This document shows, one piece after another, positions 1 to 44,521 of a stretch of DNA of 44,521 nucleotides. Made by a program: the position numbers and the translations under genes. The notes under the pieces were generated by a model that saw only the letters and a list, made by a program, of their open reading frames with translations, was not told the origin of the DNA and searched no databases. The first letter of the stretch is position 1; every line of letters begins with the position of its first letter. The stretch is from Eubacteriales bacterium (GTDB taxonomy: Bacteria > Bacillota > Clostridia > Oscillospirales > Butyricicoccaceae), in assembly GCA_030523305.1 (NCBI GenBank), contig JAUNIY010000007.1, forward strand, positions 1-44,521, given 5' to 3'.

Positions 1-138
1 GATCTTCTGCTGGTTGATCTGCGCAATCTTATCTGCGGTAACCGCATTGACTGCGCCCAGAGCCAGCGCAACAACCAGCGTGATGGCACAAAGGATGCCG
101 CCGAGCTGTACAAATTCATTTTTCTGCTTGCCAGCCAT
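1..138 (-). CDS. rnfG: RnfG, electron transport complex subunit G (N-terminal part only)
   Basis: Only the first 46 codons lie in the window. The peptide begins MAGKQKNEFVQLGG and runs into one hydrophobic stretch (about residues 14-33), which matches the N-terminal membrane anchor of RnfG. RnfG is the subunit that carries covalent FMN on its extracytoplasmic domain in the Rnf ferredoxin:NAD+ oxidoreductase. The start lies 3 nt beyond the rnfD stop, and its GGAGGG ribosome site is inside the end of rnfD, so the two are translationally coupled. The C-terminal flavinylation motif is outside the window. The identification relies mainly on gene order (rnfC-rnfD-rnfG) and the N-terminal anchor. 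Confidence 0.85.
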   Translation of the reverse strand, partial: MAGKQKNEFVQLGGILCAITLVVALALGAVNAVTADKIAQINQQKI

Positions 139-141
139 GGT

Positions 142-1146
142 TTAGCCCTCCTTCTTCTGCTTTGCCGGTGCGCCGAACTTGGTCGGGCGGGTGTACTTAT
201 CAATCAGCCATACGGTGGTGTTCATCAGCAGGATGGAGTAGCATACGCCTTCCGGATAGCCGCCGAAGTAACGGATCATCGTGGTCAGCAGGCCGCAGCC
301 GATGCCAAAGATAACCTGGCCCTTCTTGGAAACCGGGGTGGTGCTGTAGTCGGTCGCCATAAAGATTGCGCCGAGCATCAGGCCGCCGCTGAATACGCTG
401 TATGCCAACGATTCCATATGGCCCAGATCGCCCATCGGGAAGATGAACGCAATCACGGCAACGGTCAATATGTAAGCTGCCGGAGTATGGATGGTGATAA
501 CCTTGCGCATCAGCAGATACGCGCCGCCGATGAGCAGCGCAACGGCGGAAACCTCACCCATTGAGCCGCCGCACATGCCGAGGAACATGCTTGCAATGCC
601 CGGCAGGTCGCCCTCCGCGGTGCCCTTGATGATAGCCAGCGGGGTCGCCTGGGAGATCGCGTCCAGCGTCTCCTGCGAATTGGAAATCAATCCGATGGAG
701 CTGCGTGCTGCTGCCCAGGTCGTCATCGCTACCGGCCAGGAAGCGAGCAGGAATGCACGTCCAGCCAGCGCCGGGTTCATAAAGTTCTTGCCCAAGCCGC
801 CAAACAGGCACTTTGCGAAAATAATGGCAATGCCGTCGCCGATAATCAGCATCCAGTACGGCAGCGTAACCGGGCAGACAAATGCGAGCAGAACGCCGGT
901 AACAGCAGCCGAAAGATCCATGATGGTATTGGGCTTGCCGACGATCTTGTCATATATTGCTTCAAATACCATACACGCGATGACCGAAACTGCGGTCATC
1001 AGGATTGCACGGAATCCAAATACATAGGTCGATACAGCCAGCGACGGGATCAACGCGATCAGTACGTCCAGCATAATCGACTGGGTATCCTCTTTGCTCT
1101 TAATATGAGGGGAGGATGTAATTACTACTTTGCTAAAATCATACAT
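142..1146 (-). CDS. rnfD: RnfD, membrane subunit of the Rnf ion-translocating complex
   Basis: A 334-aa polytopic membrane protein of the NqrB/RnfD family. Rnf couples electron flow from reduced ferredoxin to NAD+ with Na+ or H+ export; RnfD is an integral subunit with covalently bound FMN. Several hydrophobic segments are visible, with family signatures around NFMNPALAGRAF (about 121-132) and FSGGLMLGAIFMATDYSTTP. The likely flavinylation site is D162-AISQAT168, matching the ApbE target pattern D-x-x-S/T-G-A-T except for Q in place of G. The start has GGAGGG 5 nt upstream, and there are 12 nt after rnfC. Assignment is firm; the ion coupled cannot be told from this sequence. Confidence 0.93.
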   Translation of the reverse strand: MYDFSKVVITSSPHIKSKEDTQSIMLDVLIALIPSLAVSTYVFGFRAILMTAVSVIACMVFEAIYDKIVGKPNTIMDLSAAVTGVLLAFVCPVTLPYWMLIIGDGIAIIFAKCLFGGLGKNFMNPALAGRAFLLASWPVAMTTWAAARSSIGLISNSQETLDAISQATPLAIIKGTAEGDLPGIASMFLGMCGGSMGEVSAVALLIGGAYLLMRKVITIHTPAAYILTVAVIAFIFPMGDLGHMESLAYSVFSGGLMLGAIFMATDYSTTPVSKKGQVIFGIGCGLLTTMIRYFGGYPEGVCYSILLMNTTVWLIDKYTRPTKFGAPAKQKKEG

Positions 1147-1158
1147 ACCGAACCCTCC

Positions 1159-2505
1159 TTACTTCTGCGCCGCAGCAGCTTCCGCTCTGCGTTTGTCCTG
1201 CACGCGCATCTTCGCAACGCGGAACTGCTGTACCAGCGGGATGCGCGCCGGACATACATATGCGCACGAGCCGCATTCGATGCAGTCCAGTACGTCGTAT
1301 TCCTCACAGCCCTCCAGGTTGTTACGGGACGCGTACATGTTCATATAAACCGGGGTCAGATGCATCGGGCAAACGCCAACGCAGCGTCCGCAGCGGATGC
1401 AGGTCGGCGCCTTCTCGCGCTTGTCCTCTTCGCCGCAGAAAGCGAGGAACGCGTTGGTGCCTTTGAGGACCGGTACGTCGGTGGTAAACTGCGCCACGCC
1501 CATCATCGGGCCGCCGGCCAGCAGCTTGTTCGGCGCTTCCTTCAGGCCGCCGCAAGCGTCAATCAGCTCGGTAATGCAGGTACCGGTGCGCGCTTCCAGG
1601 TTCTTCGGCTCGACAACGGCGGAGCCGGAAACGGTAACGACGCGGCGGATAACCGGCATACCCTTTGCAAAGCAGCGGTATACGGCGCCGGCAGTATCCA
1701 CATTGAATACCGCGCAGCCTGCGTCCGCCGGGAGCTTGCCGGACGGTACCTCACGGCCAGTGACAGCGTTAATCAGCTGTTTTTCTGCGCCCTGCGGGTA
1801 GCGGCACTCCAGCGGAGCCAGCTTGATCACCGGATCGTTGTTGAGCAGCTCTTCGATTTTTGCAAATGTATCCTGCTTATTCAGCTCGATGCCGATATAA
1901 GCCTGCTTGACGCCCATGATCTTGACCAGATAACGAACGCCCTCCACAATCTCCTCCGGACGCTCCAGAAGCAGACGGTGGTCAGATGTAATGTACGGCT
2001 CGCACTCCGCGCCGTTGATCAGGATGGTATCGCACTTGCCGATACCCGACTTGATCTTGACGTGTGTCGGGAATGTTGCGCCGCCGTGTCCGACGATGCC
2101 GGCATCCCAGATGGCCTGGATGCGTTCGTCGTTGGTCATTGCTTCAAAGTCCTTCGGCTTGACAGATTCATGCAGCCTGTCTTCATGGTCGTTCTCAATC
2201 ACAATGGACAGAACCTTGGAGCCATTCTGATGCAGCATCGGGACAACGTCTACCACCTTGCCGGATACCGATGCGTGAACCGGAGCGCTGACGAAGCCGC
2301 CGGCCTCTGCGATCATCTGGCCCATGTCCACGATGTCACCCTTCTTCACCAGCGGCTTTGCCGGTGCGCCAATGTGCATCGAAACAGGAAGGACAACCTT
2401 GTCCGGCGCCTTCAGGACTTCGATCGGCTTTTTGTTTGTTGCGGATTTGAATCCCGGATCGTCTTTTGTTCCAGGATGGATACCGCCACGAAACGTGTAC
2501 GCCAT
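1159..2505 (-). CDS. rnfC: RnfC, NADH-binding iron-sulfur subunit of the Rnf complex
   Basis: A 448-aa peripheral subunit that passes electrons between NAD(H) and the membrane subunits. The start is taken at MAYTFRGGIHPG, because GAGAGGTGA lies just before that ATG and the opening matches the family. The N-terminal part is the barrel-sandwich/SLBB-containing flavoprotein-like region (GIHPG, GHGGATFPTHVK). The C-terminal part has two 4Fe-4S motifs: CIRCGRCVGVCP and CIECGSCAYVCP, both complete CxxCxxCxxxCP. It ends in a lysine/arginine/alanine-rich tail that is shorter than in proteobacterial RnfC. It is the first gene of the operon seen here (rnfC-D-G...). Confidence 0.95.
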   Translation of the reverse strand: MAYTFRGGIHPGTKDDPGFKSATNKKPIEVLKAPDKVVLPVSMHIGAPAKPLVKKGDIVDMGQMIAEAGGFVSAPVHASVSGKVVDVVPMLHQNGSKVLSIVIENDHEDRLHESVKPKDFEAMTNDERIQAIWDAGIVGHGGATFPTHVKIKSGIGKCDTILINGAECEPYITSDHRLLLERPEEIVEGVRYLVKIMGVKQAYIGIELNKQDTFAKIEELLNNDPVIKLAPLECRYPQGAEKQLINAVTGREVPSGKLPADAGCAVFNVDTAGAVYRCFAKGMPVIRRVVTVSGSAVVEPKNLEARTGTCITELIDACGGLKEAPNKLLAGGPMMGVAQFTTDVPVLKGTNAFLAFCGEEDKREKAPTCIRCGRCVGVCPMHLTPVYMNMYASRNNLEGCEEYDVLDCIECGSCAYVCPARIPLVQQFRVAKMRVQDKRRAEAAAAQK

Positions 2506-2874
2506 TATGGATTCACCTCTCTGTTCATTTTGTGCGGCCTGCCGCCGCACCGCAGACAAATTTACCTGCGAAACAGCCGTCCCCCCGCAAATTGGGCACG
2601 GCCATCCCGCGTAAGCCCCCGCCCTCTCAAATGGCGGAATACTATACTTTAGATTATACCGGCAATCCTACCAGAAACGCAAGGAATTTTGCAAAAAAAA
2701 TAACAGAAACCAACAAAAATTTTGCCACATTTCTTGTCAGGAGTGTCCGATTCTGGTAGTTTCACCGTTTTTACCAAAAAATCTGCCCCGCACGCCGCGA
2801 AATCCGGGGAATAAACAGGGCATTTTGGGTTAAACTGTAAGCACATATCCAACGGCTGCGCCCGGCGCGGGCGC
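2506..2874. other. Intergenic region upstream of rnf, no gene
   Basis: This 369-bp gap lies between the rnfC start and the stop of the next minus-strand gene. On the minus strand a TATAAT hexamer at 2653-2658 could be the rnf -10, but I see no good -35 at the right distance. A perfect 7-bp stem with a 3-nt loop (arms 2858-2864 and 2868-2874) sits directly after the kinase-like gene. It lacks a U-tract, so it is at best a weak terminator. The stretches that stay open in six frames look like compositional shadows. Confidence 0.5.
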
Positions 2875-4002
2875 TTATGCCCGCCGATACGCCGCCGCAT
2901 CCAATACGTCGGACAGCTCGATATCCGCCGCCGCCAGCCCGGAAGATAAGATCGTCTGGTAGCCCGAGTCGCTTTCCAGCGCATCGGCATCCACCGCCTC
3001 GAGCGGAATGCGCAGATAGGCCGAGGTCCCTCCCTTTTTTCCTTGGAGGAACAGCAGCAGGCCGCTGTGCATCGACGCAATTTTGCGCGCATACGGGATA
3101 CCCAGCCCCCACGCGCCGGGCACGGCATCCGGCTGCCGCCAAGTATCGTTCATACGCGCGAGCGCACGCGCCTCGATTCCCGCGCCGTCATCCGCCACGC
3201 CAAAGGACACCGTGCCGCCGAGCTTTTCGGCAGACAGCGCAATGTGCACCTTCGGCCCGCCATGCCGCAGGCTGTTGGAAACCAGCGTCAGCAGCGCGGC
3301 CATCACCAGCCCTTCATCCGCATAGAATGTGATATCCGGCTGCGGGGCTGACACAGCGACACGAATGTCGTGCCCAGCCAGCTGTTCCTCGATCTGCTGC
3401 AGTACGCGGCACGCGCTGCACTGCGTCCAGCGCAGCATTTCCGGAGCCCCGGCAAGCAGCTGCATATGGTTGACCTGCCGCAAAATGCGCATGGCCTGCC
3501 AGCGCAGCTGCGCCGCCGCATCCTGCATGCCTTGCTGTTCCAGCATCTCGGCCTGCAGCAGCAGGCTCTGCGCGCTGTCGCGCAGGTGCGAGGCCGCAAG
3601 CGTCACGCCAATTTGCTGCTTTGCCGCCGCAGCAAATACCAGCAGCGCGCCATGCTCCGTCGGGATGATGCGAAGCTCCCACGCCTTCTCCATCAGCGTG
3701 ACCGGCACCGCCTGTTCAGTATTCGTGTGGATACACTGACGGATTGTCTCGCACACGGCCTCTGGCAGGATTCCCTCTATAGAATAAAACCCGGCATCTG
3801 CCAGCAGACCGCGGCAGGTATCCGTCTGGCGCAGCACCATCAGCTGTTCGGACACATACGCCATGGGATGCAGCGAAGCCTCCAGCCCCCGGCAGGCCGC
3901 ATACAGCAGCTCATGCGGAAGGCCATCGAAAAACGCTTTTGGATCGCCCTGCGGCTCCCATGTTCTTTCAAACTTGTCAGAATTCTGTTGTCCTGATTGC
4001 AT
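2875..4002 (-). CDS. Soluble sensor-histidine-kinase-like protein (orphan)
   Basis: A 375-aa cytoplasmic protein with no membrane segment or signal peptide. The C-terminal third is a GHKL/HATPase_c ATP-binding domain: N-box LVSNSLRHGG (Asn243), G1 box DDGAGI (271-276), G2 GLGI (299-302). A helical segment around 135-180 may be a dimerisation domain. It offers a possible phospho-acceptor His139 in SHLRDSAQ, which lacks the usual H-E/D-x-x-T/P context. The first ~130 residues are unrecognised, perhaps a divergent sensor domain. The ATG at 4002 is chosen because AAAGGGG lies 8 nt upstream; a GTG at 4011 would overlap that site. No response regulator is adjacent, so its partner is unknown. Confidence 0.7.
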   Translation of the reverse strand: MQSGQQNSDKFERTWEPQGDPKAFFDGLPHELLYAACRGLEASLHPMAYVSEQLMVLRQTDTCRGLLADAGFYSIEGILPEAVCETIRQCIHTNTEQAVPVTLMEKAWELRIIPTEHGALLVFAAAAKQQIGVTLAASHLRDSAQSLLLQAEMLEQQGMQDAAAQLRWQAMRILRQVNHMQLLAGAPEMLRWTQCSACRVLQQIEEQLAGHDIRVAVSAPQPDITFYADEGLVMAALLTLVSNSLRHGGPKVHIALSAEKLGGTVSFGVADDGAGIEARALARMNDTWRQPDAVPGAWGLGIPYARKIASMHSGLLLFLQGKKGGTSAYLRIPLEAVDADALESDSGYQTILSSGLAAADIELSDVLDAAAYRRA

Positions 4003-4058
4003 TTTATTCACCCCTTTCGCTTACGCGAACCGGCAAGATTCGACAAAGAGTTACCTAT

Positions 4059-4064
4059 ATTATA
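4059..4064 (-). promoter_or_regulatory. Extended -10 of the kinase-like gene
   Basis: On the minus strand TGGTATAAT forms an extended -10 (TATAAT 4059-4064), about 57 nt before the chosen start. The -35 is poor (GTTCAT at 17 nt). A small inverted repeat (TTCGC/GCGAA) sits just ahead of the ribosome site in the leader. Confidence 0.5.
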
Positions 4065-4140
4065 CCAGAAACGGCATTATTATGAACAGGAGATATGAAA
4101 TTTTTTTTGATTTCGACTGCACTTTTATACAAATATATCA

Positions 4141-4169
4141 TTGCAGAAATGTCACTTTCCATGTATAAT
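4141..4169 (+). promoter_or_regulatory. gap promoter, TTGCAG-17-TATAAT
   Basis: TTGCAG (4141-4146) and a perfect TATAAT (4164-4169) are separated by 17 nt, about 50 nt ahead of the gap start codon. This is a near-consensus sigma-A promoter, as expected for a highly expressed glycolytic gene. Confidence 0.85.
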
Positions 4170-4193
4170 GTAGTTGTTCCAGTAAAACAGTAA

Positions 4194-5246
<1,053 letters not shown>

Positions 5247-5269
5247 TTCTTCCTTATTTGGAATCTATC

Positions 5270-5302
5270 GCGGGCTTTCTCCTTTGGGAAAGCCCGCTTT
5301 TT
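5270..5302 (+). terminator. Rho-independent terminator of gap
   Basis: A 9-bp perfect stem GCGGGCTTT/AAAGCCCGC (5270-5278 and 5289-5297) is followed by TTTTT, 24 nt after the gap stop. Confidence 0.93.
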
Positions 5303-5383
5303 GTATTTTCCCCACCAATCATCACGCTATGCTGGTATCGTGCGCCATGTGATGCAGGCCGCGGCAAAATGACAAAAATCAGG

Positions 5384-5417
5384 AAAAAAACAGCGGAGGC
5401 TTTTGCACCTCCGCTGT
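5384..5417 (-). terminator. Terminator of the pspA-TPM operon
   Basis: On the minus strand the 10-bp stem ACAGCGGAGG/CCTCCGCTGT (5390-5399, 5408-5417) is followed by seven T residues, just past the pspA stop. Confidence 0.9.
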
Positions 5418-5434
5418 CTGTTTGTGTGATAAGA

Positions 5435-6115
5435 TTACAGCCCCATGGATTTTTTGAGCGCTTCCAGCTCGGCATCCACCGATGCGTCCGACGCGCCTGC
5501 GCGGTATTTCTCTTCCAGCGCCTTGGCTTCGTCAACCGGCTCGGCATTCAGCTCGGCCATTGCGTTGGCCTCGCCCAGCATCCGGTTCGCCTTGTCCTCC
5601 ATGCGGTCAAATGCGCCCATCGCGCTGTTTGCCTTGTCCGAGGCAGAGCTGATTTTATTCAGGCGGTCCTGCGTCTTCGCAACCGAAACCTTTGCCTTAA
5701 TCATCGCGCGGCGCGATTTCAGCGTTTCGATATCGCTGACCAGCTTATCGTGCATCTGACGCATCTTGACGGCATTTTCATGCGCTGCGGCATATGCGGT
5801 CTGGAGGCCTGCGCCTGCGCTCTCCAGCTTCTGTTTCTTGGCCAGGAATATCTTTGCATCCCCTTCGTTGCCTGCCATCAGCGCCTGCTTGGCCAGACCT
5901 TCATAGCGGGCGACCTCCGCCTGGTTTTCGTCTACCAGCCGCTTGGTGCGCGCTTCCTCCGCCATGACGCCGGCGGTTTCCTTCTTGACCTCCGCGAGAT
6001 TCTCGTTCAGCTCGCGCAGATATTGATCGATCATCTTGGACGGGTCCTCCATCTTATCGAGGACTGCGTTGACGTTTGCCTGGATGATATCGCTGAATCG
6101 TGAAAGAATGCCCAT
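5435..6115 (-). CDS. pspA: PspA/IM30/Vipp1 family envelope-stress protein
   Basis: A 226-aa, almost entirely alpha-helical coiled-coil protein of the PspA/IM30 family. These are ESCRT-III-like proteins that bind and remodel stressed cytoplasmic membrane. The N-terminal amphipathic helix MGILSRFSDIIQANVNAV and the DPSKMIDQYLRELNENL segment are typical. The start at 6115 is chosen because AGGAGG lies 6 nt upstream and the family begins MGxxxR. It follows the TPM-domain membrane protein by 17 nt, with its ribosome site in that gap, so the two are co-transcribed. That partner may be its membrane sensor or anchor (inference). No PspB/PspC is nearby. Confidence 0.92.
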   Translation of the reverse strand: MGILSRFSDIIQANVNAVLDKMEDPSKMIDQYLRELNENLAEVKKETAGVMAEEARTKRLVDENQAEVARYEGLAKQALMAGNEGDAKIFLAKKQKLESAGAGLQTAYAAAHENAVKMRQMHDKLVSDIETLKSRRAMIKAKVSVAKTQDRLNKISSASDKANSAMGAFDRMEDKANRMLGEANAMAELNAEPVDEAKALEEKYRAGASDASVDAELEALKKSMGL

Positions 6116-6132
6116 GTTGTTCCTCCTGTTTC

Positions 6133-7206
6133 TCATTTATCTTTGGATTGGTATTTTTTTGCCAGATTTTCGGCCTCATCCTCGTCGCCGAATTGCTCCA
6201 ACGGCGTGTTGAGGATATCCTCCATCTGCTTCGCTTCCTTGTTTTTCTGCTCCTTGGCCTTTTTCCACCATGTAAACGCCAGCAGCAGGACGATCACAAT
6301 GCCCGCGACAACGACGACAATCTTGATGACGGTCGGCCATGGCGACTTGGTGACGGTCATGATCCTCTCCGCCGTCTTGCTGAATGTCGTAGAGAAAAAT
6401 TCCTCATCATCCATATCGCCATAATAATAGGTATTGAGGTAATCCGCCAGGATCGCCACCGCTTCATCGTCCATGACAGCCGATGCCTGTGCGCCGACCC
6501 AGTAGCCGCAATTGTAGCTGCTCTGGCCGTCATCACAAAAGACCAGCAGAAAATGCGCCTGGTCGGTAAACAGCGTGTCATACAGCTGACCGGCATATTC
6601 GCCCAGCTCACTCGGGCTTGGATCGGTGTCGCCGTTCAAATCGGTCAGGATATACAGATACGGCTGCACGCCGGTTTCCTGGTAAAACGCTTGCATGCCG
6701 CGCGTCAATTCGCCGCTGTCCGTGATCCAACCGGGTTCATCGGTGTAATACGCGGTCTCTGTGACAGACCCCGCCGGCAATGGCTCGCGCTGCACCGTAG
6801 ATTTCGTAATATCTCCGCCCTGCGCTGCCCCCATGACAGCTAACAGGACAACCAAAACCGAGACAATGATGATCGCCAGCAATATGCCGCCCAAGCATCC
6901 GCCGCCACGGTTGCCACCGCCACCGCCGGGCGGCCCGCCGCCGCCCGACCTGCGGTCGCGTTCGCTGCGCCTGCCCATCTCATACATCATGCCGCCGAAC
7001 ACCATGTTGCCAAACCCGCCGCTGTTGTGATGCCGTGGCGGGGGTGGTGGCCCGCCAAAGCCGCCGCTTCGCCCGCCGCCAAAGTCACTCCCACCGAAGC
7101 CACCTCCGCTGCGTCCGCCGCCACTGAAGCCTCCGCCATGTCCGCCTCCGCTAAAACCGCCTCCGCCGCCGAAGCTGCCGCCTCCGCCGCCACCTGATCT
7201 GCCCAA
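6133..7206 (-). CDS. Gly-rich two-helix membrane protein with TPM-like domain
   Basis: A 357-aa protein. The first ~57 residues are a glycine/serine-rich, low-complexity region, followed by a PPPPP stretch and more glycine repeats. Then comes a transmembrane helix (about 105-128), an extracytoplasmic domain of ~170 residues resembling the TPM (TLP18.3/Psb32/MOLO-1) fold (GELTRGMQAFYQETGVQPYL), a second helix (about 300-323) and a charged cytoplasmic tail. A TTG start at 7206 is inferred: GGAAGGG lies 5 nt upstream, and there is no in-frame ATG or GTG before it. It is first gene of a two-gene operon with pspA, suggesting an envelope-stress role. The exact function is unknown. Confidence 0.75.
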   Translation of the reverse strand: MGRSGGGGGGSFGGGGGFSGGGHGGGFSGGGRSGGGFGGSDFGGGRSGGFGGPPPPPRHHNSGGFGNMVFGGMMYEMGRRSERDRRSGGGGPPGGGGGNRGGGCLGGILLAIIIVSVLVVLLAVMGAAQGGDITKSTVQREPLPAGSVTETAYYTDEPGWITDSGELTRGMQAFYQETGVQPYLYILTDLNGDTDPSPSELGEYAGQLYDTLFTDQAHFLLVFCDDGQSSYNCGYWVGAQASAVMDDEAVAILADYLNTYYYGDMDDEEFFSTTFSKTAERIMTVTKSPWPTVIKIVVVVAGIVIVLLLAFTWWKKAKEQKNKEAKQMEDILNTPLEQFGDEDEAENLAKKYQSKDK

Positions 7207-7359
7207 ATCAACCCTTCCTCTCTCTGTTTCCTCATCATAAGCGTATTCTGTTCTGTGTATCTTTATTAAAGCATATTCTCAGCAGCTTGACAAGAAATAC
7301 TGTGTGTCCACACTGTAAACTTTGTGCAAGCCGGACAAAACACTGTGCGAAACGGAACC

Positions 7360-7405
7360 AAAAAAGAGAAGAGCAACCGCTGTCTTTTCAGGACTACGGT
7401 TGCTC
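7360..7405 (-). terminator. Terminator of trxA
   Basis: On the minus strand a 9-bp stem GAGCAACCG/CGGTTGCTC (7371-7379, 7397-7405) is followed by TTCTCTTTTTT, 44 nt after the trxA stop. Confidence 0.88.
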
Positions 7406-7449
7406 CCCCACGTTTGGTATCGATGATGTCGGTAAGTTGCTTGGTTTGT

Positions 7450-7776
7450 TCAGGCTTGCAATGCTTCGCGCACGGCTGCTTCTAATTCCTGCTTGTCCCG
7501 CAGCCCGATCAGCCGCTTGACCTCCTGGCCATGCACATAGATGCTGACGGTCGGGATGGACATCACCTTGTGTGTCAGCGCAAGCTCCGGCTGCTGGTCA
7601 ATGTCAATTTTGCAGACATGGATGGTCCCGCGGAATTCCTGTTCCAGCTCCTCAATCACGGGAGCCAGCATACGGCAAGGTCCGCACCAATCCGCCCAGT
7701 AATCGATCAGCACCGGGACGTCTGCCTGCAATACCTCTTTTTCAAATGTTTCTTTCGTAATATGTAGAATCGCCAT
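7450..7776 (-). CDS. trxA: Thioredoxin
   Basis: A 108-aa, single-domain thioredoxin, a cytoplasmic disulfide reductase. The active site WCGPC has its cysteines at 31 and 34; the cis-proline motif is SIPTVSIY, and the fold-wide residues of the family are present at full length. GGAAGGA lies about 9 nt before the ATG. It has its own terminator and diverges from mrnC. Its promoter is uncertain: a TATAAT at 7930-7935 on the minus strand has a weak -35, and a TTGGCA/TATTAT pair nearer the gene has 19-nt spacing. No thioredoxin reductase is seen in the window. Confidence 0.96.
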   Translation of the reverse strand: MAILHITKETFEKEVLQADVPVLIDYWADWCGPCRMLAPVIEELEQEFRGTIHVCKIDIDQQPELALTHKVMSIPTVSIYVHGQEVKRLIGLRDKQELEAAVREALQA

Positions 7777-7811
7777 TGTATGTCTGTCCTTCCTGCGGCA
7801 TGCCGCACCGC

Positions 7812-7839
7812 TTGCAATCCGGCGTGGATGCGTTATAAT
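7812..7839 (+). promoter_or_regulatory. Candidate mrnC promoter, TTGCAA-16-TATAAT
   Basis: TTGCAA (7812-7817) and TATAAT (7834-7839) are separated by 16 nt. The -10 is flanked by a short inverted repeat (GATGC/GCATC). It would leave a leader of about 190 nt before mrnC, which is long, so a closer promoter is possible. Confidence 0.5.
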
Positions 7840-8035
7840 AAATGCATCCCTCGTTCATATGCCAATACGAATGGGCTTCCTTTTTTGGCTGCACAAAGCA
7901 GTTTGCAAAGGATAATTTTTATTTTTCTTATTATACCCTGTTTCTATGAAAAAGGGAATAGTTTTCTGCAAATTATCCAAAATTTTTCCGGCACATCCCC
8001 GCCGGTATGTTACCGGATCGAAAGGTTTGTACGCG

Positions 8036-8473
8036 ATGATGACTGATTTTTTCCGCCCCACCATGGAGGCGCACGACTTGAAGCAATGCAGCGCGCTGGC
8101 CCTCGCACACATGGGCGACAGCGTATACGAGCTGATGACCCGCGGCTATCTGATCCAGTCCGGCCTGGTCACCAGCCGGAACCTGCACCGTGAAACCATC
8201 CATCTGGTCTGTGCAGGCGCACAGGCCGCAGGTGCGCAGGCCATCCTGCCGCTGCTGACCGAAGACGAGCAGGCGGTATTCCGCCATGGGCGCAATGCCA
8301 AGCCAAAATCCATCCCCAAATCCTCCTCCCCGGGCGAATATGCGCTTGCCACCGCCGTAGAGGCTTTGTTTGGTTGGCTGTACCTGCAAGGCGAATACGA
8401 CCGCATCAACGCCCTGTTTGCCGTCCTGCTTCCCGCTGCACAGCAATGGGCCAAGCAGCACAAAAAAGGGTGA
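8036..8473 (+). CDS. mrnC: Mini-ribonuclease III
   Basis: A 145-aa catalytic-only RNase III relative that trims 23S rRNA ends in Firmicutes. It lacks the dsRNA-binding domain of full RNase III. The catalytic region LAHMGDSVYELMTRGYL has Asp28 and Glu32, and the second conserved block RNAKPKSIPKS...YALATAVEALFGWLYL is present, so both acidic clusters are intact. The start at 8036 (MMTDFF) has AAAGG about 10 nt upstream. An ATG immediately after it (8039) is an alternative, and a longer reading from 7946 has no supporting ribosome site or homology. In other Clostridia mrnC follows cysS; that neighbour is absent here. Confidence 0.93.
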   Translation: MMTDFFRPTMEAHDLKQCSALALAHMGDSVYELMTRGYLIQSGLVTSRNLHRETIHLVCAGAQAAGAQAILPLLTEDEQAVFRHGRNAKPKSIPKSSSPGEYALATAVEALFGWLYLQGEYDRINALFAVLLPAAQQWAKQHKKG

Positions 8474-8515
8474 GGAAGGACATCAGATGCCCTTCCTTCT
8501 GTTCCCCTTTTTGGG

Positions 8516-8821
8516 TTAGCACGTAGAAGAATTGTTCTTGTTGCGGCTATTCTTCTGGTTCTTACCCTGGTTATGGCAATTCTGGGCGCTCTGATTCTTC
8601 TGGTTTTGGGAATCCAGATAATACTGGTTGCTCTGAGAATTGTCAAAATTCCAGCTGTTCTGGCAATCCTGGCCGTTCTGATTGCTCTGGCTGTTCGCAT
8701 TGCTCTGCGAATACTTGCTGCTGCGGGAGTAATTGCTGTTCTGGGAATTATCGAAATTCCAGCTGTTCTGGCAATCCTGATTGTTCTGGTTCTGCGCATT
8801 CTGCTTTTTCTTTTGCGACAT
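8516..8821 (-). CDS. Asn/Gln/Ser-rich small protein, candidate spore protein
   Basis: A 101-aa, hydrophilic protein not recognised from any named family. By my count 26 Asn, 20 Gln and 19 Ser make up about 64% of it. The 13-residue unit QDCQNSWNFDNSQ occurs twice without change (15-27 and 51-63). Four Cys and two Trp are present, and the tail is Lys/Arg-rich. No signal peptide or membrane segment is seen. The strong ribosome site GAGGTGATG precedes the ATG. The promoter resembles forespore sigma-G/F sites, so the gene may be expressed in spores. Its N/Q-rich repeated make-up recalls gamma-type SASP of Bacillus, but there is no clear sequence identity. Confidence 0.75.
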   Translation of the reverse strand: MSQKKKQNAQNQNNQDCQNSWNFDNSQNSNYSRSSKYSQSNANSQSNQNGQDCQNSWNFDNSQSNQYYLDSQNQKNQSAQNCHNQGKNQKNSRNKNNSSTC

Positions 8822-8849
8822 GTTCCATCACCTCGTTTCTTTCTGCCCT

Positions 8850-8878
8850 TAGTATGAACAGATCCACAGGAAATATAC
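8850..8878 (-). promoter_or_regulatory. Sigma-G/F-like promoter of the Asn-rich gene
   Basis: Read on the minus strand, GTATA (8874-8878), 17 nt, then CATACTA (8850-8856), placing transcription start roughly 20 nt before the ATG at 8821. CATACTA is the textbook form of the forespore -10 (CATnnTA). No comparable sigma-A promoter with correct spacing is seen; TTGGCG/TATACT further up has 19 nt. Confidence 0.5.
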
Positions 8879-8928
8879 GGGCGTTCCAGTATAAACCATT
8901 TTTCTACCATCCCGCCAAAAATCAGAGG

Positions 8929-8957
8929 TTGTCAAGCACAGCTGTATTTGATATAAT
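8929..8957 (+). promoter_or_regulatory. yebC promoter, TTGTCA-17-TATAAT
   Basis: TTGTCA (8929-8934) and TATAAT (8952-8957), 17 nt apart, lie 68 nt ahead of the yebC ATG. Confidence 0.85.
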
Positions 8958-9025
8958 AAGATGTTGAATACACGGAATCTTTTTATAAAATTACGATTTT
9001 TTCTGCTATATGGAGGTATAACCCA

Positions 9026-9763
9026 ATGTCTGGACATTCAAAATGGAACAATATCGCCAAGCGCAAAGGCGCAAACGATGCAAAAAAAGCTGCTATTTTT
9101 ACAAAAATCGGCCGTAAAATGGCAGTAGCGATCAAGGAAGGCGGTTCCAATAACCCGGATACCAACGCCAAGCTGCGCGACTGCATCGCAGAAGCCAAGG
9201 CCAACAACGTCCCGAACGACAACATCAAGCGTATGCTCGACAAGGGCAATCAGAACAACGTCAGCTATGAAGCCAATACGTACGAGGGCTATGGCCCGTC
9301 CGGTATTGCGGTCATCTGCGAAACCCTGACCGACAACCGCAACCGCACCGTCGCCGATGTGCGCCATTATTTCGACAAGTACGGCGCAGGCCTCGGCAAT
9401 GCCGGCTGCGTATCCTGGCAGTTTGAGCAGAAGGGCGTACTAATTATCGAGCGCGGCGAGCTGGATGAAGACGAAACCATGATGATTGCGCTGGACGCCG
9501 GTGCGGACGATTTCCAGGCGGATGACGAATGCTTCCAGATCTACACCTCTCCGGAGGATTTCTCTGCGGTACGCGATGCGCTGGAGCAGGCTGGCTTTGC
9601 CTTTGCCCAAGCGGAGATCCAGATGGTTCCGTCCAACACCATCACGCTGGAAAACGAAGAGGATATGGCGCGCCTGCGCAAGCTGCTGGACAGCCTCGAG
9701 GACAACGACGACGTACAGCACGTATGGCACAATTGGGAGAACGAAGACGACTACGAAGGCTAA
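9026..9763 (+). CDS. yebC: YebC/PmpR family translation or transcription factor
   Basis: A 245-aa protein of the YebC/TACO1 family. Members are DNA-binding regulators in some bacteria and ribosome-associated factors that help translation of proline stretches in others. The hallmark opening MSGHSKWNNIAKRKGANDAKK and the block GPSGIAVICETLTDNRNRT are both present at full family length. The C-terminus is strongly acidic (NEDDYEG). TATGGAGGT lies just upstream of the ATG. It has its own promoter and terminator, so it is monocistronic. Which of the two molecular roles applies cannot be told from sequence. Confidence 0.95.
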   Translation: MSGHSKWNNIAKRKGANDAKKAAIFTKIGRKMAVAIKEGGSNNPDTNAKLRDCIAEAKANNVPNDNIKRMLDKGNQNNVSYEANTYEGYGPSGIAVICETLTDNRNRTVADVRHYFDKYGAGLGNAGCVSWQFEQKGVLIIERGELDEDETMMIALDAGADDFQADDECFQIYTSPEDFSAVRDALEQAGFAFAQAEIQMVPSNTITLENEEDMARLRKLLDSLEDNDDVQHVWHNWENEDDYEG

Positions 9764-9784
9764 TTTGCGATCCCCCAAATACAC

Positions 9785-9813
9785 AAGCCCGATTGCCTAT
9801 GGCGATCGGGCTT
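9785..9813 (+). terminator. Hairpin after yebC
   Basis: A 9-bp perfect stem AAGCCCGAT/ATCGGGCTT (9785-9793, 9805-9813) lies 22 nt after the stop. The T-tract is short, so it may work together with the next terminator at 9850. Confidence 0.65.
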
Positions 9814-9842
9814 TCGATTGGAGAAAACAGGAAACCCTTGCG

Positions 9843-9884
9843 AAAAAAGAACGCAGACAGATGGAACACCTGCCTGCGTTTTTT
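9843..9884 (-). terminator. Bidirectional terminator, SLH gene and yebC
   Basis: The stem AACGCAG/CTGCGTT (9850-9856, 9874-9880), extended by further inner pairs, is flanked by A-tract and T-tract. On minus it is followed by CTTTTTT (end of the SLH gene), on plus by TTTTTT. Confidence 0.85.
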
Positions 9885-9904
9885 GCTGTATGGATTTTTT
9901 CGCT

Positions 9905-11608
9905 TTATGCGGCGTCTTCCGCCGGGGTATCCGGGGTCTCAGTCGGAGCATCCGGCTCTGCTGGGGTCTCCGGTTCGGTCGGCGTCTCCGGCTCTGCCGG
10001 GGTTTCCGGCTCGGTCGGGTTCAGCTCTGCTGTTTTGAGGAAATCGACTGCCTGCACCAAGATCGTAGCGCCTTCCGCACGGGTCAGCGTATTCTTCGGC
10101 CGGATGGTGCCATTCTCATAGCCCTTCAACAGGCCTGCGCCCTGAATATTCCGAACAGCATCCTGTGCCCACGCGCTGATGGTATTGGCATCGGTATATG
10201 GCAGTTCTGCCGCCGTCAGCTTGACATTCTTCCACTCCAGATAGTTGTTCATCATGGTGAAGAATTCCTGACGTGTGATCTGTGCATTCGGCGCAAACGT
10301 TGTGTCGGATACGCCTGCGACAATCTTCTGGTCAGCTGCCCATGCAATGGCTGCGGAATACCATTTGCCAGTGCCGACGTCGGTGAACTTGGTTGCCGCT
10401 GTATACTGGCTGAGATCTGCCTTTTCGATGTTTGCCAAGATCTGGACAACCATTGCGCGGCTCATCGTCGTGCTGCCGCCAAACAGATGCGGCGCCATAC
10501 CGGTAATCATGCCTTCCTCGCCTGCGCGCATCGCATAATCGGTATACCACGAACCGGCTTTCAAGTCATAAAACAGGTCGCCAGAAAACATTGCGTATAC
10601 GGTAGTTGCCTTGGAAACCGTGAACGTATATGTCGTATTGCTGCTGAGCAGGTTGCCGTCATAGTCAAACCAGCCCTCGAAGCTCTTTCCTTCAGCCGGG
10701 GATGCTGTCAATGTAGCATCTGTGCCGATATCATACTGCCCCGCACCCGAAACGGAACCGGAGCGGGAACCTACAGCATTGACTGCAACCAGCTTCTGCC
10801 TGTGTGCAGTGACAGACAAGAATCCTGCGTCGCGCGCTGCATTGATGGATGTCTCCTGCGTATAGTGGCTGTAATACTTGTCACCCGCTGCAATGCCAAA
10901 GAAACGTGCACGGCTGTGGTCAATCGCAGTCCTGCCGTCGTTGGTGAAGCGGTATTCACGCTGCGGGTCAAAGATATAGTTCTTGCCGCTCAGGACAATC
11001 TCCGTCCAGCCATGATGGCCGCGGGATTTGCCACTGTAGCCCAGGGCTGTCTCAAAGGTGTACTGACCGGTATGGATGTACGCATCCAGGCCGACGTAGC
11101 GCGCCATCACAGCCATCACAGCCGCCCAATCATAGCATACGCCCTTTTGGTTCTTCATGGTATAATAGGTACGTGCAATGACTTCCTCCGGGAATGCCTT
11201 TTGCAGGCCCTCTTCGTAGTCATTGTACGGATACGGGTTCTTGCTCAAATTGAATCCATTGTAACCGGAATTGGATCTGGTATAACCAGCCCAGGAATAA
11301 TCGATATTCCGGATGGTCCAGTCATAGCATACCTTGATCTGCTCCGAAACACTCTTGCCACGGACCGGGCCAATGATGCTCTCCAGCATATTGTCCAATG
11401 CCGCATAACCGGTTTTTTGCGGATGCAGGGTCTGCGCGTCCAGCAGGCTGTCGATGGTAGCTGCGCCGACTTCTTTTTCAACCGCAACAGACTTTGTATC
11501 GGGATCCGCCTGATCTACCGCCTTTGCCTGCGTGGCCGGCAAAGCCGTGCAGCAAAGCACCACCGCTAGCATCAGGCTCGTGATACGGGCCAGAATACTT
11601 TTTTTCAC
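9905..11608 (-). CDS. SLH-domain surface protein with transglutaminase-like domain
   Basis: A 567-aa secreted protein. The start is the GTG at 11608, with AAAAGGAGA about 9 nt upstream. Order: signal peptide (1-30, KKS then a hydrophobic core, cleavage near ATQAKA); transglutaminase-like core with the Cys158 (KGVCYDW), His199 (HHGW), Asp214 (FDP) triad; an InlB-type beta repeat (about 287-341, SFEGWFDYDG); three SLH repeats (about 345-395, 408-458, 471-523); then a Pro/Glu/Thr tail built from PETPxE units. SLH repeats bind pyruvylated wall polymers, so it should be anchored outside the cell. The core is more likely a cysteine peptidase/amidase-like enzyme than a cross-linker (inference). A threonine-proline tail after SLH is unusual. 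Confidence 0.88.
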   Translation of the reverse strand: MKKSILARITSLMLAVVLCCTALPATQAKAVDQADPDTKSVAVEKEVGAATIDSLLDAQTLHPQKTGYAALDNMLESIIGPVRGKSVSEQIKVCYDWTIRNIDYSWAGYTRSNSGYNGFNLSKNPYPYNDYEEGLQKAFPEEVIARTYYTMKNQKGVCYDWAAVMAVMARYVGLDAYIHTGQYTFETALGYSGKSRGHHGWTEIVLSGKNYIFDPQREYRFTNDGRTAIDHSRARFFGIAAGDKYYSHYTQETSINAARDAGFLSVTAHRQKLVAVNAVGSRSGSVSGAGQYDIGTDATLTASPAEGKSFEGWFDYDGNLLSSNTTYTFTVSKATTVYAMFSGDLFYDLKAGSWYTDYAMRAGEEGMITGMAPHLFGGSTTMSRAMVVQILANIEKADLSQYTAATKFTDVGTGKWYSAAIAWAADQKIVAGVSDTTFAPNAQITRQEFFTMMNNYLEWKNVKLTAAELPYTDANTISAWAQDAVRNIQGAGLLKGYENGTIRPKNTLTRAEGATILVQAVDFLKTAELNPTEPETPAEPETPTEPETPAEPDAPTETPDTPAEDAA

Positions 11609-11671
11609 GATTCTCGTCTCCTTTTCATTTGATTCATTCCTTCTTGTGTGGGGATGCCCCATTTCGTTGCT

Positions 11672-11677
11672 ATTATA
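11672..11677 (-). promoter_or_regulatory. Extended -10 of the SLH gene
   Basis: On the minus strand TGCTATAAT provides an extended -10 (TATAAT at 11672-11677), about 64 nt before the GTG start. The -35 is poor. Confidence 0.5.
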
Positions 11678-11768
11678 GCATATCCACAGTAAGAATTCCA
11701 GTATTTTATGTAATCTGTTTCATTTTCCCATCCTATTTTGCACATTTGCTGGGCATTTTACCCATCCA

Positions 11769-11797
11769 TTGACTTTCCCGCCCGCCTGTCATATAAT
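11769..11797 (+). promoter_or_regulatory. Promoter of the HD-CpXC operon, TTGACT-17-TATAAT
   Basis: TTGACT (11769-11774) and TATAAT (11792-11797), 17 nt apart, lie 46 nt before the ATG at 11844. They are close to consensus. Confidence 0.85.
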
Positions 11798-11843
11798 AAA
11801 TGGCATATCCTTGCATTGTACAACGATATCCAAGGAGGTCCCC

Positions 11844-12350
11844 ATGTATCATACCATATCTGAAATTCTTCTCGCAGCATGCGCATACAACGGCAAGGAC
11901 CCAGCGCGCAATCAGCACTTGCTCAAAGTGCACAACTACAGCCGTATGATCGCCGCCGGGGAGTCGTTGGACGCGCACACCGGTTTTGTGCTGGAAGCTG
12001 CCGCCGCGCTGCACGACATCGGCATCCACAACGCAGAATGCCGGCACGGTTCCAGCGCCGGGCAATACCAGCAGCTCGAAGGGCCGCCGGTAGCACGCGA
12101 AATCTTGAAACCATTCCATCTACCGGAGGCAGACGTCAGCCGCATCTGCTGGCTGATTGCGCATCATCATGTCTATCAACCGATCGACGGTATGGATCAT
12201 CAGATCTTGCTCGAGGCCGATTTTCTTGTCAACGCTTTTGAGGAGCCATATACCCACCAGCAGATCGAACATTTTTATCATCATATCGCCGCGACAAGCA
12301 CCGGCAAAACGCTGCTCCGGTTGCAGTATTTGCCGGATATCTCGGATTGA
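11844..12350 (+). CDS. HD-domain phosphohydrolase
   Basis: A 168-aa, single-domain HD protein. Metal-binding residues are visible in order: VHNYS (first His), AALHDIGIH (the HD doublet) and IAHHH, with the C-terminal aspartate region ILLEADFLVNAF. The set matches small YqeK/YedJ-like HD hydrolases that act on nucleotides or related phosphate esters. The substrate is unknown. The start is fixed by AAGGAGGT 6 nt before the ATG. It is co-transcribed with the CpXC gene 30 nt downstream. Confidence 0.85.
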   Translation: MYHTISEILLAACAYNGKDPARNQHLLKVHNYSRMIAAGESLDAHTGFVLEAAAALHDIGIHNAECRHGSSAGQYQQLEGPPVAREILKPFHLPEADVSRICWLIAHHHVYQPIDGMDHQILLEADFLVNAFEEPYTHQQIEHFYHHIAATSTGKTLLRLQYLPDISD

Positions 12351-12380
12351 ACGATATGCCCAACCGAAAGGAAGTTTTTT

Positions 12381-13016
12381 ATGGCGGAAATCCGGAACAA
12401 CCTATTTACCTGTCCCCAATGCGGGGAAGACGGCGCGCTGACCATGTGGACCAGTGTTAATGTAACGCAGGATCCCGATGCACGCCGGCGGGTGGAAGAT
12501 TTATCCATATTTGAATGGACCTGTCCGAACTGTGGCAAAACCTCACTGGTGCTGCACCCCTGCCTGTACCATGACGTGGCAAATGAATTCATGGTCTGGT
12601 TTGCGCCAGATGGCGAAATTCAGGAAAACACCGCAGAATTTGCCCAACTCGATCATTATACATTGCGCACGACACACACACCCAATGAATTCCGCGAAAA
12701 AATCAACGTATTGGAACGACATTTGGATGACCGCGCGCTGGAAATGACCAAATTGATCCTGATTATGCAGCTGACGCGCGATCAAATCGATACGGTGGAT
12801 GTTGTATTCCACAGTGTGGATACATCGGGACGTTTTGTCTTCGTCTTGGTCCATCCCGATGGCGCGGAGCAATACCTGCGCCTGCCGCCGGATACATATC
12901 AAAAGCTGGCGCACGATGTCCGCGAATATCTCTACACGCCCAACCGCGGCTTCCAAACCATTGATTTGGCCTGGGCAAAGGAATCTTTGGAACTGCTCAA
13001 GGATATTCATGAATAA
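12381..13016 (+). CDS. CpXC-domain protein
   Basis: A 211-aa cytoplasmic protein. The N-terminal third carries two zinc-knuckle-like pairs, TCPQCG and TCPNCG, the arrangement of the CpXC domain. The remaining ~140 residues are a poorly characterised alpha/beta region often found with it. No enzyme motif is visible. The ribosome site GAAAGGAAG is good. It is second gene of an operon with the HD protein. Function is unknown for the family. Confidence 0.8.
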   Translation: MAEIRNNLFTCPQCGEDGALTMWTSVNVTQDPDARRRVEDLSIFEWTCPNCGKTSLVLHPCLYHDVANEFMVWFAPDGEIQENTAEFAQLDHYTLRTTHTPNEFREKINVLERHLDDRALEMTKLILIMQLTRDQIDTVDVVFHSVDTSGRFVFVLVHPDGAEQYLRLPPDTYQKLAHDVREYLYTPNRGFQTIDLAWAKESLELLKDIHE

Positions 13017-13029
13017 ACGATGGCAAAAC

Positions 13030-13062
13030 GCCGTCCCGCGCACCGTTGGGCCGGCATTTTTT
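13030..13062 (+). terminator. Weak terminator after the CpXC gene
   Basis: An imperfect stem GCCG-t-CCC/GGG-c-CGGC (13030-13055) is followed by ATTTTTT. Confidence 0.45.
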
Positions 13063-13135
13063 CGTATCCTCAGCCTGTATGATCGGACGTTGCGTCGCTT
13101 CTAGTACATAAAATGGGATTCCCTGAAATCCCGGC

Positions 13136-13633
13136 TTGTCCCGACTGACGGTTTGGAACATTTTCGATGCTCCGGTAGGGACAGAAGAACTGGCGCACAC
13201 AGAAATGATCGGCGCCATCGTGTACCAACTGACCCGCTGCCTCACGCCGGAGCAGATTCGGAAGAGTGGCTTTGACGCATATTTTGTCGATCATACCACC
13301 GGCGTATATCCGCAGGCGGCCAGCGGCATGCCCTTCTCGGCAGCGACGTTGCAATCTACCGGCGATGCCATTGCCGATCTGTTTGAAGATATGGCTGCGG
13401 AACAAAAAGCCCGCTTGACCTACGACAATTTGCTGCGCCTGATCGATGACCCCGATGTGCGCGACCCGATCAAGTTCCTACGCGAACGGGAAATTGTGCA
13501 TTTCCAACGTTTCGGTGAAGCGCTGCGCGATGTGCAGGAAAACCTGGACGCCAAAAACTATTATGCATACAATCCGTCTTTTGACACCGGCTGTGTTAAA
13601 CGCGCAAAGTCTGCCAGTATGCAAAACCAATAA
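13136..13633 (+). pseudogene. cotJC: cotJC-like manganese-catalase spore coat gene, 5' end missing
   Basis: From GTEELAHTEMIGAIVYQLT (13178 on) to YAYNPSFD this matches CotJC, the Mn-catalase-like spore coat protein: FDAYFVDHT, DPIADL-like FEDMAAEQKAR, and KFLREREIVHFQRF. The N-terminal ~60 residues of the family, including the first ferritin-like helix and one metal-ligand Glu, are absent. The frame is closed by TGA at 13124, and the only start is a TTG at 13136 without a ribosome site. No N-terminal coding is recognisable in the other frames upstream. The retained part has no stop or frameshift, so the loss looks recent, or a shortened protein is still made. cotJA and cotJB are not adjacent. 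Confidence 0.75.
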
Positions 13634-13642
13634 TCCATCACA

Positions 13643-13673
13643 CCGGCCCGGCAGGCTGTTTGCGCCGGGCCGG
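13643..13673. other. GC-rich perfect hairpin
   Basis: A 10-bp stem CCGGCCCGGC/GCCGGGCCGG (13643-13652, 13664-13673) sits just after the cotJC remnant. There is no T-tract on either strand. Confidence 0.6.
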
Positions 13674-13691
13674 CGTGTCCGTTGTATACGC

Positions 13692-13740
13692 AAAAACGTG
13701 CTGCCTTCCGGAAAGTGGTTCCTGTCGGGCAGCACGTTTT
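13692..13740 (-). terminator. Terminator of the galactitol operon
   Basis: The 11-bp stem AACGTGCTGCC/GGCAGCACGTT (13695-13705, 13728-13738) is followed by TTTTT on minus and TTTT on plus. It ends the gat operon on minus and may also stop reading from cotJC. A near-copy ends the TRAP operon at 22643-22692. Confidence 0.85.
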
Positions 13741-13793
13741 ATTTGTGTTTGTTGTTCCAGTATTTTGATGTTTGAATTGATGTTTGTTGCTTT

Positions 13794-13825
13794 TCCGGCG
13801 CACCAAAACGGGAGGGTGCGCCGGA
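13794..13825. other. 11-bp perfect inverted repeat
   Basis: TCCGGCGCACC/GGTGCGCCGGA (13794-13804, 13815-13825), 45 nt past the HPr stop. There is no T-tract; it may stabilise the 3' end of the operon mRNA. Confidence 0.55.
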
Positions 13826-13869
13826 GTTGGAATAAATAAAATAGATAGGTGGAGATAGACAGCCATGCG

Positions 13870-14127
13870 TTATAAATTGGCTTTGAGAAATTCCTGCAAT
13901 GCGGCAGCAGCTTCCGCCTCTTGCTCGCCTTCTGCGGCAATGGTAACGGTTTCGCCGCCTTTGATGCCCAATCCCATCAGCTCGAACATCTTACTTGCAT
14001 CTGCAACTCGGTTGTCCTTGCGGATCGTGACCTTGCATGGATATTTTTTCACTTCTTTGACAAACATGCCTGCCGGACGGGCATGGAATCCCTCCGGATC
14101 TGTGATGGTAAACGTAAAACTTTGCAT
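13870..14127 (-). CDS. HPr-family phosphocarrier protein (galactitol operon)
   Basis: An 85-aa HPr: His15 in GFHARPAG is the site phosphorylated by Enzyme I. The region corresponding to the regulatory Ser46 reads ADASKMFELMGLG, so a serine is kept although the usual SIMGVMSLG is altered. It is the last gene of the gat operon, so it is probably a dedicated or auxiliary HPr rather than the main cell-wide one, which usually sits with ptsI. The ribosome site AAAGGAT is unusually far (about 15 nt) from the ATG. It starts 12 nt after gatY. Confidence 0.93.
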   Translation of the reverse strand: MQSFTFTITDPEGFHARPAGMFVKEVKKYPCKVTIRKDNRVADASKMFELMGLGIKGGETVTIAAEGEQEAEAAAALQEFLKANL

Positions 14128-14139
14128 TGTTCTGATCTG

Positions 14140-14988
14140 TTATCCTTTCCCGTCGCTGCCGCAAAGCCGGATGCGATTTACCACATACCGTTTCACTGCT
14201 TCGCGTCCCTGTGCGTTATATTTTTTCGGATCATAAGCATCCGGTACATCCGCCAAATAGTCCTTCACCCCGCGTGAGAATGCAACACGTAAATCTGTCG
14301 CATAATTCACCTTGCAGATTCCATGTTCAATGCATGCGCGGACGGTTGCGTCCGGTACGCCCGAAGTACCATGCAGCACCAGCGGGATGGATACGCTCCT
14401 GCGGATCTCTTGCAGACGTTGTACGTCAACGCATGGCTCCCCTTGATAGAACCCATGCGCGGTTCCAATGCCGACGGCAAGGGAGTCCACACCAGTCTCC
14501 CGGACAAACTGTGCCGCTTCATCCGGATCCGTATAGGGGCTGTCACCTGTGACAACCAAATCGTCTTCCTTGCCGCCGACCTTTCCCAGCTCCGCTTCCA
14601 CCGGGATGTCGGATGGATGGCAGGCATCCGCTACCGCTTTGCTCAACGCGACGTTTTGTTCAAAAGGCAATTTGGAACCATCGATCATGATGGAAGTATA
14701 GCCGGTGCGCAGCGCCTGCATCGCCAGATCGAAGCTATTGCCATGATCCAAATGCATGACAACTGGCACGCGTGCATTGTTTGCCGCCACCGCAGCGTTT
14801 GCAAGGAAATAATCCATACCGGCGTATTGTAGTGTGCCCGGCGTCGTTTGGAGAATGACCGGCGCACGCAGCTGCTCTGCCGCCGCCACAACGGCCTGCA
14901 CCATTTCCATATTTTCTACATTGAATGCACCGACCGCATAGTGGTTCTTTTGCGCATCAAGAAGCAGTTCTCTGCTCGTCGTCAGCAT
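14140..14988 (-). CDS. gatY: Class II tagatose/fructose-bisphosphate aldolase (GatY-like)
   Basis: A 282-aa zinc aldolase. Zinc-ligand and catalytic blocks are present: VVMHLDHGNSF, EAELGKVGGKED, GIGTAHGFYQG, LHGTSGVPD. In this operon it should cleave D-tagatose-1,6-bisphosphate to dihydroxyacetone phosphate and glyceraldehyde-3-phosphate; fructose-bisphosphate activity is not excluded. The ATG at 14988 has GGGAGGCGA upstream. The gene overlaps the end of gatZ by 32 nt, so translation of the two subunits is coupled. GatY needs GatZ for full activity in E. coli. Confidence 0.9.
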   Translation of the reverse strand: MLTTSRELLLDAQKNHYAVGAFNVENMEMVQAVVAAAEQLRAPVILQTTPGTLQYAGMDYFLANAAVAANNARVPVVMHLDHGNSFDLAMQALRTGYTSIMIDGSKLPFEQNVALSKAVADACHPSDIPVEAELGKVGGKEDDLVVTGDSPYTDPDEAAQFVRETGVDSLAVGIGTAHGFYQGEPCVDVQRLQEIRRSVSIPLVLHGTSGVPDATVRACIEHGICKVNYATDLRVAFSRGVKDYLADVPDAYDPKKYNAQGREAVKRYVVNRIRLCGSDGKG

Positions 14989-16294
14989 ATGTGTCGCCTC
15001 CCTGCTGTGCAGCGTATTCATAGTCCTCCATGAACTGCGCTGCGCCATCCAAAGCCAGCTCCTTTGGATCCAGGCTGAGCGCACCGGAAACCACCTTGCG
15101 GTACTGAATCGGCATATATTGATGCAGCATATTCATGGGGATTTTATATTTTCTCAGATTATCAAACAGCTTATCAATGGCCGCTGTAATTTTGGGATCC
15201 CCCATATAGTAGCGTACACGGTCAGAATAGCTGTACTTCCTTGCCAGCCCTAGCTGCTTAAAGCTGCCATGATAATGCTTCTTCCAGTTGTCTGGATTTT
15301 CCGTCATGACCTCTTCAATGGTATCGATCAGGCTTGCGCGTTCCGATGCCGGAACCAATTCCTGCTCCATCATGGACAACGCAAACAACGCTTCCCGCAG
15401 GCCGTATGTAATCGCCGGACCAACCTTTAAGATCGCAATGCCGTCAACAACCATATCGCGCAGGCATCGCGCGCTCTGATAATCTGTCGAATGGCCTTCG
15501 AAGATCAAATCTGGATACTCCTCCAGCTTTGCGCACAGTGCTGCTGCGGCCTTGTTATCATAATAGAAGACCTGATCGTCACCAAATTCCACGCCCGGCT
15601 GAACGACAACTGCAATCACATCCTTCATGCCCTCCGGCACGCCGGCATCTGCAAACGCCTTGCGGTATGTTTGAACGGTATCTTCAAACGCTTCCGGCCG
15701 GGTGACGGCCAGCGTGTCCTCCGCTTCCTGCGCGCCGCCGGGAATCGGGACTTCCGAGCCTATGATGAATACCGGGCGCATGGCATCCGGTTTTTCCTGC
15801 AACAGCTCCGCATATGCCTGCATGCAAACCTGATACAAACGCACGCCGCGCTTTGCAACCGTCTGTGTTGACAACGCGCCCTCCGGATCGTCGGCAACCT
15901 TCATGCTGGTATCCAAATGAATCTTGGTGAAGCCCGCACGGACATATTGGTACACCAGTTCTTCCGACTTTGCCATCGCCTCCGCTTCCGGTTCCTTTTG
16001 CCATGTCAACGGGCCGAGGTGGTCTCCACCCAAAATAACCTGCTTTTCCGGAACACCAATTTCTTTTGCCATCGTCAAAACTGTATGATAAAAGTCAGCC
16101 GGTTTCATACCAGTATATCCGCCGAATTGGTTCACCTGATTGGCAGTAGCCTCAATCAATACCGGTGTGCCCAGCTTCTTTGCCCGAATGAGGCATTCCT
16201 CCAGCACCAGCTCATTTGCTGTGCAGTACGATGGGATACCAATCTTTTCCCCGCTGCGGCGTCTGTCCATCATTTCTTGTAATGGGTGTTTCAT
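14957..16294 (-). CDS. gatZ: GatZ/KbaZ-like tagatose-bisphosphate aldolase accessory subunit
   Basis: A 445-aa protein of the GatZ/KbaZ family, the non-catalytic chaperone-like subunit that stabilises the GatY/KbaY aldolase. Family blocks are IGIPSYCTANELVLEE, LIEATANQVNQFGGYTGM, ILGGDHLGP and GFTKIHLDTSM. AGAAGGAT lies 6 nt before the chosen ATG. It is about 15-20 residues longer than E. coli GatZ; the extra acidic tail lies in the overlap with gatY. It starts 16 nt after gatD. Confidence 0.9.
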   Translation of the reverse strand: MKHPLQEMMDRRRSGEKIGIPSYCTANELVLEECLIRAKKLGTPVLIEATANQVNQFGGYTGMKPADFYHTVLTMAKEIGVPEKQVILGGDHLGPLTWQKEPEAEAMAKSEELVYQYVRAGFTKIHLDTSMKVADDPEGALSTQTVAKRGVRLYQVCMQAYAELLQEKPDAMRPVFIIGSEVPIPGGAQEAEDTLAVTRPEAFEDTVQTYRKAFADAGVPEGMKDVIAVVVQPGVEFGDDQVFYYDNKAAAALCAKLEEYPDLIFEGHSTDYQSARCLRDMVVDGIAILKVGPAITYGLREALFALSMMEQELVPASERASLIDTIEEVMTENPDNWKKHYHGSFKQLGLARKYSYSDRVRYYMGDPKITAAIDKLFDNLRKYKIPMNMLHQYMPIQYRKVVSGALSLDPKELALDGAAQFMEDYEYAAQQGGDTYADDEQRTAS

Positions 16295-16310
16295 CCTATA
16301 TCCTTCTTTC

Positions 16311-17360
16311 TCATTTCTCCGAATCAATCAGAATCTTACCCTTGACGGTACCTGGCGTTTTGTACATCTCAAATGCTTCCGGAATGCGGCTCAGCGGCAG
16401 CTTCTGAAAAACAAATGAATCGTCAAATTTCAGGTCACCCGTCTTAAAGTAATGCGCTACCAATTCCCATTCCTTTCCCGGGAATGGGGCACTATAGGAC
16501 ATCCATGAGCCGGTCAAGGTAAACTCTTTGCGGTTCATGTTTTCCCACTCCTCGACCGTGAAACACAGCTCACGGGTCGGGGTCCCGACAAAGCACACAT
16601 GTGCCTTATTTGCAGCTAGCTGAAATGCCATTTTCATGGTGATGGTATTGCCAGCTGTTTCAAACACATAATCAAAGCCGCGCCCATCGGTCAGCGCCAT
16701 TGCCTGATCCATGAAATCCTCATCCAATGTGTTGATACCTGCGGTTGCACCAAGCCTTTGTCCAAGCTCCAGGCGTTCGTTTGCAATATCGAATACAACG
16801 GCATCCTTTGCTCCGAAAATCTTCGCCCACTGCATGACGAACATGCCGATTGTACCGCCGCCAAGGATCGCAACCCGTTTGCCGCCCTGATACGGGGTCC
16901 GCAGCAAGCCATGCAGCGCAACCGTCGCCGGTTCAAAAAACGCGCCTTGCTCAAAGGAAACCTCGTCCTCAAATTTCACTGCGTTCGCCTCCGGCACGGC
17001 AACATATTCTGCAAAGCTGCCAAAGCGCCGGGAGCCGATAAAGCTGTAATGCTTGCACAGCGAGTAGTTTCCCTGCTGGCAATCCACACATTTCATACAC
17101 GGGATCAGCGGGATGCCTGCCACGCGGTCGCCAGGCCGGAGCGAAGCAACGCCCTTGCCAACCGCCTCCACTGTGCCGGAAAATTCATGTCCGAGTACGT
17201 TGGGGAAGAAATGGCATGCATCCCCATTGACCCGCGGTATATCGGAACCGCAAATGCCGGTATATTTTACCTTGACCAGGACCTCACCTTCTTTGGGTTC
17301 TGGTTTTTCGATTTCTTCATATCGGATGTCATTTTTTGCGTGTACTACGCCTGCTTTCAT
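16311..17360 (-). CDS. gatD: Galactitol-1-phosphate 5-dehydrogenase
   Basis: A 349-aa medium-chain zinc dehydrogenase. Catalytic-zinc region CGSD and GHEFSG; structural-zinc region with cysteines in PCMKCVDCQQGNYSLC; Rossmann motif VAILGGGTIGMFVMQ. In this context it oxidises galactitol-1-phosphate to tagatose-6-phosphate. GAGGAG lies close to the ATG. It is separated from gatC by 111 nt containing a perfect palindrome. No separate tagatose-6-phosphate kinase is seen in the window; 6-phosphofructokinase or a distant gene must serve. Confidence 0.9.
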   Translation of the reverse strand: MKAGVVHAKNDIRYEEIEKPEPKEGEVLVKVKYTGICGSDIPRVNGDACHFFPNVLGHEFSGTVEAVGKGVASLRPGDRVAGIPLIPCMKCVDCQQGNYSLCKHYSFIGSRRFGSFAEYVAVPEANAVKFEDEVSFEQGAFFEPATVALHGLLRTPYQGGKRVAILGGGTIGMFVMQWAKIFGAKDAVVFDIANERLELGQRLGATAGINTLDEDFMDQAMALTDGRGFDYVFETAGNTITMKMAFQLAANKAHVCFVGTPTRELCFTVEEWENMNRKEFTLTGSWMSYSAPFPGKEWELVAHYFKTGDLKFDDSFVFQKLPLSRIPEAFEMYKTPGTVKGKILIDSEK

Positions 17361-17400
17361 AGCAAACTCCTCTTCTCCTGATCATCGCATTTTGATTTGT

Positions 17401-17416
17401 TATGTTTTAAAACATA
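17401..17416. promoter_or_regulatory. Perfect 16-bp palindrome between gatC and gatD
   Basis: TATGTTTTAAAACATA reads the same on both strands. It sits in the 111-nt gap within the operon, about 40 nt ahead of gatD. It may be a protein site for an internal promoter; no clear -10/-35 was found. Confidence 0.4.
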
Positions 17417-17471
17417 CGAAGGTAACTGCTCTTGTGGTGTCTTTGCACCTGCGCGATATCGTATGCGTGAT

Positions 17472-18866
17472 TCACTCCATTTCCAATTCCGCTTCCGCAT
17501 CACGCGCTGCATTTTCCGCTGCACGCTTTTTGGAATGCATGACAGCAAATACCATGCATACGATATAGATTGCCGCGATAACAATCAAACCCGGAATATT
17601 CTCCCTGGTAAACAGCTGGGTGTAAACATAGGTCAGCGGAGAACCGCCCTGATCCATTGCAGCCAATGTTGCGCCCGGCTCAACCGCGCCGACAGACTGC
17701 CCCAAGGCGGTCGTCCATGCTACGGTCTGGTTGGTGATCCAAATGGTCATCGCCATAATGCAGGAGCCGGAAATCAGTGTACGGAACAAATTGCCCTTAT
17801 GTACTGCAACAGCGATGGCAATAAAGAAGCCGATGGTAGCCAAATCGCCGAATGGTAGAATGCGGTTGCCCGGCATGACAATGGCAATCAGCAGTGTGAT
17901 CGGGATAAACAGGATGCCGGCGGTGACAACCTCGGAGTCACCCAGCAGGATTGCCGGATCCAGGCCGATGTAGAAATCTGCCCCTTCGCCAAAGCGGTTG
18001 TGCATGATTTCCTTCGCACGCTCCGAAATCGGGGTCAACCCGTCCATAATACACTTAATCATCCGCGGCATCAGCACCATGACCGCTGCCATTTTAATGC
18101 CCAATGGCAACGCTTCCTGCGGGCCATAACCGGCGAGAAATCCGATCACCGTGCCAAGGATCGCACCGATGACAACCGGCTCACCCAGAACGCCAATGCG
18201 TTCCTGCAAACCGCTGACAGAGAAATTGATTTTGTTCAGGCCAGGGATTTTTTCAATCACTGCGTCGACGAAGCATGCAATCGGTGCCATATACGCCGAG
18301 GTGCCGTGCGGGGCAGTCAATCCTTCCAGCTCAAAATAATCGTTCAGCAACGGCGCCCAAAGGTCTCCCAGCTTATAGACGATGACGGCATGGAATACAA
18401 CGCCGCCGAGTCCAATCCACAAATTACCGGTTACTGCATAGGCGATGGCGCCGGTAAACGCAATATGCCATACGTTCCAGATGTCGATGTTGATGGTTTT
18501 GGTCAGCTTGCCTGCAAACATAACCAGGTTTACAGCAATGGCAAGCGGGATGGCAATGGTTGCAATAATCGACCCCCAGGTGACACCGCTCATGCCAGGC
18601 CAGCCCACTTCAACAATAGAGAGCGTAACGCCCAAGCGGTTTGCCATGGCCTGGGCCGCAGGCCCCATGTTGTTGTTCATCATATCGACAATCAGCCCCA
18701 TGCCGACGAAGCCGACGCCAATCATCAGGCCCGCACGCACTGCCTGCCCGATTTTTACGCCGATAATGATCGATAGCAGCGCAATGATGATCGGGAGCAT
18801 GACCGACGCGCCCATATCAATGATATAATTGATGACGAATGCAGCGCCATTCAGAAATGTGCTCAT
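17472..18866 (-). CDS. gatC: PTS galactitol transporter subunit IIC
   Basis: A 464-aa membrane permease of the GatC family, with roughly ten or more hydrophobic segments. Family blocks include GASVMLPIIIALLSIIIGVK, HGTSAYMAP and NRILPFGDLAT. It translocates galactitol, which GatB phosphorylates on entry. The ATG at 18866 is chosen for GAAAGGAT upstream. The C-terminus is a highly charged cytoplasmic tail. Galactitol is inferred from the family and the gatD/Y/Z genes; the subfamily also includes other polyol or pentose PTS. Confidence 0.92.
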   Translation of the reverse strand: MSTFLNGAAFVINYIIDMGASVMLPIIIALLSIIIGVKIGQAVRAGLMIGVGFVGMGLIVDMMNNNMGPAAQAMANRLGVTLSIVEVGWPGMSGVTWGSIIATIAIPLAIAVNLVMFAGKLTKTINIDIWNVWHIAFTGAIAYAVTGNLWIGLGGVVFHAVIVYKLGDLWAPLLNDYFELEGLTAPHGTSAYMAPIACFVDAVIEKIPGLNKINFSVSGLQERIGVLGEPVVIGAILGTVIGFLAGYGPQEALPLGIKMAAVMVLMPRMIKCIMDGLTPISERAKEIMHNRFGEGADFYIGLDPAILLGDSEVVTAGILFIPITLLIAIVMPGNRILPFGDLATIGFFIAIAVAVHKGNLFRTLISGSCIMAMTIWITNQTVAWTTALGQSVGAVEPGATLAAMDQGGSPLTYVYTQLFTRENIPGLIVIAAIYIVCMVFAVMHSKKRAAENAARDAEAELEME

Positions 18867-18949
18867 GTTAAATCCTTTCTGTGTGCGCGTTCCGCAATGC
18901 AACGATTCCGGAACGCGATCTCTTTTCTCTTACCGTGTGGAACGCGATC

Positions 18950-19231
18950 TCAATCGTCCTTCAGGACCTTCAGGATAGCAGCTTCGGTCTTTTCTACGCC
19001 GACGCCGGAGATAAACGGCATACCTGTGATGACCGGAACACCGAAATCGCGCTTGACGCGGGAGGTCGGAACGATCAGATCCGCCGGAAGATTGGACGGG
19101 ATTTCAGAGATCCGGACCTGGCAGATGGTCACGTCGATGCCATTTTTCTTACAAAGTTCAACAACCTTATTTGCTGCGATGGTGGAAGTTGCGACTGCGC
19201 CGCCACATGCTACGATAACCTTCTTTTTCAT
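18950..19231 (-). CDS. gatB: PTS galactitol subunit IIB
   Basis: A 93-aa soluble IIB of the galactitol family. The phospho-acceptor Cys9 lies in VACGGAVATST. It receives phosphate from IIA and passes it to galactitol bound by IIC. Its ATG overlaps the gatA stop (ATGA, 4 nt), so translation is coupled. It is followed by an 83-nt gap before gatC. Confidence 0.93.
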   Translation of the reverse strand: MKKKVIVACGGAVATSTIAANKVVELCKKNGIDVTICQVRISEIPSNLPADLIVPTSRVKRDFGVPVITGMPFISGVGVEKTEAAILKVLKDD

Positions 19232-19698
19232 GATGCTTTCTCCTTTTCTGCAATGGTCGTGATAATTTCTTCTGCGCTTGTTGCGTGCTTCAGCTTTTCT
19301 AAAACGGCAGTGTCCTGGATGATTGCCAAAATCTGCTGAAGCTCCTCGATGTGCTTGTCCGGGTCAACAACGGCAAGCATAAACACGAGGCTGACTTTTA
19401 CCGTCTCGTCGTCGTCTCCACCCATGACATGGAATGTCACCGGATTGCGGAGCACCGCAATTGCTGTACCTGCCTTGTTCACATGGGCTACATTCGTATG
19501 CGGAATCGCTACGCCATAGCCATCGACATCCAGGCCGGTCGGGAATTCATTTTCCCGCTCAATCAATGCCTGAATGTAGCTCTCTTTTGTATATCCCTCA
19601 CGGATCAATGCGCCGCCAATCTGATTCATGACATCATCTGAACTGGATACATCGACATCCGTAAATACGAGAGCTGGATTCAATTCTTCCCAAATCAT
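19228..19698 (-). CDS. gatA: PTS galactitol subunit IIA
   Basis: A 156-aa soluble IIA of the fructose/mannitol-Ntr type. The active His lies in GVAIPHTNVAHV. It takes phosphate from HPr and hands it to IIB. AGGAGAGG lies 6 nt before the ATG. It is first gene of the operon gatA-B-C-D-Z-Y-HPr. The leader upstream has a terminator, and its promoter is probably activator-dependent. Confidence 0.92.
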   Translation of the reverse strand: MIWEELNPALVFTDVDVSSSDDVMNQIGGALIREGYTKESYIQALIERENEFPTGLDVDGYGVAIPHTNVAHVNKAGTAIAVLRNPVTFHVMGGDDDETVKVSLVFMLAVVDPDKHIEELQQILAIIQDTAVLEKLKHATSAEEIITTIAEKEKAS

Positions 19699-19834
19699 AT
19701 TGCCTCTCCTAACGTTTTGTTGCGGACTAGATTGTTTGATACGCAGTGCCGGCCGGGCGTTGTATCTTTTCTGTGATTCTATGTTACCATCCCCTTGTAC
19801 AAAAGAAAAGTCAAAGGTTTTTCACGTTTCGTGC
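19699..19834 (-). promoter_or_regulatory. gat operon control region
   Basis: No full sigma-A promoter is seen. On minus, TTGACT and a TAACAT-like -10 are 22 nt apart, as would suit an activated promoter. An interrupted inverted repeat CACG-TTT-CGTG (19823-19833) lies just upstream of that -35 and could be a site for the PRD regulator encoded next door. This is inference. Confidence 0.35.
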
Positions 19835-19888
19835 AAAAAATAAAATGGTAGAAATGATTTCCAACGTTCGGGAAACCGTTTCTACCAT
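19835..19888 (-). terminator. Terminator between the toxin unit and gat operon
   Basis: On minus, the arms ATGGTAGAAA/TTTCTACCAT (19845-19854, 19879-19888), with further imperfect inner pairing, are followed by TTTATTTTTTG. It would keep toxin-unit and regulator transcripts out of the gat operon, or act as a controllable attenuator. Confidence 0.75.
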
Positions 19889-19912
19889 ACGTCATGCTTG
19901 GCAGCTGCACCC

Positions 19913-19940
19913 TTGACAAAACCGCAGGATGCGATATAAT
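19913..19940 (+). promoter_or_regulatory. Promoter of the antisense RNA, TTGACA-16-TATAAT
   Basis: A consensus TTGACA (19913-19918) and consensus TATAAT (19935-19940), 16 nt apart, point rightward into the region opposite the small toxin gene. No plus-strand protein gene follows. Confidence 0.85.
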
Positions 19941-20011
19941 AAACATAGAAAAGAGCATTGCCGATAAGCGGTTCTGCTCAACAAATATCGTTACAAATTA
20001 CTTTGCAGCCG

Positions 20012-20095
20012 TCACTTTGCCGAGTGGCGGTTGCTGCTTTTTACTCGAATGGTGATCGTCCATTTGAGAATGTGGAATGTCAGCGTAACTGGCAT
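20012..20095 (-). CDS. 27-aa small peptide, candidate type I toxin
   Basis: Opening MPVTLTFHILKWTITIRV and ending in NRHSAK, the peptide has an amphipathic, beta-prone, basic character (net positive, hydrophobic residues alternating with Thr). AAAGGAGGTGG, one of the best ribosome sites in the window, precedes the ATG. It is masked in a 7-bp hairpin CATCTCC-GGAAA-GGAGGTG (20102-20120). The gene has its own consensus promoter (20184-20212) and an opposed consensus promoter on the other strand. The mRNA ends pair with each other over two 11-bp blocks. This architecture matches type I toxin loci. I recall similar gut Firmicutes peptides ending in NRHSAK, but cannot confirm it here. An alternative is a translation-regulated peptide of other function. 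Confidence 0.65.
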   Translation of the reverse strand: MPVTLTFHILKWTITIRVKSSNRHSAK

Positions 20096-20101
20096 GCACA
20101 C

Positions 20102-20120
20102 CACCTCCTTTCCGGAGATG
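20102..20120 (-). promoter_or_regulatory. Shine-Dalgarno-sequestering hairpin
   Basis: In the minus-strand RNA, CATCTCC pairs with GGAGGTG (6 Watson-Crick pairs plus one U-G) across a GGAAA loop. It hides the core of the toxin ribosome site, 6 nt before the ATG at 20095. Confidence 0.7.
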
Positions 20121-20183
20121 TAGCAGAACCGCCTACCGTTTATGTAGCGCAATGCTCTTTCCCGTCCTTTTACGGACCCCAAT

Positions 20184-20212
20184 ATCATACCAGAGATCGT
20201 TTTCTCTGTCAA
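20184..20212 (-). promoter_or_regulatory. Toxin mRNA promoter, TTGACA-17-TATGAT
   Basis: On minus, TTGACA (20207-20212), 17 nt, then TGG-TATGAT (20184-20189), an extended -10. Start would be near 20177, about 80 nt before the ATG at 20095, enough leader for the sequestering fold. Confidence 0.85.
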
Positions 20213-20242
20213 TTTCTCAGCCCTCGCGGCTTCATGTTCTAT

Positions 20243-22330
20243 CTATCCTAAGATACTGTACTCGTATTTCTCAATGATTGCCGCCGCTTCCTCGGATGTG
20301 CGGCAGCTATGCAGCATTTCCTTAAACGATTCATCCCGCAGCATATTGACCAGATTGAAAAAGGCTTTCAGATGCATTTTATGGTCAACCGCGCTCAGAC
20401 AGCAGACGAATTCCACCGGGTCAAGCTCCTCCGCGCCAAACGGCACCGGATGCTTTAAGCGGATGAGATACATGCCAACGCGGACGCTGCCCTGCTCCAA
20501 GCCTTCATGCGGCATGGCAAACCCCTTGGACAGCACGATATACGGCCCGTTTTCTTCGATATTGGAAATCATGGCGTCGATGTACCGTTTTTCAATATAT
20601 CCGCGCTCCAGCAGCTTTTCCGCGGATTTCCGCACGGCGTCCTTCCAGTCGCTGCATTCCACATCCAGTTCAATATTGGATTGCGGCAGCAGATGATGCA
20701 GATAGGGCGAAAAAATTTCCGCTTCCGCTTCAATCGACTGATTGAAGTAATCGCGGATGATTTTCCGCAGCTCCTTCATCACCGTCGGCGCCTGTTCCGG
20801 AACCATATCATAAACGGCAGGCCGGATCTTTTCAATCATACCCTTTGCACTGATTTCCTTTTCCCCGATGCGGGACGGCAGATGGCGGCTATTTCGCAGC
20901 GTATCGATCTTGTTGCCGACACGCACGTAATCCTGATCGTTGAACTGCGCCGATACCATCACATAGTCGATGTTACAGTGGTGCAGCGGCACCGTTGAAA
21001 TGATAAAATCTGCCTGCTCCGGCATGATATTGTCCGCTTCATGCACGGAAACAATATCGACAATCTGGAAGTTAAAATGCCGTTTGAGCTTCTCCAGCAG
21101 CAGCTGCGATGTACCGATGCCAGCATGGCAGGCGATGACGACATGGAACGCAACCTCCTGGTTTTTCTTGCGCTCGATTGCCGCGCAGACGTGGACCGCA
21201 ATATATGCAATTTCAATATCTGTCATTTCCCGCTCGATATATTGCTTTAAAATAGGGAGCTGGCTCTGCACCGCCTCCACAACCTCCTGGTTGTCCTCCA
21301 GCACCTCTTCGATCACATCTTGTTCGGCATATTGCGCTGCCGAAACAGAAAAGACAGATTCCAGATGATTGGACAGATTTTCAAAAAAATCATAATCCGT
21401 ATTTAAATTGATGCTCAGCTCCTCCGAAATAGCGGAAATAAATTGCCGCGTAACAAGCTGAATTTTGATTGCATCTTTTTCAAAGGAGCTTTGCCGCATA
21501 TACCGCGCCTGCACCAGCATTTGGCATAGGAAACGGATATCATCCTCTGTCACCGTCACGTTACAATACTGCGCAATGTACCGCAGAATATCCTGCGCCA
21601 TGTTGTATTTCCTGTTTTCCGCATGCGGCTGCGGTTCTAAAAACTCCCCGCGCAGATTGCGGTCTACCATAATACCCAAATACAGCAGAATGCTGGCAAA
21701 GGAAGTATCGGTCAAAAAGCTCTGATGGTTGTGCTCCTGCTCGTTGATGATCTTTTGGATAATCACGCGGTTGCCCGCCTGCACACTGATATGCCGCGCA
21801 ACGATATCGCGCTGCTCCGGCGTGCTGGATGGCGAGGACAACAGCAGCATCAGGAAAATACGTTTGTCGCTTTCCAAGCCATGTACACGCAAGCCTTTAT
21901 TGGGATAGGACATGACTTCCAGATTTCCACCCCGCACAAAGAATTTAATCTCTTCCAAATCGTTGATGACGGTTGCGCGGCTGACATACAGCCGTTCCGC
22001 AATGGCATTCAACGTGACAAATTCCGAGGAATTGACCAAAATCGCCGCGGCAATCTTGATGCGTTCCTCTTTCGACAGCTTGTATAGATAAAAATCCCCG
22101 GTTGCAATGGTCGGCAGCAACCTCTCAAACGCTTCCGGTAGAACAATCTGCCCGCCATGCTGTAAGGCAAGCTTTGACAAACCATTTGCGCGCAGCAGAT
22201 CGCTGATTTCATTCAAATCATTGCGGATGGTCCGCTGGGATACCTGAAACTGCTCCGCCAGTTCTGCGATCCGCACGGTGGTCTGCGCTTCATTCAATAT
22301 CCGCACAATTTCTGTAATCCTTTGATTCAT
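20243..22330 (-). CDS. PRD-containing PTS regulator (MtlR/BglG type)
   Basis: A 695-aa multidomain transcription regulator: two N-terminal winged-helix regions (about 5-60 with VSQRTIRNDLNEI; about 90-135 with VSRATVINDLEEI), two PTS regulation domains (about 190-400, histidines in HVCAAIE-type surroundings), an EIIB-like domain with Cys in ACHAGIGTSQLL, and a C-terminal EIIA-like domain with His in AMPHEGLE. DNA-binding HTH domains in place of the RNA-binding CAT domain indicate a DNA-binding activator. Phosphorylation by HPr and by GatA/GatB-type proteins should tune it to galactitol. It sits upstream of the gat operon on the same strand, separated by the toxin unit. It has its own promoter. 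Confidence 0.88.
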   Translation of the reverse strand: MNQRITEIVRILNEAQTTVRIAELAEQFQVSQRTIRNDLNEISDLLRANGLSKLALQHGGQIVLPEAFERLLPTIATGDFYLYKLSKEERIKIAAAILVNSSEFVTLNAIAERLYVSRATVINDLEEIKFFVRGGNLEVMSYPNKGLRVHGLESDKRIFLMLLLSSPSSTPEQRDIVARHISVQAGNRVIIQKIINEQEHNHQSFLTDTSFASILLYLGIMVDRNLRGEFLEPQPHAENRKYNMAQDILRYIAQYCNVTVTEDDIRFLCQMLVQARYMRQSSFEKDAIKIQLVTRQFISAISEELSINLNTDYDFFENLSNHLESVFSVSAAQYAEQDVIEEVLEDNQEVVEAVQSQLPILKQYIEREMTDIEIAYIAVHVCAAIERKKNQEVAFHVVIACHAGIGTSQLLLEKLKRHFNFQIVDIVSVHEADNIMPEQADFIISTVPLHHCNIDYVMVSAQFNDQDYVRVGNKIDTLRNSRHLPSRIGEKEISAKGMIEKIRPAVYDMVPEQAPTVMKELRKIIRDYFNQSIEAEAEIFSPYLHHLLPQSNIELDVECSDWKDAVRKSAEKLLERGYIEKRYIDAMISNIEENGPYIVLSKGFAMPHEGLEQGSVRVGMYLIRLKHPVPFGAEELDPVEFVCCLSAVDHKMHLKAFFNLVNMLRDESFKEMLHSCRTSEEAAAIIEKYEYSILG

Positions 22331-22364
22331 GACCTTCTATCCTTCTCCTCCATGCGTTATCCTC

Positions 22365-22393
22365 AGTATACCAGACGTTTTCCGCTGAATCAA
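22365..22393 (-). promoter_or_regulatory. Promoter of the PRD regulator, TTGATT-17-TATACT
   Basis: On minus, TTGATT (22388-22393), 17 nt, TGG-TATACT (22365-22370), 35 nt before the ATG; the -10 is extended. Confidence 0.75.
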
Positions 22394-22642
22394 TGCAATC
22401 CCATGCTTTCGCCATCCCCTGCGCCGATCAAAGGAAAAAGCGCTCCTTACATGGCAGCGCTTTCCCATAACAATAGAGAAGGTGAATTTGGAGATACCCT
22501 TTTGATGGATCTGTGTATATTGGATTTTCATCCCTTCCTGTAACACCATCATACCATACGGCTACCGCAAGAAACAGTCTAATTTCTTTCCCATTTTTTG
22601 AAACAGTTTCCAATCCAAGCTGCGGCCAATCTATTCCGCATA
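22394..22642. other. Intergenic region, regulator to TRAP operon
   Basis: No convincing gene. On minus, a stem AAAGCGCT/AGCGCTTT (22437-22444, 22456-22463) followed by TTCC resembles a weak terminator. An extended -10 (TGGTATGAT) near 22550 might start a short transcript that would end there. An open frame beginning MKIQYTQIH after AGGAAGGG runs through both the terminator and the regulator promoter, and is probably spurious. Confidence 0.4.
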
Positions 22643-22692
22643 CAAAAACGTGCTGCCTCCAGGAAGCGACTCCCGTGAGACAGCACGTTTAT
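22643..22692 (-). terminator. Terminator of the TRAP operon
   Basis: A stem AACGTGCTG/CAGCACGTT (22647-22655, 22681-22689) is followed on minus by TTTTTG, after dctM. The loop and arms closely resemble the gat operon terminator at 13692-13740. Confidence 0.85.
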
Positions 22693-22714
22693 AGGTAGGA
22701 AATTTGCTATTATA

Positions 22715-24007
22715 TTATGTAAGGCCAAACAGATTCGGCAGGAACAGCGCCACCTGCGGAATATAAGTTGTAATCAGCAATGTGGGCAGCCATGCGAACA
22801 CAAGCATCACAACCGTCGGTTTCAGAACCTTGTTGAGCGGCGCACGTGTCAGCCGGCAGCCGATATACAGCAGCGGCGCTGTCGGCGGCGTGATGTTGCC
22901 CATGCCGAGGTTGACGCCGATAATGGCTGCGAAATGGATGGGGCTGATGCCGATCTCCGTCATCAGCGGCAGAAGCAGCGGCGTACACAGCAGCATACCC
23001 GATACATCGTCCATCAGCATGCCAATGATAATCATAAAGATATTGCACATGAGCAGGATGACATATTTGTTCTGCGAAATGCCCAGCAGGAAATCAGACA
23101 TCATCGTCGGCACATGCGCCATGACAAAGTAACGGCTGACAATCATGATAACGAACAGCATAATCATGATCGTACCGGTCGTGGTTCCGGTTTCAATGAA
23201 GATGGACTTCAGATCCTTCCATTTCATTCCCTTGTATAGATAAATGCCGACCGGTATTGCATAAACGATGGAGATGGCAGCTGCCTCCGTCGGGGTCATG
23301 ATACCGCTGTAAATGCCGCCAAGGATAATCACCGGGAACAGCAGCGCCGGAACACCGGTCTTAAACCGCTTTCCGCCTTCCGGGGAAAGAATGGCGATTT
23401 TTTCCTCTGTCTGGATATCCGGCCGTCGCCTTGCATACACAAAATTGATGATGCTCAACAGGACCACCAGGATCAGGCCCGGAACAACCGTGGACATAAA
23501 GCATGCCAGTACGGAAACGCCGGCAGACCACGCATACAAAATCTGATCCGCACTCGGCGGGATCAACAGCCCCAGCGGCGCGGCATTGACGAGCAGCGCG
23601 GTGGCAAAGCCTTCGTCATAACCAATCTTCCGCAGCTTCGGATACATGATCGAGCCGATACAGGACAGGCAAGCGGCACAGCTGCCCGTGATGGCGCCAA
23701 AGATCGCGCAGGCAACGGTAGCGGCGACGCCAAGGCCGCCCTTGATATGCCCGAGGAAAATATTGATGACACCGACCAGGCCATCACCGATCCGGCCTTT
23801 TTCGATGACGCCGCCGGCAATACAAAACATGGGGATGGCCAGCAATACAATCGAATTCAACTGGCTGTAGCCGACAGCCGTCGTCGTAGCGCTGGAGCCG
23901 CCGAGCAGCCAGAAATAATACATAAGAACTGCGCCGAATGCAAATGGGATCGAAACCCCGATGACAATCATAACGACCAGTCCCAAAATTCCAAGAATGA
24001 CAAACAT
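22715..24007 (-). CDS. dctM: TRAP transporter large permease (DctM)
   Basis: A 430-aa polytopic membrane protein, the ion-coupled translocator of a tripartite TRAP transporter. Many hydrophobic segments and family blocks are seen: LLAIPMFCIAGGVIEKG, GAITGSCAACLSCIGS, MLMDDVSGMLLCTPLLLP, LGMGNITPPTAPLLY. It pairs with DctQ upstream; substrates of the family are mostly organic acids, including sugar acids. AAGGAGG lies 12 nt from the ATG, rather far. Last gene of the operon dctP-Q-M. Confidence 0.95.
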   Translation of the reverse strand: MFVILGILGLVVMIVIGVSIPFAFGAVLMYYFWLLGGSSATTTAVGYSQLNSIVLLAIPMFCIAGGVIEKGRIGDGLVGVINIFLGHIKGGLGVAATVACAIFGAITGSCAACLSCIGSIMYPKLRKIGYDEGFATALLVNAAPLGLLIPPSADQILYAWSAGVSVLACFMSTVVPGLILVVLLSIINFVYARRRPDIQTEEKIAILSPEGGKRFKTGVPALLFPVIILGGIYSGIMTPTEAAAISIVYAIPVGIYLYKGMKWKDLKSIFIETGTTTGTIMIMLFVIMIVSRYFVMAHVPTMMSDFLLGISQNKYVILLMCNIFMIIIGMLMDDVSGMLLCTPLLLPLMTEIGISPIHFAAIIGVNLGMGNITPPTAPLLYIGCRLTRAPLNKVLKPTVVMLVFAWLPTLLITTYIPQVALFLPNLFGLT

Positions 24008-24068
24008 GACGAGTCAAACCTCCTTATGAGAGCAAACGGGCACGTATTCGGCCGTTTGCGGACCGTTT

Positions 24069-24602
24069 TTATCCTTCTTCACCGCCGTCATTTTTCCATT
24101 CCGGCGAAGCCAAAGAAGTGAGCAAATGCCCGATGTTATATACTGCCATCAGCGTCCAGCCAAACAGGATGGCAAATTGCGGCACAATCAGCGGGATCTT
24201 GAGGCCCTGCGTCGTGGGCATACGCGCAATATTGTTGAGAATCAAATCGTATGCCAGGATCGTGAGGAACACCGTGACGATAATTTCGATGGTGCGGCTG
24301 ACAATGCGCATCGTCCAAGCCGCTTTTTTGCTTTTAAAAAACACCGAAATGATATCCGCACGGATCTGCGAATCCTCCTTGCTGCCGTTGATGCCGCCGC
24401 AGAAATAAAACCAGATTGCAAAGCACAAAATTACTTCGTCGATGCCGAACAGGTTCATTTTCAATATATATCGCAACACGACTTCTGCGACCATGGCAAG
24501 AAAGATAACGAGGCCGGAAATCACAATGCAGCTTTGATAGACCCACGTCACAGCTCTTGCCAGAAAGGAGTTGCCCACTCCTTCAGTAAATTTTTTCAAC
24601 AT
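24069..24602 (-). CDS. dctQ: TRAP transporter small permease (DctQ)
   Basis: A 177-aa protein with four predicted membrane helices, the small subunit that helps DctM dock the substrate-loaded binding protein. Family blocks are EVVLRYILKMNLFGIDEVILC and the GSKEDSQIRADII loop. AGGAG lies about 12 nt from the ATG. It lies 38 nt after dctP. Confidence 0.92.
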   Translation of the reverse strand: MLKKFTEGVGNSFLARAVTWVYQSCIVISGLVIFLAMVAEVVLRYILKMNLFGIDEVILCFAIWFYFCGGINGSKEDSQIRADIISVFFKSKKAAWTMRIVSRTIEIIVTVFLTILAYDLILNNIARMPTTQGLKIPLIVPQFAILFGWTLMAVYNIGHLLTSLASPEWKNDGGEEG

Positions 24603-24640
24603 AACGCTTCCAACTCCTATCTTTACCGTTGCAATACGCC

Positions 24641-25702
24641 CTAGCCTTGTACTGCCTTTGCAGCGTTTTCGATATCCTCATTGATCAGATCAATATTCTC
24701 CTGACCAAAATAATCGATCAGCTGGTCCCAGATCTTGGCACGCACCTTCTCACCCACTTCGCTGCGCTGCTCGTCGGTAATCGGCAGAATTGTGATGCCG
24801 TCGTTTTTCAGGTCTTCGATACCGGCGTTCACATTATTTTCCGTCGTAACCAGCGACTGTGCAGACGCTTCCGCGCAAACCTCTTGGATGATGTCAACAT
24901 ATTCGTCCGGCAGTTTTTCTACCGTCTGCGGGGACATCAACATGACGTTGGCCTCCATGTACATATCCATGGCAAGGTAATACTTGGTGACGTCCGCAAA
25001 GTTCTGGTGCACCATGTAGGAGGGGATGCCGGTCATGCCGTCCATAACGCCGGTCTGCAAGGAGGTATAGGTATCGGTGTATGGAATGGAAATGGTGGAA
25101 TATCCCAATGCCTCAATGCCCAGCTGATAGGTCTCGGAGTTTGCAATACGGATCAGCGTGCCCTTGGACACATCTGGATCCAAGTAGTCTCCCAAATCCT
25201 TTGTGGAGAAAATCCCGTTGACGCCGTTGAGATAAAATCCCATGAAATGCATATCCGTCGCTTCGCAATGCTCGGCAAACAGCTGATAGGTGTTGGATTC
25301 CTCCGAACAAATATATCCGATTTCATCATAATTACTTGCCAAGAACGGGATGGTTGTGATGTCAAAAATAAGGTCGTATGTCGGATCCAAATAACCGAGC
25401 AGCATGTCGATGGAACCGTCCATGATGCCCTGATACTGTAAATCCGCACTGCCATACTGGTTGGCCGGATATACGTTGATTTCCACCGCTCCGTCCGTGC
25501 GTTTGTTTACTTCATCCGCAATCCAATACATCGCTTCGGTGGTCGGCAATCCTTCCGAATCCTGCCCCGTGAACACCAGCGAATAGGTGCCGCTGTCCTT
25601 GGACGTACCGGATGCACTGATCACGCCCTCGCTTGTGCAGCCAGCCATACAGGCGACCAGCAGCAAGCCGACGAGCGCCGTCGCAAAAATTCTTTTTTTC
25701 AT
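24641..25702 (-). CDS. dctP: TRAP transporter substrate-binding lipoprotein (DctP)
   Basis: A 353-aa solute-binding protein. The N-terminus has a lipoprotein signal (MKKRIFATALVGLLL) and a lipobox ending MAGC, so it is tethered to the outer face of the membrane. The core family pattern is visible (EAMYWIADEVNKRTDGAVEINVYP; GVMDGMTG; an Arg in TLIRIANSET that normally clamps the substrate carboxylate). The substrate is therefore an organic acid, identity unknown. First gene of the operon, with a strong promoter, long leader and operator array. GAAAGG lies about 13 nt from the ATG. Confidence 0.93.
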   Translation of the reverse strand: MKKRIFATALVGLLLVACMAGCTSEGVISASGTSKDSGTYSLVFTGQDSEGLPTTEAMYWIADEVNKRTDGAVEINVYPANQYGSADLQYQGIMDGSIDMLLGYLDPTYDLIFDITTIPFLASNYDEIGYICSEESNTYQLFAEHCEATDMHFMGFYLNGVNGIFSTKDLGDYLDPDVSKGTLIRIANSETYQLGIEALGYSTISIPYTDTYTSLQTGVMDGMTGIPSYMVHQNFADVTKYYLAMDMYMEANVMLMSPQTVEKLPDEYVDIIQEVCAEASAQSLVTTENNVNAGIEDLKNDGITILPITDEQRSEVGEKVRAKIWDQLIDYFGQENIDLINEDIENAAKAVQG

Positions 25703-25878
25703 GTTGTGTCAAACCTTTCTTCAAAAGTTCTATCGAAACACATTTTTCCTTCTCTACCAGAATCGCGCGGTTCTCCCCTGACCCATACGTCAGCGCACAG
25801 GCCACATGTTTTCCTGTCTCCTTTCCTCAAATGATGTGCAAACCTTTTTCCTGCAGGCGCCATGCATGGAAAAATATG
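25703..25878 (-). other. TRAP operon leader with a 5-codon upstream reading frame
   Basis: The leader from about 25930 to dctP is ~230 nt. Within it AAAGGAGA precedes an ATG at 25807 that opens MWPVR and stops at 25790. The ribosome site is better than that of dctP itself, so it may be a small regulatory uORF, or chance. Confidence 0.3.
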
Positions 25879-25921
25879 GCGACTTGTAGTCGTTGATTTT
25901 AAGTCATTGACTTCAAGTCAA
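25879..25921. repeat. Three tandem 15-bp palindromic operators, 14-bp period
   Basis: Copies at 25879-25893 (GCGACTTGTAGTCGT), 25893-25907 (TTGATTTTAAGTCAT) and 25907-25921 (TTGACTTCAAGTCAA). The last is a perfect 7-1-7 palindrome; the others keep GA-TTT/AAGTC-like arms. They lie just downstream of the predicted TRAP transcription start, the position of a repressor block. Confidence 0.75.
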
Positions 25922-25934
25922 TTATGTTGAACAA

Positions 25935-25964
25935 AGTATACCATCCACAGCACGGTATTGTCAA
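25935..25964 (-). promoter_or_regulatory. TRAP operon promoter, TTGACA-18-TATACT
   Basis: On minus, consensus TTGACA (25959-25964), 18 nt, TGG-TATACT (25935-25940). Start near 25929, with the operator array beginning about 8 nt further on. Confidence 0.85.
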
Positions 25965-26514
25965 GAACCAATTTGTGATTTTTGCACAGTTTTTTTCGTG
26001 CAAACAGCGTTAATTTATGGATATTTCTGCATTTCCACAATAAAAATATACAAAAATATCACCGCGTGCATTTGTAGAAAAACCACGCGGCGTTCACAAT
26101 GGATTCCGTTCTTTTATTTCCATTTGTACTCCATCCGGCCTGTCGGACGCAAGCGGGGACATCATGAAACATCCCGTCTCTTCTCCGTCAAAACAAGCAA
26201 AACATCATATTCTCTTCACTGCACAGGAATTTTGCACTGCCGACCTCGGCTGCAAAATTCCTGCTCAAATACATTTTTCCCGACATAAAACGCGCTTTTC
26301 TCCAAAACACTGGCACCATCTCCCCTTGCTCAGCATCTATTCCGCACGCGCATACCGGTCATTTTGCATGCAAATTTGCTTTGCATGCTCTATTCGCCTG
26401 CAAATGATATCGCGTGTCGGTTTATGGAATATATGGAAAAGCCTTGTTCGATTTTATCTGCTACACCGCTGCCATCTGGCATTCCGATGCGGATGCCGCA
26501 ATTCATATATAGAC
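25965..26514. other. 550-bp non-coding stretch with strong inverted repeats
   Basis: No gene with a ribosome site is seen. Two clear inverted repeats occur: CAGGAATTTTGCA/TGCAAAATTCCTG (26224-26236, 26251-26263, with inner GCCGA/TCGGC) and GCATGCAAA/TTTGCATGC (26366-26374, 26380-26388). Neither has a T-tract. Codon-like structure is lacking. It could be gene-decay residue or hold an unannotated RNA. Confidence 0.5.
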
Positions 26515-26549
26515 AAAAAGCGTCCGGCAGATCGCTCTGCCAGACGCTT
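26515..26549 (-). terminator. Terminator of the 33-aa micropeptide gene
   Basis: A 13-position stem with one mismatch, AAGCGTCcGGCAG/CTGCCaGACGCTT (26518-26530, 26537-26549), is followed on minus by TTTTTG. Confidence 0.85.
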
Positions 26550-26580
26550 CTTTCCAACTGAATATAATTGAACCAAACGT

Positions 26581-26682
26581 TTAATCTCTCGGCATCGTCT
26601 TGCCCTTGCCAACCGACATGGCATACGGTGCGTTGATAACGGTCTCTACATATGTCTTTGCAAGTCTCCGGAAGAAATTCAT
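26581..26682 (-). CDS. 33-aa micropeptide, function unknown
   Basis: Begins MNFFRRLAKTYVETVINAP and ends in KTMPRD. The first ~19 residues could form an amphipathic helix with basic residues at one side; the rest is glycine/lysine-rich. AAGAGGT lies 9 nt before the ATG. An extended -10 (TGGTATCAT) is just upstream at about 26703-26711. A strong terminator follows 30 nt after the stop, so this is a free-standing transcription unit. No family recognised. It is not related to the micropeptides at 40.9-41.3 kb. Confidence 0.6.
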   Translation of the reverse strand: MNFFRRLAKTYVETVINAPYAMSVGKGKTMPRD

Positions 26683-27034
26683 AACAATTACCTCTTTTCA
26701 AATGATACCAGTTTCGCATCAGGAGGCGGTTTTTGCACAACTGCATGTTTCCTGCACAGTCCGTTCCCCTTTTGTTGCCTCTATCATACGCCAAAGCCTG
26801 CGCATTGTCCAGCGCAACGCTGCACAAAATATACAAATATCACTATATTTTTTTGTGTATAATTACATCATTTTGTGCAAAATATATAAAATCCTTCCTT
26901 TTATTATTATATCTATTTTTTCATCCGTTTGCTTTGCAGTTTCATCGATATTGTTTGCTGATTTTCCTATATTTTTCATCTTTGTATCCGTTTTTGCAGG
27001 ATATTCTCCCACGCCGCAACGGTTTTCCGAAGCG
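26683..27034. other. AT-rich intergenic region
   Basis: Holds the extended -10 of the micropeptide gene at its left end. Otherwise it is very AT-rich (26830-27000), with no gene or clear structure seen. The right end meets the gal operon terminator. Confidence 0.5.
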
Positions 27035-27067
27035 AAAAGCGGGCGGCTGGAAATCCAGCCGCCCGCT
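27035..27067 (-). terminator. Terminator of the galK-galE-galT operon
   Basis: A 13-bp perfect stem AGCGGGCGGCTGG/CCAGCCGCCCGCT (27038-27050, 27055-27067) with a 4-nt loop is followed by TTTTCG on minus, 38 nt after galT. Confidence 0.88.
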
Positions 27068-27104
27068 CCGTCAAGGGAAATCGCGCATGATATGCAAAGA
27101 AAAC

Positions 27105-28595
27105 TCAGCCCACAGAGCGGACAAACCGCAAAAACGCCTGCTTGCCAGCGGCATCGCGTTTGAACACACCGGCATGCTCCAGAACCTTGGAGAACACAAC
27201 GCCGACTTCCTTTTGTATGATGTCCATCGCGTTGTCCGCGGTAAAGGTATAGCGCGTGCGCAGCGTATCCGCCCAATCTGCATGTTTTTCAATGCGTGCA
27301 TCTGCGCGAATGTCCGCACCGCACACCAGGGCATCGGCCAGCAGGGATAGCTCCTCCTTGAGCCGCGCCGGCAATACGGCGAGGCCCATGACCTCAATCA
27401 GGCCGATGTTTTCCTTTTTGATATGGTGTAGCTCCGCATGCGGGTGATAGACACCGAGCGGATGCTCCTCGGTCGTGATGTTGTTGCGCAGCACAAGATC
27501 CAGCTCAAATTTGCCATCCCGCTGTCGTGCAATCGGCGTGATGGTGTTGTGCGGCTCGCCGTCGGTTTCTGCGAAGACAAACGCCGCTTCATCGGTATAG
27601 CCGCGCCATGCCGCAAGGATTTTCGCACCCAGCTCAACCAGTGCATGGTCGTCCGCACTGCGCAGGCGGATGACGGACATCGGCCATTTGACAATGCCGG
27701 CTTCCACCTGGTCAAATCCGGCGAACGTCAGCGGCGTTTCCACCGGCGCCTTTTCCATGGCAAAGGTATAATGTCCGCCCTGGAAATGGTCGTGCGCCAA
27801 AATGGAGCCGCCGACGATCGGCAGATCCGCATTGGAGCCAACAAAGTAATGCGGGAATTGTCTGACAAAATCCAGCAGTTTGCGGAACGTTGCCGGCTCG
27901 ATTTTCATCGGCGTATGCTGGGAATTGAACACAATACAGTGCTCATTGTAATATACATACGGCGAATACTGTAAGAACCATGCGCTGTCGTTGATGGTGA
28001 CCGGAATAATCCGATGGTTCTGGCGCGCCGGATGGTTGACGCGTCCGGCATAGCCCTCGTTTTCCCGGCACAGCAAGCACTTCGGATACGACGCCTGCGG
28101 CATCAGCTTGGCGGCTGCAATTGCCTTCGGGTCCTTTTCCGGCTTGGACAGGTTGATCGTAATGTCCAGATCGCCATACACTGTCGGCGCAATCCACTTG
28201 ACATCCTTTGCAATGCGGTCTCGGCGGATATAGTTGGTATCCTGGCTGAATTTATAGTACCAGTCGGTCGCCGCCTGCGGGGACTGCGCATAGCGCTGCG
28301 CAAACGTCCGCTGTACCTGGCTCGGCGGCGGCGTGAGGACGCCCATCAGCTTGGTATCGAACAAATCGCGGTACACGATGCTGTTTTCGGTCAGCGCGCC
28401 GGTTTCCAGCGCGCAGTCGCACAGGCTATCCAGAATTTCCGGCAACGGCATGTCTGCCGCTTGCGCCGGTTCTTCGTAGCTGTCCGCGCCGACAACCTGT
28501 AATATCTGATTGATCGCCCACACTTCGTCCGCTTTTTCGATCAGACCGTTGGCTTCGGCATAGTTGACGAGCGCTTTGATGCTTTTGTTTAACAT
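27105..28595 (-). CDS. galT: UDP-glucose--hexose-1-phosphate uridylyltransferase (class II GalT)
   Basis: A 496-aa enzyme of the Firmicutes-type GalT family, longer than and only distantly related to E. coli GalT. It exchanges UMP between UDP-glucose and galactose-1-phosphate. Visible are the family N-terminus MLNKSIKALVNYAEANGL, PQASYPKCLLCRENEGYAGR, and the catalytic histidine block GGSILAHDHFQGGHY. GAGGG overlaps the galE stop region 9 nt upstream, so it is coupled to galE. Last gene of galK-galE-galT. Confidence 0.96.
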   Translation of the reverse strand: MLNKSIKALVNYAEANGLIEKADEVWAINQILQVVGADSYEEPAQAADMPLPEILDSLCDCALETGALTENSIVYRDLFDTKLMGVLTPPPSQVQRTFAQRYAQSPQAATDWYYKFSQDTNYIRRDRIAKDVKWIAPTVYGDLDITINLSKPEKDPKAIAAAKLMPQASYPKCLLCRENEGYAGRVNHPARQNHRIIPVTINDSAWFLQYSPYVYYNEHCIVFNSQHTPMKIEPATFRKLLDFVRQFPHYFVGSNADLPIVGGSILAHDHFQGGHYTFAMEKAPVETPLTFAGFDQVEAGIVKWPMSVIRLRSADDHALVELGAKILAAWRGYTDEAAFVFAETDGEPHNTITPIARQRDGKFELDLVLRNNITTEEHPLGVYHPHAELHHIKKENIGLIEVMGLAVLPARLKEELSLLADALVCGADIRADARIEKHADWADTLRTRYTFTADNAMDIIQKEVGVVFSKVLEHAGVFKRDAAGKQAFLRFVRSVG

Positions 28596-28604
28596 ATCAG
28601 ACCC

Positions 28605-29594
28605 TCACTTTGCAAAACCATTCGGATGGTTTTTGTGCCAATTCCATGCTGTAGAAATGATCTCCTCCAGATCGGCGTGCTGCGGGTTCCAGCCAAGGAC
28701 GCTGCGCGCCTTGTCGCTGGATGCAATCAGCTGCGCCGGATCGCCCGCGCGGCGCGGTACCGTTTCCGCCGGGATCGGGTGCCCGGTCACCTTGCGCGCC
28801 GTGTCAATGACCTCTTTGACCGTAAAACCAACGCCATTGCCGAGGTTAAAGATATTGTTTTCCCCGCCGGCCATCAGATAGTCCATGGCAAGGATATGCG
28901 CCTGTGCCAGATCGGTAACATGGATGTAATCGCGGATGCAGGTGCCGTCCTTGGTGTCATAATCATCGCCGAAAATGGAAATTTTCTCGCGCTGGCCATT
29001 TGGGACCTGCAAAATCAACGGGATCAGATGGGTTTCCGGGCTGTGCGCTTCGCCGATCTTACCGGACACATGTGCGCCGCAGGCATTGAAATACCGCAGC
29101 GATACAAACCGCAGGCCATGTGCTGCGCTTGTCCATTGGAACATTTTTTCCATGGACAGCTTGGTCTCGCCATAGCAGTTGGTCGGCTTGGTACGGTCGG
29201 TCTCCAAAATCGGCACACGCTCCGGCTCGCCATAGGTTGCCGCCGTTGAGGAAAAGACGATCTTTCCGATGTTATGCGCCACCATGGATTCCAGCAGCAC
29301 CTTGGTGCCGCACAGATTGTTGTCATAATATTTCAGCGGGTCCACCATGGATTCGCCGACCAGGGAATTGGCCGCGAAATGGATGACACCGTCAATCGGC
29401 TCGTTGTCAAAGACAGAATCGATAAACGCCCTGTCGCGGATATCGCCCTGATAAAATTTTGCCTTCGGATGTACGGCTTCGATATGCCCGGTTTCCAGGT
29501 TATCCGCGATAACGACCTCGCGCCCCGCGTCGATCAGCTCATATACGGTGTGCGAGCCGATGTAGCCCGCGCCGCCCAGTACCAAAATTGCCAT
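28605..29594 (-). CDS. galE: UDP-glucose 4-epimerase (gal operon copy)
   Basis: A 329-aa short-chain dehydrogenase-type epimerase interconverting UDP-galactose and UDP-glucose. NAD-binding GGAGYIGSHT; catalytic Ser in SSTAATYGEP and Tyr/Lys in YGETK. AAAGGAGG lies 7 nt before the ATG at 29594. It sits 14 nt after galK and is coupled to galT. A second, clearly different galE lies at 37507-38523. Confidence 0.96.
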   Translation of the reverse strand: MAILVLGGAGYIGSHTVYELIDAGREVVIADNLETGHIEAVHPKAKFYQGDIRDRAFIDSVFDNEPIDGVIHFAANSLVGESMVDPLKYYDNNLCGTKVLLESMVAHNIGKIVFSSTAATYGEPERVPILETDRTKPTNCYGETKLSMEKMFQWTSAAHGLRFVSLRYFNACGAHVSGKIGEAHSPETHLIPLILQVPNGQREKISIFGDDYDTKDGTCIRDYIHVTDLAQAHILAMDYLMAGGENNIFNLGNGVGFTVKEVIDTARKVTGHPIPAETVPRRAGDPAQLIASSDKARSVLGWNPQHADLEEIISTAWNWHKNHPNGFAK

Positions 29595-29608
29595 GGTTTT
29601 TCCTCCTT

Positions 29609-30904
29609 TTACGACATCAGCACCACGCCGCCCGCCGGATGGATGGTCAGCACATGACACATATCTTTTCCCAAAACAGATTCGATGGTTGCTTTGAAAT
29701 ATGGCAGCAGGTCATTGGGGACAAATGCCTGGATCGTGCCGGCAAAGCCGCCGCCATGCACGCGCACCGCGCCGCGGTCGCCTAAAATATTTTCCGCCAA
29801 TGCCAGCGCGATCGACATATCCTGCTTTTCCGGATTGACGCCGGTATAGACATTTTGCAGATACATCGCGGACGAACGTCCCGAGCGGCGCACCAGCTGC
29901 CGGAAGCGTTCAAAATTCCCCTTCTGTAACGCTTCCTTTTCCTCTACAGCGCGGCGGTTTTCCGCAAAGAAATGCATTGCGCGCAGCACCGCACGGTCGC
30001 CGAGCTGACGGCGCAGCGACGGGATCGAGCGCAAAAATTCCGCTTCATCTACCTCGCGCAGCACCGTCTTGCCAAACGCTGCGGCAACCTCGCCCATTTC
30101 GCGCGGGATGGCTGCGTATTCGCCCGTCAGCTCCGCATGATCCCCGCCGGTGTCGATGATACACAGCGAATGCTCGCTAGCACGCATGTCATACGAAATG
30201 CGGCGCACCGACGGCTCCGCTTCGTTTTGAAAATCAATCGAAATGATGCCGCCGACAGAGGACGCCATCTGATCCATCAGGCCGCACGGCTTGCCAAAAT
30301 AGATGTTTTCCGCATACTGGCCGATTTCCGCAATATCGATTGCCGTCAGGCGGCTGTCACAGAAAAAGCGGTTCATGATGACGCCGACCATGGTCTCGTA
30401 TGCCGCGGAGGACGACAGCCCCGAGCCGCTCAGGACGTTGCTGGTCATATAGGCATCAAAGCCCCGAACCTCAAAGCCACGTTTGTGCGCCGCCGCCGCA
30501 ACGCCGCGGATGAGCGCCGCCGTGCGATTGGTTTCGTCGGGATGCGGGGTCAAGTCGGTCAAATCGATCTCGTCCAGCGGATACCCCTCCGACTGGATGC
30601 GCACCGTCATGCCATCGTTGGGCGCGGCGCAGGAAACAATATCCAAATTGACGCTGGCCGCCAGCACATTGCCGTGCTGGTGGTCGGTATGGTTGCCGCC
30701 CAGCTCCGTGCGCCCAGGCGCGCTGAACAGCTCGACTTCATCCTTTCGGCCGAAGGTTGTGCGGAATCCATCGATCACATGCAGCAGGCGGCTGCGATAG
30801 CCGTCCAGCTGCTCGCTGCCGCTGTTGCAGCCATACACTTCACAGATCACCGTATCCGCCGCGCCGGTGCGCAGGGAAAGCTCCGCTTGGTTCAAAAGAA
30901 TCAA
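29609..30904 (-). CDS. galK: Galactokinase
   Basis: A 431-aa GHMP kinase phosphorylating galactose at C1. Signature GRTELGGNHTDHQHGNV (galactokinase motif), ATP loop GSGLSSSAAYE, and C-terminal GGGFAGTIQAF. The start is taken as TTG at 30904, with GAGGTG 7 nt upstream; no ATG fits. At 431 aa it is ~40 residues longer than typical bacterial GalK, the excess being at the N-terminus (GCNSGSEQLDGYRSRLL), a form common in Clostridia. First gene of the gal operon, divergent from the AraC gene. Confidence 0.95.
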   Translation of the reverse strand: MILLNQAELSLRTGAADTVICEVYGCNSGSEQLDGYRSRLLHVIDGFRTTFGRKDEVELFSAPGRTELGGNHTDHQHGNVLAASVNLDIVSCAAPNDGMTVRIQSEGYPLDEIDLTDLTPHPDETNRTAALIRGVAAAAHKRGFEVRGFDAYMTSNVLSGSGLSSSAAYETMVGVIMNRFFCDSRLTAIDIAEIGQYAENIYFGKPCGLMDQMASSVGGIISIDFQNEAEPSVRRISYDMRASEHSLCIIDTGGDHAELTGEYAAIPREMGEVAAAFGKTVLREVDEAEFLRSIPSLRRQLGDRAVLRAMHFFAENRRAVEEKEALQKGNFERFRQLVRRSGRSSAMYLQNVYTGVNPEKQDMSIALALAENILGDRGAVRVHGGGFAGTIQAFVPNDLLPYFKATIESVLGKDMCHVLTIHPAGGVVLMS

Positions 30905-30992
30905 AACAGTTCACCTCGTTTTTGTATCCATAGCTTTTATCAAGTGCTTGTGTTACAATAATACCATCTATCCAGCCAAAGGGGGCTTTTCG

Positions 30993-31868
30993 ATGGAAGA
31001 CTCGTATGTACGGACAATGGAAGGGACCGAACCGCAATTCCATGAGCTGCATCTGTGCTTTTTCGGCCATTCCGTCTGCCATCCCGGCCATCGCTTCGGG
31101 CCGTCCGTGCGCCCGGTGCATATCCTTCATTATATCTTGGAGGGCAAGGGACAATACCACCTGGACGGCCGCACCTACTCGCTGGGGCCGGAACAGGGCT
31201 TTTTGATCGAACCCAATGTCATGACGTCCTACGAAGCGGATCAAACGCATCCGTGGACCTATCTGTGGGTCGGGTTTGACGGGAGCTGCGCGCAAAAGCT
31301 GCTCGGCCAGCTCGGCCTGTCGCACCGCACGCCCACCTTTTCCGCCAGCTGCGGTGTTCGCTTGTCCGAAATTATCGGGCAGATGCTGGAACACGAATCT
31401 GCTGGGCTGGAGCACGAGCTGTACATGCAGTCGCAGCTCTACCGCTTTTTTGCTTGCCTGTCGCACGATCTTTCCGACCAGGACAGCCGCTTCCAGCTGG
31501 AACGCCAGAATTATTATGTGCGTGCCGCAACCGCATTTATTCAGCAGCATTATGCCGACGACATCCGCGTGCAGACGATCGCGGACCACATCGGTATCAG
31601 CCGCAATTACCTGTCAACGCTGTTTCAGAACATTCTTCAAGAATCCCCGCATGCATATCTGGCGAACTTCCGCCTGAGCCGCGCCATGGAACAGCTGACC
31701 ATCACAGACCTGCCGGTCGGCGCGATCGCCAGCATGTGCGGCTACCGCGACCCGCTGGTGTTCTCCAAAGCGTTCAAGCTGAAAACCGGCCTGACGCCGA
31801 CGCAGTACCGCAAAACCGACCGGGAAAAACAGCACATGAGCATCAAACAGCTGAAAAAAGGGCGATGA
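30993..31868 (+). CDS. AraC-family transcription regulator
   Basis: A 291-aa regulator. The N-terminal cupin-like sensor domain has RPVHILHYILEGKGQYHLDG and LGPEQGFLIEPN. The C-terminal two-helix-turn-helix DNA-binding domain includes IADHIGISRNYLSTLFQN and the signature GAIASMCGYRDPLVFSKAFK. GGGGG lies close to the ATG. It lies between galK (divergent, 88-nt gap) and the alpha-galactosidase, so it probably activates one or both in response to galactosides, as MsmR/RafR-type regulators do. A CAAG/CTTG dyad is present in the shared gap. Confidence 0.9.
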   Translation: MEDSYVRTMEGTEPQFHELHLCFFGHSVCHPGHRFGPSVRPVHILHYILEGKGQYHLDGRTYSLGPEQGFLIEPNVMTSYEADQTHPWTYLWVGFDGSCAQKLLGQLGLSHRTPTFSASCGVRLSEIIGQMLEHESAGLEHELYMQSQLYRFFACLSHDLSDQDSRFQLERQNYYVRAATAFIQQHYADDIRVQTIADHIGISRNYLSTLFQNILQESPHAYLANFRLSRAMEQLTITDLPVGAIASMCGYRDPLVFSKAFKLKTGLTPTQYRKTDREKQHMSIKQLKKGR

Positions 31869-31877
31869 TTGCCGGAG

Positions 31878-31906
31878 ACCGGCGCAGAGAACTGCGCCGG
31901 TTTTTT
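31878..31906 (+). terminator. Terminator of the AraC gene
   Basis: A 9-bp stem ACCGGCGCA/TGCGCCGGT (31878-31886, 31893-31901) is followed by TTTTT, 10 nt after the stop. Confidence 0.92.
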
Positions 31907-31934
31907 GTGGCATACAAGAAAAATACGCTCCGGC

Positions 31935-34175
31935 TTATTGTGCGCGCAGCACGAAGATGCAGGAATCAAAGTCTGTGCTGATGTGCTCCACGCTCTGATC
32001 CGGCTCGCCCGACGCGCCGTCCGTGGTGAGCAGGCCGACATGCATCAGCTCGTCGCCATAGTGGCTGGATGGCGGGTTCTCGCGGTAGCCGGACACAGTA
32101 TAACACAGATCGGGATCCAGACCGCACAGCTTGACGCGGTGATACGGCGCGTTGACCTGGTTCAGGATCTTGTAATAGCCGACCAGCGCGGTTGTTTTGT
32201 CCTCGCTGACAACCATCCAAGCGGCGAAATTGCTGTTGTCAAACGGGCTGATGAGGCGATAGAACGTACCAAACTGAATGACCTCGCGGTACTCCTTCAT
32301 AAATTTGATCTGCTCGCGCACCTGTTCGCGCTCCTCTTCCGACAGCTTGTTGAGATCCAGCTCATAACCAAACGTGCCGAAATGCGCGACGTTTGCGCGG
32401 GTACTGATCGGCGTCGTGCGGAATACCTGGTGATTTGGAACGGCGGAGACATGCGCGCCGATGCTGCTGATCGGGTAGCACATCGACGTGCCATACTGGA
32501 TCTTGATTCGTTCGATGGCGTCGGAATCGTCGCTTGCCCAGCCCTGCGGCGCATAATACAGCAGGCCCGGATCAAAGCGGCCGCCGCCGGATGCACACGA
32601 TTCAAACAGCACATGCGGGAAATGCGTGGTCAGACGGTCATACAGCTGGTAAACGCCCAAAATGTAGCGGTGAAACAGCTCGCCCTGACGGTCTGCCGGT
32701 AACGAAACGGAAAATGCTTCGGTGATGCAGCGGTTCATATCCCACTTGATATACGATACCTTGGCTTCGGTTAGAATCTTTGCCATCATATCATAAATCG
32801 CATCCACAACCTCCTGGCGGGTGAAATCCAGGACAAATTGGTTGCGGCCATGCGAAGCGCGGCGATCCGGGGTGCAGATGCGCCAATCCGGATGCGCGCG
32901 GAACAGGTCGGAATCCTTGTTGACCATTTCCGGCTCAAACCAAAGGCCAAACTTCATGCCGAGCTGGTCAATGCGTTCCGCCAGACCTGTGATACCGTTT
33001 GCCAGGCGGTCCGGGTTTGCTACCCAATCGCCCAAACCGGCAAAGTCATTGCAGCGCGCGCCAAACCATCCGTCGTCCAGCACAAACAGCTCCACGCCGT
33101 CATTTTTCGCGGTCTGCGCGATTTCAACCAGCTTGTCCTCGGTAAAATCAAAATAGGTTGCTTCCCAGTTGTTGATGAGGATCGGGCGGGTGCGGTCACG
33201 CCAGTAGCCGCGCGCCAGCCGCTTCTGATACAACTTGTGGAAGGTCTGGCTCATGCCGTTGAGTCCGTCCACGGCGTAAACCATGACCGCCTCCGGGGTC
33301 TGGAAGCTCTCGCCCGGCGCAAGCTTCCAATCGAACTGGAACGGGTTGATGCCCATCGTCACGCGTGTGGTATCCCAGCTGTCTACCTCGACCTGTGCAA
33401 GGAAGTTGCCGGAATATACCAGGCTGAAGCCGATTGCCTCGCCGGAAAATTCCGTCGTTTCCGGCCGCTTGAGAATGACAAACGGATTGTGGTTGTGCGA
33501 CGACGTGCCGCGGGTGGATTCCACGCTCTGGATTCCTGCCTCCAGCTTGCGCACCTTCATGTGCCGTTCACGCGACCATGCGCCGGAGAAATGCACAAAT
33601 TCATAGTTGGAATCCGGCAGATCGAGACTCAGGCTCATGGCGGTCGTCAGATGCAAATCCATGCTTCCGTTGTTCACGAAGCATGCGCTGCGTGCGATGG
33701 CCGGACGGTCGGCAAACAGCGTGTAATGAAGATCCAGCTCCGCGCCCAGCAGTGCGTCGCGCAGATGGAAGGTAATGGTCTGCGCTTCGTCCTCCTGCTC
33801 TGTATATGTCGCCGGCAGATCCTTGAGCGCGGGCTTCCCTGCGCTGATCGTATGGGAGACATAGGTAAAATCGGTGATGCGGCTGCCGTTGGGCTGCACG
33901 ATCTCCAATGCGGGGTGCCGGAAATCCGTCGTGCCATACGAAGGGTATTCCTGCTTGACATGGTCGAGCGAAAATTTCTTGTTGCCTTCAAACACATAGG
34001 CGGTCATCGGGCGATGGTTCATCTCCAGCAAATGGTCAAATGATGCGCAGTCGCGGATGGCCTTGCCGAAATACAGATTGCCCAGCTGGCCATTCGGCAG
34101 GATCTTGATGATATAGCTGATGCTGTCGTTGCGCAGATGGAAGGTACGGCTGGATTCATGATATCGAATTTGCAT
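31935..34175 (-). CDS. aga: Alpha-galactosidase, GH36
   Basis: A 746-aa GH36 enzyme releasing alpha-1,6-galactose from melibiose, raffinose or galactomannan oligosaccharides. N-terminal beta-sandwich, then a barrel with VELFVLDDGWFGAR, the nucleophile Asp479 in IKWDMNR and acid/base Asp549 in GWASDDSDAIER, both at the positions seen in Geobacillus AgaA/AgaB. There is no signal peptide, so it is cytoplasmic, working on sugars imported by the adjacent symporter. GAGAGAGG lies close to the ATG. It follows the symporter gene (108-nt gap with a hairpin), same strand. Confidence 0.96.
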   Translation of the reverse strand: MQIRYHESSRTFHLRNDSISYIIKILPNGQLGNLYFGKAIRDCASFDHLLEMNHRPMTAYVFEGNKKFSLDHVKQEYPSYGTTDFRHPALEIVQPNGSRITDFTYVSHTISAGKPALKDLPATYTEQEDEAQTITFHLRDALLGAELDLHYTLFADRPAIARSACFVNNGSMDLHLTTAMSLSLDLPDSNYEFVHFSGAWSRERHMKVRKLEAGIQSVESTRGTSSHNHNPFVILKRPETTEFSGEAIGFSLVYSGNFLAQVEVDSWDTTRVTMGINPFQFDWKLAPGESFQTPEAVMVYAVDGLNGMSQTFHKLYQKRLARGYWRDRTRPILINNWEATYFDFTEDKLVEIAQTAKNDGVELFVLDDGWFGARCNDFAGLGDWVANPDRLANGITGLAERIDQLGMKFGLWFEPEMVNKDSDLFRAHPDWRICTPDRRASHGRNQFVLDFTRQEVVDAIYDMMAKILTEAKVSYIKWDMNRCITEAFSVSLPADRQGELFHRYILGVYQLYDRLTTHFPHVLFESCASGGGRFDPGLLYYAPQGWASDDSDAIERIKIQYGTSMCYPISSIGAHVSAVPNHQVFRTTPISTRANVAHFGTFGYELDLNKLSEEEREQVREQIKFMKEYREVIQFGTFYRLISPFDNSNFAAWMVVSEDKTTALVGYYKILNQVNAPYHRVKLCGLDPDLCYTVSGYRENPPSSHYGDELMHVGLLTTDGASGEPDQSVEHISTDFDSCIFVLRAQ

Positions 34176-34211
34176 GCTGTCGCCTCTCTCTTTTTCATAT
34201 GGGTTTTGGCC

Positions 34212-34240
34212 CCGGGTGAAGGGCTTGTGCCCTTTCCCGG
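34212..34240. other. Intercistronic hairpin, symporter to alpha-galactosidase
   Basis: An interrupted stem CCGGG-tg-AAGGGC/GCCCTT-t-CCCGG (34212-34240) without a T-tract. It probably protects or processes the polycistronic mRNA rather than ending it. Confidence 0.55.
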
Positions 34241-34283
34241 AACCGAATGGATAGAATAGATAGGAATGAAGATAGCAGTAAAG

Positions 34284-35732
34284 TTATTCTGCCGCCGTCT
34301 GTGCTGTGTGCAGCGCGTTGACCTGTTCGGTCAGCTCGGTCAGCTTATCGCCCTTGAGCTTGTACACGCACTTAAATACCAGGAAGCTGATGACGCACAG
34401 GGCAATCGGAATGACAAACATCAGGATACGGATACCCAGCAGGGTGCCGGCAGCCTGGTGGCCGGCCAGATCAGCACTGTAGCCGACGACCGTCAGGCCA
34501 ACACCGGACAGCAGGCCGGAAACTGCCTGTGCAGCCTTCATCAGGAAGGTCTGTGCCGAGCAGGTGATCGCTTCGTTGCGCTTGCCGAACTTGACTTCGC
34601 CGTAGTCGATAACATCGGCAATGCAGCAGGTCGTGGTACCCAGCGACAGGCCGGAACCGAAGAACAGGAATGCGCAGCAAGCGATGACAGCGGCATAGCT
34701 GGTCGGGCAAACATAACCGCAGATTGCCAGGGCAACCATGGCGACAACCGGCAGGCCGCACGCCAGGAAGTAAACCTTCTCACGCGCAATCTTGCGGGCG
34801 ATAATCGGGAACAGGAACAGGCCGATCATCTCAAAGATAATGGTGAAGCCAAATACGTTATATAGGTCGGCAGCCAGGCAAACTTCCTTGAAGTAGTATA
34901 CAGCGAACGCCTTGAGCAGCTGGGTTGCCAGGTTGAAGGTGAGCAGCAGGCCGATAAACGCAACCAGCTGATCGTTTTTGATGATGATAGAGAAGGTCTC
35001 CTTGAGGCCGGTCTTGTTTGCCGCAGCCGCGCCGGTGGTCGGCTTTTCTTTTACATTGAAGACGGTGATACCGATGCAAACGATGAACAGGACAACGATG
35101 CAGACGGCAACCGCAGTGAAGCCGGTTTCGGAAATATTCAGGAAGGAGCCATCCGCCTGCTCCTGCAGCACGGTATTGTCGCCAAACTTGTTATTGAAGA
35201 AGTTGATGAAACGCAGCCCGAAGGTGCATACGATGAAGCCGCCGAACGAAGCGAAAATACGCGGGATAACCGAGATGCTTTCGCGCTCATGCGGGTTGGA
35301 GGACAGATTCGGCAGCCAGGACCAGTACGGTACATCCATGATGGTGTAGGTCATGCCGTAGAGGATGTACATCACGGACACGTAAACATACATCGTCGTG
35401 GAGCCTTTCTCAATGCCCAGCGTCGTAAACAGCAGGATAAAGAAGACGGAATTGACCAACGTGCCGATGGTCAGCCAGATACGGAATTTGCCGAAGCGGG
35501 TGCGGGTGTTATCGCAGATCATACCCATCATCGGGTCGTTGATCGCGTCCCAGATTCTTGCGACGGCGAACAGGACGCCGACAAACGCCGGATTCAGCCC
35601 GAGCGTATCGGTGAAATACAGCATCAGGAACGCACCAACGAGATTGCAGATCGCATCCTTGCCAATTGCGCCAATGCCAAACGCATATTTCTGCCGTGCG
35701 GGCAGCCTGGCGGTATTTATTTCATTTGCCAT
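34284..35732 (-). CDS. GPH-family sugar:cation symporter
   Basis: A 482-aa, 12-helix transporter of the glycoside-pentoside-hexuronide family. Diagnostic DAINDPMMGMICDNTRTRFGKFR (melibiose-carrier-type cation and sugar region), TYTIMDVPYWSW and GKRNEAITCS are seen. It lacks the C-terminal IIA domain of LacS-type members. Next to alpha-galactosidase, the likely substrates are melibiose, raffinose or related alpha-galactosides. GGAGGTAA lies 6-7 nt from the ATG. First gene of the operon with aga. Confidence 0.92.
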   Translation of the reverse strand: MANEINTARLPARQKYAFGIGAIGKDAICNLVGAFLMLYFTDTLGLNPAFVGVLFAVARIWDAINDPMMGMICDNTRTRFGKFRIWLTIGTLVNSVFFILLFTTLGIEKGSTTMYVYVSVMYILYGMTYTIMDVPYWSWLPNLSSNPHERESISVIPRIFASFGGFIVCTFGLRFINFFNNKFGDNTVLQEQADGSFLNISETGFTAVAVCIVVLFIVCIGITVFNVKEKPTTGAAAANKTGLKETFSIIIKNDQLVAFIGLLLTFNLATQLLKAFAVYYFKEVCLAADLYNVFGFTIIFEMIGLFLFPIIARKIAREKVYFLACGLPVVAMVALAICGYVCPTSYAAVIACCAFLFFGSGLSLGTTTCCIADVIDYGEVKFGKRNEAITCSAQTFLMKAAQAVSGLLSGVGLTVVGYSADLAGHQAAGTLLGIRILMFVIPIALCVISFLVFKCVYKLKGDKLTELTEQVNALHTAQTAAE

Positions 35733-35813
35733 GTTTGGTTACCTCCATATTTATGAACTTTATGGTGCGAATGGAAGGAATTTCGTGCACGCTATCCCTT
35801 GTTTCTGTCACCC

Positions 35814-35819
35814 ATTATA
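35814..35819 (-). promoter_or_regulatory. -10 of the symporter-alpha-galactosidase operon
   Basis: On minus a consensus TATAAT at 35814-35819 lies 82 nt before the ATG, but the -35 position (TGTTAT at 17 nt) is poor. That fits an activator-dependent promoter, plausibly under the AraC regulator. Confidence 0.5.
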
Positions 35820-35953
35820 CGTTGTTGTAAGGAAAAATAACAGCGCGTTTTGCACCAATTAACAGTCAAAATGTTAACTGCAATGAGAAAAGAATTTCTC
35901 TTTTTTCACTATTTTTCATAAATTTAGTAAATTTTACTGGTTTAAACACGCAT

Positions 35954-36048
35954 TTTACCTTTATCTATGCCAATTTATTTGGTAAAAACACCGTCTATCC
36001 GCCGTGTGCCGACACCCTGACGGTAAAAAGGAACAAATACAGTTTACC
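35954..36048. repeat. Cluster of TTTACC/GGTAAA half-sites
   Basis: TTTACC at 35954-35959 and 36043-36048, GGTAAA at 35981-35986 and 36022-36027. Two GGTAAAAA copies are 41 nt apart. The rest of the 445-bp gap (35733-36177) is AT-rich with no gene. These may be regulator half-sites upstream of the symporter promoter. Confidence 0.35.
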
Positions 36049-36084
36049 TGTTTTTATGCGAAATATCTTTTGCCAAGTTCACCA

Positions 36085-36113
36085 TTGCCCCGCGCCGCGA
36101 TTTCGTCTATACT
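36085..36113 (+). promoter_or_regulatory. Promoter of the 41-aa micropeptide, TTGCCC-17-TATACT
   Basis: TTGCCC (36085-36090), 17 nt, TATACT (36108-36113), 63 nt before the ATG. Confidence 0.7.
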
Positions 36114-36176
36114 ATGCGTGTAAACAAAAAGCGCGCTGAACAAAACCTATGGCATTTTTGAAGGAGGTTTTTCATC

Positions 36177-36302
36177 ATGAAAACAAACACCTGGCATGAA
36201 ATTGGCGCTCTGTGCATGTGCAGCACCATGCTGAACACCGGCATGAAGAAGGACCATATTGCTACAGGAAGCATGAGAAGCTTGCGCACCGGCAGAGAAT
36301 AA
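36177..36302 (+). CDS. 41-aa micropeptide, function unknown
   Basis: Begins MKTNTWHEIGALCMCSTM and ends RSLRTGRE. It has a C-x-C pair (Cys13, Cys15), five methionines and a basic C-terminal half. No membrane segment is evident. AAGGAGG lies ~10 nt before the ATG and a good promoter is upstream, so expression is likely. It is convergent with lacI, sharing the strong hairpin beyond it. The C-x-C near the middle could suit a modified or metal-binding peptide, but no maturation enzyme is nearby. No family recognised. Confidence 0.6.
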   Translation: MKTNTWHEIGALCMCSTMLNTGMKKDHIATGSMRSLRTGRE

Positions 36303-36325
36303 CGCCGTGCGCTTCCCCATATGAC

Positions 36326-36370
36326 AAAAAGGCCCCGCCCGCTTGGCAAACAGGTACCAAGCGGGCGGGG
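36326..36370 (-). terminator. Terminator of galE2-lacI
   Basis: A 14-bp perfect stem CCCCGCCCGCTTGG/CCAAGCGGGCGGGG (36333-36346, 36357-36370) is followed on minus by CCTTTTTG. On plus it lies 30 nt after the micropeptide and may also stop that transcript. Confidence 0.9.
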
Positions 36371-36375
36371 TCTAT

Positions 36376-37431
36376 TCATTCTGTATCGTCGTATTCCGCC
36401 GTGCTCTGCCGCACGATGAGGGAGGGCGGGATAACCACCTTTTGCGGGAAATGCCGTTCCGGCTGATGGGCCGGTGTCGAGGCGCGCTGCTGTACCAGGC
36501 GCACCGCAGTCGCCGCCATGTAATCGAGATGCGGGCTGATGCTGGTCAGCGCCGGTTCAACAACCGACGACATCACGGTATCGTTGAAGCTGACAATGCT
36601 CAGATCCTCCGGGATATGCAGCCCCAGCTTGCGCACGGCATGGATGACGCCGATGGCGGATTCCTCATTGACAGCCACCACGGCCGTCGGCATGAGTCCC
36701 GGCCCCCACGTGCGCATCCGCATATCAAATTCCTCTTCCACCGCCAGCTGGTCACGCATCGGCGCTTCCACCACGAGTTCGGCGCGGTATAGACCGGCTT
36801 CGCGCATATAGTGCTCATAATACCGCCGTCGCGGCTCCAGGACAATATGCATGTGCTCATCGCCCAAGCGCTTCGGTCCAACAAAGCTGATGCGCGCATG
36901 CCCCATCCCGCGCAGGTAATCCATCGCCTGCTTGATCCCCAGCTCAAAATTCAGAATCACGGAATCATACAGCAATTCATTGGGCGAGGAATCCAAAAAC
37001 GTGATGTTGCGGCTGAGCAGCTGCAGGGAATCGATCTGCGCGTCGGTAAAAAAGCCGATCGCAATGATGCCATCGATGCCGGAGGCAGACAGGGCATGAT
37101 AGCCGTCCGCATCCGCACGCAGCGTGACGGTTTGCAGCTTGTGCTCATAGCACGACTGCTCGACAAAGTTCTTCAGATACAGGAAATATGGGTCGGTCAT
37201 CTGCTCGGCGGGGGACAGCATTTCCGCAATGCCGATGGCCATGGTGTCGCTGACAATGCGCTGCGACCGTCTGCCGGAGCCACCGGTATAGCCCAGCTTA
37301 TGCGCCGCGTCAAAAATCGCCCGGCGCGTCTCCTCGCTCACCGTCATACCCGGGTCATTGTTCAGCACACGTGAAATCGTGGTGGTGGAAAAGCCGGTGT
37401 GCTCGGCCAGCGTTTTGAGTGTAACTGCCAT
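36376..37431 (-). CDS. LacI/GalR-family repressor
   Basis: A 351-aa regulator. The N-terminal HTH reads TLKTLAEHTGFSTTTISRVLNN, followed by the hinge and a periplasmic-binding-protein-like sensor domain (DGIIAIGFF; MGHARISFVGP; PTAVVAVNEESAIG). The layout resembles EbgR/GalR-type galactoside repressors. GGAGG lies 7 nt from the ATG. It is downstream of and co-transcribed with the second galE (75-nt gap with a hairpin), so it probably controls galactose or galactoside genes nearby, possibly itself. Confidence 0.9.
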   Translation of the reverse strand: MAVTLKTLAEHTGFSTTTISRVLNNDPGMTVSEETRRAIFDAAHKLGYTGGSGRRSQRIVSDTMAIGIAEMLSPAEQMTDPYFLYLKNFVEQSCYEHKLQTVTLRADADGYHALSASGIDGIIAIGFFTDAQIDSLQLLSRNITFLDSSPNELLYDSVILNFELGIKQAMDYLRGMGHARISFVGPKRLGDEHMHIVLEPRRRYYEHYMREAGLYRAELVVEAPMRDQLAVEEEFDMRMRTWGPGLMPTAVVAVNEESAIGVIHAVRKLGLHIPEDLSIVSFNDTVMSSVVEPALTSISPHLDYMAATAVRLVQQRASTPAHQPERHFPQKVVIPPSLIVRQSTAEYDDTE

Positions 37432-37468
37432 AAAAATACCTCCGGCAATGGCTGTGGTCGGTCTGTCC

Positions 37469-37495
37469 CGGGAGGAGGCGCAATATCCCCTCCCG
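37469..37495. other. Hairpin between galE2 and lacI
   Basis: A 7-bp perfect stem CGGGAGG/CCTCCCG (37469-37475, 37489-37495) without a T-tract, in the intercistronic gap. Confidence 0.5.
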
Positions 37496-37506
37496 TCTGC
37501 GCCGCG

Positions 37507-38523
37507 TCAATCCCGATAGCCGTTTGGATTGCTCTTCTGCCAGTTCCAGGAATCGCGGCACATATCCAGAATGCCATACTGCGCCTTCCAACCGAGTTCC
37601 CGCGCCGCCTTTGCCGGATCGGAATAGCAGGTTGCGATGTCGCCTGCGCGGCGCGGCTTGATGGCATATGGTATGTCGATCTGGTTGGCCTGCTCAAACG
37701 CGTGTACCACGTCCAGAACCGAATAGCCCTGTCCGGTACCCAGATTGTAAATCTCCAGTCCGCAGCGTTTTGTAATCGCAGACAGCGCTTTGACGTGGCC
37801 GTTTGCCAAATCGACAACATGGATATAATCGCGCACACCCGTGCCGTCCGGCGTATCATAATCGTTGCCGAACACGCCCAGCTCCGTGCGCTTGCCGACG
37901 GCAACCTGCGTGATATACGGCATCAAATTGTTCGGGATCCCGTTGGGATCCTCCCCGATTTTGCCGGACGCATGCGCGCCGATCGGGTTAAAGTAGCGCA
38001 GCAGCACGACATTCCATTCCGGATCCGCCTTCTGCATATCCATCAGGATCTGTTCGATCATGCTCTTGGTCTGCCCATATGGATTGGTGCATTCCCCCTT
38101 CGGGCATTCCTCCGTGATCGGTATCACCGCCGGATTACCATATACTGTGGCGGAGGATGAAAAAATCATATTCTTGCAGCCGTGATTGCGCATCACATCG
38201 AGCAGCACCAGTGTGCCCGCGATGTTGTTATCATAATATTCCAGCGGCTTTTCCACCGATTCGCCAACCGCCTTCAGCCCGGCAAAATGGATGCAGCAGT
38301 CAAATGCATACTGCTCCATCACGTTTTCCAGGCCCGCGCGGTCACGGATATCGACCGGATAAAATGGCACCGCTTTACCGGTAATCTCCTGCACGCGCTG
38401 TAAGGATTTTTCCGATGCGTTGCACAGGTTATCCACAACAACGACATCGTGCCCCGCCTCCTGCAAAGCAATCACCGTATGGCTGCCAATGTATCCGGCG
38501 CCGCCGGTAAGTAAAATCAACAT
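37507..38523 (-). CDS. galE: UDP-glucose 4-epimerase, second copy
   Basis: A 338-aa GalE. NAD motif TGGAGYIGSHT, catalytic Ser in SSSATVYGNP, Tyr/Lys in YGQTK; closer to the classic E. coli-type GalE (DVVVVDNLCNASE, PAVIPITEECP) than the gal operon copy. The start at 38523 has AAAGGAGA upstream; a longer reading lacks support. It has its own extended promoter and is followed by lacI. It may supply UDP-galactose for cell-surface glycans or act when only this operon is induced (inference). Confidence 0.95.
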   Translation of the reverse strand: MLILLTGGAGYIGSHTVIALQEAGHDVVVVDNLCNASEKSLQRVQEITGKAVPFYPVDIRDRAGLENVMEQYAFDCCIHFAGLKAVGESVEKPLEYYDNNIAGTLVLLDVMRNHGCKNMIFSSSATVYGNPAVIPITEECPKGECTNPYGQTKSMIEQILMDMQKADPEWNVVLLRYFNPIGAHASGKIGEDPNGIPNNLMPYITQVAVGKRTELGVFGNDYDTPDGTGVRDYIHVVDLANGHVKALSAITKRCGLEIYNLGTGQGYSVLDVVHAFEQANQIDIPYAIKPRRAGDIATCYSDPAKAARELGWKAQYGILDMCRDSWNWQKSNPNGYRD

Positions 38524-38574
38524 AATACTGTCTCCTTTTCGGTATCGTCCCCAGTTTTTGCTGTCAACGATAGT

Positions 38575-38604
38575 ATTATACCACGGCCTGCCTGCGTACT
38601 GCAA
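38575..38604 (-). promoter_or_regulatory. galE2-lacI promoter, TTGCAG-18-TATAAT
   Basis: On minus, TTGCAG (38599-38604), 18 nt, TGG-TATAAT (38575-38580), an extended consensus -10, 51 nt before the ATG. Confidence 0.8.
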
Positions 38605-38670
38605 CCAGACCGGCAAAAAGGCTGCGCGCCATGTATTGTTAAAAACTTTTGAACAAACGCCGTTTCCCCC

Positions 38671-38699
38671 TTGCAATTTTGCGGCAATTGCGTTATCCT
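38671..38699 (+). promoter_or_regulatory. htpG promoter, TTGCAA-17-TATCCT
   Basis: TTGCAA (38671-38676), 17 nt, TATCCT (38694-38699), with the CIRCE operator starting 3 nt after the -10. Confidence 0.7.
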
Positions 38700-38702
38700 A
38701 TA

Positions 38703-38729
38703 TTAGCACTCAGCACCAAAGAGTGCTAA
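38703..38729 (+). promoter_or_regulatory. CIRCE operator (HrcA site)
   Basis: TTAGCACTC, 9 nt, GAGTGCTAA: the exact CIRCE consensus. It overlaps the predicted start of htpG transcription, so htpG should be repressed by HrcA and induced by heat. Confidence 0.97.
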
Positions 38730-38769
38730 AACATGTATTCTAAACCTTTGAAAGGATTGAAGATAAGCT

Positions 38770-40683
38770 ATGGCAAAGCAGCAATTTCAGGCAGAATCCA
38801 AGCGTCTGCTGGACATGATGATCAACTCGATCTACACACACAAGGAAATCTTTCTGCGCGAGCTGATTTCCAATGCGAGCGACGCAATTGACAAGCGCCA
38901 TTTCCGTTCCCTGACCGATGCCTCCCTCATCCCGGAGGACGGGTTTGCCATCCATCTGGCAGTGGATGAGGAAAACCGTACGCTGACCATCTCGGACAAC
39001 GGCCTCGGCATGACGCGCGAGGAGCTGGAGCAGAACCTAGGCACCATCGCGCAGAGCGGTTCGCTGGCGTTCAAAAAGGAAAACCAGACAGAGGATACCG
39101 ATATCATCGGCCAGTTTGGCGTCGGCTTCTATTCCGCTTTCATGGTAGCATCCCACGTCAAGGTCGTTTCCAAGGCATGCGGCAGTGATCAGGCTTACGT
39201 CTGGGAGTCCGACGGCGCGGATGGCTTCACCATTGAGCCGGCAGAAAAAGATACCTGCGGCACGGATATCATCCTGACCATCAAGCCGAATCCAGAAGAA
39301 GAGGACGGGGATACCTATGACGAATTCCTGCAGTCCTATCGCCTATCCGGCCTCGTGCGCAAGTATTCGGATTACATCCGTTATCCGATCAAGATGCTGA
39401 TGCCGCATTCGCAGGAAAAGCCGAAGCCGGAGGATGCCCCAGAGGATTATCAGCCGGAATATGAAACCATCTATACCGAGGATACGCTCAATTCCATGGT
39501 TCCGCTGTGGAAGAAAGACAAGAAGGATATCACGCAGGACGACTACGACGAATTTTACCGCAACAAGTTCATGGACTACATGAAGCCTGCGCGCACCATC
39601 CATTCCCACTCCGAGGGCCTGACCGCATCATATGATGCCCTGCTGTATATCCCGTCCCAGGCACCGTTCGACTATTATTCCAAGGACTTTTCCAAGGGCC
39701 TGGCGCTGTACACCTCCGGCGTGCTGATTATGGACAAGTGCGCCGACCTGTTGCCGGATTATTTCGGCTTTGTCCGCGGCCTTGTCGATTCGTCCGACCT
39801 GTCGCTGAACATTTCCCGTGAAATGCTCCAGCATGACCGCCAGCTCAAGGCCATCGCCATCAGCCTGGAAAAGAAAATCCGCTCCGAGCTGCTCAAGATG
39901 CAAAAGGATGAGCGCGAAGCATACGAAAAATTCTGGACTGCCTTCGGCTATTCCATCAAGGTTGGCGCATATGCAAACTATGGCGCAGACAAGGAAAAGC
40001 TGCGCGACCTGATCCTGTTCTATTCCGCAAAGGAAAAGAAGATGATTACGCTCAAAGAATACCGTGCAGCGATGCCGGAAGACCAAGAGGAAATTTATTA
40101 CGCTGCTGGCTCCAGCACCGATATGCTGGATAAGCTCCCGCAGGCGGAAATGGTACGCAAGCACGACTATGATATCCTGTACCTCACGGCGGACATCGAT
40201 GAATTTGTCATCAATCTGCTGGAATCCCAGGACGAGAAGAAATTCCGTTCGATTACCGCGGGTGACTTGAACCTGTCCTCTGAGGAAGAAAAGAAGGAAG
40301 CGGAGGAAAAATCCACTGCCAACCGCGCGATGTTCGATATGATGAAAGAAGCGCTGGACGGTAAGGTCAAGGATGTCCGCGTATCGTCCCGTCTGGTTAC
40401 CAATCCGGTATGCCTGACCTCGGACGGCGACCTGTCTATTGAGATGGAGCGCGTGCTCAACAACGTGCAAAACAGCAGCGGGCAGTTCAACGCAGAAAAG
40501 ATCCTGGAGATCAACGCATCCCATCCGATTTTTGAAACGCTGATTAAGCTGTATGTCAACGATCCAGAAAAGCTCAAAACCTACACCTCCCTGCTGTACA
40601 ACCAGGCGCTGCTCATCGCCGGTATCCCGATGGAAGACCCGGCAGCATTCTCCAACGCCGTATGCGATTTGATGGCACAGTAA
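38770..40683 (+). CDS. htpG: Chaperone HtpG (bacterial Hsp90)
   Basis: A 637-aa, full-length Hsp90. The N-terminal GHKL ATPase has ELISNASDAIDK, DNGLGMTREEL and GQFGVGFYSAF; the middle domain has the catalytic-loop region SSDLSLNISREMLQ; and a C-terminal dimerisation domain is present. It remodels unfolding proteins in the cytoplasm, usually with DnaK. GAAAGGA lies ~11 nt before the ATG. It is monocistronic, under CIRCE control, which differs from B. subtilis, where htpG is not in the HrcA regulon. It is followed by a complex 3' region with competing hairpins. Confidence 0.97.
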   Translation: MAKQQFQAESKRLLDMMINSIYTHKEIFLRELISNASDAIDKRHFRSLTDASLIPEDGFAIHLAVDEENRTLTISDNGLGMTREELEQNLGTIAQSGSLAFKKENQTEDTDIIGQFGVGFYSAFMVASHVKVVSKACGSDQAYVWESDGADGFTIEPAEKDTCGTDIILTIKPNPEEEDGDTYDEFLQSYRLSGLVRKYSDYIRYPIKMLMPHSQEKPKPEDAPEDYQPEYETIYTEDTLNSMVPLWKKDKKDITQDDYDEFYRNKFMDYMKPARTIHSHSEGLTASYDALLYIPSQAPFDYYSKDFSKGLALYTSGVLIMDKCADLLPDYFGFVRGLVDSSDLSLNISREMLQHDRQLKAIAISLEKKIRSELLKMQKDEREAYEKFWTAFGYSIKVGAYANYGADKEKLRDLILFYSAKEKKMITLKEYRAAMPEDQEEIYYAAGSSTDMLDKLPQAEMVRKHDYDILYLTADIDEFVINLLESQDEKKFRSITAGDLNLSSEEEKKEAEEKSTANRAMFDMMKEALDGKVKDVRVSSRLVTNPVCLTSDGDLSIEMERVLNNVQNSSGQFNAEKILEINASHPIFETLIKLYVNDPEKLKTYTSLLYNQALLIAGIPMEDPAAFSNAVCDLMAQ

Positions 40684-40687
40684 ACAA

Positions 40688-40740
40688 GGGAAGCCTCATT
40701 GCATAAGGTAAATTTCTCCAAGGCTTCCCCCTTGGAGAAA
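40688..40740. other. Two mutually exclusive hairpins after htpG
   Basis: GGGAAGCCT/AGGCTTCCC (40688-40696, 40721-40729) and TTTCTCCAAGG/CCTTGGAGAAA (40713-40723, 40730-40740) share bases 40721-40723, so only one can form at a time. Both arms are perfect. Confidence 0.7.
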
Positions 40741-40768
40741 CGCTTTAGAAATCCCCACCAATGCCAAA

Positions 40769-40806
40769 ACTCCCGATCTGTTGGAACAGGTCGGGAGTCC
40801 TTTTTT
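40769..40806 (+). terminator. Bidirectional terminator, htpG and micropeptides
   Basis: The stem ACTCCCGA/TCGGGAGT (40769-40776, 40791-40798), with an inner CTGTT/AACAG, is followed by CCTTTTTT on plus and TTTT on minus. Confidence 0.88.
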
Positions 40807-40891
40807 GCGCAAACAGAAAAATCCACAGGCTGTGGAAAGGCCTGCGGATTCCTCTGAGAGAAAAGTGTATATCTATCAAGGTGGAATGGGT

Positions 40892-41005
40892 TTAGCGGTA
40901 GTCATAATCCATACGATGCGCCGGTGCAGTCATCGGATTGGCCATATGTGTGAAAATTGTGCCGAGAACCGGCAGAATAGCAAGCAGTACAGTAGTAATC
41001 ATCAT
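40892..41005 (-). CDS. Tandem micropeptide 1 (37 aa, one membrane helix)
   Basis: Begins MMITTVLLAILPVLGTIFTH, a single hydrophobic helix of about 18 residues, then a short polar tail ending MDYDYR. AGAAGGA lies ~6 nt before the ATG. Third and last of three tandem paralogues that share LP, then two hydrophobic/small residues, I, P or F, and HM at the end of the helix. Predicted to sit in the membrane with a short acidic/aromatic tail. No family recognised. Confidence 0.75.
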   Translation of the reverse strand: MMITTVLLAILPVLGTIFTHMANPMTAPAHRMDYDYR

Positions 41006-41048
41006 TTGTTCCTTCTTTCTTTGGTCTCCTATCCTCATTGGGATGTTG

Positions 41049-41159
41049 TTATCTCATGTCGTATCCTTCTTCTGCTTCCGGCTGGATGTTCATCATGTGT
41101 ACCGGAATGACTGCCAGGATCGGCAGAATGACAAACAGTGCGGTCAATGCGTTCGTCAT
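41049..41159 (-). CDS. Tandem micropeptide 2 (36 aa, one membrane helix)
   Basis: Begins MTNALTALFVILPILAVIPV, followed by HMMNIQPEAEEGYDMR. GAGGGGG lies 6 nt before the ATG, a strong ribosome site. The core VILPILAVIPVHM aligns without gaps with LVLPCVGMIPAHM in the upstream and AILPVLGTIFTHM in the downstream neighbour. The tail is acidic and ends with a Tyr-Asp pair, like the others. The gap to micropeptide 1 is 43 nt. Confidence 0.78.
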   Translation of the reverse strand: MTNALTALFVILPILAVIPVHMMNIQPEAEEGYDMR

Positions 41160-41181
41160 CGTGACCCCCTCATTTCATATA

Positions 41182-41301
41182 TCAGAATGTCAGATAATCG
41201 AACTCGTCCTCTACATCGGGCAATCGGGCGGTCATATGTGCCGGAATCATGCCGACACACGGAAGCACCAGCAGTAAAAGTGTCATAACAGCAGTCATCA
41301 T
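41182..41301 (-). CDS. Tandem micropeptide 3 (39 aa, one membrane helix)
   Basis: Begins MMTAVMTLLLLVLPCVGMIP, then AHMTARLPDVEDEFDYLTF. AAGAGGGA lies close to the first ATG. First of the three genes in transcription order; a Cys is present in the helix. The 22-nt gap to micropeptide 2 suggests one mRNA. A TATAAT at 41389-41394 (minus) about 90 nt upstream may be the -10, but its -35 is not recognisable. Confidence 0.75.
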   Translation of the reverse strand: MMTAVMTLLLLVLPCVGMIPAHMTARLPDVEDEFDYLTF

Positions 41302-41648
41302 AAATCCCTCTTTTCGTATCTGTTCGCTGTCGTTATTATGTGGCGTCGAGGTTCCTGTTTTGGTTTTCCTCTCTGTTTTTATGGCTTTATTATAGTCTTA
41401 AAATACAAATCTCGCTTTCATTTTTTTGCGAAAGAATCTGCTTTTTTCCGGCCTTTTTCCGGGGTGCGTTCCACTTTTTTTCGGTTTCTTGCGTTCGCAG
41501 TCCAGCAGCTCCAAAATCCACCCTCTCCCTCGTTTTTCACCGCAAAAAACGCAGCATTTTTATATCGATATACTTGTTTTGTGCCTGCAACATTCTGGTG
41601 TTTTCTGCATATGTTTTTGTCATTTGTGTAACATTTTTTTGCAACAGC
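41302..41648. other. Leader and intergenic region upstream of the micropeptides
   Basis: AT-rich, with long A- and T-runs on alternating strands. It contains the possible micropeptide -10 (41389-41394, TATAAT on minus). Open frames on the plus strand here are F-rich readings of T-runs without ribosome sites. Nothing else seen. Confidence 0.5.
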
Positions 41649-41677
41649 AAAAGGCCCTCAGCAATTTGCCGAGGGCC
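41649..41677 (-). terminator. Terminator of the RCC1-repeat gene
   Basis: A 10-position stem GGCCCTCaGC/GCcGAGGGCC (41653-41662, 41668-41677) is followed on minus by TTTTGC, 14 nt after the stop. Confidence 0.88.
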
Positions 41678-41690
41678 TGACACATGATAT

Positions 41691-42938
41691 TTATTTTTTC
41701 AGGTACACTGCCGTAGCGGTCTTGACGCTGTCTTCCTCTGAGCCGATGCCCAGCTGTCCATACAGGTTGCACCCAATGGTACGCAGCACACCATCCGAAG
41801 ATCGGTACATACTGTTGAAGCCGCCCGCTGCAATGGCTTCTACATGCTTCGCCAGCTCCCGCGGCTCGGCCTGATAATAAATGCTTTCGTCGCCGATTTC
41901 ATAAACATCGTCGCCATATTTCATGCCCAGCTGGGTATAGTTGTTGACGCCCCAGGTATACGCCGTGCCGTCGCTTGTCAGCGCAACGGCGTGCGCGCTG
42001 CCCGCCGCGATATCGGTCACGTCCTCCATCAGCTTCAGCGGGGTTGCCTGAACATTGTTTTCCATGTCCGCAACCTTCGTCGTGCCAACCGAGCCGACGC
42101 GGTTATCGCCCCAGCCGTACAGTACGCCGTCTTCGGTCAAGGCAAACGCCATATACCGCGTGCCGCAGGCCACCTTGCTGATACCGTCCATCACCTTGGC
42201 CGGCTCAGACTGGTATGCTTCGCCATTGCTGTTCTCGCTGTCGGTCTGCTCCAGCCCCAGCTGGTGGTCAATATTGCTGCCCCATGCGTACAGCGTGCCG
42301 TCTGTGGTGATCGCCATCGAATAATCCTCTCCGGCATCGATATACGCCACATTGTCCATCAGCTTGTACGGCGTGGACATGCACGCATACCCATCTTCAT
42401 CGGTCTGGTCGCATGCGCTGTCGTCAATGCCGAGCGCGCCGTCCTTATTCCTGCCCCAGACATACAGTGCGCCGTCCTCGCCGATCGCCATCGCGTGCTT
42501 GGAGCCTGCCGCTACCATGGCGACATCCTCCATCATTTTTTCCGGCTCCATACGGCTGATGTTCATACCGTCGCCCATCTGATAGCTGGTGTTGTCACCC
42601 CACGCATATAGGTTGCCGCTCTTATTGAGCGCAAAAGACAGCTCGTTGCCTGCCGCCACCTGTACGACACGGCCCGGCACCTCTACCTTGACCGGCTCGG
42701 ATTTGTTGTCGCAGGTGACATCTCCGAGCTCGCCCATCTTATTGTGCCCCCATGCGTACACATCGCCTCCCGCGTCCACGGCCAGCATATGGTCTTCCCC
42801 GATCGCCATCTCCTGCGACGTTATGTCTTCCGTCGAACCGTTCCGGCTCAGCCCGATAAACATGGCCACTGCAATGACAACCACCACAACTGCCGTTCCC
42901 AGCAATGCCGCGATGGCTCTGTTTCTCTCTCTTGACAT
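41691..42938 (-). CDS. Membrane-anchored RCC1-repeat beta-propeller protein
   Basis: A 415-aa protein. A basic N-terminus (MSRERNR) and one helix (about 8-29) are followed by about six or seven RCC1-type repeats, each carrying a VYAWGxNxxGxLG-like core (YAWGHNKMGELG, YAWGDNTSYQMG, YVWGRNKDGALG, YAWGSNIDHQLG, YGWGDNRVGSVG, YTWGVNNYTQLG). A seven-bladed propeller outside the cell, tethered by the helix, is expected. Such propellers bind proteins or glycans; no catalytic motif is evident. GAGGAAG lies ~7 nt from the ATG. It follows gluQ by 51 nt and may be read through from it. Confidence 0.88.
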   Translation of the reverse strand: MSRERNRAIAALLGTAVVVVVIAVAMFIGLSRNGSTEDITSQEMAIGEDHMLAVDAGGDVYAWGHNKMGELGDVTCDNKSEPVKVEVPGRVVQVAAGNELSFALNKSGNLYAWGDNTSYQMGDGMNISRMEPEKMMEDVAMVAAGSKHAMAIGEDGALYVWGRNKDGALGIDDSACDQTDEDGYACMSTPYKLMDNVAYIDAGEDYSMAITTDGTLYAWGSNIDHQLGLEQTDSENSNGEAYQSEPAKVMDGISKVACGTRYMAFALTEDGVLYGWGDNRVGSVGTTKVADMENNVQATPLKLMEDVTDIAAGSAHAVALTSDGTAYTWGVNNYTQLGMKYGDDVYEIGDESIYYQAEPRELAKHVEAIAAGGFNSMYRSSDGVLRTIGCNLYGQLGIGSEEDSVKTATAVYLKK

Positions 42939-42989
42939 GGATACTTCCTCACTTTACCGAAAATTCAAGCATTGCCTTTTATTCCAGTC

Positions 42990-43949
42990 CTACCCCGTTT
43001 TTGCCTCCTGTAAAATCCCCATTGGAAGCACGGCGTCTTCCTTCGATATTTGCTCCCATGAAAAACCTGCCGCCAGCTCCTGTAACGTCACCGGCTGCGC
43101 CGTCGGGCGCAAGCCAACTGCCGCCGCCAGCATACCGATGATCGGCTCCGGGCGGCCAAACCGTCCGCGCAGCACACCCAAATCAAGATCGCCGTCCCGC
43201 TTGGACAGCCGCCTGCCATCCGGCGCAGTGAGCAGCGGGATATGATAAAACGCCGGCGCACGCAGGCCGAGCTGTTCATACAGATAGATCTGCCGCGGGG
43301 TGGACTCCAGCAGGTCGCGTCCGCGCACCACCTCCGTAACGCCCATTTCCGCGTCGTCTACGACCACGGCAAGTTGATAGCCGTATACGCCATCCGAACG
43401 CCGCAGGATAAAGTCGCCGCAGTCCTCCGCCAGGTTTTGTGCATATGCGCCTTGGCACCCATCGATCAGGCAGATCTGCCTGTCCGGTACCCTGACGCGC
43501 ACAGCAGGCGGCCGCTGCCTGCGCTTTTGCGCAACCTGCTCCGGTGTCAGGTTCCGACACGTCCCGGCATACACATACGTGCCGTCCGAGCGGTGCGGCG
43601 CCTGGGCCGCATGCAGCTCGGCCCGGCTGCAAAAACACGGGTACAGCAGGCCCTTGCGCTCCAGCTTTTCCAGATACCTGCCGTACAGGTCAAACCGGTT
43701 GCTCTGGTACCACGGTTCGCCGCCTGCGCTGCCGCCGTCGTCCCAATCGATGCCGAACCACTGCAAATCGTCCTCAATCTGGTCGGCCAGTGTGCGCGGG
43801 CACCGCATGGCATCCAAATCCTCGATGCGCAGCAGATAACGCCCGCCGGCAGCGCGCACCGACAGCCAGGACAGCATCGCGCACAGGATATTGCCCAGAT
43901 GCATGCGCCCGCTGGGCGTCGGTGCAAATCGGCCACATACCGTCTGCAT
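42990..43949 (-). CDS. gluQ: Glutamyl-Q tRNA(Asp) synthetase-like protein
   Basis: A 319-aa, class I synthetase-like enzyme with only the catalytic half of GluRS. HIGH-type motif FAPTPSGRMHLGN, the zinc site CFC...Y..GTC characteristic of GluQ (residues about 108-130), and a KMSKS-type loop RRLSKRDGD. GluQ attaches glutamate to queuosine in tRNA(Asp). It lacks the anticodon-binding domain of GluRS. The ATG at 43949 is 1 nt after the stop of the upstream gene (TAACATG), so coupling is likely. A start at 43976, overlapping that gene, is also possible. Confidence 0.88.
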   Translation of the reverse strand: MQTVCGRFAPTPSGRMHLGNILCAMLSWLSVRAAGGRYLLRIEDLDAMRCPRTLADQIEDDLQWFGIDWDDGGSAGGEPWYQSNRFDLYGRYLEKLERKGLLYPCFCSRAELHAAQAPHRSDGTYVYAGTCRNLTPEQVAQKRRQRPPAVRVRVPDRQICLIDGCQGAYAQNLAEDCGDFILRRSDGVYGYQLAVVVDDAEMGVTEVVRGRDLLESTPRQIYLYEQLGLRAPAFYHIPLLTAPDGRRLSKRDGDLDLGVLRGRFGRPEPIIGMLAAAVGLRPTAQPVTLQELAAGFSWEQISKEDAVLPMGILQEAKTG

Positions 43950-43950
43950 G

Positions 43951-44370
43951 TTACTGCTGCATCGCCGGGCGGTCATGACATTCCGCCATGCATTTTGCGC
44001 AGTCGTGGATGCAGTTCATCGGGTCGTCTTCGTCCTCCTCCGGGATGACAATTTTCGACACATCGCCTACCTCTTCCCCGGCCAGATAGCCCGCGATGCA
44101 CTCGATCGCATCGCCGGTACATCCGGGCAGGACATGCATGCCCAGCATGCGCAGCGTGGTCTGCAGCGCTGTACCCACCTCTCCGGCCAGCAGGACGTCA
44201 ATGTTTTGCTGGGATAGCTGGAACAGGACGCTTGTAATCCCCTCCTTGCCCAGCGCAATGGTTTCCCGCGCAATCGGTTTGCCATCCTCTTCGGTGACAA
44301 TTAGGACCTCCGTGCTGTGCGCAATGGTATCCGAAAGTTTCCCATCTTTTACTGCTGCTGCTACTTTCAT
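43951..44370 (-). CDS. NifX/NifB-C-terminal-like (dinitrogenase cofactor domain) protein
   Basis: A 139-aa protein with the NifX/NafY ribonuclease-H-like fold: MKVAAAVKDGKLSDTIAHST, then GKEGITSVLFQLSQQNIDVLLAGEVGT and a GCTGDA loop. Family members bind iron-sulfur or Fe-Mo precursor clusters; in non-diazotrophs the role is uncertain. A C-terminal extension carries CIHDCAKCMAEC, a CxxxCxxCxxxC set that may hold a cluster or metal. GGGGAGGAGA lies 6-7 nt from the ATG. No nif gene is in the window. Confidence 0.85.
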   Translation of the reverse strand: MKVAAAVKDGKLSDTIAHSTEVLIVTEEDGKPIARETIALGKEGITSVLFQLSQQNIDVLLAGEVGTALQTTLRMLGMHVLPGCTGDAIECIAGYLAGEEVGDVSKIVIPEEDEDDPMNCIHDCAKCMAECHDRPAMQQ

Positions 44371-44431
44371 GTCTATCTCCTCCCCGCAAGGCAAATGTGC
44401 CTCGCGCGTATCTTTTTCGTCATTCTTTCTT

Positions 44432-44460
44432 ATTATATCCCAAATAGCCAAGCCGCGCAA
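44432..44460 (-). promoter_or_regulatory. Promoter of the NifX-like gene, TTGCGC-17-TATAAT
   Basis: On minus, TTGCGC (44455-44460), 17 nt, TATAAT (44432-44437), 61 nt before the ATG. Confidence 0.7.
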
Positions 44461-44475
44461 CCGCGAGATAATCAG

Positions 44476-44497
44476 AACCACTAGTAAACTAGTGGTT
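44476..44497. promoter_or_regulatory. Perfect 10-bp-arm palindromic operator
   Basis: Arms AACCACTAGT and ACTAGTGGTT, separated by AA, centred about 29 bp upstream of the -35 of the NifX-like gene. The motif CACTAG recurs at 44500-44505. The position suits an activator site, or an operator for a gene beyond the window edge. A small GCCCT/AGGGC hairpin follows at 44505-44517. Confidence 0.6.
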
Positions 44498-44521
44498 TGC
44501 ACTAGCCCTGAAAGGGCATAT

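Follow-up and report, generated by a model that had tools for sequence, protein, structure and literature searches.

Three tandem genes for predicted single-helix membrane microproteins and the linkage of their relatives to inositol clusters

The stretch of DNA analysed here, referred to as the window, is 44,521 nucleotides long and contains three consecutive minus-strand open reading frames of 39, 36 and 37 codons, which are present with their ribosome sites as the original prediction described them. A purine-rich Shine-Dalgarno-like site (GAGG, AGGG or AAGG) lies ahead of each frame. The three genes and the elements that flank them are:

41182..41301, minus strand: micropeptide A, 39 amino acids, MMTAVMTLLLLVLPCVGMIPAHMTARLPDVEDEFDYLTF; open reading frame with Shine-Dalgarno site AGAGGG; within-subtype identity 68-92%; pN/pS 0.45
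41049..41159, minus strand: micropeptide B, 36 amino acids, MTNALTALFVILPILAVIPVHMMNIQPEAEEGYDMR; open reading frame with Shine-Dalgarno site GAGGGGG; pN/pS 0.35
40892..41005, minus strand: micropeptide C, 37 amino acids, MMITTVLLAILPVLGTIFTHMANPMTAPAHRMDYDYR; open reading frame with Shine-Dalgarno site AAGAAGG; C-terminus YDYR
41389..41433, minus strand: promoter element TTTCGCAA-N31-TATAAT with a GAAAG box near -35, upstream of the array, from an alignment of 10 upstream regions of the window's genus
40822..40836, minus strand: stem-loop resembling an intrinsic terminator, located where the array transcript would end

All three peptides fit the common core pattern that had been proposed for them, [VIL]LPx[LV][GA]xI[PF]xHM. 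Local alignment scores for the three A/B/C pairs are 73, 51 and 53, and these were matched by 0, 8 and 3 of 20,000 shuffles in which helix and tail composition were kept apart. The similarity of the peptides is thus not a by-product of a common hydrophobic composition, and their mutual homology exceeds that given by shuffles that preserve the architecture. The expectation of one hydrophobic helix per peptide also agrees with the calculations. The 19-residue hydropathy of the window peptides is 2.14-2.35, and AlphaFold predicts a helix at residues 2-25 (mean pLDDT 91 and 87 in the first two ten-residue blocks) and a low-confidence tail. There is no charge within the first 20 residues of A, B or C. 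The tails have acidic to basic charges of 5 to 1 in A, 4 to 1 in B and 2 to 2 in C.

When the 12 genomes of the window's genus (g1) were searched with a profile of A, B and C, most of them gave matches. A deeper profile recovered full-length members with intact frames in 9 of the 12, the window's own genome included; of the 11 others, 8 thus have members. The members belong to three subtypes, with the following patterns:

Subtype A: ...LPCVGMIPAHMAARL..E[DE]EFDYL[TV]F
Subtype B: ...LPxLGVIPVHMMNxxPAxEExYDMR
Subtype C: ...LPxxGxIPAHM..A..APV.Y..YDYR

Mean identity within subtypes A, B and C is 80, 68 and 51%, and identity between subtypes is 39-48%. Tandem arrays recur across the genus, one or two per genome, in the order A-(B)n-C. 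In multi-gene arrays A comes first, B is present zero to two times and C is last where present. The compositions observed are:

A-B-C array: the window, G003
A-B-B-C array: G005, G010
A-C array: G008, G011
Two arrays, A-B-B and A-B-C: G007
Lone C-type peptide, MTTVLTALIIAMPLVATVLSHSSHAAPVVYSSRSAYDYR: G001

For 87 of 87 same-subtype pairs (36 in A, 21 in B, 15 in C and 15 in a further type, D, see below) pN is lower than pS, with ratios of 0.35-0.54. A to D are thus coding genes under purifying selection, and the proposal that the window holds real, duplicated genes is borne out. In G002 the gap between htpG and the RCC1-like gene is only ~110 bp and the array is absent, so the array can be missing as a whole and in this respect behaves as a unit. 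The contigs of G055, G003 and G007 (L062, L063, L064 and L065) terminate in or next to peptide arrays. The probable cause is the collapse of near-identical arrays during assembly, and the true array copy number may be above that counted.

Variations in the helix and a constant C-terminal end have been observed outside the genus. A family-level profile found members in a second genus, g7 (G054 and G055), as three tandem copies of the form ...AMxASHLANP...YDYR. The g7 helix has no Pro, a His is present in most copies and the YDYR end is retained. A DNA pattern for YDYR followed by a stop codon led to a further type, D, with the form MLFxIxxxxIFAxMYFT...YDYR, in eight g2 genomes (one D each) and one g3 genome. 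D has neither Pro nor His, so the LP..G.I..HM core is a genus-level feature. It had been suggested that the fixed Pro in mid-helix and the His-Met pair at the membrane edge hint at a metal or proton-related function. The Pro and His are invariant, but only inside the genus, and the Met varies (T, N, R, L, H or S). Since the Met is variable, g7 has no Pro and D has neither Pro nor His, a metal or proton role is not upheld.

As judged from the sequences, the deepest common feature is an N-terminal helix with a C-terminal [YF]-D-[YM]-R (FDYLxF in subtype A), and the YDYR in which C ends is the deepest conserved motif of the family. D is likely, though not proven, to be homologous to A, B and C on the basis of its size, architecture, tail and partly similar promoter. 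A profile built from D gave no match to the g1 peptides. The family probably spans four genera and, as far as sampled, does not extend beyond one bacterial family, probably Butyricicoccaceae.

Searches of Pfam, NCBIfam and PHROGs found no relative of the peptides (for A, B and C, none in Pfam even at E<=10), in keeping with the view that these are uncatalogued micropeptides; the D type gave only DUF6681, with E 0.1 and for one member. No relative was found in the PDB or among viral contigs, plasmids and phages, and Rfam gave no match in the array region. HMM searches of 394 genomes of the order found no clear member beyond the bacterial family, and the weak matches examined were within longer frames or had the tail missing. 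The family is real and has no name in the libraries searched, and its members are predicted to be small one-helix membrane proteins. Gene callers pass over genes this short, so that a conserved, multi-copy family of gut bacteria has no name in these libraries. The family resembles the unannotated microbiome small proteins of the GMSC catalogue (PMC11364881) in being conserved, small and without functional annotation; in contrast to the GMSC families, its subtypes, promoter and genomic linkage have been worked out. The YDYR end and the promoter are handles for finding further members.

The promoter is a conserved property of the g1 arrays. TTTCGCAA is followed ~31 bases on by TATA[AC]T in 10 of 10 aligned upstream regions, and the pattern TTTCGCAA-N31-TATAAT has 4 matches in the window's own genome and 1-4 in each of five congeners, compared to 0 or 1 for backward controls. 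The -10 is perfect, and in most arrays a GAAAG-like box, not TTGACA, occupies the -35 position; it therefore looks like an activator-dependent promoter. The upstream regions of g7 and D have a similar GAAAG box ahead of an A+T-rich -10.

A link to heat shock had been considered because htpG is adjacent. A perfect CIRCE, TTAGCACTC-N9-GAGTGCTAA, is located at 38703-38729, just upstream of htpG (start 38770), and is the sole CIRCE in the window; htpG is thus probably controlled by HrcA here. A scan of the window found no CIRCE operator at the array promoter, and membership of the array in the HrcA/CIRCE regulon was rejected for this reason. The main g1 array follows the RCC1-like gene and usually faces htpG. 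However, no htpG was found within 6 kb of the G008 array, which adjoins the RCC1-like gene, and in G011 the htpG locus has no array and the array sits elsewhere. The RCC1-like gene is the most constant neighbour of the recurring arrays across the genus. With CIRCE at htpG only, a promoter of its own for the array and arrays away from htpG in G011 and G008, the heat-shock link finds no support, and the adjacency of htpG is incidental. The RCC1-repeat protein of the window (41691-42938, minus strand) has a hydrophobic anchor-like N-terminus. The Glu/Gln-tRNA-synthetase-like gene at 42990-43976 (minus strand) encodes 328 amino acids with the catalytic domain only and is possibly a tRNA-modifying GluQ-type enzyme.

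Another theme is the linkage of the family to inositol clusters, in which iolD, iolE and iolG were named from Pfam families (TPP enzyme, xylose-isomerase-like TIM barrel and GFO/IDH/MocA, respectively), sequence and position. All nine D peptides are tail-to-tail with an AraC-family gene, which is AraC2 in seven and the iolG-side AraC in G013 and G037. Six of the nine are head-to-head with iolD, and eight of the nine are near an iolG-MFS_2 operon. The G037 peptide is head-to-head with an HpaB-family gene that is also found in the iol cluster of G007 and G011, and G016 has the D peptide and AraC2 with no close iolD. In g1, G011 and G007 (one of its two arrays) have an A-B-C or A-C array directly after iolE-iolG, closing the inositol cluster. 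The G011 cluster consists of iolG, an MFS_2 transporter, two xylose-isomerase-like genes (one iolE-like) and a second iolG, with the array at the 3' end. Most g1 genomes have the array beside the RCC1-like gene and outside the iol cluster, and a PTS_EIIC_2 and WG-repeat locus adjoins the g7 arrays where these are not at contig ends.

The occurrence of the peptide tracks that of AraC2, the AraC gene of the cluster. AraC2 orthologues (at least 62% identity) are present in 20 of 87 genomes of the family. In g1 they occur in 8 of 9 genomes with the peptide and in none of the 3 without it (Fisher p=0.018), and in g2 in 8 of 8 and 3 of 17 (p=0.00015); these tests ignore shared ancestry and are thus supportive only. 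The exceptions are G005, which has an array without AraC2 or a close iolD in an assembly that is 72% complete, three g2 genomes with AraC2 and no peptide, and G050, with a close iolD and no peptide. An activator site common to the array and the iolG1 promoter was also considered. TTTCGCAA-N31/32-TATAAT is found at both promoters in G000 and G003; array and iolG1 promoters have only a weak TTTYCRCAA similarity, and the aligned iolG1 promoters of other genomes carry a different box (CACAAGAACCCGCTAACG). The common site was rejected and stays a weak hint.

What do these peptides do? The preferred reading is that they are small membrane proteins which modulate a transporter or another membrane protein and are controlled together with the use of inositol or sugar. 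It is given a probability of roughly 0.4. A modulator of a transporter was among the roles first listed, and it stays the best guess on the genomic linkage to iol and MFS_2 genes. Relatives adjoin inositol-breakdown genes, thus the peptides probably tune a membrane protein there and not the heat-shock neighbour. The array would form one operon for three paralogous single-helix membrane microproteins, each of which would insert through its uncharged N-terminal helix. The short tail ending in [YF]-D-[YM]-R is probably cytoplasmic; the first basic residue of C and D members lies beyond the helix, a position that mildly favours this orientation under the positive-inside rule. The peptides would then probably act as post-translational modulators or accessory subunits of a membrane protein of inositol or sugar metabolism, the MFS_2 sugar transporter encoded in the iol cluster being one candidate. 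Their own activator-type promoter would turn them on, plausibly through an AraC-family regulator of the iol cluster.

Other explanations have to be weighed. The small size (<60 amino acids), single helix with a mid-helix Pro and Gly, acidic tail and tandem copies are also found in Fst/Ldr-like type I toxins, small hydrophobic membrane-damaging peptides that are silenced by antisense RNA and known in Firmicutes. The helix of Fst carries a P...G motif, and its C-terminal tail is charged and disordered (PMC8309996). However, the helix spacing in the window peptides is PxxG (LPxxG) and that of Fst is PxxxG (APxxxGxxx motif), the D type has no Pro, the peptides lack a Pfam match, and a polycistron of three distinct, order-conserved genes would be an unusual toxin layout. 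Type I toxin mRNAs usually hide their start regions, but the start of the array mRNA is folded no more than shuffles (z 0.50), and the start regions are 0.22-0.61 unpaired compared to a transcript mean of 0.43-0.48, that is, about as open. Nine arrays showed no conserved antisense sigma70-type promoter, although consensus scans miss weak promoters. On this evidence a type I toxin is unlikely. The constant A-(B)n-C order and the distinct subtype tails suggest a hetero-oligomeric membrane complex or channel of which A, B and C would be obligate small subunits, each with its own fixed role. However, the only peptide of G001 is of the C type, B is missing from G008 and G011, which have A and C, and the g2 genomes have a single D each; there is thus no fixed A/B/C set, and the chance that this explanation is correct is small.

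It is also conceivable, if rather improbable, that the peptides are processed signals in which the hydrophobic segment serves for export or anchoring and a C-terminal piece ending in YDYR is released. Across genera no part of the peptides is better conserved than the C-terminal end, and a regulator gene adjoins the D type. However, basic residues are absent both ahead of and inside the helix of the window peptides, which thus have no standard signal peptide, and the neighbours scanned include no peptide-receptor (RRNPP) or protease gene. Pheromones usually diverge between species, but this C-terminal end is nearly invariant between them. Leaderless bacteriocins or other secreted membrane-active peptides encoded in tandem are very improbable. 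Like the aureocin-type bacteriocins, the window peptides are short, hydrophobic, tandem and leaderless. For predicted leaderless bacteriocins the mean charge is 4.63 (PMC11580447), whereas the A and B tails are net acidic, not cationic, and the helix half has no charge. The window neighbours are htpG, the RCC1-like gene and the Glu/Gln-tRNA-synthetase-like gene, with no dedicated exporter, transport or immunity gene alongside. One extra C-type copy in G003 is near ABC exporters.

For the preferred reading, that of membrane modulators, there are precedents. SgrT binds and inhibits PtsG and is a known small transporter-binding protein (PMC10710835). SgrT, and MgtS, which acts on PitA, are tiny like the window peptides (~30-45 amino acids), and the relatives of the window peptides are likewise linked to sugar-transport gene clusters. 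No sequence relation to SgrT or MgtS was found, and SgrT is encoded within an sRNA whereas the present family forms tandem arrays. The inositol link gives the family its first testable function. If the peptides gate a transporter, they would add to the few modulators of this kind that are known outside Proteobacteria. A more speculative proposal, and something of a long shot, is that the YDYR-tailed microproteins are a new family whose A, B and C paralogues form a graded or hetero-oligomeric set through which inositol or sugar entry is gated, with an AraC-type regulator in control, and that this set moves between loci as a self-contained, promoter-bearing cassette. The inositol clusters L111, L112, L113, L179 and L180 contain at least two AraC-family regulators, and an HpaB-family gene is close by; this is unusual company for iol genes.
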